64,000 nucleotides of DNA from Parabacteroides faecis (GTDB taxonomy: Bacteria > Bacteroidota > Bacteroidia > Bacteroidales > Tannerellaceae), in NCBI RefSeq assembly GCF_014647375.1, contig NZ_BMPB01000004.1:372001-436000 (forward strand). The letters run 5' to 3'. Made by a program: the position numbers and the translations under genes. Under the pieces are notes generated by a model. The model saw only the letters and a list, made by a program, of their open reading frames with translations, searched no databases and had not been told where the DNA came from. Positions 1 through 64,000 of this stretch are shown here, one piece after another (within the stretch, counting starts at the first letter, position 1; the number at the start of each line of letters is the position of its first letter).

Positions 1-319
1 TACTGTGTACGATTATTTCGACCGTCTTGCCGTTTCAGAGAAGTATACGAATGAATTTTTGTTGGAAGCTTCCATCTCGCAATCGGATGAGGAAGCCATA
101 TTTGCACGCGAACTGCAAAACCTTATCAACCGGACTGTCGAACAAATGTCTCCGCAACGAAAGCTGATTTATAAGATGAGCCGTGAGCAGGGTCTGTCAA
201 ATGATGAGATCGCCACCCGTTTGGGTATTAGTAAACGTACAGTCGAAAACCATTTGACTGCCGCCCTGTCCATTCTTCGTAAGGTTCTTTATCTTTTTTT
301 GTTTACTTGTTTGGGCTGA
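1..319 (+). CDS. ECF-type RNA polymerase sigma factor, 3' part only
   Basis: This is the C-terminal part of an extracytoplasmic-function sigma factor; the gene enters from the left edge, since the frame stays open to base 2 and the first available start (GTG at 5) falls in mid-domain. About 105 residues are visible. Region 4 is clear: residues corresponding to MSPQRKLIYKMSREQGLSN lead into an HTH (DEIATRLGISKRTVENHL) that reads the -35 element. The preceding YDYFDRL stretch fits the end of region 2. In Bacteroidetes such sigma factors pair with a FecR anti-sigma factor and an STN-bearing SusC, and exactly those genes follow. The spacing to fecR (197 bp) is long and contains a phased dyad array. 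Confidence 0.9.
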   Translation, partial: TVYDYFDRLAVSEKYTNEFLLEASISQSDEEAIFARELQNLINRTVEQMSPQRKLIYKMSREQGLSNDEIATRLGISKRTVENHLTAALSILRKVLYLFLFTCLG

Positions 320-337
320 ACACTGTCGTTTTCCAAA

Positions 338-403
338 AGTGTTTCATTATAATGAAACAAGTGTTCCACCCTGTAGAAACAACTGTTTCATTACTATGAA
401 ACA
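338..403. repeat. Three 22-nt phased dyad repeats between sigma gene and fecR
   Basis: Three units of exactly 22 nt follow each other (338-359, 360-381, 382-403). The first contains a perfect 20-bp palindrome, TGTTTCATTATAATGAAACA (340-359); the third, TGTTTCATTACTATGAAACA (384-403), differs at one position pair; the middle unit is degenerate but keeps TGTT..CA and GAAACA. Each could be a protein-binding dyad on one face of the DNA or, in RNA, a short hairpin. Confidence 0.8.
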
Positions 404-516
404 CATTCAACGATAGCACCCGTTCGTTCCGGAATCAAAATATTTTCAAAAAAAGTCGATTATTGATTGTGTGTGTCGTTGCTGTTAACCTACACCAATA
501 TAAAGACGGATATTTT

Positions 517-1512
517 ATGGAAGAAAACAACAAGACAAAACAAGTCATGCGGCTGTACTTTGGGAAACACTTTTCACGGTATGGGCATATTTTGTTTGGG
601 CGTTGGTTGAAGGCTGAAGATGAGGGGGTGGAAAAGCTGGAAGCTTTACAGGATTTGTGGGAAGAGTCTGAAACTGAAGTGACCGCATCTACATATAATG
701 ACTGGAATGCTCTGCAGAAACATTTGATAACAGAACCGTTCCGCAAGCGTATGATCCCATTGTACCGCCAGGTATTTAAATATGCAGCTATCATTGCCCT
801 GGTGTTGATGACTGCCGGTACGACTTATTGGGCGACCGATCGTTTTAAGCCTGTCCGTCATGTAGAAATGGCTCAGATATTTGTTCCTTATGGAGAAAGT
901 AAAGAGGTGCTGCTGCCTGATGGTTCGAAAGTATGGGTCGATGCCGGATCTTTGCTGGTTTATCCGAAAGATTTTACCGATACCGAGACACGTACGGTAT
1001 ATCTTACCGGGGAAGCGGCATTCTCTGTCCGGAAAAATCCGGAGCAACCTTTTATTGTAAAAACGACTTATCTGGATGTGCAGGCGCTGGGTACTGTCTT
1101 TTCTGTTGAAGCCTATCCTAGTGATTCTTGTTCGATGGCTACGTTGGAAGAAGGGAGCATACTCGTTTCAGTAAACGATGAAGGTATCGAACCTACTATA
1201 TTAAAGCCGGACCAACAGTTAATCTATTCCCACACAACCCATACAGTGACAGTTCATGCTGTCGATGCATCCATATATAATATGGAAAGGAACGGTTACC
1301 TGATATTTGAGAATATTCAGTTCAACCGCCTGATGGCTTCTTTGGAACGTAAGTTTAACGTGACGATCCATTATAATTCACAAAAATATGCGGGTGAATA
1401 TTACAATGTTAAGTTCTCTCCGGATGAGACTTTAGAAGATGTGCTGAATGTGCTACGGCAATTGGTTGGCATACGTTATACCGTGAAAGGAAGAGTAGTA
1501 TTCATAAATTAA
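517..1512 (+). CDS. FecR-family anti-sigma factor
   Basis: Inner-membrane anti-sigma factor that should hold the upstream ECF sigma factor inactive until the SusC transporter signals substrate. The protein has 331 residues: a cytoplasmic N-terminal segment of about 85 residues, one transmembrane helix (around 89-107, YAAIIALVLMTAGTTYW), a periplasmic FecR domain beginning near FVPYGESKEVLLPDGSKVW, and a C-terminal DUF4974/STN-like domain ending in the window RYTVKGRVVFIN. I chose the ATG at 517; an in-frame TTG at 463 would add 18 residues without family resemblance. It sits between its sigma gene and the STN-containing susC at 1659, the usual order for this three-part switch. Confidence 0.92.
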   Translation: MEENNKTKQVMRLYFGKHFSRYGHILFGRWLKAEDEGVEKLEALQDLWEESETEVTASTYNDWNALQKHLITEPFRKRMIPLYRQVFKYAAIIALVLMTAGTTYWATDRFKPVRHVEMAQIFVPYGESKEVLLPDGSKVWVDAGSLLVYPKDFTDTETRTVYLTGEAAFSVRKNPEQPFIVKTTYLDVQALGTVFSVEAYPSDSCSMATLEEGSILVSVNDEGIEPTILKPDQQLIYSHTTHTVTVHAVDASIYNMERNGYLIFENIQFNRLMASLERKFNVTIHYNSQKYAGEYYNVKFSPDETLEDVLNVLRQLVGIRYTVKGRVVFIN

Positions 1513-1532
1513 AAATAAAGGAGGATACAGAT

Positions 1533-1604
1533 ATGAGCAAAAGAAAACCGGAAAGACAGAAAGTGCGAAAATCCCTCTTTCCGGAATTCGAAATCGAATC
1601 TTGA
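1533..1604 (+). CDS. Possible 23-residue small protein
   Basis: A short ORF starts at ATG 1533 and ends at TGA 1602-1604. It is preceded by AAAGGAGG eight bases upstream, an unusually good Shine-Dalgarno sequence for a phylum that rarely relies on one. The predicted peptide begins MSKRKPERQKVRKSLF and ends PEFEIES: a strongly basic N-terminal half and an acidic tail, with no signal peptide or membrane segment. It lies in the fecR-susC gap and would be co-transcribed with both. I do not recognise a family; it could be a real small protein, a translational-coupling element, or chance. Confidence 0.45.
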   Translation: MSKRKPERQKVRKSLFPEFEIES

Positions 1605-1616
1605 ACATCATTGGAT

Positions 1617-1633
1617 TGACGAGTAAATCGTCA
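1617..1633 (+). other. Small hairpin upstream of susC
   Basis: TGACGA (1617-1622) and TCGTCA (1628-1633) form a 6-bp stem with a 5-nt loop, 25 bases before the susC start. No T-run follows, so it is not a terminator; it may shape the 5' end of the susC message. Confidence 0.4.
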
Positions 1634-1658
1634 GGTTTTATTAATATTCAATTTTCAA

Positions 1659-4600
1659 ATGTACAAATATATGAAATTAACTAATCTAATACCTATAAAT
1701 AGCGGAAAAAGTATATCCAAGCTGCTATTTATAACCGCTTTGTTTTCTAACAGCTTGTTTAGCTATGCGCAACAACAACAAGTGCGCCTGACCGGGAATA
1801 ATGTAACATTGAAGACGGCCTTCAAACAGATAGAACAACAGACAAAATTGTTTGTGGATTATAATACTCAGGAAGTAAATGATTCCCGTCCCATTTCAAA
1901 ATTACCTAAAAACAGTAACGTGAAAGAGGTAATGGAGCAATTGTTGGAAGGAACCGGTTGTTCGATTGCCTTTAGTAACGGGCATATCATTATAACAAAA
2001 CAAGCGCAAACTGCATCTGACACTAAAAAGATCTCAGGTATCGTAAAGGATGAACGCGGAGAGCCTGTTATCGGAGCGAATGTCGTGGTAAAAGGAACGA
2101 CGAACGGGACCGTTACGGATATGGACGGAAAATATACTCTGGAAGTTTCCCCTGGTGCCGTGTTACAGATATCTTATATAGGCTACAACACTCAAGAGGT
2201 AAAAGTTGGTAGCGTAAATGTCGTAAATGTATCTCTCAGAGAAGATTCCGAAGCACTGGATGAGGTCGTGGTTATCGGTTACGGTACGGTAAAGAAAAGC
2301 GATTTGACAGGAGCGGTCGGTTCCGTACAGATGAAAGATGTGAGTCAAGTCGGTATTACCAGTGCAGACCGTGCTTTGCAGGGACAGATTGCCGGTGTAC
2401 AGGTTAATGCCAGGACAGGCCAGCCAGGCGAAGCGATGATGATTCGTGTTCGTGGTAGCAACTCTTTGGCAGGTGGCAATGAACCGCTTTATGTCATTGA
2501 CGGCATGCCGGTAGAGAGCATGAACTCCGATATCAATCCGGAAGATATTTTGTCGATGGAGGTTCTGAAAGACGCTTCTTCTACTGCAATTTATGGTTCA
2601 CGAGGTGCCAACGGGGTTGTTATGATCACGACAAAAAGAGGTAGTACAGGAGAGACTGTGCTCGATTATAACGGTTATGTGGGTATTTCTATGTTAAGAA
2701 AAAAACTGAATTTACTGGGAAAAGATGATTATATATCCATGGTGAACGAGGTTTCGCAGAATGACGGAAAAGGTATAGCCATTATGCCGGAAGAGGCAGC
2801 TTCGTTACCTGATAGCGACTGGCAGGATCTGGCTTATCAGACGGCATTAACGCATAGCCATCAGGTATCTGTTTCAGGCGGTACGGATAAAACAAAGTTG
2901 TACTCCTCTCTGAACTATATGAACCAGGAAGGTATTATCAAAGGTTCCGATTATAACCGTTTTGCCTTGCGTATCAATGGTGACCAGAAACTGGCGAAAA
3001 ATCTGGCATTAAACGCAAGTATTGCTTATTCATACGGAACTCAAAACACCGCGAACAGTAGTGCTGATGGTTGGGGGGCGATTGCTTATACGGCAATGGT
3101 AATGGCTCCTATACAATCGATCAGAGATGCAGACGGGAAATATACGACTTTCTCCGGTACTCCGTGGGGAGGAACTAATCCGGTAGGGATGGCGGATTTA
3201 TATAAAAATAAAACTGTAAATTCTCGTTTGCTGGCAAATATGTCACTAATCTATGATATCATTGACGGGCTGACTTTCCGGGTAAATGCCGGTGCTGAGG
3301 TAAATGCCGGAAGTACGGACCGATATATTCCGATAGGTTTGTCTGCCGGTGGAAAACTGGATGGAGATGCCTCTAAATCGAAGTCAAATTATTATACGAT
3401 AATTAATGAGAATATTTTGACTTATGATAAGAAGTTCAACAAGAACCATGCTCTGAACCTGATGGGCGGTATTACTTTCCAGACTTATCAATATAATAGT
3501 CTGAGTGGTTCAGGTACAGGCTTTTTACGTGATGTGTATGAAACCAATAATTTAGGAGTAGCTTCAACCCCGGGAACTCCATCCTCGGGCTTTAGTGATT
3601 ACCGGATGGTCTCTTTCCTGGGACGTGCCAATTATAATCTGATGGAAAGATACTTGTTGACGGTAACGGCACGTTATGACGGATCGTCTAAATTCAGTAA
3701 GAATCATAAGTTCGCCTTTTTCCCCTCTGCTGCTTTAGCCTGGCGTGTTTCAGAAGAAGATTTTATGAAAGATATCGACTGGCTGAGCAATCTGAAGTTG
3801 CGTGGAAGCATCGGACAGACCGGTAATCAGTCTATTAGCCCTTATCAGACTTTTGCTCGTTTGGGAACATCGGGACCCATCTTTGGCAATGGTAAAGATA
3901 TCGGTTTCAATTTGTCTTCTATGGCTAATGATGATTTGAAATGGGAAACAACTACACAAACAGACATTGGTGTCGATTTCGGATTCTTCTCCAACCGTTT
4001 GAATATTGGTTTTGACTATTATTGGAAACAAACGCGTGATTTGTTATATAACGCTACATTGCCTCCTTCTTCCGGTTATTCTTCTATGTTGAGAAACCTG
4101 GGACGTATCGATAATAAAGGTTTTGAAATCTCTATCAACACGATCAACATGAGAGGGAAAGTTAACTGGACGACTAATTTGAACATAACATCAAACAAAT
4201 CAGTAGTGAAAGATTTAGGTACGGATGTGTATGGAAATAAAATTATGCGAATCGATGCTCCTATCGGAGGAGGAAACTGGTTCCCCTTGTTCGTTGGAAA
4301 AGCACCGTTCCAGTTATATGGATATGAGATTGAAGGTATTTATCAAACAGATGAAGAAGCCCGCTCGAATGGCGAAGCGACCAAGAAAGCTGGTGATTAC
4401 CGCTATAAAGATACTGATGGAAAAGCAGGTATTACAACAGGTGATAAGACTATTATCGCTAATACGCAACCTAAATTTACCTTTGGTTTGACGAATACGA
4501 TCAATTGGAATAATTTTGAATTTTCTTTCCTGGTGATCGGTAGTGTCGGCGGAGATATAGTAAATGAATTTAATAAGAGCATTACCAATATCGGTGGAAC

Positions 4601-4973
4601 ATGGAATATCCGTAAAGATGTATGGCAAAATCATTGGACACCGGAGAATCCGAATGCCAAGTATGCACGAGCTTCTGCTTCAACGAAAGATTATCTGGCA
4701 TTTGGCGATCCTAGTTCTATTTGGGTGGAGAATGGCTCATATCTTCGTTTTAAAGATATAAAACTGGCTTATACACTACCTACTCAATGGTTTGCTGGTT
4801 CACGTAAACCGAATATATCGGTTTATCTGAGCGGACAAAACCTGATCACGATCACAAGTTACTCGCATTATGATCCGGAAGCATCCTGGACCTCTTCAGC
4901 CGTGAACGGGTGGGATAGAGGTGTTTATCCGTCTGCAAAATCATTTACTTTGGGTTTACAGGTTAAATTTTAA
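1659..4973 (+). CDS. SusC-family TonB-dependent outer-membrane transporter with STN domain
   Basis: Outer-membrane transporter of 1104 residues that imports glycan fragments together with the SusD lipoprotein encoded 15 bp downstream. Order of parts: signal peptide (to about residue 37, ending FSYAQ), STN signalling domain (about 42-115), CarboxypepD_reg-like domain (about 125-205), plug with the SusC hallmarks VVVIGYGTVKKSDLTG, LYVIDGMPV and GSRGANGVVMITTKRG, then a long beta-barrel ending in an aromatic C-terminus (LGLQVKF). The STN domain is what contacts FecR across the periplasm, so this transporter is probably also the sensor for its own operon. A second ATG at 1671 is possible. The substrate cannot be read from the sequence; the fucosidase-like neighbour suggests a fucosylated glycan. 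Confidence 0.96.
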   Translation: MYKYMKLTNLIPINSGKSISKLLFITALFSNSLFSYAQQQQVRLTGNNVTLKTAFKQIEQQTKLFVDYNTQEVNDSRPISKLPKNSNVKEVMEQLLEGTGCSIAFSNGHIIITKQAQTASDTKKISGIVKDERGEPVIGANVVVKGTTNGTVTDMDGKYTLEVSPGAVLQISYIGYNTQEVKVGSVNVVNVSLREDSEALDEVVVIGYGTVKKSDLTGAVGSVQMKDVSQVGITSADRALQGQIAGVQVNARTGQPGEAMMIRVRGSNSLAGGNEPLYVIDGMPVESMNSDINPEDILSMEVLKDASSTAIYGSRGANGVVMITTKRGSTGETVLDYNGYVGISMLRKKLNLLGKDDYISMVNEVSQNDGKGIAIMPEEAASLPDSDWQDLAYQTALTHSHQVSVSGGTDKTKLYSSLNYMNQEGIIKGSDYNRFALRINGDQKLAKNLALNASIAYSYGTQNTANSSADGWGAIAYTAMVMAPIQSIRDADGKYTTFSGTPWGGTNPVGMADLYKNKTVNSRLLANMSLIYDIIDGLTFRVNAGAEVNAGSTDRYIPIGLSAGGKLDGDASKSKSNYYTIINENILTYDKKFNKNHALNLMGGITFQTYQYNSLSGSGTGFLRDVYETNNLGVASTPGTPSSGFSDYRMVSFLGRANYNLMERYLLTVTARYDGSSKFSKNHKFAFFPSAALAWRVSEEDFMKDIDWLSNLKLRGSIGQTGNQSISPYQTFARLGTSGPIFGNGKDIGFNLSSMANDDLKWETTTQTDIGVDFGFFSNRLNIGFDYYWKQTRDLLYNATLPPSSGYSSMLRNLGRIDNKGFEISINTINMRGKVNWTTNLNITSNKSVVKDLGTDVYGNKIMRIDAPIGGGNWFPLFVGKAPFQLYGYEIEGIYQTDEEARSNGEATKKAGDYRYKDTDGKAGITTGDKTIIANTQPKFTFGLTNTINWNNFEFSFLVIGSVGGDIVNEFNKSITNIGGTWNIRKDVWQNHWTPENPNAKYARASASTKDYLAFGDPSSIWVENGSYLRFKDIKLAYTLPTQWFAGSRKPNISVYLSGQNLITITSYSHYDPEASWTSSAVNGWDRGVYPSAKSFTLGLQVKF

Positions 4974-4987
4974 TACGTATTATAAGA

Positions 4988-6421
4988 ATGAAAACACTGA
5001 TTAAAAATATATTACTGGCTGTACCGGTTATTTTATCTGCTTCCTGTTCGAGTTGGCTGGAAGAAGAACCGAAGACATTTATTTCTCCTTCTGCCTTTTA
5101 TCAGACAGTGGAAGATTTTGATGGGGCACTGAAAGGGTTATATCCTCAGGATCAGAACCTGAATCTGACAGAAGTTTTTGCCGATTATAATGACAAGCCT
5201 GAGTCGGCAGAACAGGTTGGCGATATTTGGGCAAACAATCCGGGATATGGTTTTTATGCATTCAGAGGTGCTTGGGCCGGACCTTACAGTACGATTAAAA
5301 ATACCAATATGATATTGGAAGAGATAGAAAGTAAGGACTTTTCGGCTGAAACAAAAAATCGTATTATCGGTGAAGCAAGATGCTTGCGTGCCTGGTCTTA
5401 TTTTACACTGGTCCAGTTTTTTGGAGATGTTCCTCTGCGGGATAAAGTCGTGTCCAGTGATGCGGATGTTGCGATAGATCGTACATCACAGGCAGATATT
5501 TATAAATTTATCTTTGATGATATTCTGGATGCGGAACAGAAGTTACCGGAGGATGCTCCGGAAATGGGACGTGTGGATAAATATGTCGCGAAAGCAATCA
5601 TGGCACGTATTTATTTAACTTCAGCCGGTTATCCGATGAACCAGAAAGAAAATTTTGCAAAGGCAAAGGAAAAAGCATTGGAGGTAATTAATAGTGGTAA
5701 GTATTCTTTAATGCCTACTTTCGATAAGGTTTTCAAGACAGAACGTTATACGGCGGAGACTATTTGGGCACAGTTGTTTTCTGCGCCTGACAGTTATAGC
5801 GGCATGCATAATAATTCTTCGCCCATCGGTAGCCAGACTGCCTTGTATTTGCCGACGGATGCATTTATTGCCGGTTTTGACAAAGGGGATATGCGTAAAG
5901 AGTGGGGAATTAAATCGGAATATATAAATGCCAAAGGAACCAAAGTGATCAGTCGTACATATTATAATAAGTATATTAATGAAGAATATTTGGAACAAGA
6001 ACTTCCGGCTTCAAATACAAATATTCTAACCTGGCAAACGCAATTGATCCGTTTGGCAGAAATGTACCTGATAGCTGCTGAAGCTGAAAATGAAGTGAAC
6101 GGACCGGCTGGAGCTTATCAATATATCAATGCTATTCGTAAACGTGCCCGTGTAGATCAGGGTGATCCTACGAATGTCCCGGATCTGAACGGACTTACGC
6201 AAGATCAGTTCCGGGAGGCTGTTTTACTGGAACGTAAGCACGAATTGTTTGAAGAGGGTTTTGCCTGGTATGATCTGAAACGTACACAGACATTTGACAA
6301 GGTACAGAAGGCGCGTGGTGACAGATTGAATGTGCCTATCGGTACTTACAACAACACCTGGCTAATACCTGATACGGAAATCCTGAATAATAATATTCCT
6401 CAGAATCCGGATTATAGATAA
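4988..6421 (+). CDS. SusD/RagB-family glycan-binding lipoprotein
   Basis: Surface lipoprotein (477 residues) that caps its SusC partner and binds substrate. The N-terminus has a lipoprotein signal peptide with lipobox SASC, then the SusD-like start SSWLEEEPKTFISPSAFY. The alpha-helical TPR-like body and the C-terminal RagB region are recognisable from EARCLRAWSYFTLVQFFGDVPL, IRLAEMYLIAAEAENEV and LLERKHELFEEGFAWYDLKR. It begins 15 bp after susC stops, so the two are co-transcribed. The weak hairpin at 6438-6475 downstream may reduce read-through to the hydrolase gene. Confidence 0.96.
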   Translation: MKTLIKNILLAVPVILSASCSSWLEEEPKTFISPSAFYQTVEDFDGALKGLYPQDQNLNLTEVFADYNDKPESAEQVGDIWANNPGYGFYAFRGAWAGPYSTIKNTNMILEEIESKDFSAETKNRIIGEARCLRAWSYFTLVQFFGDVPLRDKVVSSDADVAIDRTSQADIYKFIFDDILDAEQKLPEDAPEMGRVDKYVAKAIMARIYLTSAGYPMNQKENFAKAKEKALEVINSGKYSLMPTFDKVFKTERYTAETIWAQLFSAPDSYSGMHNNSSPIGSQTALYLPTDAFIAGFDKGDMRKEWGIKSEYINAKGTKVISRTYYNKYINEEYLEQELPASNTNILTWQTQLIRLAEMYLIAAEAENEVNGPAGAYQYINAIRKRARVDQGDPTNVPDLNGLTQDQFREAVLLERKHELFEEGFAWYDLKRTQTFDKVQKARGDRLNVPIGTYNNTWLIPDTEILNNNIPQNPDYR

Positions 6422-6437
6422 TCATTGTAGAACACAT

Positions 6438-6475
6438 GAAGGGCCGGTCTGATATATCTTATGGATTGGCCCTTC
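6438..6475 (+). terminator. Hairpin between susD and the fucosidase-like gene
   Basis: GAAGGGCC (6438-6445) pairs with GGCCCTTC (6468-6475), and the stem can extend inward with G-U pairs. There is no long T-run, so it is a weak terminator or an mRNA-stabilising hairpin that sets the susD-to-hydrolase ratio. Confidence 0.5.
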
Positions 6476-6494
6476 TTATATCCATCTGTCAAAA

Positions 6495-7955
6495 ATGAAA
6501 AAGCAGTTTGTTTATTTATTGTTTTTATGTGCCGTTTGTTTACAGGCTTGCGGTAATCCGGTCGATCCGGTAGCTTTAGATCTGAACCCCACGGATATCA
6601 ATCGGTTGATACCTTTTCGGGGGGAATTGAATAATGGCGTACGGCAACTTTACCCGGAGGAACCCTATAAAACTTTTTGGGTAGAAAATTGGACTGCACC
6701 TGAACAGTCGATTGTGTGGAAAGTGAATACCGGTAGTGAAGATTATCTGGCAGCAATGTTGGTTTCTGTCAATAATCTTGAAGATGGAGAAGACGTAGCA
6801 GTAACGCTCTCTAATGGAACGGATAGTGTCATTTGTCGGATAGGGACCACCGGATGGCAACGTTGTCGTTTTCCACGACCTTTGCATTTTACTAAAGGCA
6901 CCTCGGAATTGTCTTTAAAGATAAGTGAGCCGGGGAAAAAGGCTGATTTTAATATTTATCTCTATTCACTGGAAGTAGTCAAACCTGAAACCTGTAAAAA
7001 GTTACAGGCAGAGGCGGCCTCATTACGCAGTAATACATCGTGGATGGCTGATCTGCCGTATGGTTTTTTCTTTCATTGGAATTCGAAGAGTATGCCGAAG
7101 GCGGGTGAACCGCTGGCTTATGAGGATGCTGTAAATAGATTCGATGCGGAACGTTTTGCCCGGACTGTTAATGAGTGTGGTGGAAAGCTGGTCTTCTTTA
7201 CGACTTCGTGGGCCGAATATTATTTCCCGGCTCCGATACAAACTATTGATTCGATATTGCCGGGGCGGACTACAAAAAGAGATCTTGTAGCTGACTTGTC
7301 GGATGCTTTAGGAAAGTATGGCATTCGTTTGATCTTGTATTATCATGTGGGACATGGCGATAAAGAATGGTGGGGCAAACAGCATTATACGCGTAATGAT
7401 GCCGGTGATCTGTTCGCAAATGTGGAAAAGATAGTGGGTGAGGTCAGCCAGCGCTATGGAAGTCGTCTGGCAGGTTTGTGGATGGATGACGGTATCGGTT
7501 ATTATCCGAACGGTGCCTCTTTCGAACGGATAGCTAAAGCTGCCAAAAGCGGAAATAAGGATTTGGCTATTTGTTTTAATTCCTGGATATTGCCGAAACT
7601 GACGGATTTTCAGGATTATTATGCCGGTGAGTTGGGGTTGTCGCCGGAGAGTGCCGGTATAGACGACCCTTATCTACCGTTAGATGGAGACGGCCTGTTT
7701 CATGGAGGTCCCCAGGATGGTTTGCAGGCTACTTTCTCCGGTACATTGGAGCCGGGTGACTGGACACATATATATAAGGATTCCATCATTGGAGATCCGG
7801 TACTTTTGATAGATGAATTGACACAGGTAGTCAGAGAATCCAATAGGCGAAAAAATCTTCCGATGATCAATGTCCGGATCTATCAGGATGGAACAATTTC
7901 TCCTAAATCGGAGGCTTTACTCAAAGAATTGAAGCGGAGAGCCTTTCAAAAGTAA
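6495..7955 (+). CDS. Alpha-L-fucosidase-like (GH29-type) lipoprotein
   Basis: Predicted exported hydrolase of 486 residues. The signal peptide ends in lipobox LQAC (Cys19), so it is probably anchored to a membrane. Residues about 35-160 form a beta-rich, carbohydrate-binding-like N-terminal region; from about 185 the sequence resembles the GH29 fucosidase TIM barrel (DLPYGFFFHWNSKSMP, KLVFFTTSWAEYYFP, GIRLILYYHVGHGDKEWW). The GH29 nucleophile normally lies in an LWxD motif; here LWMDDGIGYY (Asp331/Asp332) occupies that place. The N-terminal add-on and the changed motif make it an outlying member, and the true sugar could differ. It is the only enzyme of this locus inside the window. Confidence 0.7.
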   Translation: MKKQFVYLLFLCAVCLQACGNPVDPVALDLNPTDINRLIPFRGELNNGVRQLYPEEPYKTFWVENWTAPEQSIVWKVNTGSEDYLAAMLVSVNNLEDGEDVAVTLSNGTDSVICRIGTTGWQRCRFPRPLHFTKGTSELSLKISEPGKKADFNIYLYSLEVVKPETCKKLQAEAASLRSNTSWMADLPYGFFFHWNSKSMPKAGEPLAYEDAVNRFDAERFARTVNECGGKLVFFTTSWAEYYFPAPIQTIDSILPGRTTKRDLVADLSDALGKYGIRLILYYHVGHGDKEWWGKQHYTRNDAGDLFANVEKIVGEVSQRYGSRLAGLWMDDGIGYYPNGASFERIAKAAKSGNKDLAICFNSWILPKLTDFQDYYAGELGLSPESAGIDDPYLPLDGDGLFHGGPQDGLQATFSGTLEPGDWTHIYKDSIIGDPVLLIDELTQVVRESNRRKNLPMINVRIYQDGTISPKSEALLKELKRRAFQK

Positions 7956-8055
7956 GAATTCAACCGATTCAGGGATGGTTCTCTGTTAAAATGCAAGATG
8001 AATCATTCCTTTTATTGAAAAATGAAAGAAAAAGTAAGATTTTTCTTTTAAATCC

Positions 8056-8086
8056 TTTGTGTATATGAATTATTGTTCTACATTTG
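8056..8086 (+). promoter_or_regulatory. Promoter of the ilv operon
   Basis: TTTG (8056-8059) and TACATTTG (8079-8086) are separated by 19 nt and match the Bacteroidetes housekeeping consensus. The ilv leader peptide starts 34 bases downstream of the -7 box. Confidence 0.75.
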
Positions 8087-8119
8087 CAGCGTCAAACAAA
8101 AATAAAGACAATTGAAAAG

Positions 8120-8179
8120 ATGATGAACAATGTATTACATATTATTCTCGTGGTGGTCCTTCTAGTCATTAGTAGGTAA
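8120..8179 (+). CDS. ilv leader peptide (branched-chain amino acid control codons)
   Basis: A 19-codon ORF reads MMNNVLHIILVVVLLVISR and stops at TAA 8177-8179. Twelve of the 19 residues are branched-chain: five Val, four Leu and three Ile, mostly in one run (8132-8170). It lies between a good promoter and an intrinsic terminator upstream of ilvD. Ribosome stalling on these codons when Val, Leu or Ile is scarce would control the downstream terminator. The peptide itself probably has no function beyond being translated. Confidence 0.88.
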   Translation: MMNNVLHIILVVVLLVISR

Positions 8180-8258
8180 GGAGAAAGGTGTGTAAGAAGT
8201 TGTGAAGTCGTAAAAGATATTTCTTAAGCCTTTCTCCATATAGAGAAGGGCTTTTTTT
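8180..8258 (+). promoter_or_regulatory. ilv transcription attenuator (antiterminator plus terminator)
   Basis: The terminator stem pairs 8226-8236 with 8243-8253 (11 bp, one G-U) and is followed by a T-run to 8258. GGAGAAAGG at 8180-8188, directly after the leader stop codon, is a perfect 9-nt complement of 8229-8237, the 5' arm of that terminator. A ribosome that reaches the stop codon would mask 8180-8188 and let the terminator form; one stalled on the Val/Leu/Ile codons would leave it free to act as antiterminator. Confidence 0.85.
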
Positions 8259-8304
8259 ATGGTACGGGAGGTTCGTGAACCGCCCTTTAAAAATAAAAAC
8301 AAAT

Positions 8305-10140
8305 ATGATGAAGAATCCGTTAAGAAGTTCATATAGCACAGAGGGGAGACGTATGGCGGGAGCCCGTGCTTTATGGCGTGCCAACGGCATGAAAGAAGAA
8401 CAGTTCGGTAAACCGATTATAGCCATTGTGAATTCATTTACTCAGTTTGTTCCGGGGCATGTGCATTTGCATGAGATCGGACAGCAGGTAAAGGCGGAGA
8501 TTGAAAAGCTCGGTTGTTTTGCTGCAGAATTCAATACCATCGCAATAGACGACGGTATCGCCATGGGGCATGACGGAATGCTTTATTCTCTTCCTTCACG
8601 TGATATCATTGCAGATAGTGTTGAATATATGGTGAATGCGCATAAGGCGGACGCAATGGTTTGTATCAGTAACTGCGACAAGATCACTCCGGGTATGCTG
8701 ATGGCTGCAATGCGTTTGAATATCCCGACCATCTTTGTCTCCGGAGGACCGATGGAAGCCGGTAACCTGGATGGACGTGCACTTGACCTGATCGATGCGA
8801 TGATCGAAGCTGCCGACGATTCAGTGAGCGATGAGCAGGTCGAAAAGGTAGAACGCTCGGCTTGTCCGACTTGCGGATGTTGTTCCGGTATGTTCACCGC
8901 CAATTCGATGAACTGTCTGAATGAAGCGATCGGCCTGGCTCTTCCCGGTAACGGAACAGTTGTGGCAACGCATGCCAACCGTACGCGTCTGTTTAAGAAG
9001 GCAGCCCAAATGATTGTGGATAATGCGTTCAAATATTATCGTGATGGGGATGATTCGGTTCTACCTCGTAATATTGCAACCCGTCAGGCATTCCTGAACG
9101 CGATGTCGCTCGACATTGCAATGGGAGGATCTACCAATACGGTTCTTCACTTATTGGCTATAGCTCATGAGGCGGAAGCCGACTTCACCATGAAAGATAT
9201 AGATATGCTGTCCCGCAAAACTCCGGTTATCTGTAAAGTAGCTCCGAGTTGTTCTTATCACGTGGAAGATGTGAACCGGGCAGGTGGTATTATCGGCATT
9301 ATGAATGAGCTGGTAAAAGCTGGCTTGGTGGACGATTCGGTGAAACGTGTGGATGGCCTGACTTTGGGACAGGCGATCGACCGGTATTGCATCACTTCCG
9401 TGAATGTAACCGACGAAGCGATCAATATCTATAAGAGTGCTCCGGCACATCGTTTCAATCTGGTACTCGGATCACAGGAAAGTTATTATAAAGAACTGGA
9501 TACAGACCGCACTTCCGGTTGTATCCGTGACGTGGAACATGCCTATGTCAAAGATGGCGGTCTGGCTGTTCTCTACGGAAATATTGCACAGGATGGCTGT
9601 GTGGTTAAAACGGCAGGTGTAGATGAAAGTATCTTCCGTTTTGCAGGTCCGGCAAAAGTGTTTGATTCGCAGGATGCTGCTTGCGAAGGTATCCTGAAAG
9701 ATAAAGTCGTCTCCGGCGATGTCGTCGTTATCACCTATGAAGGTCCGAAGGGTGGGCCGGGTATGCAGGAAATGTTGTATCCGACTTCTTATATAAAAAG
9801 CAAGCACCTGGGTAAAGAATGTGCATTGATCACAGACGGACGCTTCAGCGGTGGAACATCAGGATTGTCTATAGGACATATCTCTCCCGAAGCGGCTGCA
9901 GGCGGAGCGATAGGGTTAGTGAAAGACGGCGATATGATCGAAATAAATATTCCCGAAAGAACCATCCATGTAAAGGTAAGTGATGCAGAACTGGCAGAAC
10001 GTCGCAAGGCGGAAGAAGCACGCGGAACCAAAGCCTTTACACCTCCTTTCCGCCAGCGTACGGTATCGAAAGCCCTGAAAGCATATGCAAAGATGGTTGC
10101 TTCGGCCGACAAGGGCGGTGTACGAATAGTAGAAGATTAA
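8305..10140 (+). CDS. ilvD: Dihydroxy-acid dehydratase
   Basis: Cytoplasmic Fe-S enzyme that dehydrates 2,3-dihydroxy-isovalerate and 2,3-dihydroxy-3-methylvalerate to the 2-oxo acids preceding valine and isoleucine. The start [20 protein letters not shown] and [10 protein letters not shown] match the family opening. Cluster and metal motifs are intact: [10 protein letters not shown] and [18 protein letters not shown]; the C-terminal part has [17 protein letters not shown]. At about 611 residues it is full length and of the large [4Fe-4S]-type class. I used ATG 8305 (8308 is equally possible); an upstream in-frame GTG at 8275 lies too close to the attenuator and adds unrelated residues. First structural gene behind the ilv attenuator; ilvB follows 32 bp on. 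Confidence 0.97.
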
Positions 10141-10172
10141 AAAAGATTACATCAGACAATAAAACAACAAAT

Positions 10173-11870
10173 ATGGAACAAAAGATAACCGGTTCGGAAG
10201 CTTTGCTGAAAGCGCTGATCGCTGAAGGAGTAGATACTATCTTCGGTTATCCGGGTGGGCAAGCGATCCCTATTTACGATAGCTTATACGATTACAGGGA
10301 TAAATTGAAACATATATTAGTTCGTCATGAACAAGGTGCTACACATGCTGCTCAGGGATATGCGCGTGTCTCCGGTAAAGTAGGCGTCACACTGGTTACC
10401 TCGGGACCGGGTGCAACCAATACAATCACCGGTATAGCCGATGCTTTGATGGATAGTACGCCTATGGTGGTAATAGCCGGACAGGTTCCGTCTCCGTTGC
10501 TGGGAACGGATGCGTTCCAGGAAGTAGATGTGATCGGTATTACACAGCCTATCACAAAATGGGCTTATCAGATCCGTAAACCGGAAGAGATAGCCTGGGC
10601 CGTATCGCGCGCTTTCTATATCGCATCGACCGGCCGTCCGGGACCAGTCGTTCTGGATCTGGCTAAAGATGCACAGGTTGGACTTGTGGATTATCACTAT
10701 GAGAAAGTCGACTACGTTCGTAGTTACCAACCGGAACCGGATATTAAGCAGGAACGCATTGAAGCTGCAGCAGCCTTGATCAATCAGGCTAAGAAGCCTT
10801 TCTGTCTGGTAGGCCAGGGGGTTATTCTGGGAGGTGCGGAAGATGAATTGAAAGAGTTTCTGGTGAAAAATGATATTCCCGCCGGTTCTACGGTTTTAGG
10901 TTTGTCTGCGTTACCTTCTGATTTTCCTTTGCATAAAGGTATGCTGGGAATGCATGGAAATGTAGGTCCTAACCGAAAAACAAATGAATGTGATGTATTG
11001 ATCGCTATCGGCATGCGTTTCGACGACCGTGTGACCGGTGATTTGAAAACATATGCTAAACAAGCAAAAATAATACATCTCGATATAGATAATTCGGAAA
11101 TCGGAAAGAATGTTCCGGTAGATGTAAAGGTATTAGGGAATGCCAAACATACGATTCCGATGATCACCGCTTTGCTCGAAGAACGGAAGCGTCCGGAATG
11201 GAATGCCGAGTTTGAACCTGATGCAAAGGAAGAACAGGAGAAAGTGATTGAAAAAGAGCTTTATCCCGCCAGTGGACAACTGAAGATGGGAGAAGTGGTT
11301 CGTAAAGTGTCGGAAGCGACCAATGACGATGCTGTTCTGGTGACCGATGTCGGTCAGAACCAGATGATGGGCGTTCGCTATTTCAAATATAAACGTACCC
11401 GTAGTGTGGTTACTTCCGGTGGTTTGGGTACAATGGGTTTCGGTCTTCCGGCTGCTATCGGCGCCAAGCTGGGTGCACCTGACCGTACGGTTTGTTTCTT
11501 TACCGGTGACGGTGGTATCCAGATGACTATTCAGGAACTGGGGACGATCATGCAGGAAAATCTGAATGTAAAGATCATCGTTCTTAATAACAACTTCCTG
11601 GGGATGGTGCGCCAGTGGCAGGAATTGTTCTTCAACGAACGTTATTCCAATACGATCATGAAGAATCCTGACTTTGTCGCTATAGCCAAAGCATTTGGCA
11701 TTGCTTCTCGTGCCGTAGATAAACGGGAGGAACTGGATGATGCGATTGCAGAAATGCTCGATCACGACGGGGCTTATCTATTAGTCGCCAATGTGGAAAC
11801 TTGCGGTATGGTATATCCGATGGTTCCGGCCGGAGGAAGCGTGACGAACATGATTTTAGGAGCTAAGTAA
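10173..11870 (+). CDS. ilvB: Acetolactate synthase large (catalytic) subunit
   Basis: Thiamine-diphosphate enzyme joining two pyruvates to acetolactate, or pyruvate with 2-oxobutyrate to acetohydroxybutyrate: the first common step to Val/Leu and Ile. Full length at 565 residues. The N-terminal domain has the cofactor-activating Glu in VRHEQGATHAAQGYARVSG and the loop TSGPGATNTITGIADA; the C-terminal TPP/Mg motif GDGGIQMTIQELGT...NNN is present. The catalytic subunit is followed by its regulatory partner ilvN after 12 bp, with AAGGAGGAA between them serving as a strong ribosome-binding site for ilvN. Expression should follow the ilv attenuator. Confidence 0.97.
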   Translation: MEQKITGSEALLKALIAEGVDTIFGYPGGQAIPIYDSLYDYRDKLKHILVRHEQGATHAAQGYARVSGKVGVTLVTSGPGATNTITGIADALMDSTPMVVIAGQVPSPLLGTDAFQEVDVIGITQPITKWAYQIRKPEEIAWAVSRAFYIASTGRPGPVVLDLAKDAQVGLVDYHYEKVDYVRSYQPEPDIKQERIEAAAALINQAKKPFCLVGQGVILGGAEDELKEFLVKNDIPAGSTVLGLSALPSDFPLHKGMLGMHGNVGPNRKTNECDVLIAIGMRFDDRVTGDLKTYAKQAKIIHLDIDNSEIGKNVPVDVKVLGNAKHTIPMITALLEERKRPEWNAEFEPDAKEEQEKVIEKELYPASGQLKMGEVVRKVSEATNDDAVLVTDVGQNQMMGVRYFKYKRTRSVVTSGGLGTMGFGLPAAIGAKLGAPDRTVCFFTGDGGIQMTIQELGTIMQENLNVKIIVLNNNFLGMVRQWQELFFNERYSNTIMKNPDFVAIAKAFGIASRAVDKREELDDAIAEMLDHDGAYLLVANVETCGMVYPMVPAGGSVTNMILGAK

Positions 11871-11882
11871 GGAGGAACAATT

Positions 11883-12437
11883 ATGAATACGAAAAAATTA
11901 TATACCGTTATTATCTTTTCAGAAAACACTGTAGGACTTCTGAACCAGATAACCGTTATCTTTACGCGTCGGCAACTGAATATTGAGACGCTTTCTGTTT
12001 CTCCTTCGGCTATAAAGGGAATACATAAGTTTACAATTACTACCTTTGCCGACGAGGATACGATCGATAAGGTCGTTAAGCAGATCGATAAGCGTGTAGA
12101 TATTCTGAAAGCTTATTATAATACGGACGAAGACCTGGTTTATCAGGAGATAGCTCTTTACAAGCTGAGTACCGAACTCTTTATCAAGATGGGAACGGTA
12201 GAGGATCTGATCCGTAAATATAATGCCCGTATCCTCGAGATGAACGAAGATTGTGTGGTGTTGGAAAAGAGTGGTCATTATGATGAAACTCAGGCTTTAT
12301 TCAAAGAACTGAGCGAAACGATCGGTGTCCTTCAGTTTATCCGCTCCGGTCGCGTTGCAATAACAAAGAGTAAAGTGGAACGTCTGAGCGACATGTTATC
12401 TTCGATGGAGAAAAAATTGCAGGAGAAACATGCCTGA
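11883..12437 (+). CDS. ilvN: Acetolactate synthase small (regulatory) subunit
   Basis: Regulatory subunit that makes acetolactate synthase sensitive to valine. The 184 residues comprise an N-terminal ACT domain (YTVIIFSENTVGLLNQITVI, then RRQLNIETLSVSPS) and the C-terminal domain typical of IlvN/IlvH (ELSETIGVLQFIRSGRVAI). It is slightly longer than the roughly 160-residue enterobacterial versions because of a charged C-terminal tail that ends EKKLQEKHA. A Shine-Dalgarno-like AAGGAGG lies just before the ATG, which is uncommon here and fits translational coupling with ilvB. Confidence 0.95.
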   Translation: MNTKKLYTVIIFSENTVGLLNQITVIFTRRQLNIETLSVSPSAIKGIHKFTITTFADEDTIDKVVKQIDKRVDILKAYYNTDEDLVYQEIALYKLSTELFIKMGTVEDLIRKYNARILEMNEDCVVLEKSGHYDETQALFKELSETIGVLQFIRSGRVAITKSKVERLSDMLSSMEKKLQEKHA

Positions 12438-12471
12438 GAGCAGATAGTATCATTTATAAACAGTATAAATT

Positions 12472-13203
12472 ATGGAGAAGAACAAAGTAGGAGAATTTCA
12501 TTTCGTAACAGAGTCCTATCTGATGGACTTCCGGGGACGCATCACGATCCCTATGATCGGTAATTATTTATTGCATGCAGCTTCCTGTCATGCCGCCGAC
12601 CGTGGATTCGGATATAGCGATATGACCGAAAGGCATACAGCATGGGTGCTTTCACGTTTGGCTATCGAGATGACTTCGTATCCTGCTATGTCCGAATCCG
12701 TTACTTTATATACCTGGGTGGATGAAGTAGGAAAGTTATTCACCAGCCGTTGCTTTGAGTTGGTAAACGGCGAAGGTAAGACTTTTGGCTTTGCCCGCTC
12801 TATCTGGGCTGCGATCGATGTGGAAACGCGTCGTCCGACCTTACTCGATGTGGAGGGACTGAGTGCGTATGTGACCGACCGTCCTTGTCCGATCGAGAAA
12901 CCCGGAAAGATCGCTCCGGTGGAAAACAATGCATCCGGAGAGTTTTACCGTGTGAAATACAGCGACCTGGATGTAAACGGCCACCTGAACAGTATCAAAT
13001 ATATGGAACATCTGCTCGATTTATTCGACATCGGTATGTTTCGTGAAAAAGAGATTGGCCGTTTTGAGATCGCTTATCAGTCTGAAGGTAAATACGGCAT
13101 GGAGTTGACGCTCCATAACCAGGAAGTATCCGAAGGCAAATATAATATGGCAATATGTAACGATGGCAAAGCAATATCTCGTGCCGCCGTTACATGGACA
13201 TAA
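12472..13203 (+). CDS. Acyl-ACP thioesterase (FatA/FatB-like)
   Basis: Predicted cytoplasmic acyl-acyl-carrier-protein thioesterase of 243 residues with two hot-dog folds. The first half has TAWVLSRLAIEMTSYPAMSE and TWVDEVGKLFTSRCFELV; the second has YSDLDVNGHLNSIKYMEHLL, where Asn and His fit the catalytic positions of plant and bacterial acyl-ACP thioesterases. Release of free fatty acids from ACP is the expected reaction. It lies 34 bp after ilvN and before ilvC, inside an otherwise purely branched-chain amino acid operon. Bacteroidetes make abundant iso and anteiso fatty acids from branched-chain amino acid intermediates, so a link through branched acyl chains is a reasonable inference, not shown by the sequence. 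Confidence 0.88.
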   Translation: MEKNKVGEFHFVTESYLMDFRGRITIPMIGNYLLHAASCHAADRGFGYSDMTERHTAWVLSRLAIEMTSYPAMSESVTLYTWVDEVGKLFTSRCFELVNGEGKTFGFARSIWAAIDVETRRPTLLDVEGLSAYVTDRPCPIEKPGKIAPVENNASGEFYRVKYSDLDVNGHLNSIKYMEHLLDLFDIGMFREKEIGRFEIAYQSEGKYGMELTLHNQEVSEGKYNMAICNDGKAISRAAVTWT

Positions 13204-13204
13204 C

Positions 13205-13376
13205 CCGGTTCATTTGCCGTCAGTTTTAACTGACGGATAGGTAATGGATATATAATCGTTGGACTTTAGTCCCATTTCTTACTGATACAGTCGTTGAATT
13301 TGAAGAAATGTGGCTGAAGCCAAAACAAGAGCTTAACATCTAAACCGTCGGTTAAAACCGACGGCAAAGGAACCCG
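13205..13376. repeat. Nested palindromic intergenic element upstream of ilvC
   Basis: Two hairpins, CCGTCAGTTTTAACTGACGG (13217-13236) and CCGTCGGTTAAAACCGACGG (13345-13364), are themselves inverted copies of each other, with flanks GGTTCATTTG and CAAAGGAACC completing an outer inverted repeat. Between them GGACTTTAGTCC and GGCTGAAGCC form a second, inner inverted pair. There is no coding potential. A related dyad recurs after leuB (39352-39397). It may separate ilvC expression from the upstream genes or be a decayed miniature element. Confidence 0.7.
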
Positions 13377-13444
13377 GAGAGGATTTATCCTCTCGTTATA
13401 CAGAGACAAATTATTTTTATATACATTTTAATAGTAAAAAGAAA

Positions 13445-14491
13445 ATGGCAGTAATGAATTTTGGCGGCGTTGACGAAAACGTAGTAACCCGCGAAGAATT
13501 TCCGTTGGAAAAGGCAAGAGAAGTATTGAAAGACGAAACAATCGCTGTGATAGGTTACGGCGTACAAGGTCCTGGCCAGAGCCTGAACCTGCGCGACAAC
13601 GGTTTTAACGTAATTGTAGGACAACGTAAAGGTGGTAAGACTTGGGAAAAAGCCGTTGCTGACGGTTGGGTGCCCGGTGAAACACTGTTCGATATTGAAG
13701 AAGCATGCGAAAAAGCAACTATCATCCAGTATCTGCTTTCAGACGCTGCCCAGATTGAAGTTTGGCCACGTATCAAAAAGTATCTGACTCCGGGAAAGGC
13801 TTTGTATTTCTCTCATGGATTCGGTATTACTTACAAAGAACGTACAAACATCATTCCTCCTGCTGATGTAGACGTAATCCTGGTGGCTCCTAAAGGATCG
13901 GGTACTTCATTGCGTCGTATGTTCCTGCAAGGCCGTGGCTTGAACTCCAGCTATGCTATCTTCCAGGATGCAACAGGTAAAGCATGGGATCGTGTGATCG
14001 CATTGGGTATCGGTGTTGGTTCAGGTTATCTGTTTGAAACGACTTTCAAGAAAGAAGTATATTCCGACCTGACTGGCGAACGTGGTACTTTGATGGGTGC
14101 AATCCAGGGATTGTTGCTGGCTCAGTATGAAACATTACGTGAAAATGGTCACGAACCTTCTGAAGCATTCAACGAAACAGTAGAAGAACTGACTCAGTCA
14201 TTGATGCCGTTGTTCGCTGAAAACGGTATGGACTGGATGTATGCAAACTGTTCGACTACAGCACAGCGTGGTGCTTTGGACTGGATGGGCCCGTTCCACG
14301 ATGCAACAAAACCGGTATTCCAGAAACTGTATAGCGAAGTAGCTTGCGGTAACGAAGCTCAACGTTCTATCGATACAAACAGTAAACCTGACTATCGTGA
14401 AGGTTTAGAAAAAGAACTGAAAGCTCTTCGTGAAAGCGAAATGTGGCGTGCAGGTGCTGTTGTTCGTAAACTTCGTCCTGAAAACAACTAA
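13445..14491 (+). CDS. ilvC: Ketol-acid reductoisomerase
   Basis: Reduces and isomerises acetolactate (to valine/leucine precursor) and acetohydroxybutyrate (to isoleucine precursor). The protein has 348 residues: a Rossmann domain with GYGVQGPGQSLNLRDNG, the NAD(P)-loop VGQRKGGKTWEKA, and a single knotted helical domain carrying the metal ligands in SDLTGERGTLMG and the Glu-rich PSEAFNETVEELTQSL. From memory the sequence, especially HEPSEAFNETVEELTQ and the ending VVRKLRPENN, looks closer to fungal Ilv5 than to enterobacterial IlvC. It is separated from the thioesterase gene by a 241-bp structured gap and ends at a strong terminator, so it may have its own promoter, though I could not identify one. 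Confidence 0.96.
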   Translation: MAVMNFGGVDENVVTREEFPLEKAREVLKDETIAVIGYGVQGPGQSLNLRDNGFNVIVGQRKGGKTWEKAVADGWVPGETLFDIEEACEKATIIQYLLSDAAQIEVWPRIKKYLTPGKALYFSHGFGITYKERTNIIPPADVDVILVAPKGSGTSLRRMFLQGRGLNSSYAIFQDATGKAWDRVIALGIGVGSGYLFETTFKKEVYSDLTGERGTLMGAIQGLLLAQYETLRENGHEPSEAFNETVEELTQSLMPLFAENGMDWMYANCSTTAQRGALDWMGPFHDATKPVFQKLYSEVACGNEAQRSIDTNSKPDYREGLEKELKALRESEMWRAGAVVRKLRPENN

Positions 14492-14531
14492 TAGTTGGTG
14501 CGATAAATAAGCAGTAAATATCTTGCGATAT

Positions 14532-14569
14532 AAAGCGGTAATCCGGTCTGTTCCGGGTTGCCGCTTTTT
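14532..14569 (+). terminator. Intrinsic terminator of the ilv operon
   Basis: Bases 14532-14546 pair with 14553-14567 (15 bp with two G-U pairs) around a 6-nt loop, and a T-run follows to 14569. Confidence 0.9.
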
Positions 14570-15146
14570 CTTTCCCGTTCCCGGCTAAACATGAACCTAT
14601 GACTAACTAAGTCTTTCCTTATGACTTGTTAATACGGAAGTCCTTACTTATTAAATTTACCCTGTACATCTTGCGTTATTACCCTGTACACCCTGACTGA
14701 ATCATCCTGTATATCCTGGCTGGCTACCCTGTACAGTGTAATAATAAATAGTAGGGACTTTTGACTTAGAAGCTCCCTGACTATGCGATAAAAGGTGACG
14801 GGAAGAGATATAGTGGTTACCTGTGTGACATATTTTAGTTAAGTAAGTTCTACTATCATAAAGTTTATCGAATTTATCTGCCATCTGCAACCATTGTTCG
14901 TAATTATATGGTTATTAGACTGTAAATGGTTGCAGATAGCCGTTTTTTATCTGCTACTTTATCTGTCATCTGTCACCGGTATGGAATATCACCGTGTTAT
15001 ATGTTAAAACCCATTATCGGTGGAGCAGGTTTGTCGATCTCATATGCTTATTGTATTTGATCGGTTAGGTGTTTTTATGTAGTCGCTTTTCTTAATAGAT
15101 GAGTGTTAAATAGTAAGTAATAAAGTATTAAATATATATTTTTATG
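14570..15146. other. Intergenic region between ilvC and susC: repeats and hairpin, no gene
   Basis: This non-coding stretch holds four CCTGTA-starting repeats (14661-14749) and a 13-bp hairpin, ATCTGCAACCATT (14883-14895) with AATGGTTGCAGAT (14925-14937), followed after five bases by six T residues (14943-14948). The hairpin looks like an orphan terminator, with no gene immediately before it. Beyond 14950 the sequence is AT-rich and shows nothing else I recognise. Confidence 0.6.
14661..14749. repeat. Four CCTGTA repeats with 22-23 nt period
   Basis: Units start at 14661, 14683, 14706 and 14728 (spacings 22, 23, 22). Each begins CCTGTACA or CCTGTATA, and units 2 and 3 also share the internal CCTG.CTG. 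The right halves are degenerate. Confidence 0.65.
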
Positions 15147-15176
15147 CTTGTAGTTATTAATGATAGATTATATTTG
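15147..15176 (+). promoter_or_regulatory. Probable promoter of the orphan susC-susD operon
   Basis: CTTG (15147-15150) and TATATTTG (15169-15176), 18 nt apart, fit the Bacteroidetes consensus. This would give a 5' leader of about 185 nt before the susC ATG. Confidence 0.5.
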
Positions 15177-15368
15177 TTGAAGAAAGTATGGTGTGTTTAA
15201 TCAAGATGAATAGATTGATGTTTATGAGTAAAAAGTTGTGTATCTTGATTTTATGAACTTTATTTTATGTATGTGAACCTGGGCGCTTTTTAAGGAGAGA
15301 AGCGTGGCCTCTAATGAAATGAATGCTATTATGATTAAATTTATTTAATTAAAGTCTTGAATTTAACT

Positions 15369-18300
15369 ATGTGGACAGACTCAAAACTAATTAAATCACT
15401 AATGTTTTCTGTATTGTTTGGAGCTGCGGGAACTGTAGTTGCAGCTATTCCAACAAGTCCCGAAACGATGGTAGTGCAACAGGGAAATAAGGTCTCAGGC
15501 CTTGTCTCTGACGATATGGGGCCCGTAGCCGGTGCTTCTGTCGTAGTAAAAGGAACTTCTGTCGGTACGATTACCGATACCGACGGCCGATTTAGCCTGG
15601 ATAATGTCCGGCGGGGATCGGTTATTGTAATATCTTTTGTCGGCCTGGCTACGCAGGAGATTACGTGGAACGGGCAAGCTTCCTTACATGTTAAGCTGAG
15701 CGATGCGACACAGGATTTGGATGAAGTGGTAGTGGTGGCCTATGGTACGGCTAAGAAATCGACCTTTACCGGATCGGCCTCTGTTGTGAAAGCAGAGAAA
15801 CTGGAAAAGGTGATGGGTACCGGTTTTACGGAAGCATTGCAAGGGATGTCGGCCGGTGTAAATGTAGTGAATACCCAGGGTAATCCCGGAGCAGAAGCCC
15901 GTGTTGAAATTCGTGGTATTTCTTCCATGTCCGGAAAAGCCAATCCTTTGTATATTGTTGACGGTATGCCTTATGATGGCGGTCTGAACCAGATCAATCC
16001 TACGGATATCGAATCGATGACGGTATTGAAGGATGCTGCGGCTACCTCTTTGTATGGTTCGCGTGCGGCGAATGGTGTTGTGATGATCACTACCAAGAGG
16101 GGAAAATCGGCGAAGCCCCAGATTAATTTCCGCGGAGCATGGGGTACTTCGGATAATGCTGTAAAGAACCCAAAGAAAGCGGATCCGTATCAGCAGTTGG
16201 AAAATACCTGGTATGCCCTGTATTACGATGCTTTACTTTATGACGGTCTGGATGCCAAGGCTGCCGGCGATTATGCATCTTCCCAGGCATTGACCAAGCA
16301 GGTAAAAGCAACAACGAATTCAAAAGGGGAAGCTATTTATGTGACTCCTTTCAGACATATCAATGAAAACTATGTATTACACGACGGCAATGGTAATCCT
16401 TACATGAATCCGAATCTGGAATATGTATGGGATGAAGATGACTGGGATGTTTATAAGGCTATCTTCTCCCGAAAACTGCGCCAGGATTATAGTGTGGATA
16501 TCAGCGGACAGACAGGAAACGGGAAGACTGCTTATTTCTTCTCCGGTGGGTATCTGGATGATCAGGGATATGGAAACCGCCAGTATTACAAACGTTATTC
16601 TTTCCGTACGAACTTGAGTACCGAACTGTTCGACTGGTGGAAAGTGGCAGGTAGTCTGTCTTATTCCCGGCATCGTCAGAATGTGTCGGGAGGTGCCAGT
16701 CGTGCTGCAAACTTTACCACATCGCTTTCGTCCCCATGGTTGCGTAATGAAGATAATACAGGATGGGTTGTTTCGGAAAAGACGGGAAAGAGAATGTATA
16801 ATTATGGTAAATATACCAATAACTTCTTTGGGGCGCATATCCTGAACAATTCGGGTGATTATTGGGACAATGAGAATGACGATAGTTTCGATAATAATAT
16901 GGGACACATTCTCTCGGCTCAGTTTAATACGGAGTTTAAGCTGCCCTTGGGTTTGAAGTTTCGTTCAGCCCTGAATATCGATGATTACTGGTATCGTACG
17001 ATGAATTATTCTTCTGCTGTGCATGGTAGCGGTCAGACTGCTCCATACGGTATTTCCATCCTGGCGGATGGAGGTTATGCCAGCCGTTATGATTATAATA
17101 AGCGCTCTACTACCTGGAATAATGTATTGTCGGGCGACTGGTCGATCGGCGATCACAATATTTCCGGTATGGTGGGGCATGAGTGGTATACCTGGGACTC
17201 TCATTATGAACAAGGCTGGGGCTACGGCATTATGGAGCTGGGTAAATACGAATTATCGAATACGACAAAGAATTTTGGCGTATCCGGCGGTCGTGATAAA
17301 TACTCATTGCTATCTTTCTTTGGGAAACTGGATTATAATTTCCTGAATAAATACTATGTGTCTGCCTCTGTTCGTGAGGATGGTTCTTCCCGTTTCAGCT
17401 CCGACAATCGTTGGGGTACGTTCTGGTCGACCGGTGCCTCCTGGAGAGCTTCGAAAGAAGGTTTTCTGGAAGATGTAAAATGGATTGACAATCTGATACT
17501 TCGCGCCAGTTACGGTACGACGGGTAATGATAAGCTGATCGTGCGTAATGCAAGCAATGGTAAAGCGGGTGACGAAGTTTTATATGGTTATCAGGGCACT
17601 TATGAAAGTGACGACTTGTATCTGAAGTCCGGTTTGAAGCCATCGACAACTCCCACGCCGGATCTGAAATGGGAGAGCAATAAACAATGGAATATCGGTG
17701 TGGATTTTTCTTTCTTCAGTCGTCTGAGCGGTACGGTGGAATATTATTCCCGTACATCTCATGACCTGTTGTATTATAAAGAATTGCCTTTATCGGCACA
17801 GGTTGGCTCGGCTTCCGGATATAATATGAATATCGGTGACCTGCGTAATAGCGGTGTTGAAATAACGATCAATGCCAATATCTTTACTTCAAAAGATTTC
17901 AGATGGGATATCGATGCCAATATGAGTACCTTGAAGAATGAGGTTACTTATCTGCCGACAGGTGCATATACGTATGCTGGTACGGCTTGTACCTATAAAA
18001 TGGAGGAAGGTAAGTCTATCTATGAATTTATCGCCCCGCAATATGACGGCGTAAATCCGGAAACAGGTTTGCCGGGTTGGTTGATCCGTGACGGTAACGG
18101 TGGTTGGGTGCGTACGGAAGATCAGGCGAAAGTAACTACCGATGATTTCGTATACTGCGGTTCTGCCATTCCTAAAGTATTCGGTTCTATCACCAATAAT
18201 TTCCAGTTTAAAGGGATCGACCTGTCGTTTATGTTCTATTATTCTTATGGATCGAAGATTTCCGACTATACCTATAAAGAACGTATCATGAACCGTCCGG

Positions 18301-18686
18301 GTGTGGGTGTCGTACAAGAATTGGTGGAAGACCGCTGGAGACAGCCGGGTGACGCGGGAACGCTTATTCCCCGCTGGTCGTATAACCAATATGGTGCAAC
18401 GGTAAAATATGCCGATAACTTTGTGTTTGACAACCATTACTGGCGCCTGAGAAACCTGACTTTAGGCTATACTTTACCAAAGAATATCAGCCGTAAGGCA
18501 TTGGTAGAAAACCTGCGTGTGTATGTGACAGGTAATAACCTGTTGACTTTCGGGCCGGCAAAGAAACGCTTTACAGATCCCGAAACAGGTGTAATGGGTA
18601 ACAGTTATAATGGTAACGCTGAAACGGATAACGGTATTCAGGGTTCCAGAAGACTGTATATGGTCGGTATTCAAATCACATTATAA
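15369..18686 (+). CDS. SusC-family TonB-dependent transporter without STN domain
   Basis: Outer-membrane transporter of about 1105 residues. After a signal peptide (LMFSVLFGAAGTVVAAIP) it goes directly into a CarboxypepD_reg-like domain (VSGLVSDDMGPVAGASVVVK), then the plug with VVVVAYGTAKKSTFTGSASV, LYIVDGMPYDG and GSRAANGVVMITTKRG, then the barrel. No STN domain is present, and no FecR or sigma gene lies nearby, so control must come from elsewhere. I prefer ATG 15369 over an in-frame TTG at 15357, because the signal peptide then starts normally. It is followed by its SusD partner after 17 bp. The substrate is unknown; the only associated enzyme is a metallophosphatase. Confidence 0.95.
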   Translation: MWTDSKLIKSLMFSVLFGAAGTVVAAIPTSPETMVVQQGNKVSGLVSDDMGPVAGASVVVKGTSVGTITDTDGRFSLDNVRRGSVIVISFVGLATQEITWNGQASLHVKLSDATQDLDEVVVVAYGTAKKSTFTGSASVVKAEKLEKVMGTGFTEALQGMSAGVNVVNTQGNPGAEARVEIRGISSMSGKANPLYIVDGMPYDGGLNQINPTDIESMTVLKDAAATSLYGSRAANGVVMITTKRGKSAKPQINFRGAWGTSDNAVKNPKKADPYQQLENTWYALYYDALLYDGLDAKAAGDYASSQALTKQVKATTNSKGEAIYVTPFRHINENYVLHDGNGNPYMNPNLEYVWDEDDWDVYKAIFSRKLRQDYSVDISGQTGNGKTAYFFSGGYLDDQGYGNRQYYKRYSFRTNLSTELFDWWKVAGSLSYSRHRQNVSGGASRAANFTTSLSSPWLRNEDNTGWVVSEKTGKRMYNYGKYTNNFFGAHILNNSGDYWDNENDDSFDNNMGHILSAQFNTEFKLPLGLKFRSALNIDDYWYRTMNYSSAVHGSGQTAPYGISILADGGYASRYDYNKRSTTWNNVLSGDWSIGDHNISGMVGHEWYTWDSHYEQGWGYGIMELGKYELSNTTKNFGVSGGRDKYSLLSFFGKLDYNFLNKYYVSASVREDGSSRFSSDNRWGTFWSTGASWRASKEGFLEDVKWIDNLILRASYGTTGNDKLIVRNASNGKAGDEVLYGYQGTYESDDLYLKSGLKPSTTPTPDLKWESNKQWNIGVDFSFFSRLSGTVEYYSRTSHDLLYYKELPLSAQVGSASGYNMNIGDLRNSGVEITINANIFTSKDFRWDIDANMSTLKNEVTYLPTGAYTYAGTACTYKMEEGKSIYEFIAPQYDGVNPETGLPGWLIRDGNGGWVRTEDQAKVTTDDFVYCGSAIPKVFGSITNNFQFKGIDLSFMFYYSYGSKISDYTYKERIMNRPGVGVVQELVEDRWRQPGDAGTLIPRWSYNQYGATVKYADNFVFDNHYWRLRNLTLGYTLPKNISRKALVENLRVYVTGNNLLTFGPAKKRFTDPETGVMGNSYNGNAETDNGIQGSRRLYMVGIQITL

Positions 18687-18703
18687 ATGTAAAAAAGATA
18701 TTT

Positions 18704-20296
18704 ATGAAAAGATTATTTATAAACATATCCTTCCTGTCCCTCGCTCTTGTAGGTTTTACTCTAACAGGATGTGATGACGATCTGACAACCAGTTCGTATG
18801 TGAAAGTGAATGATACGGATGTGCTCGAAAATATATCCCAGCTGGAAAAAGTCTTGACCTCGACTTATAAACAGTTGTATTTTAATACGGATAAAGGCGA
18901 TCGTGTATTTGCCGGACTTCCGGGCTTCCAGATGTATGTCGATGCAGGAGGTGCGGATATTGTGAGTCATACCAATATGGGAGGCGATCAGGTCACGTCT
19001 TATCAATATTCGAATGCAAAGACTCAGGCGGATGGAAATGCATCCAAGATATGGTCGATGTGCTATAACGTGATCAACCGTGCTAACATTATCCTGACCA
19101 ATGTGGATAATGCCAGCGGTGATGAAACGCAAAAGAAGCATATCAAGGGGCAGGCACTGGCTATGCGTGGAATCCAATATTTCCATTTGATCCAGAATTA
19201 CCAGCAGACGTATGTTATTGCCAAAAACAAACGGGGGGTAATCTTGCGTACGTCTTCCACTGATGAGTCTCATAAAGGTTTTTCAACCGTGGAAGAGATA
19301 TATACCCAGATCGTATCCGATCTGACTACTGCCAAGTCGTTGCTTACTGATTATCGTCCGGAAGACCTGTGGTTTATAAACTCTGAGATTTGCTCCGGTA
19401 TCCTGGCCCGTGTATATCTGGTGATGCAAAACTGGGAAGGTGCTTACAGTGAAGCTAAGATTGTTTATGACAATCATAGTCAGTTGATGACGCGCGAACA
19501 GTATCGTTCAGGTTTCGATGACATGATTTCCGGTAATTATGCAGAGGTTGTATGGGCGATGAAGTATACTGCCGACAATAACCTGGGAGGTAGTACGCAG
19601 TTTAACTTCTGGTACAACCAGGATGAAAGTTATGGCGAAGGATATGCGGATGGTCCGATCTATTCTTTCCTGGATTACTTTGTAGATGAGCAGTTTGTGA
19701 AATTGTTTGAAGAAAAGGAAGACCGTTATCAATTCTGGAAACGTACAAAGAACGCAAACAAAGAGATCAATACTAAATGGGCGTTCGATAAGTATAAACA
19801 TTACGGAGAAGATGGTGGAAGTGTGATCCAAAGTGCTACCCGTCCTGAAGTATGCCTGATGCGTGGTGCTGAAATGCTGTTGATCATGGCGGAGGCTGCT
19901 GCTCAGAAAGGAAGTACAGGAGAGGCTCTGACTTTATTGAATCGTTTGCAGGTAGCACGTAATGCAACTCCGACAACCAACGGAGGTGGGGATGCATTAT
20001 TGGAAGATATCTACAAAGAACGGCGTAAAGAGCTGATCTGTGAAGGACAGGCTGGTTTTTATGATCTGGTTCGTTTGCAGAAGCGATTGATTCGTTATGG
20101 CGAAACGGCTGCAAATCCTGCCGGACATTATGTGTGGGGTATGCAATATCTGAATGGTTATAATGTCAGCGATCCCCAACCTGTGGGAATTCTGGAATCG
20201 AATGATTATCGTTTCTTCTGCCAGATCCCTCAAATGGAGATCCTTAATAACGATGCAATCTCAGAAGCTGACCAGAATCCCTGGAGCGGTCAATGA
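18704..20296 (+). CDS. SusD/RagB-family lipoprotein
   Basis: Substrate-binding partner of the preceding SusC (530 residues). The lipobox TGC follows a hydrophobic signal (FLSLALVGFTLTGCDDD). Family features include GQALAMRGIQYFHLIQNYQQTY, PEVCLMRGAEMLLIMAEAAAQ and the C-terminal YKERRKELICEGQAGFYDLVRLQKR region read in parts. It ends PWSGQ, and a strong terminator at 20352-20381 follows. Nothing in the sequence fixes the ligand. Confidence 0.95.
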   Translation: MKRLFINISFLSLALVGFTLTGCDDDLTTSSYVKVNDTDVLENISQLEKVLTSTYKQLYFNTDKGDRVFAGLPGFQMYVDAGGADIVSHTNMGGDQVTSYQYSNAKTQADGNASKIWSMCYNVINRANIILTNVDNASGDETQKKHIKGQALAMRGIQYFHLIQNYQQTYVIAKNKRGVILRTSSTDESHKGFSTVEEIYTQIVSDLTTAKSLLTDYRPEDLWFINSEICSGILARVYLVMQNWEGAYSEAKIVYDNHSQLMTREQYRSGFDDMISGNYAEVVWAMKYTADNNLGGSTQFNFWYNQDESYGEGYADGPIYSFLDYFVDEQFVKLFEEKEDRYQFWKRTKNANKEINTKWAFDKYKHYGEDGGSVIQSATRPEVCLMRGAEMLLIMAEAAAQKGSTGEALTLLNRLQVARNATPTTNGGGDALLEDIYKERRKELICEGQAGFYDLVRLQKRLIRYGETAANPAGHYVWGMQYLNGYNVSDPQPVGILESNDYRFFCQIPQMEILNNDAISEADQNPWSGQ

Positions 20297-20351
20297 TACG
20301 TGATCTCATACTAGAGGAAATTAACTTGTAGACAATATAAACAAAGAAGTG

Positions 20352-20381
20352 AGGCATGTCTTTAAAGGCATGCCTTTTTTT
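20352..20381 (+). terminator. Intrinsic terminator after susD
   Basis: AGGCATGTC (20352-20360) pairs with GGCATGCCT (20367-20375) around loop TTTAAA, followed by seven T residues. It should separate susC-susD from the metallophosphatase gene. Confidence 0.9.
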
Positions 20382-20382
20382 G

Positions 20383-20390
20383 TATCTTTG
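20383..20390 (+). promoter_or_regulatory. Candidate -7 box of the metallophosphatase gene
   Basis: TATCTTTG matches TAnnTTTG 36 bases before the ATG and immediately follows the terminator T-run. No clear TTTG at -33 is seen. Confidence 0.5.
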
Positions 20391-20425
20391 TATAATTCAA
20401 ATCATTAATAACTTAAAATAATACC

Positions 20426-21589
20426 ATGAAGAAGATCAGTCTTTTCTTTCTCTTTTTTCTATTGACTGCTCTCCCTGTTTTTGCTCAGGAAGATATTAAA
20501 ATTACCCATGCCCCCTATCTGCAGAATCTGGGTGAGAATGAAGTAACAATTGTATGGACAGTCAACAAGCCTTCGATCGGATGGGTGGAACTGGCGCCTG
20601 ACGACGGAACACACTATTATCAGACGGAACGCCCGAAATTCTTTAATGCGAAAAACGGTATCAAGCTGACATCTACCGTTCATGCTGTCCATCTGAAGGG
20701 ATTGAAACCTGGGACGCGTTATCGTTATCGGGTCTATTCACAGGAAGTTCTGAGCCATGTGGGCTGGCGGGTTATATATGGAAATGTAGCCGCCACCTCT
20801 GTTTACGGAAAAGAACCATTGGCGTTTCAGACCAGTGACCACGGCAGGCAAACGGTAAATTTTGCGATGGTGAACGATATTCATGGAAAAAGCGACGTAT
20901 TGGAAAAGCTTATATCTCATTGCGATTTAAAGTCGACCGATATGTTCCTGTTCAATGGGGATATGGTTTCTATTTTCAATAGTGAAAAGGAAATATTCGA
21001 AGGTTTTATGGATAAGGCGACAGCACTTTTTGCTTCTGAAATACCGATGTACTATACCCGGGGAAATCATGAAACGCGCGGCTCGTTTGCCACGGCTTTC
21101 CAGGATTATTTCTCTCCTAAGCAAGAGCATATCTATTATACGTTTCGCCAGGGACCTGTCTGTTTTGTGATCCTGGACAGCGGAGAAGATAAGCCGGATT
21201 CGGATCTGGAATATGCCGGTATAAACGTGTATGACCAGTACCGTACGGAACAGGCTGAATGGTTGAAAGGCGTACTTGAAAGCAAGGAATATAAAGAAGC
21301 ACCTTTCAAAGTCGTCGTTTGCCATATTCCTCCTTTTGGTGGTTGGCATGGCGATCAGGAAGTGCTTGACAAGTTTATACCGTTACTCAATAATGCCGGT
21401 GTCGATATCATGCTTTGTGGTCATCTTCACCGTTATATACGGAATGAAGCGAAGGACGGTGTGAAATTTCCGGTTATTGTAAACTCTAATAATACGGTGT
21501 TGAAAGCTGAGGCTCAAAATAATAAACTAAGCATAAAGGTTCTTGATCAGGATGGAAAAGAGGTCGATAAACTGATTGTAAATAAGTAA
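20426..21589 (+). CDS. Secreted metallophosphoesterase (purple-acid-phosphatase-like)
   Basis: Exported calcineurin-like phosphoesterase of 387 residues. A signal peptide (to about residue 20, VFAQ) is followed by a fibronectin-like N-terminal domain of the purple acid phosphatase type (ITHAPYLQNLGENEVTIVW, about 25-110). The catalytic domain has all metal-binding motifs: NDIHG (Asp151, His153), NGDM (Asp179), GNHE (Asn214, His215), VVCHIPP and GHLH near the end. Phosphomonoester or diester hydrolysis in the periplasm is expected; the substrate is unknown. It has its own terminator and promoter signals but lies directly behind a SusC/SusD pair, which suggests a phosphate-bearing nutrient. The terminator at 21611-21652 follows. 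Confidence 0.9.
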   Translation: MKKISLFFLFFLLTALPVFAQEDIKITHAPYLQNLGENEVTIVWTVNKPSIGWVELAPDDGTHYYQTERPKFFNAKNGIKLTSTVHAVHLKGLKPGTRYRYRVYSQEVLSHVGWRVIYGNVAATSVYGKEPLAFQTSDHGRQTVNFAMVNDIHGKSDVLEKLISHCDLKSTDMFLFNGDMVSIFNSEKEIFEGFMDKATALFASEIPMYYTRGNHETRGSFATAFQDYFSPKQEHIYYTFRQGPVCFVILDSGEDKPDSDLEYAGINVYDQYRTEQAEWLKGVLESKEYKEAPFKVVVCHIPPFGGWHGDQEVLDKFIPLLNNAGVDIMLCGHLHRYIRNEAKDGVKFPVIVNSNNTVLKAEAQNNKLSIKVLDQDGKEVDKLIVNK

Positions 21590-21610
21590 AGACTGAGCCG
21601 GATATAAATG

Positions 21611-21652
21611 ATTCCCGACAGGTAGTGTTGTTGCTGCCCGTCGGGAATTTTT
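21611..21652 (+). terminator. Terminator after the metallophosphatase gene
   Basis: ATTCCCGAC (21611-21619) pairs with GTCGGGAAT (21640-21648), followed by a short T-run. It lies between convergent genes. Confidence 0.8.
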
Positions 21653-21697
21653 GTTGTTCGATTGGTTAGAGAGTTCTTTTCATAGTATAAAATGATA

Positions 21698-23341
21698 TTA
21701 GTCTTTACCTACATATCCTTGATTTTGCCTTAAATTCGGGTTAGCCAGAATTTCACTTTCCGGTATTGGCCAGACTTCATTCTTGTTTTTCCGGAACTGT
21801 CTTATTTCTATCTGTACCTTTTTTCCGGTAACCGGATTTACTGCTCCATATATAGGACCATTCATTGTTGCTTCACCGATATCCCATCTACGGATGTCCA
21901 TATAACGGGTTCCTTCGAAAGCGAGTTCGATGCGGCGTTCCCGGCGATACAGTTTGCGTACTTTTTCTTCACTATTGTATTCGGCTGCAGTAACAGGTAG
22001 CTGACCGGCACGTTTCCGTATATCATTTATATAGTTTAATACGTCCGCATGATTGTATTGACCGGTCTCGATCAGGCATTCTACATAATTAAGTAGGATC
22101 TCGGCATACCGGATGATCATATAATCGTTTCTTTGACTGGTCCGGTCCTGTGGATCATAAAACTTCTTTAGCATGAAACCGCTTCGGGAAGCGTTGGGCC
22201 TGCCGACTGCTTCCGGTCCTTCACCCCACGGGTCGTAAGTATATTGCTCGAAAGTTGTATTGTCGTAAGGCATCACGATGGTTGCATACAGGCGTGGGTC
22301 ACGATTGTCATTATATAAAGGATCTTTCATATAGATGTCCAACGAGTCAGCACCTAATTCTTCCAAGGTTTTACCCTGTTTGGTTTCAAAAGCGTTCACG
22401 AAGTCGAGCGTGGGCCATGAGGTACATTGTTGCCCCAATCCCGGACCGGAAAAACGAAAATAAGCTTCTTTGCATCCTGCCGGTTTGATAAGGATTCGTT
22501 CCTTATTTGCTCCGTCCATACTGACTGTCCGGAATAAATCCCTGAAATTTCGAGCCGGATCGTCATCTTCCGCATGGGTGTAGAATAATTCGTACCGGCC
22601 ACTGTTTATAATCTCCGTGGCAGCTTGTCTGGAAACATCGTAACGTTTGGTGTTCAGGGCTATGATCGATTTAAGGGACAGGGCTACGGCTTTATCCATT
22701 CTGTCTTTTTTAGCATCTTCATATTTGAAAGGTAGTGCTTCGATAGCCAGTGCCCGGTCCAGTTCCGCCAGCATGAAATCGGTAACAGCTTCGGGGGTAG
22801 AACGTTCCATAAAATTCTCGTTCGGCGATAAAGCATGATCAACAACAGGGATACCTTCTTTATATCCGAAGTATTTAAACAATTCCCAATGATAGTATGC
22901 ACGTAAAATAATGCATTCCCCACGCATTCGTTCTTTTTCATTCGGGTCGATAAAGTAAGCCTTGTCCATATTCTCAAGCATACGGCAACAGTTCCGGATA
23001 TTCTTGTAATAAGCGTTCCATACCTCGGTGATACCTCCAAAGGAATTGGGACTATCCGAAGTGATGGTACTGTTACCGATGGTCGTAATAAAACCTCCGA
23101 AATCGGCTCCGTGATACGTATTGTCGGTAAATCCTTCATAATGAATGATCGATGCATAAGGGGATGTATAATGTAGTGAGCCGGAAGGTAACGAATAGCA
23201 GAGATTTAAGGCTGATTCTACTTCACCGCTGGTTTTCCAGAACGTATCGTCGGTTGCTCCGAATGGATTATCCCGTGTTAGAAAATCGCTGCAACCGGAT
23301 AGTAAAACGATAAGAGTCGATAATAATAATGTATTTTTCAT
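21698..23341 (-). CDS. SusD/RagB-family lipoprotein
   Basis: Cell-surface glycan-binding lipoprotein (547 residues) paired with the susC that ends 13 bp upstream on the same strand. Signal peptide with lipobox LSGC (LIVLLSGCSDFLTRDNP). Conserved stretches: ECIILRAYYHWELFKYFG with the expected proline-containing turn, NDYMIIRYAEILLNYVE, and the C-terminal LYRRERRIELAFEGTRYMD typical of RagB proteins, where Arg-Arg-Trp-rich segments follow. It is the last gene of the minus-strand operon and is convergent with the metallophosphatase gene. Confidence 0.95.
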   Translation of the reverse strand: MKNTLLLSTLIVLLSGCSDFLTRDNPFGATDDTFWKTSGEVESALNLCYSLPSGSLHYTSPYASIIHYEGFTDNTYHGADFGGFITTIGNSTITSDSPNSFGGITEVWNAYYKNIRNCCRMLENMDKAYFIDPNEKERMRGECIILRAYYHWELFKYFGYKEGIPVVDHALSPNENFMERSTPEAVTDFMLAELDRALAIEALPFKYEDAKKDRMDKAVALSLKSIIALNTKRYDVSRQAATEIINSGRYELFYTHAEDDDPARNFRDLFRTVSMDGANKERILIKPAGCKEAYFRFSGPGLGQQCTSWPTLDFVNAFETKQGKTLEELGADSLDIYMKDPLYNDNRDPRLYATIVMPYDNTTFEQYTYDPWGEGPEAVGRPNASRSGFMLKKFYDPQDRTSQRNDYMIIRYAEILLNYVECLIETGQYNHADVLNYINDIRKRAGQLPVTAAEYNSEEKVRKLYRRERRIELAFEGTRYMDIRRWDIGEATMNGPIYGAVNPVTGKKVQIEIRQFRKNKNEVWPIPESEILANPNLRQNQGYVGKD

Positions 23342-23354
23342 ATCTGTATTTCTT

Positions 23355-26300
23355 TTAAAATGAAATATTTATACCTGCAGAATAGGTCTTTGACAGAGGA
23401 TATGTACTTTCTCCTCCTCTTGATTCCGGATCGATCTTGTTCTCCTTGGCTATCGTGAACGGATTCTGTAAGTTTACAAAAAAACGCAGATTAGATACCC
23501 AGTATCTATTGGTAAAGGAAGAGGGGAGCGTATAACCAAGCTGAATATACTTCACCCGGCAGTAACTGGCATCGAAAAACCAATAGTCGGATGATTTACC
23601 ATTATCTCCGGAAGTCGGTGTCAGGCGGGGAAAGCGGGCATTCGGATTTTCTTTTGTCCAATAATCCAGATGGAAATTCTGTGGACTGGCTGCATTACCG
23701 ATAGGATCGGAATAGACTCCTCCATAATAAGCATCGACTCCCGATACACCTTGCAACATGATTTCAAAATCGATATTTTTCCAGTTCAGGCTCAGATTGG
23801 CAAAGTAGTTGAAATCAGGTTCTCCGTTTCCCATTACTTTACGGTCGTTTGCCGTGATCATTTTATCCCCGTCGAGATCCATATAACGAATGTCTCCGGG
23901 TTGTTGTCCGTCTATGATGACAATACCCTCTTTGGGTGTATAACTACCGTCGCTTTGCAGGATAAAATCACTTTCCTGCAATAATCCGTTTGAGACATAT
24001 CGGTAGTGGCTGCTCAGCGCATGCCCTTCTTTGTCGATATGGCTACCTCCGTCGTAAGGGCCTCCCGGTAATTTCTCGATTTTGTTCTTGTTGCGCGATA
24101 TTCCCCCGAAAGCAGAAACACTCCAGTCTCCGAATGTTTGCATATAATTCATGCTGAATTCCCAACCTTTATTTCTGATTTCCCCGGCATTGATATCCGA
24201 TTGGCCGATTCCGCCGACAGCAGACAAGGGCGGTCGTAAGATGATGTCGGAAGTGAGTTTGTCGTAATAATCGAAGGTTATGTCTATCATATTATTGAAA
24301 ATGCTGAAGTCGACTCCCGTGTTGAACATGGCTACTTTTTCCCAGGAGATATCCGGATTCCCGAAAACAATCTCGGAACCATTTCCCGGATCGATGGTGC
24401 TTTGGTATTTATAGGCTCCGATATTTTCGTTTCCTAATAACCCGTAAGAACCCCTTAACTTCAGGTTGTTTATCCATTTAACCTCTTTCAGGAAAGACTC
24501 TTTGTTTACATTCCAGCCGATGGCTCCGGATGGAAACCAACCGAATTTGTTTCCGGGGCCGAAGCGGGATGATCCGTCACGGCGAATAGTCGCTTCGAAC
24601 AAATAGCGGTCATCATAGGTATAGTTTGCTTTTGCTAACAAGGATTGCATGGCATATTCATCCCATACACCACTGTTGTTCAGTTCGGCATTTACTCCGG
24701 CAATGGCAAACAGACGATGCTTTTCATGAAATGTCTTGGTATAGTCGACAGTTCCTCCAATATAATAATAACTGGAGCGCCAGGTTGACGATGGCTGAAA
24801 GTTTGCCCATGTAGCGATGAGCTGTCCGTTATCGTAATCGAAGAAGTTGACAGCACGCCGGTCTCCTTTGGTTGCTCCGCTATTCACCTGGTAACTGAAT
24901 TGTCCGGCCAGGTTTAAACCGGGAATTATTCCCCATTTGGGTTGTAAGTTTACACTTATGTTATCTGTCAGGTTCTCTGTGAATCCCCCTTTTTCGATTT
25001 GTGCCAGGGGATTTCTCATACTCGATCCGTAGTTCCCGTAATACTCATTGGGGTCTCCTTCCCTTTGCGGATATTTGCCAACGATAGTCGGAGGTGTCCA
25101 GTATAATAACCAGATAGGATTGAAAGCCCCGGTCGCACCGTCTACACTGGCCTTATGCTGTGTGCCACGAATTACGTTCAGGTCGACACCTACTGTGATA
25201 TTCTCCCGTAAACTGACAGTGGTGTTTGCCCGCAGGTTCAGACGGTCGTATGTGAAATCCTTTACATAACCGGTTTGTGCCATATAATTACCTGTAATGG
25301 CAAAACGGGCGATGCTACTACCTCCGTAGACCGATATCGAGTGACTTTGTATCGTCGCATTTTTCCATAATAAATCTGTCCAGTTGGTGTCCGGATATTT
25401 GTAGGGGTCACTTTGGTTGATTGTTTTTTGTATCGCATCCTCTGTGTAGACCGGATCACCCCCATTGTTTTTGTAAGCTTCGTTCATCATTCTCATGTAA
25501 GTGGGAGCATTCACAAAATCCGGCATATAGGTAGCTTTTTGTACACCGCCATATCCATTGTAACTGACCTTTATTTTGCCGGGTTGTCCTCTTTTGGTTT
25601 TTACAACGATAACTCCGTTAGCCGCACGAGCCCCGTAAATGGCTGCCGCTGCCGCATCTTTTAATACGGTAACACTTTCAATGGTGGTCGGATCGAGATT
25701 ATCCATATCCATTGGAATGCCATCCACTAAAACCAAGGGTGACAGATTCCCCATCGTAACACCACGGATCTTGATTATTGCCGCATCTCCTCCCGGCAAA
25801 CCACTCGATTGTGTTACCGTGATACCTGTAACACCTCCTTGCAGGGCTTGCGATAAAGAGGTGATCGGTTTGTTATTCAGTGTCGCATCCAGCTTTACCT
25901 GCGAGATGGAAGAGATACTGTTCAGTTTTCGTTCTTCCGTAAAACCGGTTACGATAACTTCTTCCAGCGCACTGATATTTTCTTCCAGCGAAATGATCAG
26001 GTTCGACTGATGGCGTTTAACCAGATATTCGACCGGCTTATAGCCAATATAGGAAAAAACCAGTATATCATCGCGTTGGGCTTCGATATGAAAGAGTCCG
26101 TCCAGATCGGTGGCCACACCTTGGTTGCTGCCTTTTATCTGGATGGTAACGCCCGGCAGGGGAGAAGGGGGTTCCTGTTTGTCGAAAACCTGTCCTTTTA
26201 TCGAAATCTTATTATTCGCCTGCTGGCTTTTCTGTTCTGCTTTATAGAGAATGATATGTTTGTTCTCTATCTTGTAACTGATGTTTTTGTCTGTTAATAC

Positions 26301-26597
26301 TTTATCTAAAATACTTGAAACAGTTTCCTTTTTAGCGGAAACTGATACTTTGGGGCTGAGGTCGATTTGGGAATCCTCATAGAAGAAGGAGTATTCGCTA
26401 TTCTTTTTTATAACAGATAGAACTTCTTCTATGCTTGCATTTTTCATGATAAATGAAAAAACTTTAGTTTGCGAGTATGTCTCTGCTGAAACATATAAAG
26501 CGCAACAAATTAGAAAAAAGGCTGTAATTCTCATAATTCGCTTCAATTTAGGACAATAAATGCCTGAAACGAGATGCTTGTCTTGTTTTTTTTTCAT
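23355..26597 (-). CDS. SusC-family TonB-dependent transporter with STN domain
   Basis: Outer-membrane transporter of 1080 residues. A long positively charged N-terminus precedes the signal hydrophobic core (MRITAFFLICCALYVSAETY), then an STN domain (about 47-118; ASIEEVLSVIKKNSEYSFFY), a CarboxypepD_reg-like domain (about 130-215), the plug (LVLVDGIPMDMDNL, AIYGARAANGVIVVKTKRG) and the barrel ending in AGINISF. The STN domain agrees with the FecR and ECF sigma genes directly upstream in the same operon, so it is likely both importer and signal transducer. The neighbouring GH106-like enzyme and isomerase suggest a deoxy-sugar-containing glycan; that link is inferred. Confidence 0.96.
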   Translation of the reverse strand: MKKKQDKHLVSGIYCPKLKRIMRITAFFLICCALYVSAETYSQTKVFSFIMKNASIEEVLSVIKKNSEYSFFYEDSQIDLSPKVSVSAKKETVSSILDKVLTDKNISYKIENKHIILYKAEQKSQQANNKISIKGQVFDKQEPPSPLPGVTIQIKGSNQGVATDLDGLFHIEAQRDDILVFSYIGYKPVEYLVKRHQSNLIISLEENISALEEVIVTGFTEERKLNSISSISQVKLDATLNNKPITSLSQALQGGVTGITVTQSSGLPGGDAAIIKIRGVTMGNLSPLVLVDGIPMDMDNLDPTTIESVTVLKDAAAAAIYGARAANGVIVVKTKRGQPGKIKVSYNGYGGVQKATYMPDFVNAPTYMRMMNEAYKNNGGDPVYTEDAIQKTINQSDPYKYPDTNWTDLLWKNATIQSHSISVYGGSSIARFAITGNYMAQTGYVKDFTYDRLNLRANTTVSLRENITVGVDLNVIRGTQHKASVDGATGAFNPIWLLYWTPPTIVGKYPQREGDPNEYYGNYGSSMRNPLAQIEKGGFTENLTDNISVNLQPKWGIIPGLNLAGQFSYQVNSGATKGDRRAVNFFDYDNGQLIATWANFQPSSTWRSSYYYIGGTVDYTKTFHEKHRLFAIAGVNAELNNSGVWDEYAMQSLLAKANYTYDDRYLFEATIRRDGSSRFGPGNKFGWFPSGAIGWNVNKESFLKEVKWINNLKLRGSYGLLGNENIGAYKYQSTIDPGNGSEIVFGNPDISWEKVAMFNTGVDFSIFNNMIDITFDYYDKLTSDIILRPPLSAVGGIGQSDINAGEIRNKGWEFSMNYMQTFGDWSVSAFGGISRNKNKIEKLPGGPYDGGSHIDKEGHALSSHYRYVSNGLLQESDFILQSDGSYTPKEGIVIIDGQQPGDIRYMDLDGDKMITANDRKVMGNGEPDFNYFANLSLNWKNIDFEIMLQGVSGVDAYYGGVYSDPIGNAASPQNFHLDYWTKENPNARFPRLTPTSGDNGKSSDYWFFDASYCRVKYIQLGYTLPSSFTNRYWVSNLRFFVNLQNPFTIAKENKIDPESRGGESTYPLSKTYSAGINISF

Positions 26598-26636
26598 ACT
26601 TTTGTGAAGAAATTTAATTGCTAATTAAGTTTACGT

Positions 26637-26694
26637 GTTTGCTTCTGCAAACGCAGAGGATAGGAAATACGCCAATATTTCCTATTCTTTTTTT
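26637..26694. other. Two adjacent hairpins between fecR and susC
   Basis: GTTTGC/GCAAAC (26637-26642 with 26647-26652) and ATAGGAAATA/TATTTCCTAT (26660-26669 with 26676-26685) form stems in the 158-bp gap of the minus-strand operon. A T-run follows the second hairpin only on the plus strand, so for the minus-strand message these are more likely processing or stability hairpins that separate regulator from transporter expression. Confidence 0.55.
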
Positions 26695-26755
26695 GAGATG
26701 TTATACCATAGGCGATATTAGATTAGGTTTATATTCTGATTGTTTTAGTAATTCC

Positions 26756-27670
26756 TTATTTAATCGTGATAATATTGTTTTCCTTTCGATAGTTTAGTCC
26801 ACTACTTATTTTCAGGATATTCAATATCTCATCAATAGTTTCTCCCCGGATAAAATCGCCGGTGAAGTGGCGGTTGGCAACTTCCGGATTTTCAATGATA
26901 AATGTTATACCAAACCCTCTTTCCAATGTCTGGGCGAACTCCGGAAACGGGGTGGAGTAAAAAGAATATTTACCGGTTCTCCACATGGATGCAGTTAACG
27001 GGTCCACCTGCTTTTTTGAAAACGTATTCATCTGTTTGTCGAAGGTAACACAGTCGTTCGGTTTCATCTCCAGCATCTGATTGGAGGCCGGATGGCTGAT
27101 CTGGACACGACCTTCTTCCAGTATCGTTTCGACGGACATATCGTTCGCATAAGTTTTCAGGTTGAATTTGGTCCCTAAAACTTTCACATCGATAAGCCCG
27201 GTGTTAACCAGGAAAGGTTTTTCCGCATTTTTTGCAATCTCGAAATAGCCTTCCCCTACAAAAGACACTTCGCGTGTTTTTCCTGTAAATTGTTTCGGAT
27301 ATTTCAGGTTAGAACCTCCATTTAAAAATATTTTGCTGCCATCGGCTAGCAATACCGAATCGCGTACCCCTTTTGGGGTAGATATTTCAAGCCAGGCCAT
27401 ATGCTCGTTTTCCGGACTATCTGTAAAGAAGTTATATCCGATAGTGAATAGTACGAGTAGGGAAGCTGCAATTGAAACAAAAAGAATCCTCCGTTCCTTT
27501 TGTCTTTTTCGTAGCTGTATCCGGGTAAGGATTTTATCCTGGACACTTCCTTTGCGCTTCCGGATGGCTTCCGGATCAACCTGGCTCCGGATTTGCTCAG
27601 CCAGCTTATCTGCTAATTCTACGTCAGATAAAACTTCCCATGGATGATTTGACTGTTTTTGACTACTCAT
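26756..27670 (-). CDS. FecR-family anti-sigma factor
   Basis: Inner-membrane regulator (304 residues) partnering the ECF sigma factor encoded just upstream. The N-terminal 60 residues are cytoplasmic and highly charged (RKRKGSVQDKILTRIQLRK), followed by one membrane helix (ILFVSIAASLLVLFTIGYNF, about 62-82), a FecR domain (TPKGVRDSVLLADGSKIFLN, then EVSFVGEGYFEIAKNAEKPF) and a C-terminal STN-like region (FAQTLERGFGITFIIENPEV to the end). The order sigma-fecR-susC(STN)-susD is the standard transmembrane signalling cassette of Bacteroidetes. The gap to the sigma gene is 120 bp. Confidence 0.94.
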   Translation of the reverse strand: MSSQKQSNHPWEVLSDVELADKLAEQIRSQVDPEAIRKRKGSVQDKILTRIQLRKRQKERRILFVSIAASLLVLFTIGYNFFTDSPENEHMAWLEISTPKGVRDSVLLADGSKIFLNGGSNLKYPKQFTGKTREVSFVGEGYFEIAKNAEKPFLVNTGLIDVKVLGTKFNLKTYANDMSVETILEEGRVQISHPASNQMLEMKPNDCVTFDKQMNTFSKKQVDPLTASMWRTGKYSFYSTPFPEFAQTLERGFGITFIIENPEVANRHFTGDFIRGETIDEILNILKISSGLNYRKENNIITIK

Positions 27671-27790
27671 ATCTTCTCTTTTATAAATAAAATCCTCGGG
27701 GGATTATTTATGCCTAAAAGAAAATTGATATTTAGTGTTTGTTAACGATTAGTTGCTTCTGCGTGGTTTACAGTTAAGGGATTTGTCTTG

Positions 27791-28306
27791 TTATCTATCT
27801 TTTATATAATGTCCCACAATCTCTGTCAGCTTTTTCTTTGCAATGATCTGTTGTGCCTGCACCGTTTTTTCGGAGATACCCAGGATATCGGCTACTTCTT
27901 TATATTTCAGGTTATCCTCTTTTAACATAAGGAAGATCAGTTTGCACCGTTGGGGGAGTTGGTTCAGCGCATCTTCTATTATTCCGGTTATTTCGTTTGA
28001 GTCCAGCAGGGCTTCCGGTGTTGTATGGTCGATACTCAAATGGATATGCAGGTCTTCGATATATTCTTCGAAATAATTACGTTTATTCAGAAATTTCAGA
28101 CATCTGTTCTTTATGGCGGTGAAAAGATAAGAGTTGAGGTTATCTATCTTTTTTAAGGAATCCCAGTTTTCCCAGATACTGACAAATACATCCGCCAATA
28201 TATCTTCACAATCTTCATGGTCGGGAACGAAGTGCAGGGCAAAACGAAACAGACGTTCATACTGCTGCTCATAGAGAATTGTGAAGGAATTATATTTTTC
28301 GGTCAT
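27791..28306 (-). CDS. ECF-type RNA polymerase sigma factor
   Basis: Complete 171-residue group-4 sigma factor. Region 2 runs from FTILYEQQYERLFRFALHFV through CEDILADVFVSIWENWDSL (core and -10 recognition) and region 4 from LNQLPQRCKLIFLMLKEDNL into the HTH YKEVADILGISEKTVQAQ. It probably drives its own fecR-susC-susD operon after release from FecR. The gene is divergent from the GH106-like/isomerase pair, with 270 bp between starts, so one intergenic region may control both transcripts. Confidence 0.95.
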   Translation of the reverse strand: MTEKYNSFTILYEQQYERLFRFALHFVPDHEDCEDILADVFVSIWENWDSLKKIDNLNSYLFTAIKNRCLKFLNKRNYFEEYIEDLHIHLSIDHTTPEALLDSNEITGIIEDALNQLPQRCKLIFLMLKEDNLKYKEVADILGISEKTVQAQQIIAKKKLTEIVGHYIKDR

Positions 28307-28365
28307 AATCGTATTAGAAGCAAATCGAGTATATTATAATTATTAGTGTGCGACTCCTTTGGCGA

Positions 28366-28373
28366 CAAATTTA
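28366..28373 (-). promoter_or_regulatory. Candidate -7 box for the sigma gene
   Basis: On the minus strand the sequence reads TAAATTTG, matching TAnnTTTG, 60 bases before the sigma start. No clear -33 TTTG accompanies it. Confidence 0.4.
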
Positions 28374-28522
28374 AACAATAATCTTATATAAAATAGTTTG
28401 CTCCTGCTATTTACATTCATTTCAATAATATTCTACATTTCTGCATTAGGGTGTTCCGGCTGAACTATCAAAAATAGAAAGAATTGAATCAGTTTTAGAA
28501 AGAAACTGTTAATGAGAGATTC

Positions 28523-28530
28523 TATATTTG
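28523..28530 (+). promoter_or_regulatory. Candidate -7 box for the GH106-like gene
   Basis: TATATTTG matches TAnnTTTG, 47 bases before the ATG at 28577. The -33 position is not convincing. Confidence 0.45.
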
Positions 28531-28576
28531 TGCAATCATAGAACTTTAATAATTGTACAAATTAATAGAATCTTTC

Positions 28577-30748
28577 ATGAAAACCTCTTTTTTAACAATA
28601 TGTATATCGTTTCTATCTTTAGGTGCATCGGCTCAGATCAGCCAGGCGGACTTTGCGAACCCGGAGAATAAATATAAGCCTATCCCTTTATGGTTCTGGA
28701 ATAACACGACGGTAAAAGAAACGGAGTTACTGGATCAGTTTCACCAGATGGTCGGAAAAGACGGCTATGGTGGTTGTGCCATCCTTCCTTTCGGCCAGGA
28801 TTTTAAACCGGAATATTTGTCGGACGATTATTTCAACCTGTATGGTAAGATCATAAAAGAGGCTAAGAAATTAGATGTGCATTTATCCCTGTACGATGAG
28901 TACGGATTTCCCAGCGGAAGCATGGGGGCTATCAATGCCGATGGAGTTCCCCGTTTTATGAATAAATATCCGGACGCAACTATCAAACGCTTGGATAAGG
29001 TCGAATATAAGGTACTTCCCGGAGATGTGTTTGAGCAGGCAGTTCCTGCCGGGAAGCTGATGTCGGTTGTCGCAATGGATACGCTGACAAAATCCCGTAT
29101 CTCATTGAAACAGCATATCCGTTCCGGAAAACTAGAGTGGAAAGTGCCGGAGGGTGCCTGGAAAATCATGTTTTTCGTCTGTGTGAAAGACGGTGACCCG
29201 AATGTCGATTATCTGAATCCGGAAGCTGTTAAATTGTTTGTAAAAGAAACACATCTGGCTTATTATGACCGTTTTCCGTCTTATTTCGGAAATACGATCA
29301 TAGAGACTTTTTTTGACGAACCGACCATGTACCGGGCAAAAGGACGTATGTGGACAGAAAAGTTTAATGAGCAGTTCATCTCTCGTTATGGAGAATCTCC
29401 CGAACTGTTGTATCCGGCATTATGGTATGATATAGGTGAAGAAACCCAATCCGCACGAAACCGTTTGTTCGGATTGCGGGCACATCTGTATGCTGAAGGT
29501 TTTATGAAAACGATCGCAGAATGGGCATCGGCTCATGGTATTTCTTCTACCGGTCATCAGGACCAGGAAGAGATCGCGAATCCGGTCAGTGTTTCCGGCG
29601 ACCTGATGCTATGTGGAAAATATATGGATATTCCGGGTATCGACAAGATTGGCGGAGGGCGTCCGACAGAACTGTTCTATAAAGTGGTATCCTCTTCTGC
29701 GAACAACTGGGATAAACGCCAGGTGATGTCCGAAACCTATGGTGCCATGGGGAATATAAGTGTAAAGACGCTTTACCATATCGCCATGGAACAATATACG
29801 AAAGGGATCAACACACTTATCCCTCACGCTGTCTGGTATAACGATCAGAATGTCACTTTCCTGCCCGAACTTTCCTGGCGGAACGAATTGTACCGGGACT
29901 CTCTTCCGGCATTCAATAAATTTCTTTCCCGTCTCAACTATATCCTGCAGCAGGAAGGAAGACATGTGGCGGATATCGCTGTGCTCTATCCGATCGAGTC
30001 CCTGCAGGGAGAACATGTGCTGGACGGCGAACTGGGATTTTATGAGGGGGGAGTAATCATTCCAAATACGGATTATACGCATATCTCCGCCTTATTGACG
30101 GATACGTTAGGACGTGATTTTACGTACCTGCATCCGGAAGTTCTGTCTGAAAAATGCCGGGTAGAGAAGGGACTGTTGCATTTGGATAATCAGGTGAACA
30201 AAGAAACTTTCCGGTTGCTGATCGTTCCGGGAGTAAAAACAATCTCCTTGTCAACCTTGCGGCAGATAGAATCATTCTTCCAATCCGGAGGAAATGTGAT
30301 CTTTACAACTCAATTGCCGGAAAAATCTGTGGAACCGGGACGGGATCAGGAAGTGAAAGATAAGATTGCCCGGATATTGGCTGCCGGCTCCTCAGCTTCC
30401 GGTAAAGCTTTTTTCATCGGTAAACCCGCGCCCGATGCTTTGCGGGCTGCCATAACAGAGTCCTGCCGTGTTCCTGATGTGGCTTTTGAAGAAGGGGCCG
30501 AATTGAATTATATACATAAGGAGTTGAAAGATCAGTCAGTCTATTATTTTGCTAATTTAAAAGAGAAGCCATACCGTGCAAATGTCGTGTTACGTGGCAA
30601 ACTGAAACCGGTGTTGCTGGATCCTCATACAGGGCAGCAGGCCAAAGTGGCATATAAGCATAAGAATGTTCACGGTATGGAAACGACGACAGTTGTGTTA
30701 CCGATAGAAAAGAATTCATCAGTATTCCTGATCGATAATATTCATTAG
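28577..30748 (+). CDS. GH106-like glycoside hydrolase (alpha-L-rhamnosidase-related)
   Basis: Predicted secreted hydrolase of 723 residues. Signal peptide MKTSFLTICISFLSLGASAQ. The opening (KYKPIPLWFWNN), the region GYGGCAILPFGQDFKPEYLS, the loop SLYDEYGFPSGSMGAINADG, and the acidic motif TFFDEPTMYRAKGRMW resemble family 106 alpha-L-rhamnosidases and their many uncharacterised relatives. It is shorter than typical GH106 enzymes (around 1000 residues or more), lacking most of the C-terminal beta-sandwich portion, so activity and sugar specificity are uncertain. I start at ATG 28577, not the in-frame TTG 28553, because the signal peptide then begins directly. The next gene starts 14 bp after the stop. 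Confidence 0.75.
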   Translation: MKTSFLTICISFLSLGASAQISQADFANPENKYKPIPLWFWNNTTVKETELLDQFHQMVGKDGYGGCAILPFGQDFKPEYLSDDYFNLYGKIIKEAKKLDVHLSLYDEYGFPSGSMGAINADGVPRFMNKYPDATIKRLDKVEYKVLPGDVFEQAVPAGKLMSVVAMDTLTKSRISLKQHIRSGKLEWKVPEGAWKIMFFVCVKDGDPNVDYLNPEAVKLFVKETHLAYYDRFPSYFGNTIIETFFDEPTMYRAKGRMWTEKFNEQFISRYGESPELLYPALWYDIGEETQSARNRLFGLRAHLYAEGFMKTIAEWASAHGISSTGHQDQEEIANPVSVSGDLMLCGKYMDIPGIDKIGGGRPTELFYKVVSSSANNWDKRQVMSETYGAMGNISVKTLYHIAMEQYTKGINTLIPHAVWYNDQNVTFLPELSWRNELYRDSLPAFNKFLSRLNYILQQEGRHVADIAVLYPIESLQGEHVLDGELGFYEGGVIIPNTDYTHISALLTDTLGRDFTYLHPEVLSEKCRVEKGLLHLDNQVNKETFRLLIVPGVKTISLSTLRQIESFFQSGGNVIFTTQLPEKSVEPGRDQEVKDKIARILAAGSSASGKAFFIGKPAPDALRAAITESCRVPDVAFEEGAELNYIHKELKDQSVYYFANLKEKPYRANVVLRGKLKPVLLDPHTGQQAKVAYKHKNVHGMETTTVVLPIEKNSSVFLIDNIH

Positions 30749-30762
30749 AAAAGATATATACC

Positions 30763-32184
30763 ATGGAAAAAAGAAAAACAAAAGTCGGCCTTGTCGGGCT
30801 GGGCCTGGATACGTATTGGCCACAATTTGAGGGGTTGTATGCGCGCCTTTGCGGGTACCAGGATTGGATTGCATCGAAAATGTCCCGTCCGGATACGGAA
30901 GTCATTAATGCCGGGATTGCCGATAATCCGGTTAAAGCGGTGGATGTGGCAGAAGATTTAAAGAAAGAAGATATTAGTATTTTGTTTGTGTTTATCTCCA
31001 CTTATGCGTTGTCATCGACTGTCTTACCGCTTGCCCAACGCGTAAAAGTACCTGTTATCCTGTTGAATATTCAGCCGGCCGCAGCCATCGACTATGACTA
31101 TATAAATAATCTGGGTGACAGAGGAAAAATGACAGGGGAGTGGCTGGCACATTGCCAGGCTTGTTCCGTGCCCGAGTTTGCCAGCGTATTCAACCGTTCC
31201 GGCATCCCGTATGAAATTGTGAGCGGCTATCTGCAGGAAGAGTATGTGTGGAAACAGATTAATAACTGGATCGATGCTGTCCGTGTGGTGAATGGCATGA
31301 AGAATAACCGTATGGGAATTCTGGGCCATTATTACTGTGGCATGTTGGACGTATATACCGATTTGACACAGCAGTCGTCTGTTTTCGGGACGCATGTGGA
31401 AATCGTGGAAATGTGTGAACTGAAGGCTTATCGCGACAATGTCACGGAGGAAGATGTAAAGGATAAACTGGATGAATTCAATGCCTGTTTTGATATCGAC
31501 GGCCAGTGTGAACCTTATGAACTGGATCGGGCAGCCCGTACTTCGATCGCGCTGGACCGTTTGATCGATGCTCATGACCTGGGATCGATGGCTTATTATT
31601 ATGAAGGGTATGCAGGCAATGAATACGAAAATATAGTAACATCCGTTATCGCCGGTAATACCCTGCTGACAGGACGGAATATACCGATTGCCGGCGAATG
31701 TGAAGTGAAGAATGTCCAGGCAATGAAGATCATGTCTTTGCTGGGAGTAGGCGGCTCTTTTTCTGAATTTTATGCACTTGATTTTAACGATGATATCGTT
31801 ATGCTGGGACATGATGGCCCCGCCCATTTCGCGATATCCGAAGGAAAAGTCCGTTTGGTTCCGCTGCCGGTCTATCATGGCAAACCGGGTAAAGGACTTT
31901 CTATTCAGATGACGGTAAAACATGGTCCGGTAACCCTGTTGTCGGTCTGCGAAGGGAAAGACGGTATCTTCCTGCTGGCGGCAGAAGGAGAATCAGTAGA
32001 AGGCCCGACGCTGAAGATCGGTAATACGAACAGCCGTTACCGTTTTACCTGCGGCGCCCGCGCATTTATCGATAACTGGAGCAAAGCAGGACCTTCCCAT
32101 CACTGTGCGATAGGTATTGGCCATCAGATAGATAAACTGGAAAAAATTGCATTCCTGCTGGGAATACCGATTGTTAAGGTTTGA
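30763..32184 (+). CDS. L-fucose/L-arabinose isomerase family protein
   Basis: Cytoplasmic protein of 473 residues with the fold of L-arabinose/L-fucose isomerases. N-terminal Rossmann-like part: KVGLVGLGLDTYWPQFEGLY and ISILFVFISTYALSSTVLPL; C-terminal part: ITGDN-like region TSVIAGNTLLTGRNIPIAGE, an acidic SFSEFYALDFNDDIVMLGHD loop that supplies metal and substrate ligands in the family, and HHCAIGIGHQIDKLEKIAFL. These enzymes interconvert aldoses and ketoses with a divalent metal. It lies 14 bp after the GH106-like gene, which fits processing of the released sugar, but whether it acts on rhamnose, fucose, arabinose or a derivative cannot be read from the sequence. Confidence 0.8.
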   Translation: MEKRKTKVGLVGLGLDTYWPQFEGLYARLCGYQDWIASKMSRPDTEVINAGIADNPVKAVDVAEDLKKEDISILFVFISTYALSSTVLPLAQRVKVPVILLNIQPAAAIDYDYINNLGDRGKMTGEWLAHCQACSVPEFASVFNRSGIPYEIVSGYLQEEYVWKQINNWIDAVRVVNGMKNNRMGILGHYYCGMLDVYTDLTQQSSVFGTHVEIVEMCELKAYRDNVTEEDVKDKLDEFNACFDIDGQCEPYELDRAARTSIALDRLIDAHDLGSMAYYYEGYAGNEYENIVTSVIAGNTLLTGRNIPIAGECEVKNVQAMKIMSLLGVGGSFSEFYALDFNDDIVMLGHDGPAHFAISEGKVRLVPLPVYHGKPGKGLSIQMTVKHGPVTLLSVCEGKDGIFLLAAEGESVEGPTLKIGNTNSRYRFTCGARAFIDNWSKAGPSHHCAIGIGHQIDKLEKIAFLLGIPIVKV

Positions 32185-32198
32185 CAGCAATTTATAAG

Positions 32199-32253
32199 TG
32201 AAAAAGGAAACATAAACTAATGAATTGTAGATTCAATTGTGTTTCCTCTTTCA
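32199..32253 (+). terminator. Hairpin after the isomerase gene
   Basis: TGAAAAAGGAAACA (32199-32212) and TGTTTCCTCTTTCA (32240-32253) form a 14-bp stem with one mismatch; no T-run follows, so termination would be weak. Confidence 0.5.
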
Positions 32254-32291
32254 GTTTATAAGAAAAAACACATAAAAAATATCGTTTTATA

Positions 32292-32322
32292 TTTGGTGGT
32301 TTGGAAAAAGGCTGTATCTTTG
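32292..32322 (+). promoter_or_regulatory. Promoter of the leu operon
   Basis: TTTG (32292-32295) and TATCTTTG (32315-32322) are separated by 19 nt, the same spacing as at the ilv promoter. Both -7 boxes are followed by CAGCGT. Confidence 0.75.
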
Positions 32323-32344
32323 CAGCGTTAAATAAAAAAAGACA

Positions 32345-32419
32345 ATGAAACAGAACATAGCAAATAGTCTCATTATTTCTCTAAACATTATTCTACTCTG
32401 GGAACGGGATAGGAAGTGA
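32345..32419 (+). CDS. leu leader peptide (Leu and Ile control codons)
   Basis: A 24-codon ORF starts MKQNIANSLIISLN and continues IILLWERDRK before TGA 32417-32419. It holds four Leu codons (CTC, CTA, CTA, CTC) and five Ile codons (ATA and four ATT) but no Val. The pair of Leu codons at 32393-32398 lies 13 nt before the antiterminator segment, a suitable distance for a stalled ribosome to leave that segment exposed. Confidence 0.85.
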   Translation: MKQNIANSLIISLNIILLWERDRK

Positions 32420-32493
32420 GACTGTACGTGCTTTTCTGATGCATGAAGATATTAAAGAGCCTTTCTCACTTCCTGGTGAGAGAGGCTTTTTTT
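32411..32493 (+). promoter_or_regulatory. leu transcription attenuator (antiterminator plus terminator)
   Basis: The terminator pairs 32458-32469 with 32476-32487 (12 bp, one G-U), loop TTCCTG, then a T-run to 32493. AGGAAGTGAGA at 32411-32421, which contains the leader stop codon, is a perfect 11-nt complement of 32464-32474 in the terminator's 5' arm and loop. The arrangement is the same as in the ilv attenuator. Confidence 0.87.
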
Positions 32494-32537
32494 ATGGATA
32501 CAAACAAGAATATAAACAAATTTAAGAGTATAAGATT

Positions 32538-34034
32538 ATGTCAGACAGATTATTTATTTTCGACACCACGTTACGTGACGGTGAGCAAGTGCCGGGTTGC
32601 CAGTTAAACAGTATTGAAAAGATTCAGGTTGCCAGAGCACTCGAGGAGCTGGGTGTGGATGTGATTGAAGCAGGATTCCCTGTGTCGAGTCCGGGCGATT
32701 TCAATAGTGTGGTTGAGATATCCAAAGCCGTTACATGGCCTACTATCTGTGCGTTGACCCGTGCTGTCGAGAAAGATATCGATGTTGCCGCCGAAGCATT
32801 GAAGTTCGCTAAACGCGGACGTATCCATACCGGTATCGGTACTTCGGATTATCATATCCGTTATAAATTCAATTCCAATCAGGAGGAGATTCTGGAACGT
32901 GCCATCGCTGCTACGAAATATGCGAAGAGATATGTTGAAGATATTGAATTTTACTGTGAAGATGCCGGGCGTACGGACAATGCTTATCTGGCACGTGTCG
33001 TCGAGGCGGTGATCAAAGCGGGTGCTACCGTTGTGAATATCCCTGATACGACCGGTTATTGCCTGCCGGACGAATATGGAGCAAAGATCAAATATCTGAT
33101 GGAACACGTAGACGGCATACAGAATGCAATTATCTCTACACACTGCCATAACGACCTGGGTATGGCGACTGCCAATACCGTACAGGGTGTCCTGAACGGG
33201 GCACGCCAGGTGGAAGTAACTATCAACGGTATCGGCGAACGTGCCGGTAACACTTCACTGGAAGAAGTCGCCATGATCTTCCGCAGCCATAAAGAGCGCG
33301 GCATTGAAACCAATATCAATACTACGAAGATCTACGGTATCAGCCGTATGGTTTCCAGCCTGATGAATATGCCGATCCAGCCCAACAAGGCGATCGTCGG
33401 ACGTAATGCCTTCGCTCACTCTTCCGGTATCCACCAGGACGGCGTTTTGAAGAACCGTGAAAGCTATGAGATCATCGACCCGAAAGATGTGGGTATCGAC
33501 GATAATGCCATCGTGTTGACTGCCCGTAGCGGACGTGCAGCCCTGAAACATCGTCTGAGTGTGTTAGGGGTGGAACTGAGCCAGGAAAAACTGGATAAGG
33601 TATATGAAGAATTCCTGAAACTGGCTGACCGCAAGAAAGATATCAACGATGACGATGTGTTGATGCTGGCAGGAAAAGACCGCACAGCCATGCACCGTAT
33701 CAAGTTGGATTATCTGCAGGTGACATCGGGTGTCGGTTTACAGTCTGTAGCCAGTGTATGTCTGGATATCGCAGGCGAAAAATTTGAAGCTGCTGCTTCC
33801 GGTAACGGTCCGGTAGACGCTGCCATCAAAGCGGTTAAATCGATCATCCATCGTACGATGACTATCCAGGAATTTCTCATTCAGGCGATTAATAAGGGTA
33901 GCGACGATATGGGTAAGGTACATATGCAGGTGGAATACGATGGAAACAACTACTACGGCTTTGCCGCCAATACCGATATTATTGCCGCTTCTGTAGAAGC
34001 CTTTATCGACGCAATCAATAAGTTCGTAAAATAA
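32538..34034 (+). CDS. leuA: 2-isopropylmalate synthase
   Basis: Condenses acetyl-CoA with 2-oxoisovalerate, the committed step to leucine. The 498 residues comprise a TIM-barrel catalytic domain opening with [16 protein letters not shown], the metal-binding HxH in [19 protein letters not shown], the [15 protein letters not shown] segment and the [19 protein letters not shown] linker, and a C-terminal LeuA dimer/allosteric domain ([20 protein letters not shown]) for leucine feedback. First structural gene after the leu attenuator. It is distinct from the second family member at 36076, which lacks the leucine-type active-site sequence. Confidence 0.96.
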
Positions 34035-34052
34035 CATAATACATAATTAGCA

Positions 34053-35450
34053 ATGAGCAAGACATTATTTGAGAAGATTTGGGAAAAACATGTGGTAGAC
34101 ACACTGCCCGACGGAACGATCCAGTTTTACATCGACCGTCTGTTCTGCCATGAAGTAACCAGTCCGCAGGCATTTGCGGGGTTACGTGCCCGTGGCCTGA
34201 AGCCGTTCCGTCCGGAACAGATCACTTGTATGCCGGACCATAATATTCCGACATTGCATCAGGAAAAACCCATCGAAGACCCGGTTTCCAAGAACCAGGT
34301 GGACACGTTGGAAAAGAATGCGAAAGATTTCAGCCTGACTTATTACGGTTTGCAGCACCCGAAAAACGGGATTATCCATGTGGTAGGACCGGAAACGGGC
34401 TTGACCCAACCGGGCATGACGATCGTTTGCGGCGACTCCCATACTTCTACCCACGGCGCTATGGGCGCTATCGCTTTCGGTATCGGTACCAGCGAGGTGG
34501 AAATGACATTAGCTACCCAATGTATTATGCAGCGTAAGCCGAAGACGATGCGTATTACTATCGACGGTAAGCGTAAGCCGGGTGTGACGGCAAAGGACTT
34601 TGCTCTCTATATTATCAGTAAAATGACTACCGGAGGTGCTACCGGTTATTTCGTAGAGTATGCCGGCGAAGCGATCCGTAATACGACGATGGAAGAACGC
34701 CTTACCATCTGTAACCTGTCCATCGAAATGGGTGCCCGCGGTGGTATGATCGCTCCGGACCAGGTCACTTTCGATTATCTGAAAGACCGTGAATTTGCTC
34801 CCCGTGGCGAGGCTTGGGAAAAGAAACTGGCTGAATGGCGTGAGTTATACAGCGATCCGGATGCATCTTTCGATAAGGAGATCGTATTCCATGCGGAAGA
34901 TATCGACCCGATGGTGACTTACGGAACCAACCCTGGTATGGGCATGGGCATCCGCGAAAGCATTCCGGCTATGGAAAGCGTAGATGAAGCCGGTCGTATC
35001 TCTTATAAAAAATCGCTCGACTATATGGGGTTCACTGCCGGTGAACCGATCATGGGCAAGAAAATCGATTACGTCTTCCTGGGAAGTTGTACGAATGGCC
35101 GTATCGAGGATTTCCGCGCTTTCGCCTCTTTGGTGAAAGGAAAGAAGAAAGCCGACGATGTGATCGTATGGCTGGTGCCGGGAAGTTGGCAGGTAGAACG
35201 CCAGATCCGTGCGGAAGGTATCGATAAAGTCCTGACGGAAGCCGGTTTTGAATTGCGTCAGCCGGGTTGTTCGGCTTGTCTGGCAATGAATGAAGACAAG
35301 GTCCCGGCAGGTAAATATGCCGTATCTACTTCCAACCGTAACTTCGAAGGACGTCAGGGGCCCGGTGCACGTACGATCCTGGCCGGTCCGTTGGTGGCTG
35401 CGGCTGCAGCGGTAACGGGAAAGATTACCGATCCGAGAGATTTAATGTAA
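34053..35450 (+). CDS. leuC: 3-isopropylmalate dehydratase large subunit
   Basis: Large subunit of the [4Fe-4S] isomerase that converts 2- to 3-isopropylmalate; the same enzyme class acts on citramalate. Full length at 465 residues. Aconitase-family motifs: [20 protein letters not shown], the cluster cysteines in [14 protein letters not shown] and [13 protein letters not shown], and [19 protein letters not shown]. It follows leuA by 18 bp and precedes its small subunit by 33 bp. It could serve both LeuA and the citramalate-synthase-like enzyme of this operon. Confidence 0.97.
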
Positions 35451-35483
35451 TAAGATTACGAACTGAAAAATCAAAAGAACGAA

Positions 35484-36074
35484 ATGAAAGAAAAATTCAC
35501 GATAGTAACATCCACCTGTGTACCTCTTCCTCTGGAAAATGTAGACACAGACCAGATCATCCCGGCCCGCTTTCTGAAAGCGACCACACGCGAGGGCTTC
35601 GGCGATAATCTTTTCCGCGATTGGCGTTATGACAAGGCGGGCAACCCTAATCCGGACTTTGTGCTGAATCAGAATACATATAAAGGCGAGATCCTGGTAG
35701 CCGGAAAGAACTTCGGTAGCGGTTCGAGCCGTGAACATGCGGCCTGGGCGATTGCCGGATACGGATTCCGTGTCGTTGTCAGCAGTTTCTTCGCTGACAT
35801 CTTCAAGAACAACTCCATGAACAACGGTCTTGTTCCGGTTGTTGTTTCTCCGGAGTTCCTGGCTGAGATATTCGCATCCGTAGAAGCTGATCCGAAAGCG
35901 ACATTGACGGTCGATCTGCCTGCCCAGACAATCACCAACAACGCAACCGGAAAAACTGAACCTTTCGATATCAATGCCTATAAGAAAGATTGCCTGGTAA
36001 ACGGTCTGGACGATATCGACTATCTACTGGCGAATAAGTCTAAAATAGAAGCGTACGAAGCAAACAGAAAGTAA
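35484..36074 (+). CDS. leuD: 3-isopropylmalate dehydratase small subunit
   Basis: Small swivel-domain subunit (196 residues) completing the LeuCD isomerase. Family features: [19 protein letters not shown] near the start, the substrate-binding loop [20 protein letters not shown], and [19 protein letters not shown]. The stop codon is followed by a single base before the next ATG, so leuD and the 36076 gene are almost certainly translationally coupled. Confidence 0.97.
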
Positions 36075-36075
36075 G

Positions 36076-37587
36076 ATGGTAGAAATAATGGATACAACCC
36101 TTCGGGACGGGGAACAAACATCGGGTGTCTCTTTTGCGGCTCACGAAAAGCTCAATATAGCGCAAGTGCTGTTGAGCGATCTGGGAGTAAACCGCGTAGA
36201 GATCGCCTCTGCTCGCGTATCGGACGGAGAGTTCGAAGCCGTGAAGCGTGTGGCTGCCTGGGCCGAACGTACCGGTAATCTGCATAAGCTCGAAGTGCTC
36301 GGCTTTGTAGATGGCGACGCCTCGCTCAACTGGATCGAATCGGCCGGTTGCCGCGTGGTAAACCTTCTCTGTAAAGGTTCGTATAAACACGTGACCGAAC
36401 AACTCCGCAAATTGCCTGAACAGCATATTGCAGATATCTGTTCTGTTGTATCGCTGGCTACCGAAAAAGGTATTGAAGTAAATATTTATCTGGAAGACTG
36501 GTCGAACGGGATCAAGAACTCCCCCGACTATGTTTTCCAGCTGGTCGATGCGTTGAAAGATCTTCCGATCCGCCGTTTCATGCTTCCCGATACGCTGGGA
36601 ATACTGAATCCGGGCAACACATACGAATTTTGCAAGAAGATGATCGAACGTTATCCCGACCTGCATTTCGATTTCCATGCCCATAACGATTACGACCTGG
36701 CGGTAGCCAACGTCTATTCGGCCGTGCGGGCAGGCGTACACGGTGTCCATACTACGATAAACGGTCTGGGCGAACGTGCCGGAAATGCACCGCTCAGCAG
36801 TGTGATTGCGGTGATCAAAGACCATCTGGGTGAAGAGACCTCTGTCCGCGAAGAAAAGATCAATGCGGCAAGTCGCCTGGTCGAAACCTACTCGGGTATT
36901 CATATCGCGCCGAACCGCCCCATCATCGGTGAGCATGTCTTTACGCAATGTGCCGGTGTGCATGCCGACGGCGACAGCAAAAATAATCTGTATTGCAACG
37001 ACCTGATCCCCGAACGTTTCGGCCGTGTCCGTGAATATGCCCTGGGCAAAACGTCCGGTAAGGCAAATATCCGCATGAACCTCGAATCGCTGGGTATCGA
37101 TGTGGATGACGAATCCATGCGTAAGATCACCGAGCGCATCATCGAACTGGGAGACAAAAAAGAAATGGTAACGACCGAGGACCTGCCCTATATCATCAGT
37201 GATGTCCTTCACCATGATACAATGGCAGATCAACGTATCCGTATATTAAATTATTCCTTATCTTTGGCACAGGGACTGAGGCCCGTAGCTACGCTGAAAA
37301 TAGAGATCGACGGAGAAGCTTACGAAGAATCGGCTTCCGGTGACGGTCAGTACGACGCTTTTGTGCGTGCCCTCCGCAGGATCTATTCAGACCTCGGCCG
37401 TCCGTTCCCGATGTTGACGAACTATTCCGTATCCATTCCCCCCGGAGGTCGTACCGACGCTTTCGTTCAGACGATCATCAGCTGGAATTATGCCGGAGTA
37501 GATTTCAAGACCCGTGGCCTCGATGCCGACCAGACAGAAGCCGCTATCAAGGCAACGCTGAAGATGCTGAATAAGATCGAACAATAA
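36076..37587 (+). CDS. cimA: Citramalate synthase-type enzyme of the 2-isopropylmalate synthase family
   Basis: Predicted to condense acetyl-CoA with pyruvate to (R)-citramalate, which LeuCD and LeuB turn into 2-oxobutyrate for isoleucine. The 503 residues have the catalytic barrel ([19 protein letters not shown]; metal ligands Asp11, His201, His203) and a C-terminal LeuA-type regulatory domain (about 385-500). From memory of Leptospira CimA, the residues of its pyruvate pocket and active site (Arg16, Leu81, Leu104, Tyr144, Glu146, His302, Asp304, Asn310, Leu311, Tyr312) all have identical counterparts here six positions lower (Arg10, Leu75, Leu98, Tyr138, Glu140, His296, Asp298, Asn304, Leu305, Tyr306). 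Generic annotation would call this a second LeuA. Coupled to leuD by a 1-nt gap. Confidence 0.83.
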   Translation: MVEIMDTTLRDGEQTSGVSFAAHEKLNIAQVLLSDLGVNRVEIASARVSDGEFEAVKRVAAWAERTGNLHKLEVLGFVDGDASLNWIESAGCRVVNLLCKGSYKHVTEQLRKLPEQHIADICSVVSLATEKGIEVNIYLEDWSNGIKNSPDYVFQLVDALKDLPIRRFMLPDTLGILNPGNTYEFCKKMIERYPDLHFDFHAHNDYDLAVANVYSAVRAGVHGVHTTINGLGERAGNAPLSSVIAVIKDHLGEETSVREEKINAASRLVETYSGIHIAPNRPIIGEHVFTQCAGVHADGDSKNNLYCNDLIPERFGRVREYALGKTSGKANIRMNLESLGIDVDDESMRKITERIIELGDKKEMVTTEDLPYIISDVLHHDTMADQRIRILNYSLSLAQGLRPVATLKIEIDGEAYEESASGDGQYDAFVRALRRIYSDLGRPFPMLTNYSVSIPPGGRTDAFVQTIISWNYAGVDFKTRGLDADQTEAAIKATLKMLNKIEQ

Positions 37588-37591
37588 ACTA

Positions 37592-37681
37592 GTTGACAAA
37601 TGACAGTTGACAGATGAGCTTCGCGCTCGGTAAAACAAATTGTCTGAAAGCCGAGATAACTGTCCACTGTCACTTGTCAAC
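37592..37681. repeat. Inverted repeat between cimA and mgsA
   Basis: GTTGACAAATGACAGTTGAC (from 37592, arm to 37613) and its inverted copy (37660-37681, 20 of 22 positions complementary) flank a loop that contains a second stem, CTCGG/CCGAG (37626-37630 with 37651-37655). The left arm itself contains the direct repeat GTTGACA. It may be a mobile intergenic repeat or an mRNA-processing hairpin. Confidence 0.7.
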
Positions 37682-37703
37682 TGTCAACTTAAAAAGTATA
37701 GTT

Positions 37704-38150
37704 ATGAACAAAAGATTGACCATTGCGCTGGTAGCGCACGATAACCGTAAAGCAGACATGGTAGAATGGGCCGTGCACAATGCAGAATTCCTTTCCCATC
37801 ACCATTTGGTATGTACCGGAACCACCGGAGGGCTTATACGCAGTGCCTTCGACGAGAAGGGAGTAGGTGCGGAAATTACTTGTATGCATTCCGGCCCGTT
37901 AGGCGGAGATGCCGAGATTGCAGCCATGGTAGTACGTAAAGAGGTGGATCTGGCGATCTTTTTGATCGACGACCTGAATCCGCAACCTCATGAAGCCGAC
38001 ATTCAGATGTTGCTTCGCCAGTGTCGTGTTCATAACGTGCCTATCGCTTGTAACCGTTACAGTGCCGACCTGATGATTACGAGCACCCTGTGGGATGATG
38101 ACAGTTATGTTCCTACAGAACCCAAATATGTGCTATTTAAAAGAGACTAA
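37704..38150 (+). CDS. mgsA: Methylglyoxal synthase
   Basis: Cytoplasmic enzyme turning dihydroxyacetone phosphate into methylglyoxal and phosphate, an overflow route that relieves triose-phosphate build-up. The 148 residues are full length for the family. Motifs: LTIALVAHDNRKADMVEW at the start, the phosphate-binding GTTGGLI, HSGPLGGDAEIAAM with the catalytic Asp, and DDLNPQPHEADIQMLLRQCR with the catalytic His. ATG 37704 matches the family start; an in-frame ATG at 37614 lies inside the inverted repeat. Its place between cimA and leuB, flanked upstream by a hairpin, is unexpected; no metabolic tie to leucine is obvious. Confidence 0.95.
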   Translation: MNKRLTIALVAHDNRKADMVEWAVHNAEFLSHHHLVCTGTTGGLIRSAFDEKGVGAEITCMHSGPLGGDAEIAAMVVRKEVDLAIFLIDDLNPQPHEADIQMLLRQCRVHNVPIACNRYSADLMITSTLWDDDSYVPTEPKYVLFKRD

Positions 38151-38164
38151 AATAACAAACTGAA

Positions 38165-39235
38165 ATGAAATTGAATATTGCAGTCCTTCCCGGTGACGGT
38201 ATCGGTCCCGAGATTGTAGAACAAGGCATGAAAGCCGTAAAAGCTATATGTGAGAAATACGGCCATGAACTAAGTTACAAACACGCTTTGGTGGGAGCCG
38301 TTGCCATCGACGAGACAGGTAATCCGTATCCGGACGAAACGCACGAACTGTGTATGCAGAGCGATGCCGTTTATTTTGGTGCGATCGGTTCTCCGAAATA
38401 CGATAATAATCCGTCAGCGAAAGTCCGTCCCGAACAGGGGTTGCTGGGTATGCGCAAGAAGCTGGGGCTTTTTGCCAATATCCGTCCGGTAACTACTTTC
38501 CCGTCGTTGCTGCATAAGTCTCCGCTTCGTGCCGAACTGATCGAAGGGGCTGATTTCATGTGTATCCGCGAATTGACCGGAGGTATGTATTTCGGTCGTC
38601 CGCAGGGAAGAAGCGAAGACGGAAATACCGCTTACGATACGTGTGTTTATACCCGCGAAGAGATCGAACGTATTGTCCGCCTGGCTTATCAGTACGCACA
38701 GAAACGTCGTAAGAAAGTAACGGTTGTCGATAAGGCGAACGTGCTGGCAACTTCCCGTCTGTGGCGTCAGGTAGCACAGGAGATAGAAAAGGAATATCCG
38801 GATGTGGAAACTGAATACATGTTTGTCGACAACGCTGCTATGCGTCTGGTTCAGTGGCCGAAGAGTTTCGATGTGATGGTTACTGAAAACATGTTCGGTG
38901 ATATTCTGACCGATGAGGCGTCTGTGATCACTGGTTCACTGGGGATGCTTCCTTCTGCTTCCATTGGCGTACATACTTCCGTATTCGAACCGATCCACGG
39001 TTCTTATCCGCAGGCAGCCGGAAAGAATATTGCCAATCCGCTGGCTACTATCCTGAGTGCCGCCCTGATGTTTGAATATGCTTTCAACCTGATGGAAGAA
39101 GGTGCCCTGATCCGTGAAGCTGTTACTGCCTCGATGGATGCCAATGTCGTAACAGAGGATATTGCTGAAAACGGCAAGGCTTACAAGACCAGCGAGGTAG
39201 GGGATTGGATTGCTGATTATATTGCAAAGAAGTAA
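38165..39235 (+). CDS. leuB: 3-isopropylmalate dehydrogenase
   Basis: NAD-dependent oxidative decarboxylation of 3-isopropylmalate to the precursor of leucine; related enzymes also act on 3-methylmalate in the citramalate route. The 356 residues are full length: [31 protein letters not shown], the arginine-rich RPVTTFPSL, the Lys-Asn-Val region [15 protein letters not shown], the Asp ligands in [20 protein letters not shown], and the NAD loop [20 protein letters not shown]. Last gene of the leu operon, 14 bp after mgsA; the dyad at 39352-39397 lies downstream. Confidence 0.97.
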
Positions 39236-39351
39236 AAGTCGGGATGTTATCAATAATGGGCCAATTGACTAATGTGCCAATATCTCAATGAAGATAGCAG
39301 TAAGCTCATTATTTCTTTTAGCTATCCCGTAGTCAAAGTGACTTAGTCATC

Positions 39352-39397
39352 ACAGGTTTATTTGCCGTCGATTTTAACCGACAGCAAATGAACCTGT
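39352..39397 (+). repeat. Dyad after leuB, related to the pre-ilvC element
   Basis: ACAGGTTTATTTGCCGTCG (39352-39370) and CGACAGCAAATGAACCTGT (39379-39397) form a long imperfect hairpin with core GATTTTAAC. The TTTGCCGTC...GACGGCAAA theme is shared with 13205-13376. It may end the leu transcript, but no T-run follows. Confidence 0.65.
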
Positions 39398-39587
39398 AAC
39401 TAATATCCCTTATTTATAACAGATGATTTGTGATTGTGACAAAATGTTTGTTTATCTTTTGTTTTAGTATTAATATGTCAGATATATTAATGGGTGTGTA
39501 ACTGCATAATCTACCGGAATAACCCTTTTGAAAAATGTATTGTTACAATAATTAACAAATCTCTCCGTAAATCATTTCTTGAAACTC

Positions 39588-39674
39588 ATTTTAAAGAAAT
39601 TGCCACTTCGTTTAAAACGAATTTTTTTTTGTTTTAAAGGAATAGGTGCTTTGTTTAAGACGGGAAAAGTGTTA
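39588..39674. repeat. Four 21-22 nt phased repeats with core GTTTWAAASGAAT
   Basis: Units start at 39588, 39610, 39631 and 39653 (spacings 22, 21, 22). Cores are ATTTTAAAGAAAT, GTTTAAAACGAAT, GTTTTAAAGGAAT and GTTTAAGACGGGA. The core is dyad-like (CGTTTAAAACG). Confidence 0.65.
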
Positions 39675-40045
39675 AAAGAAGTTGCGTACGAGATAGTCCG
39701 ACGCTTTTTAAAGCCTGAATTATATGCTTTTTAGCAGTTTCTTACCTCTAGAGCACTATCAAAACAGGTCGAAAATGAACTGATATAAATGGTATGAATA
39801 TCGGTTTTGTGAAATAAACGGATGCAATAAGTAAAAGAATATTGTCTATCTGCTCATTATTTCGCTATAAAGCGTCCTGTTTGATAAGTCTAAACTCTCG
39901 GAGAATCCTATAAAATCTATCTCTTCCATCCCTTGCCGGTATACCTGTTTCCTGTACCGGTTAAAATAGCATTTTGACACATTACAGGTTGTAATCAATA
40001 CTGATTATAACAGATGCAGAAATGAAGAATTTATCTTGAGAAAAA

Positions 40046-40867
40046 TTATTTTGTCATTTTCATCAGTTCATCTATCACTGTCTGGTCATATCCCATCTCC
40101 TGCGCTTTCAGGAAATCCTTTGCAGCGGATTCCTTTTCGTATTGAGCGAGTTTTACTTTCCCACGCAACACATATAAAGATGCGCTGGGCGTACTTTCTG
40201 TAAATACCTTATTAATATCGGCCATAGCACGGGCATTCTTACCCATCATGAAATAAACATCGGCACGGCCTTCATACAAAAGCCAGTCACGGGGCATCTG
40301 GCTGATCAGGTAATTGAATATCTTTTCACTTTCATCGTAATTACCGCGCATCTTCTCCAGAATGGCATGTCCCAGGCGGGCACGCACAGACTTCTCGTTC
40401 ATCTCGAGTATCTTATCGAAATCCTGTTCCGCCCAGATATAGTTCTTTTTCTGGATATAGATCAGGCCGCGGCAGTAAAGAGCTTCTTCGTTTGTCGGTT
40501 CGACGATCAGTAACGCGTTGTAATCGTTCAATGCTTTTTCTGTTTCACCCATTTCAGAATAGAGGGAGGCACGGTTCTCCAGGATAGTCGGATTATTGGG
40601 CCGTCCGCTAAGTGCGGCAGTATAGGATAGCAAAGCATCTTCCAGTTTTCCCTGGCGGCGTTGTATGCTTCCCAGATTGGTCAGCAAGGCATAGTTCATC
40701 GGGTTGCCCGGTTCTTTACGCATGGCCGACCGCAAACTTTCCTCGGCAGACACCAGGTCTTTTTTATCCAGAAAGTCATAACTTTTTTCGATCAGTTCTT
40801 CGTATGACTGGGCAAAACTATTGGCTGTTGCCAGTATAAAAGTGATGAATATCAGCAGTAATCTCAT
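40046..40867 (-). CDS. Secreted tetratricopeptide-repeat protein
   Basis: Exported protein of 273 residues. The signal peptide (MRLLLIFITFILATANSFAQ) is followed by about six TPR helix pairs covering nearly the whole mature chain, for example NYALLTNLGSIQRRQGKLED, ILENRASLYSEMGETEKALN and ALYCRGLIYIQKKNYIWAEQ. TPR superhelices bind other proteins, so a scaffolding role in the periplasm is likely; nothing points to a specific partner. It is divergent from the MscS gene (159 bp between starts). Confidence 0.85.
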   Translation of the reverse strand: MRLLLIFITFILATANSFAQSYEELIEKSYDFLDKKDLVSAEESLRSAMRKEPGNPMNYALLTNLGSIQRRQGKLEDALLSYTAALSGRPNNPTILENRASLYSEMGETEKALNDYNALLIVEPTNEEALYCRGLIYIQKKNYIWAEQDFDKILEMNEKSVRARLGHAILEKMRGNYDESEKIFNYLISQMPRDWLLYEGRADVYFMMGKNARAMADINKVFTESTPSASLYVLRGKVKLAQYEKESAAKDFLKAQEMGYDQTVIDELMKMTK

Positions 40868-40898
40868 TCTGTCGTTTTTATCTGTTATTTGATCGCCG

Positions 40899-40916
40899 CA
40901 AAGCTACGCAAATATA
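40899..40916 (-). promoter_or_regulatory. Candidate -7 boxes of the TPR gene
   Basis: On the minus strand two overlapping-range matches to TAnnTTTG occur: TAGCTTTG (40899-40906) and TATATTTG (40909-40916), 32-42 bases before the start. Neither has a clear -33 TTTG. Confidence 0.4.
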
Positions 40917-40946
40917 TTCTTCCGTAGACAGATTAAAAAAACTTTA

Positions 40947-40954
40947 TACCTTTG
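40947..40954 (+). promoter_or_regulatory. Candidate -7 box of the mscS gene
   Basis: TACCTTTG matches TAnnTTTG, 73 bases before the ATG; no convincing -33 element. Confidence 0.45.
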
Positions 40955-41026
40955 CCACATTTTATAAGACTTTTCGAGACTTTGATTGTTATAAGATAAA
41001 AGTGTTTAATTAAAAATGATAGATTT

Positions 41027-41869
41027 ATGATATTATTAGATGTGTTGGCTTCCAGTCCGAGGCTGGAAAAAATTGTCAATTCCCTGGTCGAGCAGGGGAG
41101 TCTTTTAGGCTGGACGATCATCAAGGCAATCCTTGTTTTTGTAATAGGGCGCTTTATTATCCGGATGATAAACAAACTTGTCCACCGTATTTTGACTAAA
41201 CGTGATTTCGACCCCTCTGTTAAAACATTTGTAGGCAGTCTGGTGAATGTCACTTTGATGGTCTTGTTGATCATCTCCGTGGTGGGTGCGTTGGGCGTAC
41301 AGACTACTACGTTCGCAGCTCTGCTTGCCTCTGCCGGTGTCGCTATCGGTATGGCTTTGAGCGGAAACCTGTCTAACTTTGCCGGTGGGCTGATCATCCT
41401 GCTGTTCAAACCTTATAAGGTGGGCGATTATATCGAGTCGCAGGGTGTTGGTGGTACGGTAAAGGAGATACAGATATTCCATACGATCCTGCTTACTTCC
41501 GACAATAAAAACATTTATATCCCGAACGGTTCCCTGAGCAGCGGTGTGGTAACGAATATCGGGAGAGAACCGACACGCCGTGTGGAATGGACTTTCGGTG
41601 TGGATTACGGTAGCGATTACGAACAGGTGAAAAGAGTTATCGAATCCGTCCTGGCACAGGATGCCCGTATATTGAATGATCCGGCTCCTTTCATTGCCCT
41701 GAGTGCCCTGGCCGACAGCAGTGTCAATGTAGTGGTCCGTGCATGGGTGAAAAGTCCGGATTACTGGGGTGTTTTCTTCGACACGAATAAGGCGATCTAT
41801 GCGACCTTCAATGCCGAAGGTATCGGTTTCCCTTTCCCACAACTGACGGTGCATCAGGCAAAAAACTGA
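41027..41869 (+). CDS. mscS: Small-conductance mechanosensitive channel (MscS family)
   Basis: Inner-membrane channel of 280 residues that opens under membrane tension to release solutes during hypo-osmotic shock. Three predicted membrane helices: about 25-45 (GWTIIKAILVFVIGRFII), 65-85 (LVNVTLMVLLIISVVGALGV), and the pore helix with the small-residue pattern LLASAGVAIGMALSGNLSNF. The cytoplasmic beta domain carries VGDYIESQGVGGTVKEIQIF and IYIPNGSLSSGVVTN, followed by the alpha/beta vestibule. Length matches E. coli MscS. It stands alone, divergent from the TPR gene. Confidence 0.95.
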   Translation: MILLDVLASSPRLEKIVNSLVEQGSLLGWTIIKAILVFVIGRFIIRMINKLVHRILTKRDFDPSVKTFVGSLVNVTLMVLLIISVVGALGVQTTTFAALLASAGVAIGMALSGNLSNFAGGLIILLFKPYKVGDYIESQGVGGTVKEIQIFHTILLTSDNKNIYIPNGSLSSGVVTNIGREPTRRVEWTFGVDYGSDYEQVKRVIESVLAQDARILNDPAPFIALSALADSSVNVVVRAWVKSPDYWGVFFDTNKAIYATFNAEGIGFPFPQLTVHQAKN

Positions 41870-41882
41870 TTTTGTCCTTAAA

Positions 41883-41961
41883 ATAAATCTTTTTGTTCAA
41901 TAACCGACAGGGTTTGTTTGCCCGGTAATAATCGGTTAAAAAGTTGGGCAAAAAGATTTAT
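41883..41961 (+). other. Nested hairpin downstream of mscS
   Basis: ATAAATCTTTTTG (41883-41895) pairs perfectly with CAAAAAGATTTAT (41949-41961); inside, AACCGA (41902-41907) pairs with TCGGTT (41932-41937) and GGG with CCC (41910-41912, 41921-41923). It could be the 3' structure of the mscS message. Confidence 0.55.
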
Positions 41962-42103
41962 CTTTGTCTATCAATTTGAAAAGATAAGTTACAGAGAACG
42001 TTTTTAAGGTAAAAATATTAAGGACTTTATTTTATTACTTTAGTATTAATTATTTGATTATAAAAGAAGAAAAAGGCTCGACCGTTAGCGGCGAGCCTTT
42101 TTT
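41959..42103 (+). ncRNA. Candidate small RNA between mscS and the RSH gene
   Basis: A TATCTTTG -7 box (41959-41966) is followed, with no ORF between, by a strong terminator ending at 42103. Transcription from this box would yield an RNA of about 130 nt. There is no clear -33 TTTG, and the terminator also serves the opposite gene, so the call is tentative. Confidence 0.3.
42071..42103. terminator. Bidirectional terminator next to the RSH gene
   Basis: AAAGGCTCG (42072-42080) pairs with CGAGCCTTT (42092-42100); T-runs follow on the plus strand and, reading the other way, on the minus strand. The RSH stop codon abuts it. Confidence 0.9.
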
Positions 42104-44344
42104 CTATGAATTCAGGCGGTCTACGGTTTTAACCCCTTTGACCGCTTTGATCTTTTTGACCAGCATGTTCAGGGAATTGGTGTCCCTGACGAGTACGGCG
42201 AAGTTCCCCTGGAAGATGCCGTCTACCGAATCTATATTCAATGAGCGGAGCGTCACATTGCTCTCTTTCCCGATAACGGAGGTGATATTGGTCACGATCG
42301 TTATATCGTCGCGTCCGATCACCCGCAGGGTAACGACGTAGCCGTTGTCGCCTTTCCCGCTCCACTTGGCACGGATGATACGGTAGCCGAAACGGCTGAA
42401 CATCTCCTGCGCATTCGGGCAGTCCAGGCGGTGGATCTTGATACCTTGTGTGGATACAAAACCGAAGACTTCGTCCCCGTAGATCGGGTTACAGCATTTG
42501 GCCAGTTTATATTCTATGCCGGTCAGGTTCTTATCGATGACAAGGACATCCTTGTTCGTGGATATTTCTTCTACCTCGGTCGTCGTGCTATATTCCCCGG
42601 CACTGCGTACTTCCGAACGTTCGTTGGCTTCCGTCTCTTTCCGCACATATTCCTGGTATTCGTCGATCACATTGTTCGGGTCGAGACGTTCTTCCGCCAG
42701 TTCTACATAAAAGTCGGTGACGGTTTTGAACCCTTTCTTTTTGATGTAGCGCATCAGGTGCGGTTCCTCCATCTCGATCTTCCGGTTCTTGAAACGGCGC
42801 TGGAGCATCTCCTTCGCAAAGTCGACGGCCTTGGCTGTCTCTTCGCGTAAAGCCTGCTTGATCTTTACACGTGCCTTGGAGGTCACGACGATATTCAGCC
42901 AGTCGCGCTTCGGGCTTTGTGAGGGAGCGGTCACGATCGAAACCGTGTCCCCGTTATGGAGTACATATTTAATAGGTACATTCTTCTCATTCACTTTTGC
43001 CGATACACATTTACATCCCAGCTTCGAATGGATGGCGAAAGCGAAGTCGAGCACAGTTGCCCCTTTAGCCAGCTTGATCAACTCGCCTGTCGGGGTGAAG
43101 ACATATATCTCGTCCTTATACAGGTCCATTTTGAAATCCTGCATCAGGTCGAGCGGGTTGTTCTCTTTCTCCTCGAGGGCGGCACGTACGGTATTCAGAA
43201 ATTCATCCAGTCCGCTTTCCGCCTTTACTCCTTTGTATTTCCAGTGGGCGGCAAGGCCTCGCTCGGCGATCTCGTCCATTCGCCGGGTACGGATCTGTAC
43301 TTCCACCCATTTATTCTGCGGCCCCATGACCGTGATATGCAAGCTCTCGTATCCGTTCGTTTTCGGAATGGATATCCAGTCTTTCATACGGTTCGGGTTC
43401 GGTTGGTACATGTCGGTGATGATCGAATAGACCTGCCAGCATTCCGAACGCTCCTTTTCCAGCGGCGTATCCAGTACGACACGGATGGCGAACAGATCGT
43501 ATATGCCTTCAAACTCGATCTTCTGCTTTTTCAGCTTATTATTAATGGAATGGATCGACTTGGTACGTCCTTTAATATCGAAATGCAATCCGGCTTCTTT
43601 CAGTTTCTTCTCGATAGGTGCGATGAATCCGGCAATATAAAGGTCGCGCGAACGTTTAGTCTCGTTCAGCTTCCGTTTGATGAAATCGTATTGTTTGCTG
43701 TCGGTATATTTCAGCGACAGATCTTCCAGTTCGCTTTTGATCTTATACAATCCGAGCCGGTGTGCGAGCGGTGCATACAGATAAGAGGCTTCCGTTGCCA
43801 GCCGCAGCCGGTCGTCTTCCTTCAGTTGTTTACCGAGGCGCATCAGGCAGAGGCGGTCGGCGATCATGATGAGGATAACCCTCACATCTTCCGCAAATGA
43901 GAAGAGCAGGTGATGGAAGTTCTCGGAGTTGACTGCCGTATTGCGTGCATACAGGTCGGACGTTTTCAACAGGCGCTGAATGATCAGTGTCACATCTGCA
44001 TCGAACGTTTTTTCTACCTCTTCCAACGTAACGGCCTTTTTCAGGACCGGGCGATAGAGCAGGAGGGCGATGACGGAAGTCCGTTTCAAGCCGATCTCTG
44101 TCGTTGCTATCAGGGCGGTATTTATATTGCGGATCAAGCCGTTGATGCCATTCTTGTCTCTCCCGTAACAGTCGAGTGCGACAACCCGTTGCATCAACTC
44201 TCTCATTTTCCGTATATCCTCTTTTTGCAAAAAGGAGTAGAGGCTACGTACCAATTGTCTGTATTTCGAGAAGAAGTCTTTTCTTTCTTCCTCTGTAAAG
44301 AACGGTTGTATATCCATAGTTGCGTCAGCTTTTTTACTGCCCAT
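42104..44344 (-). CDS. RelA/SpoT-family (p)ppGpp synthetase lacking the HD hydrolase motif
   Basis: Long RSH protein (746 residues) of the stringent response. The N-terminal hydrolase region is recognisable (AEDVRVILIMIADRLCLMRL, YAPLAHRLGLYKIKSELEDL), but where the metal-binding His-Asp pair should stand the sequence is ALLLYRPV (Tyr97-Arg98), and the following HNM-type motif has Cys. The synthetase domain is intact: FEGIYDLFAIRVVLD, RMKDWISIPKTNGYESLH and VEVQIRTRRMDEIAERG, the loop being of the RXKD type. TGS, zinc-finger-like (YKLAKCCNPIYGDEV) and ACT domains follow. Expected role: ribosome-associated (p)ppGpp synthesis without its own degradation activity. Confidence 0.92.
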   Translation of the reverse strand: MGSKKADATMDIQPFFTEEERKDFFSKYRQLVRSLYSFLQKEDIRKMRELMQRVVALDCYGRDKNGINGLIRNINTALIATTEIGLKRTSVIALLLYRPVLKKAVTLEEVEKTFDADVTLIIQRLLKTSDLYARNTAVNSENFHHLLFSFAEDVRVILIMIADRLCLMRLGKQLKEDDRLRLATEASYLYAPLAHRLGLYKIKSELEDLSLKYTDSKQYDFIKRKLNETKRSRDLYIAGFIAPIEKKLKEAGLHFDIKGRTKSIHSINNKLKKQKIEFEGIYDLFAIRVVLDTPLEKERSECWQVYSIITDMYQPNPNRMKDWISIPKTNGYESLHITVMGPQNKWVEVQIRTRRMDEIAERGLAAHWKYKGVKAESGLDEFLNTVRAALEEKENNPLDLMQDFKMDLYKDEIYVFTPTGELIKLAKGATVLDFAFAIHSKLGCKCVSAKVNEKNVPIKYVLHNGDTVSIVTAPSQSPKRDWLNIVVTSKARVKIKQALREETAKAVDFAKEMLQRRFKNRKIEMEEPHLMRYIKKKGFKTVTDFYVELAEERLDPNNVIDEYQEYVRKETEANERSEVRSAGEYSTTTEVEEISTNKDVLVIDKNLTGIEYKLAKCCNPIYGDEVFGFVSTQGIKIHRLDCPNAQEMFSRFGYRIIRAKWSGKGDNGYVVTLRVIGRDDITIVTNITSVIGKESNVTLRSLNIDSVDGIFQGNFAVLVRDTNSLNMLVKKIKAVKGVKTVDRLNS

Positions 44345-44421
44345 TTTAGGACAGGCCGTAAAACATACTGTAAAAGTATCTTTTTTCTTGGAATATCAAT
44401 GCGATTCTAATGGTATTTTTA

Positions 44422-44429
44422 TACATTTG
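44422..44429 (+). promoter_or_regulatory. Candidate -7 box of the DUF4301 gene
   Basis: TACATTTG matches TAnnTTTG, 65 bases before the ATG at 44494. A -33 TTTG is not evident. Confidence 0.45.
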
Positions 44430-44493
44430 CGAGAAGCATACGCAGAAAATGTTATGTTACAATGCAAAAAATACTAATTTTAAAAGATATACT

Positions 44494-46014
44494 ATGTTAA
44501 ACGCAAACGATTTAGAGCAACTGGCTGATAAAGGGATCAGCGAACAGCAGATCGAAGAACAACTGGCTTGTTTTGCCAAAGGTTTCCCCTATCTGGAGAT
44601 AGCCGCATCAGCATCAGTAGAAAAAGGAATCAGGGTCGTGTCGCAGGAAGACCAGGCAACCTATATGGAGGCATGGGATGCTTATCTTGCTAAAAATAAG
44701 AGAATCCTGAAGTTCGTTCCGGCATCCGGCGCCGCCAGCCGTATGTTCAAGAACCTGTATGAGTTTTTATCGGCTTCCTACGATGTGCCGACGAACGATT
44801 TTGAAAAGAAGTTTTTCAATGAGATCACTCATTTTGCTTTTTATGACGCGTTGAATGCCGTTTGCCTGGCGAATGAAGATAAAGATATTCCGGCGCTGGT
44901 TGCAGCCGGTAATTATAAGGCTGTCGTATCCAATTTGTTGGATGAGAAAGGATTGAATTACGGGCAGTTGCCTAAAGGTTTGTTGTTGTTCCACCGGTCA
45001 GGCGAGACGATACGTACGGCTATGGAGGAACATCTGGCGGAAGGGGCTATGTATGCCAAGAACAATGCGGGTGAAGTGAACATCCATTTTACTGTCTCTC
45101 CGGAGCATAAAGCGTTGTTTGAAAAACTCGTATCAGAAAAGAAACAGGCTTACGAAGAAAAATTCTCGGTTGGTTACGATATCTCTTTCAGTGTACAGAA
45201 ACCGAGTACGGATACGGTGGCAGCCGACATGGATAATAATCCTTTCCGCGATAAGAACGATAAGCTGTTGTTCCGTCCCGGCGGTCACGGCGCTTTGATC
45301 GAGAATCTGAACGATATAGATGCCGATGTGGTATTTGTGAAGAATATCGATAATGTCGTTCCCGACAGCTTCAAATGTTCGACCGTTATCTTTAAAAAGG
45401 TGATAGCCGGTGTGCTGGTCACTTTGCAGGAACGTATATTTAACTATCTGGATCTGATCGAGACTGGTAAATATTCCCATGACCAGGTTGAAGAAATGAT
45501 TCATTTCCTTCAGGATGACCTTTGCATAAAGAATCCGGATACCAAACTGCTTGAAGATGCGGAACTGATCCTTTATATCAAGAATAAATTGCTTCGTCCG
45601 TTGCGTGTTTGCGGTATGGTGAAGAATGTAGGAGAACCGGGTGGCGGTCCGTTCCTGGCTCAGAATCCGGATGGTACTATCTCTTTGCAGATACTGGAAA
45701 GCTCGCAGATCGATTTGAAAGATCCGGAAAAGAAAGCGATGTTTGAACAAGGTACGCATTTCAATCCGGTCGATCTGGTTTGTGCATTGAAGAATCATAA
45801 AGGCGAGAAATATAATCTGCCTGATTATGTAGATAAAAATACAGGGTTTATCTCTTATAAGAGTAAGGATGGCCGTGAACTGAAGGCGCTGGAATTACCC
45901 GGTTTGTGGAATGGAGCGATGAGCGACTGGAACACGGTGTTCGTGGAAGTTCCTATCGAAACATTCAATCCTGTGAAGACGGTCAACGACTTGTTGCGTC
46001 CTGAACACCAGTAA
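44494..46014 (+). CDS. DUF4301 family protein
   Basis: Cytoplasmic protein of 506 residues typical of Bacteroidetes and of unknown function. There is no signal peptide or membrane segment. The conserved core includes KFVPASGAASRMFKNLYEFL near residue 80 and LLFRPGGHGALIENLNDIDA near residue 265, a Gly-rich stretch reminiscent of sugar-nucleotide transferases, plus RVCGMVKNVGEPGGGPFLAQ. That resemblance is only suggestive. I start at ATG 44494, after the likely promoter; an in-frame ATG at 44410 lies upstream of it. The gene is divergent from the RSH gene and convergent with the oxidoreductase. Confidence 0.85.
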   Translation: MLNANDLEQLADKGISEQQIEEQLACFAKGFPYLEIAASASVEKGIRVVSQEDQATYMEAWDAYLAKNKRILKFVPASGAASRMFKNLYEFLSASYDVPTNDFEKKFFNEITHFAFYDALNAVCLANEDKDIPALVAAGNYKAVVSNLLDEKGLNYGQLPKGLLLFHRSGETIRTAMEEHLAEGAMYAKNNAGEVNIHFTVSPEHKALFEKLVSEKKQAYEEKFSVGYDISFSVQKPSTDTVAADMDNNPFRDKNDKLLFRPGGHGALIENLNDIDADVVFVKNIDNVVPDSFKCSTVIFKKVIAGVLVTLQERIFNYLDLIETGKYSHDQVEEMIHFLQDDLCIKNPDTKLLEDAELILYIKNKLLRPLRVCGMVKNVGEPGGGPFLAQNPDGTISLQILESSQIDLKDPEKKAMFEQGTHFNPVDLVCALKNHKGEKYNLPDYVDKNTGFISYKSKDGRELKALELPGLWNGAMSDWNTVFVEVPIETFNPVKTVNDLLRPEHQ

Positions 46015-46049
46015 TGTCGGCATAATGTGTAGATAAATAAGGTTTATAG

Positions 46050-46079
46050 AAAAGGCAGGTTCTTTCGAGCCTGCCTTTT
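46050..46079. terminator. Bidirectional terminator between convergent genes
   Basis: AAAAGGCAGG (46050-46059) pairs with CCTGCCTTTT (46070-46079); the stem's A/T ends supply U-runs in both directions. Confidence 0.85.
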
Positions 46080-46091
46080 CTATTTTTAGGT

Positions 46092-47405
46092 TCATATTTT
46101 CGGTAATTCCCACGGTGCGCGGTATTCCTTGCAAAGATATTTGTCCGCTTCCGTATCATGGAAACTCTTGCCGTCCCATGTTAATTTCTTCCCGGTACGG
46201 TAGGCGATATTTCCCAACTGTGAAAATTTAGCGATATGTGCACCGATTTCGATGCTCGCATTACAGTTGCGGTTACGTGATTTGATGCATTCCAAATGGT
46301 TTTTGACATGCAGGTTCAAGCCGCCTTCGCCGTATGCTTTTTTCAGGGCGACAGCTTCCATGCGTGCTTTGCCGTTTACCTTTTCAGGGATAACCTCCCA
46401 GCCTCCGCGGTCGATGACCAATGTCCCGTTCTCACCCACAAAGCCTAGGCCGTGATTGCGTCCGTAAGCTCCGTCATCGATACCGATGGCATGATCCCAC
46501 ATTACCGTAAAGTCATCAAAAGTATAAATTGTCTGGAGCAGGTCGGGTGTTTCGCAGGCATCATCCGGATAACCGAACTTGCCTCCCGAAGCCATGATCG
46601 AGTTCGGTGCCGTTACGTTCATGCCATACAAGGCATAATCGAGCAAGTGCACGCCCCAGTCTGTCATCAATCCTCCCGCGTAATCCCAGAACCAACGGAA
46701 GGTAAAATGGAAGCGGTTACGGTTGAACGGACGTTTCGGTGCCGGACCGAGCCACATGTCGTAGTCGACGCCAGCCGGAACCGGTTCGTCGGCTACCACC
46801 GGGATAGAAGGACACCATCCCTGATAGGAGAACACACGGACGGTACGTATCTTCCCTAACTGGCCGCTATGTACGAATGCCATGGCATCCTGCCAGTGAG
46901 GATCGCTGCGCTGCCATTGTCCGACCTGTACGACACGGTTATATTTTTCGGCGGCACGTACCATGATGTTGCATTCTTCGATACTGTTACCCAATGGTTT
47001 CTCGCAATAAACATCTTTTCCAGCTTCGCAGGCGGCAACCATTTGAAGGCAATGCCAATGGTCGGGAGTTCCGACAATAACGACGTCCACATCTTTGTTA
47101 TCGATCAACTTCCGCCAATCTTTATAAAGATACTTTACCTTCTTTCCTGTCTGTTTCAGGGTCTCTGCTGCACGGTCGTTTAACACATTTTCATCAATAT
47201 CCGCTAAAGCGATACATTCGACTTCCGGATTGCGGAGAAAAGCCTGCAAGTCGGCAAATCCCATTCCTTTGCAACCGATCAAACCGACCCTGATTTTGTC
47301 GTTTGCTCCGATAGATTCGCCACTAGCTTTAATAAAGAACGGGTTCATAGAAAGACCGGCTCCCAGGATAGCTGCTTGCCGGATAAAATCTCTGCGTGTT
47401 GTCAT
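46092..47405 (-). CDS. Gfo/Idh/MocA-family oxidoreductase with Tat signal
   Basis: NAD(P)-dependent sugar oxidoreductase family member (437 residues), predicted to be exported folded. The N-terminus has a twin-arginine signal (TTRRDFIRQAAILGAGLS). The Rossmann fold has IRVGLIGCKGMGFADLQAFL; the family EKP motif is in DVYCEKPLGNSIEECNIMV; the C-terminal domain has WDYAGGLMTDWGVHLLDYAL, typical of the large secreted subgroup. These proteins probably bind their cofactor before export and act on sugars in the periplasm; the substrate is unknown. A related gene lies at 49612. Confidence 0.9.
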   Translation of the reverse strand: MTTRRDFIRQAAILGAGLSMNPFFIKASGESIGANDKIRVGLIGCKGMGFADLQAFLRNPEVECIALADIDENVLNDRAAETLKQTGKKVKYLYKDWRKLIDNKDVDVVIVGTPDHWHCLQMVAACEAGKDVYCEKPLGNSIEECNIMVRAAEKYNRVVQVGQWQRSDPHWQDAMAFVHSGQLGKIRTVRVFSYQGWCPSIPVVADEPVPAGVDYDMWLGPAPKRPFNRNRFHFTFRWFWDYAGGLMTDWGVHLLDYALYGMNVTAPNSIMASGGKFGYPDDACETPDLLQTIYTFDDFTVMWDHAIGIDDGAYGRNHGLGFVGENGTLVIDRGGWEVIPEKVNGKARMEAVALKKAYGEGGLNLHVKNHLECIKSRNRNCNASIEIGAHIAKFSQLGNIAYRTGKKLTWDGKSFHDTEADKYLCKEYRAPWELPKI

Positions 47406-47452
47406 GGTCTGAATGAATTAATGGTGATGATACACAATAGTTTGTAAAGTGC

Positions 47453-47460
47453 CAAAAATA
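47453..47460 (-). promoter_or_regulatory. Probable promoter -7 box of the minus-strand oxidoreductase
   Basis: The minus strand reads TATTTTTG (TAnnTTTG) 48 bases before the start, with ATTG 21 nt further upstream. Confidence 0.5.
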
Positions 47461-47508
47461 GGAAGAAAGGACGGCTTTTCCCAATAAAATATGTAATAAA
47501 AATATAAT

Positions 47509-47543
47509 ATTGAGGCGTATTCCAAAAAAGGAGAGTAAATTTG
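47509..47543 (+). promoter_or_regulatory. Probable promoter of the PCMD lipoprotein gene
   Basis: ATTG (47509-47512) and TAAATTTG (47536-47543) give a near-consensus promoter with 23-nt spacing, 55 bases before the ATG. Confidence 0.5.
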
Positions 47544-47597
47544 CATCTGTTTTTGAGTAAAAAAGAAGTTTAGATTATTCACACAAAAAGGAACAAA

Positions 47598-48692
47598 ATG
47601 AAACTGACACGTTTATTAAGCTGTCTTTTTTTATGTATTACAGGAATCTCCTGTATTCAGGAGGAGGCGCCGAATGCGGAGGCCGATATTCTGACTTGTA
47701 CAGTACCTGCCGACATATTGCGTCGAGATCCTATTATTGAAAATGACAAGGTGACATTGATGGTAAAGTCAGATACCGATCTGTCGAAACAATCACCGGA
47801 GTTTACCCTGACACCGGGGGCCACGATCTCACCGGCCAGTGGAACCACACAGAATTTTAGCGAATCGCAATATTATACGGTTACTTCAGAAGATGGGAAA
47901 TGGAAAAAACGTTATGAAGTAAGTTATATTGTGACCGGTATCGGTACGGAATATGACTTTGAAAAGGTGAAACATGCCGGTTCTGCTGGTTATGACATCT
48001 TTTATGAAACAGATCATAATGGTAACAATATTATGGATTGGGCAAGTGGTAATCCTGGTTTTGCCCTGACGGATATGAATGCTAAGCGCGAATCGTTTCC
48101 GACACTTTCATCCGCTGATGGATATAAAGGAAATTGTGCGATGTTAATAACCCGTTCGACAGGTGACTTTGGATCGCGGTTAGGGATGCCGATCGCTGCC
48201 GGTAATTTATTTATGGGTACATTCGATATTCTTAGTGCTGTTACGAATGCATTGAAGGCTACCAAATTCGGTATGCCGTTTGAACATGTACCGACTTACC
48301 TGACCGGATATTATAAGTATAAAGCAGGTCCCGAGTTCTCCGAGTCTGGAAAAGTTGTTTCAGGCAAGAAAGATATGTTCGATATTTATGCCATCTTCTA
48401 CGAAACGACTGAGGACGTGAAGATGTTGGATGGAACCAATAAATTCAGTCATCCGAACCTGATCTCTATCGCGCGTATCGATAATCCGAAAGAAACGGAC
48501 GAATGGACACAGTTCTATCTGCCGTTCAAGATGCAGCCGGGTAAAACTATCGACCGGGATAAACTGAAAGCAGGAAAGTATAATGTAGCTATTGTCTTTT
48601 CTTCCAGTGTGGAGGGCGACTTGTTCAACGGAGCAATCGGTAGTACATTATATATAGATGAAGTCGAACTGATCCATTCCGTAGAAGAATAA
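47598..48692 (+). CDS. PCMD-domain lipoprotein
   Basis: Predicted surface or periplasmic lipoprotein (364 residues). The signal peptide ends in lipobox ISC (LLSCLFLCITGISCIQEE). Residues about 30-115 look like a DUF5018/BACON-type beta-sandwich (TVTSEDGKWKKRYEVSYIV ends it), and about 120-360 the PCMD domain (putative carbohydrate metabolism), with YKGNCAMLITRSTGDFG, PTYLTGYYKYKAGPEF and the ending GSTLYIDEVELI. The domain is thought to bind carbohydrate, mainly from context. It is followed after 11 bp by a beta-barrel protein gene, a pairing that suggests a surface complex. Confidence 0.8.
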   Translation: MKLTRLLSCLFLCITGISCIQEEAPNAEADILTCTVPADILRRDPIIENDKVTLMVKSDTDLSKQSPEFTLTPGATISPASGTTQNFSESQYYTVTSEDGKWKKRYEVSYIVTGIGTEYDFEKVKHAGSAGYDIFYETDHNGNNIMDWASGNPGFALTDMNAKRESFPTLSSADGYKGNCAMLITRSTGDFGSRLGMPIAAGNLFMGTFDILSAVTNALKATKFGMPFEHVPTYLTGYYKYKAGPEFSESGKVVSGKKDMFDIYAIFYETTEDVKMLDGTNKFSHPNLISIARIDNPKETDEWTQFYLPFKMQPGKTIDRDKLKAGKYNVAIVFSSSVEGDLFNGAIGSTLYIDEVELIHSVEE

Positions 48693-48703
48693 AATAAAGT
48701 AGT

Positions 48704-49489
48704 ATGAAAAAACAATTAATCATAAGCGTCCTGGGTTTGTTATTCCTGACTACCAACAGTCTGCTAGCCCAGAAGGACCAGAATGCCGGAATCATCAATT
48801 CGTATCTGGTCGGGTTGGAGTATGAAGTAAAGGCCGGATTGAGTATCGGTGGAACTTCTCCGCTGCCATTGCCGAAGGAGATACGTTCTATCGACAGTTA
48901 TAATCCGGGATTGCAGATTGCTATCGAAGGAAATGTAACGAAATGGCTTAACCCGGCGCGTACCTGGGGACTTATGCTCGCTTTGCGTCTGGAAACCAAA
49001 GGTATGAAAACCGATGCCCGCGTGAAGAATTACAGTATGGAGATCATCGGAGATGCCGGTGAACGAATGAAAGGGTTTTGGACAGGACAGGTAAAGACGA
49101 AAGTCAGTAACTCTTATCTGACGGTTCCAGTATTGGCTGCCTGGCGGGTTTCTCCACGTTGGAAATTAAATCTCGGACCGTATGTTTCTTATCGTATGGA
49201 AGGTGATTTTACAGGTGACGTGTATGACGGTTATCTGCGTGAACTCGATCCGACCGGTAACAAGGTCATATTCGAAGATGGTAAAAGTGCTCCTTATGAT
49301 TTCTCTAAAGACCTGCGCCGCTTTCAGTGGGGATTGCAGTTGGGAGGGGAGTGGAAAGCTTTCAAACATCTGAATGTATATGCCGATCTTACCTGGGGTA
49401 TTAATGATATTTTCAAGAAGAATTTCGATACGATTACTTTCGCCATGTATCCCATCTATTTGAATATGGGTTTCGGTTATGCGTTTTAA
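48704..49489 (+). CDS. Outer-membrane beta-barrel protein (PorT-like)
   Basis: Predicted outer-membrane protein of 261 residues with signal peptide MKKQLIISVLGLLFLTTNSL ending near LLAQ. The mature part alternates polar and aromatic residues in strands (LNLGPYVSYRMEGDFTGDVY, FQWGLQLGGEWKAFKHLNVY) and ends in MGFGYAF, the aromatic terminus recognised by the BAM complex. About 8-10 strands would fit. It overlaps no other gene and shares a transcript with the PCMD lipoprotein. The function is unknown. Confidence 0.8.
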   Translation: MKKQLIISVLGLLFLTTNSLLAQKDQNAGIINSYLVGLEYEVKAGLSIGGTSPLPLPKEIRSIDSYNPGLQIAIEGNVTKWLNPARTWGLMLALRLETKGMKTDARVKNYSMEIIGDAGERMKGFWTGQVKTKVSNSYLTVPVLAAWRVSPRWKLNLGPYVSYRMEGDFTGDVYDGYLRELDPTGNKVIFEDGKSAPYDFSKDLRRFQWGLQLGGEWKAFKHLNVYADLTWGINDIFKKNFDTITFAMYPIYLNMGFGYAF

Positions 49490-49510
49490 ATTGTAATACA
49501 ATATCATGCG

Positions 49511-49547
49511 AGCGGGAATATTTCATCAAATGTTCCCGCTTTTTTTT
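49511..49547 (+). terminator. Intrinsic terminator after the barrel protein gene
   Basis: AGCGGGAA (49511-49518) pairs with TTCCCGCT (49533-49540), with further A-T pairs inside, followed by an eight-base T-run. Confidence 0.9.
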
Positions 49548-49574
49548 GTAATTGTAATAATTTCTATACATTTG
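49545..49574 (+). promoter_or_regulatory. Promoter of the second oxidoreductase gene
   Basis: TTTG (49545-49548) and TACATTTG (49567-49574) are 18 nt apart, 37 bases before the ATG. The -33 box overlaps the terminator T-run. Confidence 0.65.
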
Positions 49575-49611
49575 CGGTAATGATTTTTTAAGACCAATTT
49601 AATTTAGTACC

Positions 49612-50961
49612 ATGAAAGAGAACGAGAAGAAAGGGATCTCCCGCAGGGAGTTCTTAGGTTTGTCCGCACTGGGACTTGCCAGTTTTACAATCCTTCCCAG
49701 CTGGTCGATCAATGGCATACGCATCGCGCCGAGCGACCGTGTTGTGCTGGGGTTCATCGGGTTGGGGCAGCAGGGTTTGTCCGATTTTACCAGTTTTTCC
49801 AATTGTCCGGGCGTGCAGGTCGCTGCCGGCTGTGACGTCGATTCCATGAAACGTGAGCGTTTTGCCCGCAGGATAATGGCATGGCAGAAGAAACAAGGCG
49901 TAGCGCCTCGTTGCGACAGCTATGAGTTTTATGAAGATATGCTGGAACGCAAGGATATCGATGCGATCGAAGTGGCAACACCTGACCATTGGCATGCTTT
50001 GGCCACGATCCATGCCTGCCAAGCGGGAAAAGATGTGTATTGCCAGAAACCGTTAGCCTATACGATAGCAGAAGGTTTGGCGATGGTAAAAGCGGTGCGT
50101 GACAACAAACGGGTATTGCAGGTGGGTAGCCAGCAACGCTCGAGTGCAGAATTTCAGAAAGCGATCGAACTGGTTCGTAACGGTGCGATCGGTCATATCG
50201 AAAAGATATACGCCCGTGTCGGTGCGCCTCCCAAACCGCTGGATTTACCGGAAATGCCTGTTCCCGGCAATCTGAATTTCAATCAGTGGATGGGACCGTT
50301 GAATGATCCGAAAGTGCATTATCATCCCGATCTTTGTCCTCCTATCTCGCTTGACCCGGAACAGAACGAACAGTTGTGGGGTGCATGGCGTTGGTATCAG
50401 GAAACAGGTAACGGATTTACGGCAGACTGGGGTGCTCATATGTTCGATATTGCTCAGGCGGCTATCGGTATGGATGGTTCCGGTCCGGTAGAATTTGCTC
50501 CGGCCGGTTATAACGGACAGAAATATGCTTCCATGAAATATGCGAACGGTATTGTCATGACCGAACAGCCTTATCGTGAAGATAACGAGAATGCGCAGGG
50601 ACTGCAATTTATCGGTGATAAAGGATGGTTGAAAGTGGCACGCGGCTATATCGAATGCTCTGACCCGTCGTTGCTGAAAGCAGAAAAGAAAGAAGTTGGC
50701 AAGGGTGAATATGAAGTAAGCTCACCTCATATGCAGAACTTTATCGATTGCGTCCGTTCACGTGAAAATCCGATTGCTCCGGTGGAAGTGGGTTGTAGTA
50801 CCAATACGCTTTGCTGTCTGGCAAATATTTCCCGCGAACTGAATCGCCCGGTAAAATGGAATCCTGCCACGTTAAGCTTCGTCGACGATAAAGAAGCTGC
50901 AGCACACCGTTTATACTGGTATCAGTATCGCAATCCTTATACGTTGCCGTATTGGAAATGA
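49612..50961 (+). CDS. Gfo/Idh/MocA-family oxidoreductase with Tat signal
   Basis: Exported NAD(P)-dependent oxidoreductase of 449 residues. The Tat signal (GISRREFLGLSALGLASF) precedes the Rossmann fold (VVLGFIGLGQQGLSDFTSF), the EKP-like motif is DVYCQKPLAYTIAEGLAMV with Gln in place of Glu, and the C-terminal domain has GNGFTADWGAHMFDIAQAAI. It belongs to the same secreted subgroup as the 46092 gene, but the two differ enough to have separate substrates. It has its own promoter and is followed by the structured element at 50979-51431. Confidence 0.9.
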   Translation: MKENEKKGISRREFLGLSALGLASFTILPSWSINGIRIAPSDRVVLGFIGLGQQGLSDFTSFSNCPGVQVAAGCDVDSMKRERFARRIMAWQKKQGVAPRCDSYEFYEDMLERKDIDAIEVATPDHWHALATIHACQAGKDVYCQKPLAYTIAEGLAMVKAVRDNKRVLQVGSQQRSSAEFQKAIELVRNGAIGHIEKIYARVGAPPKPLDLPEMPVPGNLNFNQWMGPLNDPKVHYHPDLCPPISLDPEQNEQLWGAWRWYQETGNGFTADWGAHMFDIAQAAIGMDGSGPVEFAPAGYNGQKYASMKYANGIVMTEQPYREDNENAQGLQFIGDKGWLKVARGYIECSDPSLLKAEKKEVGKGEYEVSSPHMQNFIDCVRSRENPIAPVEVGCSTNTLCCLANISRELNRPVKWNPATLSFVDDKEAAAHRLYWYQYRNPYTLPYWK

Positions 50962-50978
50962 ATTTAGAAATAATAGAA

Positions 50979-51431
50979 CTACTTTTCCCTTGATGGAAAA
51001 GTAGTCAAAAGATCAAGGCTTAACCGGCTTCACTGCTTCGGCGAAAGACTGCGCTGAAAAATCCGAAACTCGCTGCGCTCAGACAACGGATTTTTTTAAC
51101 CGCTTCGTCTTCCTCCTTCGCGGACGTTCACCCGCTTAGGCCTTTCCTAGGAAGCTCGGCTTCCTTTTATGATTGCCGATACCGACACCTATATAATATA
51201 ACAGGTGCTTTTGGTTTTAACTGACAGTATCGGCCATCATAAAAGAACGCTTTGCGTTCTCTGAAAGGCATCAGCTGGTGAGCGTTAAACGCAGCAGCCG
51301 TAGAGAGCGTCCGGAGCATCCGCTGTTTGAGCGAAGCGAGTTTCGGAGGCGACAGCGAACGCAGGATGCGGAGTAGCGAGGTAGGTGCAGCCTTGAACTT
51401 TTGGTTACTTTTCTTTCAAGAGAAAAGTAAC
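50979..51431. repeat. Structured palindromic intergenic element (about 450 bp)
   Basis: Ends carry hairpins CTACTTTTCC/GGAAAAGTAG (50979-50988 with 50995-51004) and GTTACTTTTCT/AGAAAAGTAAC (51404-51414 with 51421-51431). The 24-nt ends 50997-51020 and 51389-51412 are inverted copies with three mismatches. Further inside, TCCGAAACTCGCTGCGCTC (left) is mirrored by GAGCGAAGCGAGTTTCGGA (right), and 51164-51182 is mirrored by 51227-51245 with one mismatch. Small hairpins occur near 51150 (AGGAAGC/GCTTCCT) and 51245 (AGAACGC/GCGTTCT). There is no credible ORF. Confidence 0.8.
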
Positions 51432-51455
51432 ATTCAATTCTGATAAATATTGAAT

Positions 51456-54400
51456 CTACCCTTTTCCTGCCTCTGCATTATTTCTGTATTGCGATGGGGG
51501 CATTCCTTTGATCTGTTTGAACATCGTGCTGAAATGACGGGGGTATTCAAACCCTACGGCTTCGGATATTTCTGTGATATTCATCCTCGAATGGAGCAGT
51601 AACAGCGAAGCCTTTTCAATACGGATCATATTGATATAGTCATTGACCCCCATATTGGTCAGTGCCTTTAGTTTGGCATAGAGCGGCGTACGGCTCATGC
51701 CCATTTGAGTGGTCAGGAACTTGACATCGAGTTCACGGGAAGAGATATTGTCATGGATCAGCTTATTCAGTTTCAACATGAATTCTTCATCCAGATTGTT
51801 TGTTTGTGCCGGGATTGCTTCGGCCAGATGCAAATGGCTTTCTTTATATTTCTGTTTGATCGCCTCCCTGTTCTTTAATTGGTTGACAATGACGGCTAGC
51901 AACAGTTCCATATCGAACGGTTTTGCCAGATAAGCATCTGCTCCGAGTTTATATCCCATTGTCGTGCTATCCAGGTCGCCCCTGGCGGTGAGCAGTATCA
52001 CCGGAATATGGCTGGTTGCCATATCTTCCTTGATCTTTTTACATAATTCATATCCGTTCATCTTCGGCATCATAATGTCGCTGACGATAATGTCCGGATG
52101 CTTCTGGTTGATTATTTCAAGCGCTTCCTCTCCGTCACCTGCCACATAAATGTTTTTGAAAGAATCGAGCAGGGCTTCTTTCAGGAAAGAACTTAATTCC
52201 TTTTTATCTTCCACTATAATAATGGAATAGTTATTTGTAGAGAACACGTCGGGTTCGGATGGCGTGTCGACTGCAAACCATGTATCCTGTCGGTTCTCTT
52301 CGTCCAACTGTTCTCCACGATCGTCTCCGAGCGGAAGTTCGAAGAAGAAAGTAGCTCCTCCGTCGTCATTGTTCATGGCTCCAATGGTGCCGTTATGCTT
52401 CTCTATCAGTATTTTGGCAAAAGAAAGGCCGATGCCGCTTCCGGATTGTTCGTGATTTCCCTGATAATAACGTGTGAACAGTTTGTTCGCATCCAGATTA
52501 CCCAGACCGATACCCTGGTCCGCTACACTGACACGTACTTTTCCATCTTCCAACTGACTGGAAACAGTGATCGTCGTATCTGTAGGACTGAATTTAAGGG
52601 CATTCATCAGCAGATTCGATAAGACGGTCGTACATTTCGCCCCGTCGAATGTAACCTGACGGATGTTTTCATCCAATTGGTATTTTATCCTGATATTCCG
52701 GGCTTCCAGTTCGCTTTCAAAATCTTTGGCAACTGATACGATCCACTCGTTCAGTTGGTAAGGCGTCTTGTGTAAAGCGGTCTTTGTTTCTTTCAGACTG
52801 TTCATGTCCAGTACCATATTGATCGTGTTCCGCATGTCCAGCACTTGTTTGTATATGCCTGCCAATTGCCCTTTCATCATTTCCGGATCGTTCCATCCTT
52901 TTTTGTCGAGTATCCTTTTCAGCGGGGCATAGATCAGGGTCAGGGGCGTACGCAGTTCGTGACTGATATTGATGAGGAAATGTACCTTTTCTTCATTCAT
53001 CCTGTTGGTATGCTCCTTCATTTGCCATTGCATCTTTCTGTTCCTGCGTCGGCGCGATACACGGTCGGTCCAGAAGAGCATCAGGGTCAGCAGAATAATA
53101 AAAATAGCAAAAACGTAAGGACGTTGATACCAGGGAGGAGTTACCGTGATATGAAGCACTTCGGCCGGTTCGCTCCATTCTCCGCTTTTCGAATTACAGG
53201 AGACCAGGATAGAGTAATCGCCCGGAGCCAGCATGCGTAAAGAGAGGATATGGTTGTATGTTTCAGTATATTGCTTGTCTGTCCCATTGATCATGTAACG
53301 GTACAGTTTGTTTCTGAACACGTCCTTTTCCATAGAGATTACTTTTATTTCTATCGAGCTGTGCGTATGAGGAATGGTTATCCGGTTCTTACCGCTGGCT
53401 TCGAGTTGGTCGATACATGAATTTCCGTTCAGTAAGACGTCCATAAGCCTTACCTCCGGCAGGGGAGCTTCCTTAGTGGATATATTTTTGTTGATGCGGA
53501 GCAGTCCGGAGGCTCCTCCCAGATAGATATAATCCGAAATAGAAGAAACCTGATATTTATAAATAAACTCATTCGTGGTATAACCGTCCGATTCTCCCCA
53601 TGAGGCAAACCGTTTCTTTTTCAGGTCATACGAGAATAACATATTACGTGCTCCGATCCACAGTCTGTCCTGGTCGTCCAGCAGCAAAGTCGAGACACTG
53701 TTGAAGAGTTTGGTTTCGATCTTGGTGAACACTTTGGTCTTTGAATCGAAATAGCCGAAACCATATTCTGTCCCGATCCAGAATATACCGTTTTTATCGC
53801 GGGCAACGGCTTTAATGGCTTCGTGTGTTCCTATGCTGAGAAGTGTATATAATGTATCGTTGCCATGATGGGCTTCATAGAGTTTATTACTTTGGATGAT
53901 GTATGCGGATCTGTCATCGGTACAAACCATTTTCATCGGTCCGACGGCCAACTTATTCCCGTCGATTTTCAGGAATGAATATTTACCGGTCCGGAGATTG
54001 TGGCTGATAGCATTTTTGCCGAGAAAATAGGACCATTCATCTGTTATACGGTAAGCCATAGAGGCATTACCGCCATGAAACTGGTCGATCGTGGTCGCTT
54101 CGTCGATCACATAAAAAGGACGGCTGTAACGCCCTGTCTCTTTATTGAACAGGTAGAGACCTTTCGTGTATAGGGAAACAAGCAGTTCTGAATCGGAATA
54201 ATCCGTTATGGAAACGACTTTATCTCCGTAGGTGGCCGGATAATGTTTGAATGTATCGGTATAGGGGTTATACTGATTGATGCCGCCTCCGTCTGTCCCC
54301 AACCATAAACGCCCTTTTTTATCTTCGTGGATACTGCTGACCGATATGTCGCTCAATCCGTTGGTATTATTGAGAGGCACGTCTTTATATGTTTTCATGA

Positions 54401-55406
54401 AAACTTCTTTAATGCCTATCATACCGCCACGTACTGTCCCCACCCAGATATTCTCCTGTTTGTCTTTATAAATGCATTTGATGGAGTTTACCGGGATCGT
54501 ACTCATATCCCCGGGAGTGTGCATGATAGCGGTCATATCGGAAGGATCATCCATATCCATGATATTGATGCCTCCGCCATCGGTGGTGACCCAGAGTTTA
54601 TTGTTTATCTCCATGAAGTCGAGGACCAGGTTCGAGGTCAGTCTGGAATTTCCGGCGTGGATAGTATACAGTTTTTTGCCGTCCGGAGCATAACAGACGA
54701 AACCTTTATTATAAGAGGAGAGATAAAGTCTTTTCTTGCTGTCCAGGTATATGGCATTCAAACCGGTCTGAACCGGATAGTCGGTAGGGGAGAGCTGGTC
54801 GGTGATCGGATTGTATCTGAGAACGCCTTTGTATTGGGAAACCAGTAATAGTTCGTCCTTATCCCAGGTTTTTATGTAGTAAGGACTGAAATTGGAAGAA
54901 TCCTCCAGCAGGACCGGCCTTTTGCGGAATGTCTGCTTTTTATAGTCGTAAATATATATCCCTTCGTTGGCTGTGAACAGGATCGAACCGGAAAGTGAGC
55001 AGAATGAATAGGAGATGATCGCTTTATCTTCAAATTTAGCGGGACGGAATGAGTCGCTGCTTTTATCATACAGGGTTAATCCGTTGTTGGTCGATATCCA
55101 GATGTTGTTTTCGGCATCTTCGGCTATAAAATAGATTGTGTTGCCGGGTAAAGAATGTGGATTATCTTTTTCATGATAATAACTTTTCATGTCGTAACGG
55201 TCGAAACAGTTCAGACCGGAAGCTGTGCCGATCCATATCAGTCCTTTGTTGTCTGCCAGGATACAATGGACGGTCGTCTGCGATAATCCTTTGTCGAGCC
55301 CCAACTGCTGGAAATAGTAGCTGGGATTAGCTCCCCTTCCATATCCGGTGCAGGTGAAAAACAAGAACAAAATGTATAATATCCTAAAAATATAGCTGTT
55401 CCCCAT
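51456..55406 (-). CDS. Hybrid two-component system regulator (HTCS)
   Basis: Single-protein sensor and transcription regulator of 1316 residues. After a signal peptide, the periplasmic part (about 25-755) consists of Reg_prop propeller repeats (GLIWIGTASGLNCFDRYD, NIWISTNNGLTLYD, RLWLGTDGGGINQYNPYT) and a Y_Y_Y-like domain; one membrane helix follows (VFAIFIILLTLMLFW). Then come the histidine kinase (NISHELRTPLTLI, about 810; ATP lid GSGIGLSFAKILIEKHNGTI), a receiver (about 1045-1165; phospho-Asp in DIIVSDIMMPKMNGYE) and an AraC-type DNA-binding domain (about 1213-1316, ISEAVGFEYPRHFSTMFKQI). It presumably senses a glycan fragment and activates the divergent susC-susD-sulfatase operon. Confidence 0.96.
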   Translation of the reverse strand: MGNSYIFRILYILFLFFTCTGYGRGANPSYYFQQLGLDKGLSQTTVHCILADNKGLIWIGTASGLNCFDRYDMKSYYHEKDNPHSLPGNTIYFIAEDAENNIWISTNNGLTLYDKSSDSFRPAKFEDKAIISYSFCSLSGSILFTANEGIYIYDYKKQTFRKRPVLLEDSSNFSPYYIKTWDKDELLLVSQYKGVLRYNPITDQLSPTDYPVQTGLNAIYLDSKKRLYLSSYNKGFVCYAPDGKKLYTIHAGNSRLTSNLVLDFMEINNKLWVTTDGGGINIMDMDDPSDMTAIMHTPGDMSTIPVNSIKCIYKDKQENIWVGTVRGGMIGIKEVFMKTYKDVPLNNTNGLSDISVSSIHEDKKGRLWLGTDGGGINQYNPYTDTFKHYPATYGDKVVSITDYSDSELLVSLYTKGLYLFNKETGRYSRPFYVIDEATTIDQFHGGNASMAYRITDEWSYFLGKNAISHNLRTGKYSFLKIDGNKLAVGPMKMVCTDDRSAYIIQSNKLYEAHHGNDTLYTLLSIGTHEAIKAVARDKNGIFWIGTEYGFGYFDSKTKVFTKIETKLFNSVSTLLLDDQDRLWIGARNMLFSYDLKKKRFASWGESDGYTTNEFIYKYQVSSISDYIYLGGASGLLRINKNISTKEAPLPEVRLMDVLLNGNSCIDQLEASGKNRITIPHTHSSIEIKVISMEKDVFRNKLYRYMINGTDKQYTETYNHILSLRMLAPGDYSILVSCNSKSGEWSEPAEVLHITVTPPWYQRPYVFAIFIILLTLMLFWTDRVSRRRRNRKMQWQMKEHTNRMNEEKVHFLINISHELRTPLTLIYAPLKRILDKKGWNDPEMMKGQLAGIYKQVLDMRNTINMVLDMNSLKETKTALHKTPYQLNEWIVSVAKDFESELEARNIRIKYQLDENIRQVTFDGAKCTTVLSNLLMNALKFSPTDTTITVSSQLEDGKVRVSVADQGIGLGNLDANKLFTRYYQGNHEQSGSGIGLSFAKILIEKHNGTIGAMNNDDGGATFFFELPLGDDRGEQLDEENRQDTWFAVDTPSEPDVFSTNNYSIIIVEDKKELSSFLKEALLDSFKNIYVAGDGEEALEIINQKHPDIIVSDIMMPKMNGYELCKKIKEDMATSHIPVILLTARGDLDSTTMGYKLGADAYLAKPFDMELLLAVIVNQLKNREAIKQKYKESHLHLAEAIPAQTNNLDEEFMLKLNKLIHDNISSRELDVKFLTTQMGMSRTPLYAKLKALTNMGVNDYINMIRIEKASLLLLHSRMNITEISEAVGFEYPRHFSTMFKQIKGMPPSQYRNNAEAGKG

Positions 55407-55425
55407 AGTCTCCTATTCTAATCCG

Positions 55426-55433
55426 CAAATGTA
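55426..55433 (-). promoter_or_regulatory. Probable -7 box of the HTCS gene
   Basis: The minus strand reads TACATTTG, 20 bases before the start codon; no clear -33 element. The rest of the 265-bp divergent gap shows no consensus promoter for susC, as expected if that promoter depends on the activator. Confidence 0.5.
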
Positions 55434-55671
55434 CTAAAACATGTCCAAAGATGAAAGTATTCGGCATAATCAGAACATTAGGATGGTTTTTGACATGAAA
55501 AGTACGTTTGTTGACGTCGGGATATGACGGAAAATGCAACTTTGCCTTTGCAATTATTAACTAATCGAGAGTGCTTATGAAATAGGACTGATTTGATGTT
55601 ATTAGATGTAAGTTTGAAGAAACTTGTCTGTCTTGAGAAATTAAGTATGTTATTATTAAATTTAGTGTTTT

Positions 55672-58600
55672 ATGAAAAAAACTTTTCTAACATTTTTCTT
55701 GATGTTATTTTGCCTGGTAAGCTTTGCTCAGCAAAATGTGACCGGGATTATTCTTGAAGAAGCTACGTCAGAACCCCTGGCTGGAGCAGCTGTCCAGGTG
55801 AAGGATTCACAAAGTGGCACGATAGCCGATGCGGATGGCCGTTTTTCCATTTCGGTATCGCCCGGACAAACATTGTTAGTCTCTTATATCGGTATGATCT
55901 CACAGGAAATTCTGATAAAGAGCGGTATGAATGATATAACCGTAAAGATGCTCAGTGATGCGGTTGATATTAATGAAGTAGTAGTTGTAGGTTATGGTGT
56001 ACAGAAAAAAGTGAATCTGACTGGTTCCGTATCAGCCGTTAAAGGAGAGGCTTTGGAACGTCGTCCGGTTGCTGATGCTGTACAAAGTTTGCAAGGTATG
56101 GTACCGGGTTTGCTGGTAAGCAATTCGGATGGTGGCCGTCCCGGAGGTGCAGGTACTTTGACATTGCGCGGGCAGGGAAACCTGGATAATAATGCTAATC
56201 CTTACGTATTGGTTGATGGCGTGGAAATGAGCCTTTCGGATGTAAATCCCAGTGATATTGAAAACATATCCGTTTTGAAAGATGCGGCGGCTTGTGCCAT
56301 CTATGGTGCACGTGCTGCTTATGGTGTAATCCTGGTGACGACAAAGAAAGGAGAAGAAGGTAAAATGCGTGTGAACTATCAGGGTACGGTAGGTTGGAGT
56401 GCTCCGACAGTTTTACCCGATATGGTCGATTCGTACTCTTTTGCACAATATTGGAATGCAGGTTGTGTCAATGCCGGTTCACCTCGTTTGTATAGTGATG
56501 AGAAAATGGCTTTGTTACAGCAATATATCAAAGATCCGAGCAGTGTCGATCCCTGGTTTGAGTTACCGGCTAACTCAAATATGAACCCGGCTTTTGAAAA
56601 CTCGGAGTCTGGTGTCGGCAATGTGGACTATTTCGATTTACATTATAAGAACTGGGCTTTCAAACAGAATCATAATGTCAGCCTGAGCGGTGGCGGTAAA
56701 GCGGCACAATATTATATTTCCGGCGGATATTATTCAGAAGACGGTATCCTTCGTTATGCCGACATGGATTATAAACGTTATAACTTTGCAGCCAATATCA
56801 CTTCACAGCTGACGAGCTGGATGAAACTGAAAGTAAATACGAAATTCATGCATTCTGACCAGAATACGCCGTTTGGTGACGGTGGTATCAGTGAAGGTTT
56901 CTACCATTCACTGGCTCGTTTCCGCCCGACAGTTTCTCCTGTCGACCCGAACGGACATTTTACGGAACTGACAATGATTCCTTATCTGCAGAGTGGAACT
57001 TATACGAATACGCAGCGTGATAATATGAATATTACAGCCGGTTTGGATATCCAGCCGCTGAAGAACTGGTTTATATTCTTCGATTATACTTATAAATTAG
57101 GTAATAAGGAATATGAAGCACTGAATGTCAGTCCGCTTATTTATGGAGCTGACGGCGTAAGTACTTCCAAAGGGGTACGTTCTGAGCTAGGTATGTCTCC
57201 TGACGGTAAATTTACCCGTAGTTATGACCGTTCACGTTATCAGTCGATCAATTTGTATACAAATTACCTTTTCAGCATCGCTGAAAAGCACAACTTTACT
57301 GTAATGGCTGGTTTCCAAGAAGAAGATTATGATTACAGCCTGATGAAAAATTCGATCACAGGACTTTATTCGACCAGCAATCCGAACGTAGGTATGGGGA
57401 CCGGTGACAAAACCGTTGCCGATACTCGTAACGGCTGGGCTACCCGCGGTTTCTTCGGACGTATCAATTATGATTACGACGGACGTTATCTGTTGGAAGT
57501 GAACGGACGGTATGACGGTTCTTCCCGTTTTGCATCCGGACATCGCTGGGGATTCTTTCCTTCTGTTTCATTGGGATGGAACATCACCCGTGAACAATTC
57601 ATGAGTTCTGTAACAGATGTACTGTCTAACCTGAAACTTCGTGCTTCTTATGGTTTACTCGGCAACCAGGCCGGTGCAGCATTATATACTTTCGCTTCGA
57701 CAATGGAACTCAACAATGTCCTGGGTAACTATATTTTCTCTGACGGACGCCATATTTTTACAAGAGCGCCGGGTGTGGTAAATCCGACAACTACCTGGGA
57801 AAAGGTGGAAAGCAAGAATATTGGTCTTGACTTTGGTTTCTTAGGAAACTCGTTGACAGGTACGCTCGATATCTTCCAGCGTGATACGAAAGATATGTTA
57901 GGTCCCGGTGTCGATTTCCCTGATTTCTTCGGAGCAGATGCACCTAAGACAAATAATGCCCGTATGCGTAACCGGGGTTGGGAGTTGGCTTTGAATTATC
58001 GCGGACAGATCGGTAATGACATCCAGTATACAGTCGGAGGTTCTATCTCTGATGCGATATCTGAAGTAACAGAATATGCGAACCCGACAGGAACCAATCC
58101 GAAAGAGAACTGGTATACCGGTAAAAAGGTCGGTGAAATCTGGGGTTACCGTGCCGATGGCTTGATCCAGACACAGGAAGAAGCGGATGCTTACAACGAA
58201 AAATACGACCTGTCATTTATCAGTGGTAAACCTTGGACGCCAGGGGATGTGAAGTATCGTGACCTGAACAATGACAATAAGATCAATAACGGAACCAATA
58301 CTTTGGACGATATGGGTGATATGACGGTTATCGGTAATACGACCCCGCGTTATCAGTATACTGTGAACGGTTCTATCAGTTGGAAAGGTATTAGTCTGAG
58401 CATGATGTTCCAGGGGGTCGGCAAGCGTGACTGGAATCCGGGAACTGGTGCTTATTTCTGGGGAAGCGGTCCATATGCACAGGTGACCGTATTTAAGGAA
58501 CATATGGATTACTGGAGCGAATCGAATCCAGGTGCCTATTATCCGAAACCCTATATCCATACTGCAGGTGGTGTGGTTCCTTTCAGTAACAAGACAATGA

Positions 58601-58869
58601 CTACCAGTGACCGTTATATTCAGAGCGGTGCCTATTGTCGCCTGAAGAACCTGACGATCAGTTATGATCTTCCGACTATATGGACAAATAAAGTGGGATT
58701 ACAGAAAGCCCAGGTCTTCTTCTCGGGTGAAAACTTACTGACTTTTACAAAGTTGAAAGGTATGTTTGATCCGGAAGCGATCTACACAAAGAATGATTAC
58801 ACCAGTGAGGGTGGAAAGAATTATCCGATGAATCGTGTACTATCTGTCGGTTTGGTTATTAACTTATAA
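55672..58869 (+). CDS. SusC-family TonB-dependent transporter without STN domain
   Basis: Outer-membrane transporter of 1065 residues. Signal peptide MKKTFLTFFLMLFCLVSFAQ, then a CarboxypepD_reg-like domain (about 23-105), the plug (VVVVGYGVQKKVNLTGSVSA, YVLVDGVEMSLSDVNPSD, AIYGARAAYGVILVTTKKG) and the barrel to the end (VLSVGLVINL). It lacks an STN domain, in agreement with control by the hybrid two-component regulator encoded divergently upstream. SusD follows after 12 bp. The sulfatase in the same operon suggests a sulfated glycan. Confidence 0.96.
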   Translation: MKKTFLTFFLMLFCLVSFAQQNVTGIILEEATSEPLAGAAVQVKDSQSGTIADADGRFSISVSPGQTLLVSYIGMISQEILIKSGMNDITVKMLSDAVDINEVVVVGYGVQKKVNLTGSVSAVKGEALERRPVADAVQSLQGMVPGLLVSNSDGGRPGGAGTLTLRGQGNLDNNANPYVLVDGVEMSLSDVNPSDIENISVLKDAAACAIYGARAAYGVILVTTKKGEEGKMRVNYQGTVGWSAPTVLPDMVDSYSFAQYWNAGCVNAGSPRLYSDEKMALLQQYIKDPSSVDPWFELPANSNMNPAFENSESGVGNVDYFDLHYKNWAFKQNHNVSLSGGGKAAQYYISGGYYSEDGILRYADMDYKRYNFAANITSQLTSWMKLKVNTKFMHSDQNTPFGDGGISEGFYHSLARFRPTVSPVDPNGHFTELTMIPYLQSGTYTNTQRDNMNITAGLDIQPLKNWFIFFDYTYKLGNKEYEALNVSPLIYGADGVSTSKGVRSELGMSPDGKFTRSYDRSRYQSINLYTNYLFSIAEKHNFTVMAGFQEEDYDYSLMKNSITGLYSTSNPNVGMGTGDKTVADTRNGWATRGFFGRINYDYDGRYLLEVNGRYDGSSRFASGHRWGFFPSVSLGWNITREQFMSSVTDVLSNLKLRASYGLLGNQAGAALYTFASTMELNNVLGNYIFSDGRHIFTRAPGVVNPTTTWEKVESKNIGLDFGFLGNSLTGTLDIFQRDTKDMLGPGVDFPDFFGADAPKTNNARMRNRGWELALNYRGQIGNDIQYTVGGSISDAISEVTEYANPTGTNPKENWYTGKKVGEIWGYRADGLIQTQEEADAYNEKYDLSFISGKPWTPGDVKYRDLNNDNKINNGTNTLDDMGDMTVIGNTTPRYQYTVNGSISWKGISLSMMFQGVGKRDWNPGTGAYFWGSGPYAQVTVFKEHMDYWSESNPGAYYPKPYIHTAGGVVPFSNKTMTTSDRYIQSGAYCRLKNLTISYDLPTIWTNKVGLQKAQVFFSGENLLTFTKLKGMFDPEAIYTKNDYTSEGGKNYPMNRVLSVGLVINL

Positions 58870-58881
58870 TTTAGAGCTTTT

Positions 58882-60744
58882 ATGAAGAAAAGAAATATAT
58901 TTTTAGGTTTGGCATTGGCGTTCAGCCTTTCCGGGTGTTTCGATCTGGATAAAATGCCGGAAGGAGTACTTTCTACTGCACAGCCTTTCAGTAGTACAGG
59001 TGAAATGAGAAACTATTTGGACCAGTTTTATCAGACTGGTAATCCGAAATATCAAGATGATAAAATAAAAGTGAATTTTGGTGACGGCTTGCGTACACAA
59101 GACTTTGGTGCCGGTGGAGGAAGTGGTATTGCCGGTTATGATACACATAGCGATAATATGTCGGCAAGTTCCGTAAGTGCACGCCTGGCAGGAGAAACAA
59201 CGTTGAGCGGGGCTTCCAAGCTGACGAATTATACGGCTATCCGTAATCTGAACTTTTTGTTGACTAATTTGGAGAACTGTGCAGAGCAAGGAAGTGCCGA
59301 TTATAACCAGTATGTGGGTGAAGCCTATTATTTCCGTGCCTGGTATTATTATAAGATGTTTATCGATTACGGGCCGCTGACCTGGATCAGTACTCCGCTT
59401 GATCCGAATGCGGAGGAAATGCTTTTGCCGCGTGACAGCCGTACTACTATTGCTGATAATATTCTGGCGGATCTGGATAATGCTATCTCTCATTTAGGTG
59501 AACAAAATAGCAGCGGTTCCATGCGTGTCCATAAAGATGTGGCACGTGCTTTGAAGAGTGAAGTTGCTCTTTTTGAAGGAACCTGGGAAAAGTATCACAA
59601 AGCGAAGGGAGATAAGTTCTTCGATCCTTCAGTAACTGATGAAAAAATTCGTGACTATCTCACACAAGCTGTTAATGCAGCGCAAGCTGTGATGGACCGT
59701 GGTGTATGGAAAATTTATTCCACAGGTAATGAGCTGAATGACTATCGTCAGATGTTCCAGACGACTGATTTATCGGCTAACCCAGAAGTACTTTGGTTCA
59801 AAATGTATGATGGCGACCAGGTGGGAAATAATGTGAATCGTTATTTGAATCAGGGGGGTGGTAGTGTCGGAGTGACGGCATCGTTGATCGACGATTATCT
59901 GACGAAAGACGGCAAACCGTTTGTCGGTGCCGCTCTTATAAATGCAAAGAAGGTATTTGGTAATGAGTTATTACCTACCGTACGTGACCCGCGTTTGTCA
60001 CAAACGATCTGTATGCCGGGACAACAGCTGCGTCCGGATGATACGCCTCCTTATTATGTTGTTCCGCCGCTGATCGGTTCTTCTTCTTATAACCAGAATA
60101 TGACAGGTTATTCTTTGCTGAAATATGTGCAGATCGATTATACCGGTAGTTTGGATGCCGAATTCAAGGGAGCTACTCCGGCAATTCAGTTCCGCTATGC
60201 CGATATCCTGTTAAATTATGCAGAAGCGTTAGCAGAGTTGGATGGAGCCGCAAATGCTCAGAAAATTATTGTAGCTTTGCAACCGTTACGTGACCGTGTC
60301 GGCATGCCTGCCGTTGATTTTGACAGAGAATATAATCAGGAATCCGATTATCCGTTCCGTCATTTAGATAAATATATTCAGGTTGTTCGTCGCGAACGCC
60401 GCATTGAAAAGGCTTGCGAAGGTCGCCGCTTGGAAGATATCCTGCGTTGGGCTGCTGCCGAAGAACTGATCGTTGGTAAATGGCCGAAAGGAGCGTTGTA
60501 TACCGGAAGTGATCTGGAAAACCATCCGAAATATGAAGGAAAGTTGATTTATGACCAGGCTTCCGGAAACAATCTTTTCCTCACAGGAAAACCGGGTGAT
60601 GCCTTACGGTACGTAGTACCGACGAATCCGGCCGGTTACGGACAAGGATGGAAGTTTAATGTCGGTCGCGACTATCTGTTGCCTATCCAGCCTCGTATGC
60701 TGTCGTTGACAGGAGGTAAATGGGAGCAGAATCCGGGTTGGTAA
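58882..60744 (+). CDS. SusD/RagB-family lipoprotein
   Basis: Surface glycan-binding lipoprotein of 620 residues, on the long side for the family. Lipobox SGC within LALAFSLSGCFDLDKMPEG. Conserved segments: YVGEAYYFRAWYYYKMFIDY, IQFRYADILLNYAEALAELD and VVRRERRIEKACEGRRLEDI. The protein ends in a segment with LLPIQPRMLSLTGGKWEQNP, similar to other RagB C-termini. It is co-transcribed with susC and the sulfatase, 23 bp upstream of the latter. Confidence 0.95.
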   Translation: MKKRNIFLGLALAFSLSGCFDLDKMPEGVLSTAQPFSSTGEMRNYLDQFYQTGNPKYQDDKIKVNFGDGLRTQDFGAGGGSGIAGYDTHSDNMSASSVSARLAGETTLSGASKLTNYTAIRNLNFLLTNLENCAEQGSADYNQYVGEAYYFRAWYYYKMFIDYGPLTWISTPLDPNAEEMLLPRDSRTTIADNILADLDNAISHLGEQNSSGSMRVHKDVARALKSEVALFEGTWEKYHKAKGDKFFDPSVTDEKIRDYLTQAVNAAQAVMDRGVWKIYSTGNELNDYRQMFQTTDLSANPEVLWFKMYDGDQVGNNVNRYLNQGGGSVGVTASLIDDYLTKDGKPFVGAALINAKKVFGNELLPTVRDPRLSQTICMPGQQLRPDDTPPYYVVPPLIGSSSYNQNMTGYSLLKYVQIDYTGSLDAEFKGATPAIQFRYADILLNYAEALAELDGAANAQKIIVALQPLRDRVGMPAVDFDREYNQESDYPFRHLDKYIQVVRRERRIEKACEGRRLEDILRWAAAEELIVGKWPKGALYTGSDLENHPKYEGKLIYDQASGNNLFLTGKPGDALRYVVPTNPAGYGQGWKFNVGRDYLLPIQPRMLSLTGGKWEQNPGW

Positions 60745-60767
60745 ACTCATTTATATAAGCAAAATAT

Positions 60768-62351
60768 ATGAAAAACGTTAGATCTACAGTATTATTTTCT
60801 TTGACAGGAGCAGCGGTGTTGGCATCGTTGCCCTCCTGCAAGGAGAAAAAAGTGGCAGAGGAGGCTAAGAAGCCGATGAATATCCTCTACATTATGTGTG
60901 ATGACCATTCGTACCAGACTATCAGTGCGTACGATAACCGGTTCATCGAGACTCCGAATATTGACCGGATCGCCAAGGAAGGAGTTCGTTTTACCAACAG
61001 TTTTGTTGCCAACTCGCTGAGCGGTCCCAGTCGTGCCTGTCTGTTGACGGGTAAGCATAGTCACAAGAATGGCTTTACCGACAATACGAAAACGTTTGAC
61101 GGTGGCCAGCAGACTTTTCCTAAATTGCTGAAACAAGCCGGTTACCAGACTGCTATCGTCGGTAAATGGCATTTGACTTCCGAACCGACCGGATTCGATT
61201 ACTGGAATATCCTGATCGGACAGGGAGATTATTACAACCCGCATTTCATCGATAACGGTGAGAAGAAACAAATAGAAGGATACGCCACCAATATAACGAC
61301 CGATCTGGCAATCGACTGGCTGGATCAGAAAAGGGATAAGGATAAACCGTTCTGCCTGCTTCTGCATCATAAGGCTCCGCATCGTACATGGATGCCCGAT
61401 ACCTGCGACCTGGAGTTGTATAAGGACGTTGTTTTCCCTATTCCGGAAACATTCTATGACAAGTATGAAGGCCGTGTTGCCGCCTCTCAGCAGGAAATGA
61501 GTATCATCAAGGATATGGACCTTGTCTATGACCTGAAACTGGCTGACAAAGAGAATGAAATACATTCCAATCCGGGACTGGAAAAAGCCGGTCGTGCAAT
61601 GTATAATAAACTCAATGCGGAACAGAAAGCTGCCTGGGACAAACATTACGAACCGATCATCAAGGAGTTCAAAGAAAAGAAACTGTCCGGTAAAGCATTG
61701 GCAGAATGGAAATACCAGCAGTATATGCATGATTATATCCGTGTAATCCATTCGGTTGACCGCAATGTGGGCCGTGTCCTGGATTATCTGGAAAAAAATA
61801 ACATGCTGGACAATACGATCATTGTCTATACATCAGACCAGGGATTCTATATGGGTGAACATGGCTGGTTCGACAAACGTTTCATGTATGAAGAATCTTT
61901 CCGTACACCGATGTTGGTTCGTTATCCGGGTGGTATAAAAGGCGATATTCCTGAAATGGTTCAGAACATCGACCATGCTGCTACCTTCCTGGAACTGGCG
62001 GGTGCTCCGGTTCCTGAAGATATCCAGGGCGATTCTTATCTGCCGTTGCTGAAAGGCGAACATCCGAAAGACTGGCGTACTTCCTTGTATTACCATTATT
62101 ATGAATTCCCGGCGGAACATATGGTAAAACGTCATTACGGAGTACGTACCGACCGTTATAAACTGATGCATTTCTATAGTGACATCGATATGTGGGAACT
62201 TTACGACCTGCAAAACGACCCGATGGAAATGAATAATATTTATAACAAACCCGGAACGGAAGAGATCACGAAACAATTAATGGACGAACTCCATAAATTA
62301 CAAAAACAATACGACGATCCGATCGAATCGGAACTGGCAAAGAAAAGCTGA
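60768..62351 (+). CDS. Secreted family S1 sulfatase, Ser-type
   Basis: Predicted exported sulfatase of 527 residues that removes sulfate from a glycan. The signal peptide ends with a possible lipobox (LPSC, Cys24). Metal and active-site features of the alkaline-phosphatase superfamily: MNILYIMCDDHSYQ (Asp45, Asp46), the signature SGPSRACLLTG (Ser85 is the residue to be converted to formylglycine), VGKWHLTSEP, and SDQGFYMGEHGWFDKRFMYE with the C-terminal metal ligands. A Ser at this site requires an anaerobic radical-SAM maturase rather than the aerobic enzyme; that gene is not in the window. The motif style recalls N-acetylglucosamine-6-sulfatases of gut Bacteroides, but the assignment is tentative. 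Confidence 0.93.
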   Translation: MKNVRSTVLFSLTGAAVLASLPSCKEKKVAEEAKKPMNILYIMCDDHSYQTISAYDNRFIETPNIDRIAKEGVRFTNSFVANSLSGPSRACLLTGKHSHKNGFTDNTKTFDGGQQTFPKLLKQAGYQTAIVGKWHLTSEPTGFDYWNILIGQGDYYNPHFIDNGEKKQIEGYATNITTDLAIDWLDQKRDKDKPFCLLLHHKAPHRTWMPDTCDLELYKDVVFPIPETFYDKYEGRVAASQQEMSIIKDMDLVYDLKLADKENEIHSNPGLEKAGRAMYNKLNAEQKAAWDKHYEPIIKEFKEKKLSGKALAEWKYQQYMHDYIRVIHSVDRNVGRVLDYLEKNNMLDNTIIVYTSDQGFYMGEHGWFDKRFMYEESFRTPMLVRYPGGIKGDIPEMVQNIDHAATFLELAGAPVPEDIQGDSYLPLLKGEHPKDWRTSLYYHYYEFPAEHMVKRHYGVRTDRYKLMHFYSDIDMWELYDLQNDPMEMNNIYNKPGTEEITKQLMDELHKLQKQYDDPIESELAKKS

Positions 62352-62392
62352 TTGAATAAGTGAAATAGGTAAAGGAGATGTGGAGAGTTGTA

Positions 62393-62430
62393 CCCCTGAA
62401 GTTGAACAAAAAGGCTTCAGGGGCTCTTTT
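62393..62430 (+). terminator. Terminator of the susC-susD-sulfatase operon
   Basis: CCCCTGAAG (62393-62401) pairs with CTTCAGGGG (62415-62423), followed by CTCTTTT. Confidence 0.75.
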
Positions 62431-62468
62431 ATATATGAATAGATTAGACTTGCTTAATCTGAAATGTT

Positions 62469-62476
62469 TATTTTTG
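62469..62476 (+). promoter_or_regulatory. Candidate -7 box of the small secreted protein gene
   Basis: TATTTTTG matches TAnnTTTG 26 bases before the ATG at 62502, with CTTG 16 nt upstream. Confidence 0.5.
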
Positions 62477-62501
62477 CACAAACAATAAATCAATATACAG
62501 T

Positions 62502-62999
62502 ATGAAATTAGTCTTCTGCCTGATTCTGCTTTTCTTTATTTCTACATTGAGTGTATTCGCTCAATGGGAGAATGAAAAGGATGCCCGTTATACGATCTGT
62601 TTTTATCGGGAAAACAGAAAAGAGGGTAAGTGGGTGAAACAAACTATTTTAATAGATTCGGTATCTTATTTGAAAATAGGTAATAGGGGCAGGGCCATAT
62701 TCGATATAACAACGAATGTAGGAGATACATTGGATTTAAAGATTTATTATAGCTCGTTAGGCCAGAAAAGGGATCAGGATATTTTGTTGCCTGTTAAGCA
62801 TACTAATGATACTGTCTATATAAAATCTTGTTTCTATGTGGAGAACTATAATCCGTTGACCAGTAGAAAACCTGATTTCTGGGTGGATGGAATAATAATG
62901 GATAAAGAGTTAGGAAGAAAAGAATTTACCGATAACGAATATTTTAAAGATAAAGACGGTAAAAAGATAACAAAGATAGAAATAAAGATCGATCGATAG
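62502..62999 (+). CDS. Hypothetical secreted protein
   Basis: I do not recognise this 165-residue protein. A clear signal peptide (MKLVFCLILLFFISTLSVFA, cleavage before Gln) is followed by a mature part rich in Lys, Asp and aromatic residues with alternating strand-like patterns (SVSYLKIGNRGRAIFDITTN, DTVYIKSCFYVENYN) and a charged tail ending KIEIKIDR. A small beta-sandwich in the periplasm is plausible. It has its own promoter signal and follows the operon terminator, so it may be unrelated to the sulfatase locus. Codon and base use are more AT-rich than in the genes before it. Confidence 0.75.
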   Translation: MKLVFCLILLFFISTLSVFAQWENEKDARYTICFYRENRKEGKWVKQTILIDSVSYLKIGNRGRAIFDITTNVGDTLDLKIYYSSLGQKRDQDILLPVKHTNDTVYIKSCFYVENYNPLTSRKPDFWVDGIIMDKELGRKEFTDNEYFKDKDGKKITKIEIKIDR

Positions 63000-63672
63000 A
63001 TGTCAGGTTCTATCTCAATAAAAGTTCTTTAATAAGAATCCTTCATTCCTTCATCTCTGTGATATCTTATTAATAATCTTTGTTTTACATCTGAAGGATA
63101 ATGATCGGGATGAAGGAATTTGCTTTGTTAACAGGTAGAAAAGAAGTAGGAGTCGGCTAATTGATAATTAGGGGCGGCCTAATAGTCTTCTATTCTGAAG
63201 GTTATATATATATGATCGTTTGTCATCTGTCGAATGCTTGTTTGACAAATGTGCTACAAGCGTTTTTCAATTGTCAAATAAGCGTTCGATAGCTGTCAAA
63301 CAAAAGAAAAGACAGAACAATTGAATTAAATAGTCATAGGCCGCATGTTAGACTAAGGTTAACTAACAGATAACTTTTCAATAGATACTTCCTCTTTTTA
63401 TAGTATCGGATATCATTACAGATGAATAAAAAAGAACTTTCTTTTATGTCAATTGTTTTCATTCATGTATAAACGATAGATAATCAGTCCTATAACGCAT
63501 TAGATGAATAAATGAAGGAATTATTAAAAAAAACTTTTATTGTATCAGTATATCTTATATCTATAAACAAAATAAAGCATTATATTGTAAGCTTTGCTTT
63601 ATAAAAGATTCAATTATTATCATGTTTGAAACAAATAGTCTCCTTTCTTTTTTACCCGAAGGAAATATTCTA
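63000..63672. other. AT-rich intergenic region before the Rpn-type gene
   Basis: About 670 bp with no ORF I can support. It contains the 22-nt phased array at 63214-63301; the remainder is AT-rich without recognisable hairpins, RNA genes or insertion-sequence ends. Confidence 0.6.
63214..63301. repeat. Four exactly 22-nt phased repeats
   Basis: Units occupy 63214-63235, 63236-63257, 63258-63279 and 63280-63301. A shared pattern CGTTT..CA..TGTCAAA runs through units 1, 3 and 4; units 1 and 3 match at 16 of 22 positions, unit 2 is more degenerate. The third has a dyad core (TTTTTCAATTGTCAAA). Confidence 0.7.
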
Positions 63673-63680
63673 TATCTTTG
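63673..63680 (+). promoter_or_regulatory. Candidate -7 box of the Rpn-type gene
   Basis: TATCTTTG matches TAnnTTTG, 43 bases before the ATG; a TTTA at about -30 could stand in for TTTG. Confidence 0.5.
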
Positions 63681-63722
63681 TCACACCGCTTGTTATTGAG
63701 CGGCAACCAAAATACTTTAGTT

Positions 63723-64000
63723 ATGGGAAAGTTTATCAATCCCTTCACCGACTTCGGTTTTCACCGGATTTTCGGTCAGGAGGTACACAAAGAGTTATTA
63801 ATTGATTTCTTAAATCAGCTGCTGGAAGGCGAACGCCATATCAGCGATATCACCTTTCAAAATCCGATCCTCCAACCGGAAACGATTGAAGACCGGGGAG
63901 TGATATTCGATATTCACTGCAAGGATGACAATGGCGGTTGGTTTGTGGTGGAAATGCAGAACGGAGCCCAACCCTACTTTTACGACCGGGGTATTTATTA
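63723..64000 (+). CDS. PD-(D/E)XK nuclease-family transposase (Rpn-type), 5' part only
   Basis: The ORF opens at ATG 63723 and runs off the right edge after 92 codons without a stop. The start MGKFINPFTDFGFHRIFGQE is the hallmark of the Rpn/PDDEXK transposase-like family abundant in Bacteroidales. The nuclease core is visible: GVIFDIHCKD supplies the Asp and WFVVEMQ the Glu-x-Gln (E-x-Q variant of ExK), followed by YFYDRGIYY-type sequence. Such proteins resemble recombination-promoting nucleases; many copies occur per genome. Completeness cannot be judged here. Confidence 0.85.
   Translation, partial: MGKFINPFTDFGFHRIFGQEVHKELLIDFLNQLLEGERHISDITFQNPILQPETIEDRGVIFDIHCKDDNGGWFVVEMQNGAQPYFYDRGIY

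Follow-up and report, generated by a model that had tools for sequence, protein, structure and literature searches.

The leader upstream of leuA in the 64,000-nt stretch of Parabacteroides faecis DNA that we analysed (hereafter, the window) is very probably a ribosome-mediated (leader-peptide) transcription attenuator of leuA-leuC-leuD-probable cimA-methylglyoxal synthase gene-leuB. We based this assignment on the parts of the leader, on three predicted folds, on the recurrence of the arrangement, on the covariation of the 1:2 and 3:4 pairings and on the way in which the leader codons go with the genes of the operon; leader translation, ribosome stalling and actual read-through are steps that we infer from the attenuator model. 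The original prediction, which had described this leader as one of two attenuators of the same geometry in the window and had proposed a general Bacteroidales design for amino acid operons, was right in its observation, and the results support most of its interpretation. Since attenuation in the phylum is already in print (PMC9723704), we filed the leu leader as a well-supported case of a known class.

Anatomy and predicted folding of the leu leader

All the features described here are on the forward strand. A promoter-like site of Bacteroidales type was read from the sequence at 32292-32322, with TTTG at 32292-32295 and TATCTTTG at 32315-32322 separated by the 19 nt that had been claimed; we take it to be the promoter from its agreement with the Bacteroidales promoter motif. 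Of 51 leu leaders, 31 had the full motif at most 100 nt from their ATG, and no such motif was found 200-300 nt upstream of the leaders where the upstream DNA reached that far.

The leader peptide ORF, MKQNIANSLIISLNIILLWERDRK, has 24 codons and extends from the ATG at 32345 to the stop codon at 32417-32419 (32345-32419; sequence, window scan and relatives). As in an attenuator, it carries a cluster of control codons for the operon product, and the cluster had been correctly recognised, but it does not consist of Leu codons alone, as there are four Leu codons (CTC, CTA, CTA, CTC) and five Ile codons. Segment 1, the core of a protector hairpin (32364-32374, with the extended stem starting from 32351; fold and covariation), has as its partner the region 32415-32425. 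Segment 2, the 5′ strand of the antiterminator, lies across the stop codon (32410-32421; scan, duplex test and fold). Precisely, AGGAAGTGAGA at 32411-32421 is the perfect complement of 32464-32474, as already noted, and in the RNA fold the 2:3 duplex extends to 12 bp, 32410-32421 with 32464-32475, including one G-U pair. Segment 3, the partner of segment 2 (32464-32475; fold), is within the 5′ arm and the loop of the intrinsic terminator 3:4 (32454-32491; scan, fold and covariation), which is followed by a T run and is located between the leader ORF and the first structural gene, where an attenuator has it. The terminator and its T run had been seen before, but in the RNA fold the stem is 17 bp long (32454-32470 with 32475-32491), the 12 bp reported for it being its G+C-rich core. 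Similarly, the fold proposed earlier had 2:3 and 3:4 but overlooked 1:2, the protector or pause hairpin of an attenuator, which is present by both fold and covariation and makes the leu leader a textbook four-segment design.

Downstream from the leader we found the leuA, leuC, leuD and leuB genes expected of a leu operon. The NCBIfam models matched above cut-off were TIGR00973 and NF002086 for leuA (2-isopropylmalate synthase, 32538-34034), TIGR00170 for leuC (34053-35450), TIGR00171 for leuD (35484-36074) and TIGR00169 for leuB (3-isopropylmalate dehydrogenase, 38165-39235). The fourth gene (36076-37587) is a probable cimA, encoding (R)-citramalate synthase, whose best NCBIfam match was NF042433 CimA with 647 bits, below the cut-off of 950. 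A methylglyoxal synthase gene (positions 37614-38150 of the window; NF003559 above cut-off, TIGR00160 below) lies between the probable cimA and leuB. Judging only from gene order and spacing, leuA-leuC-leuD-probable cimA-methylglyoxal synthase gene-leuB would be one operon.

We considered three states of the leader RNA. In the free leader, without a ribosome, the fold gave a long 1:2 hairpin that conceals segment 2 (-27.8 kcal/mol). With a ribosome on the last Leu codon (32396-32398), the front edge of which we assumed to be at about 32408 after E. coli footprints, 2:3 formed (-22.5 kcal/mol), and with a ribosome at the stop codon the terminator at 32454-32491 formed (-26.9 kcal/mol). By sequence and fold, the antiterminator is predicted to be exclusive with the terminator and to be placed so that the position of the ribosome would decide between them. 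When the whole stalled transcript was folded at equilibrium, the result was the terminator and not 2:3. Since the terminator outcompetes 2:3 at equilibrium even in the stalled state, the model needs co-transcriptional folding, with the order of synthesis deciding the outcome as in the classic model.

According to this model, in an untranslated leader 1:2 would pair and the terminator 3:4 would form, and the operon would be off. If charged Leu- or Ile-tRNA were scarce, the ribosome would stall on the control codons and open segment 1, and segment 2 would be free during the stall because it starts 11-12 nt past the last Leu codon; 2:3 would then form before segment 4 is synthesised, and RNA polymerase would read through. 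If both Leu and Ile were ample, the ribosome would get to the stop codon and cover segment 2, and 3:4 would terminate transcription. The leader ribosome would sense leucine and probably isoleucine.

The leu operon attenuator of Salmonella and E. coli (Rfam family Leu_leader) likewise has a short leader peptide with Leu codons, including the rare CUA, and the pairings 1:2, 2:3 and 3:4 before leuA; the leader described here differs from it in having both Leu and Ile control codons, a probable cimA in the operon and no match in Rfam. In fact, Rfam over the whole window gave no family at gathering score (Leu_leader, T-box and all the others), and with the leu leader alone, at E up to 1, it gave only the unrelated PyrR and NrrF, both below gathering score. 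These searches bear on a second explanation, a riboswitch or T-box in which the terminator answers a small molecule or an uncharged tRNA directly and the ORF plays no part. The presence of a structured leader and a terminator would agree with this explanation, but the lack of a family at gathering score in the window is not in its favour, and neither is the match between leader residues and operon (the criterion for His-rich leaders fires on 24/26 his loci and on none of the other sets), a fit that a riboswitch would not need. We considered it very unlikely, and we retain the leader-peptide attenuator.

Recurrence and conservation of the arrangement

Both strands of the window were scanned for a terminator, an ATG ORF of 12-35 codons and a stop-proximal complementary strand of at least 8 bp. 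There were two matches, the leu leader (32345-32419) and the ilv leader (8120-8179), whereas the same scan on 40 dinucleotide-shuffled strands gave none; the geometry that had been said to occur twice in the window is indeed found before leu and ilv only. The ilv leader peptide ORF is MMNNVLHIILVVVLLVISR (8120-8179; sequence and window scan), and the region 8180-8253 (scan and fold) includes an antiterminator strand at 8180-8189, pairing with 8228-8237, and the terminator at 8226-8253.

The closest of the named LeuA relatives listed were from Parabacteroides (P. massiliensis, 96%), from which we take the order to be Bacteroidales. LeuA was present in 144/295 genomes of the order, and the upstream DNA was taken from the 110 best-scoring loci. 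We found a Leu/Ile/Val-rich leader ORF with a terminator before leuA in 52 of these 110 loci, compared with 0 of 330 shuffles. Some of the 58 loci not called have a visible leader but no callable terminator, and others appear to have leuA close behind another gene. For the named leuA contigs, 44 of 77 loci were called (77 of 80 had enough upstream DNA), in a set that overlaps the 110-locus one, at least L412, L426, L432 and L440 being shared. As for ilvD, which was present in 73/158 genomes, a leader with a terminator was found in 46 of the 68 loci scanned, compared with 0 of 204 shuffles, so that the generality proposed for leu and ilv holds across the order. These counts have to be read with criteria that are not fully specific, since the Leu/Ile/Val criterion also fires on 6/26 his and 2/27 phe loci and the Trp criterion on 4/68 ilv loci, and with an ORF caller that picks a doubtful ORF in some loci (e.g. 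G120).

The recurrence also bears on the idea that the hairpin simply terminates the upstream gene, with a chance ORF in front of it. A 473-codon ORF on the same strand does end at 32184, but the promoter-like site and the leader ORF separate it from the hairpin, and the arrangement recurs before leuA in about half of the loci scanned in the order; we regarded this idea as scarcely credible, even less so than the riboswitch, and proceeded with the attenuator.

We compared the pairing of each leader's own strands with that of strands from other species and of shuffled strands. The cross-species antiterminator test was strong for leu (median duplex -15.6 kcal/mol for own strands, -11.9 for other species and -9.2 for shuffled strands) and for ilv (-16.4, -11.4 and -8.5 kcal/mol, respectively), but only 26 of 52 leu leaders passed the 95% level of the shuffles. 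The corresponding medians for 1:2 were -19.1, -14.2 and -12.4 kcal/mol for leu and -20.6, -14.0 and -13.1 kcal/mol for ilv. For phe the antiterminator duplex gave -19.2 (own), -18.1 (cross) and -9.8 (shuffled), the first two being close because the species are closely related. The test was weak for his, with 1/24 leaders beyond 95% of the shuffles, and for trp, with 4/21; the trp strand over the stop codon seems, from the sequences, to pair with the loop and the 3′ arm of the terminator and not with the 5′ arm. Segments 2, 3 and 4 vary in concert between species, with CCTTTCTC, CCATTCTC, GCCGATT and CAGCCCTCC types.

Covariation was evaluated in an alignment of 20 sequences, i.e. the window and the 19 closer leaders out of 40 named leaders of suitable length. 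For 1:2, 14 of 20 pairs were altered on both sides, a score that none of 500 shuffles reached and that exceeds all six slid controls, although related sequences may exceed the shuffles of the counting tool without any structure; 26.6% of the cells were unpaired and the outer helix pairs in just 47.7%. Covariation of 3:4 was also supported (0/500 shuffles scored as high). For 2:3, 189/500 shuffles scored as high in the close relatives, in which this helix is too conserved to covary.

The geometry was counted in the leaders with an ungapped strand score of at least 15 (leu 47/52, ilv 41/46, phe 23/24, his 22/24, trp 20/21). The median gap between the last control codon and the strand was 12 nt for leu (interquartile range 11-13, in 47 of 52 leaders), 10 for ilv, 11 for phe, 16.5 for his and 20 for trp. 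Overlap with the stop codon had been put forward as a design rule. The strand does overlap or abut the stop codon frequently in leu (32/47), ilv (32/41), his (19/22) and trp (15/20), but this is not general, as it does so in only 4/23 phe leaders; a position within -22 to +14 of the stop was found in 41/47 leu, 37/41 ilv, 23/23 phe, 22/22 his and 18/20 trp leaders. The 44 named leu leaders fall into two registers: in 28 of them the strand is at the stop or close to it, and in 16 it ends at least 12 nt before the end of the stop codon. The gap is 10-13 nt in 23/28 leaders of the first register and in 7/16 of the second, and it is 0-4 nt in 6/16 of the second, where most of these short gaps apparently arise from the counter taking a later Val, Ile or Leu as control codon; constancy of the gap in the second register is suggested, not proved. 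In most of the arrangements, the strand would stay accessible while the ribosome is stalled and would be masked once the ribosome has reached the stop.

Leucine and isoleucine codons and the cimA gene

The leu leaders contain hardly any Val codons, with a mean of 0.44 per leader against 4.09 per ilv leader, and at least three Val codons are found in 0/52 leu leaders against 37/46 ilv leaders. Enterobacterial ilv attenuators are similar in that a single leader reads several branched-chain amino acids, and different in that these are Ile, Val and Leu. The commonest Leu codon in the leu leaders is CTA (0.32 of 250). In 20 of the loci it makes up 0.03 of the Leu codons of the leuA genes themselves and 39/96 of those in the leaders. 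This use of CTA fits the theory that rare and sensitive codons serve attenuation (PMC1183508).

We then considered the position of cimA, taking as a match any hit with E up to 1e-90. Among the 110 loci, 82 had cimA on the same strand within 9 kb downstream from leuA, 14 had it on another contig and 1 had it far away, while no match was found for 13. In the leaders with terminator support and cimA in the operon (n=48) the ratio I/(I+L) had a median of 0.53 and a minimum of 0.33, whereas it was at most 0.20 in the leaders with cimA absent or far (n=5, three families), three of which (G144, G198, G021) were missed by the strict caller and added by hand; the comparison omits two leaders for which cimA is on another contig (ratios of 0.55 and 0.27), as well as the uncalled ORFs of the cimA-less genomes G009, G084, G110, G170 and G241. 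A wider comparison including these genomes (62 vs 9) gave medians of 0.50 and 0.16. Judging from these sequences, in which genomes without cimA are few, the Ile codons of the leu leaders go with a probable cimA in the operon.

In the citramalate pathway, LeuCD and LeuB can also serve isoleucine synthesis, and since the product of the fourth gene most resembles CimA, they probably do so here. A homologue of threonine ammonia-lyase is also encoded in the genome (its score exceeds the ilvA_1Cterm cut-off but not that of THD1), so isoleucine need not derive from citramalate alone. That second source of isoleucine would suit a leader that senses leucine only, with Ile codons that simply fit a short hydrophobic peptide. 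Leu-only leaders do exist where no cimA adjoins leuA (G144, G021), which makes leucine the constant signal, and two doubtful ORFs run against the trend, as they are not poor in Ile (G110 0.67, G084 0.40) although their genomes gave no cimA match. The difference in I/(I+L) between the two groups of leaders, three of the smaller group being the hand-added ones, argues against sensing of leucine only, as does the avoidance of Val, which is equally hydrophobic; we considered it rather unlikely.

We lean, with some reserve, towards the Bacteroidales leu leader as a two-amino-acid sensor in which the codons track the genes of the operon, reading Leu and Ile when cimA is in the leu operon and Leu alone otherwise, with classic four-segment attenuation then being a main control of the amino-acid operons of the phylum. 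If this is true, attenuation as a main control implies a tight coupling of transcription and translation in the phylum, where translation starts largely without Shine-Dalgarno pairing. The leu leader makes such coupling testable, and leader codons might allow pathway use, i.e. the citramalate route to isoleucine, to be predicted from sequence.

Two loci (L097 and L104, in G170 and G241) have long ORFs before leuA in which Ile codons are few and Leu codons form long runs at the end (LLLLLLSNLLLL); these genomes have no cimA match, and no strong terminator was called before leuA.

Leaders before other amino-acid genes

We searched 30 genomes, 19 of them being the window's genome and its genus, for leaders before hisG, trp (with TrpE as anchor) and pheA. 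In this set, which is mostly of one genus, a leader with a terminator was found in 24/26 hisG loci (0/26 shuffles), 21/26 trp loci (1/26 shuffles) and 24/27 pheA loci (0/27 shuffles). In the window's own genome the leaders are MRRKVSHHHHHHYNGQ before hisG, MRTFIVNTFWWWRSLLLKRS before trp and MNRFSFTYFFYYFYFSKVKAGIYM before pheA. The His criterion, which fires on those 24 his loci, fired on 0/110 leu, 0/68 ilv, 0/26 trp and 0/27 phe loci, and the Trp and Phe/Tyr criteria on 0-4 loci per foreign set. Outside the order, hisG was found in 79/90 genomes of the phylum, and the arrangement was present in 17 of the 30 loci scanned; in 10 of the remaining 13 there is an ORF containing a small His cluster, with no terminator called, and some of these ORFs may have arisen by chance. 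The extension to other operons that had been suggested is thus seen for his, trp and phe, and for his also beyond the order, but not for thrA, with no attenuator in the approximately 260-310 nt upstream in any of the 20 loci scanned. Together with the leu and ilv leaders, these results argue, from anatomy and comparison, for classic attenuation as a common feature upstream of amino-acid operons in Bacteroidales.

In Flavobacterium psychrophilum, amino-acid operons have been reported to show strong signs of leader-peptide attenuation, and structured 5′ elements have been described upstream of several genes, including pheA and hisG; this species belongs to a different order, and the leu anatomy is not in the main-text parts compared (PMC9723704). 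Short ORFs in 5′ UTRs of B. thetaiotaomicron have been likened to leader peptides (PMC7366714), and in 2010 such peptides were, according to another paper, known only in Proteobacteria and Actinobacteria before its own Firmicutes case (PMC2965389). Among the titles and abstract beginnings listed from the openly accessible literature we found neither a Bacteroidales leu attenuator nor a cimA-linked Leu and Ile leader. A comparative attenuator survey by Vitreschak in 2004 is said to mention Bacteroidetes/Chlorobi, and one by Lopatovskaya in 2010 reportedly predicted attenuators of the same class in many bacteria.

Some further observations regard single genes. Five hisG loci (L310, L311, L313, L330, L332) have short ORFs of another type, e.g. 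VHHAHHGHH or VHHLHQGHHH, without a called terminator. For the Tyr- and Trp-tRNA synthetase genes, 25 of 26 loci scanned in 13 genomes gave one weak and unconvincing attenuator match, which we rejected. The pheA leaders (L213 and relatives) are rich in both Phe and Tyr codons, as in MNRFSFTYFFYYFYFSKVKAGIYM, and 0.93 of their 127 Phe codons are TTT; their composition suggests that the pheA leader would sense both aromatic amino acids jointly.

Upstream of thrA (L248-L267), 16/20 loci share a short, conserved ORF that carries TPWGV or TPHGV close to the end, e.g. MIAGIAYYTWALMTPWGVRI; the locus of the window's genome is L248, on the reverse strand. A search of four of these loci gave no Rfam match for the ORF. 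The core of this ORF, ACCCCTTGGGGGGTT (variant ACCCCTCACGGGGTG), would fold into a hairpin, and the ORF is possibly a different kind of thr leader.
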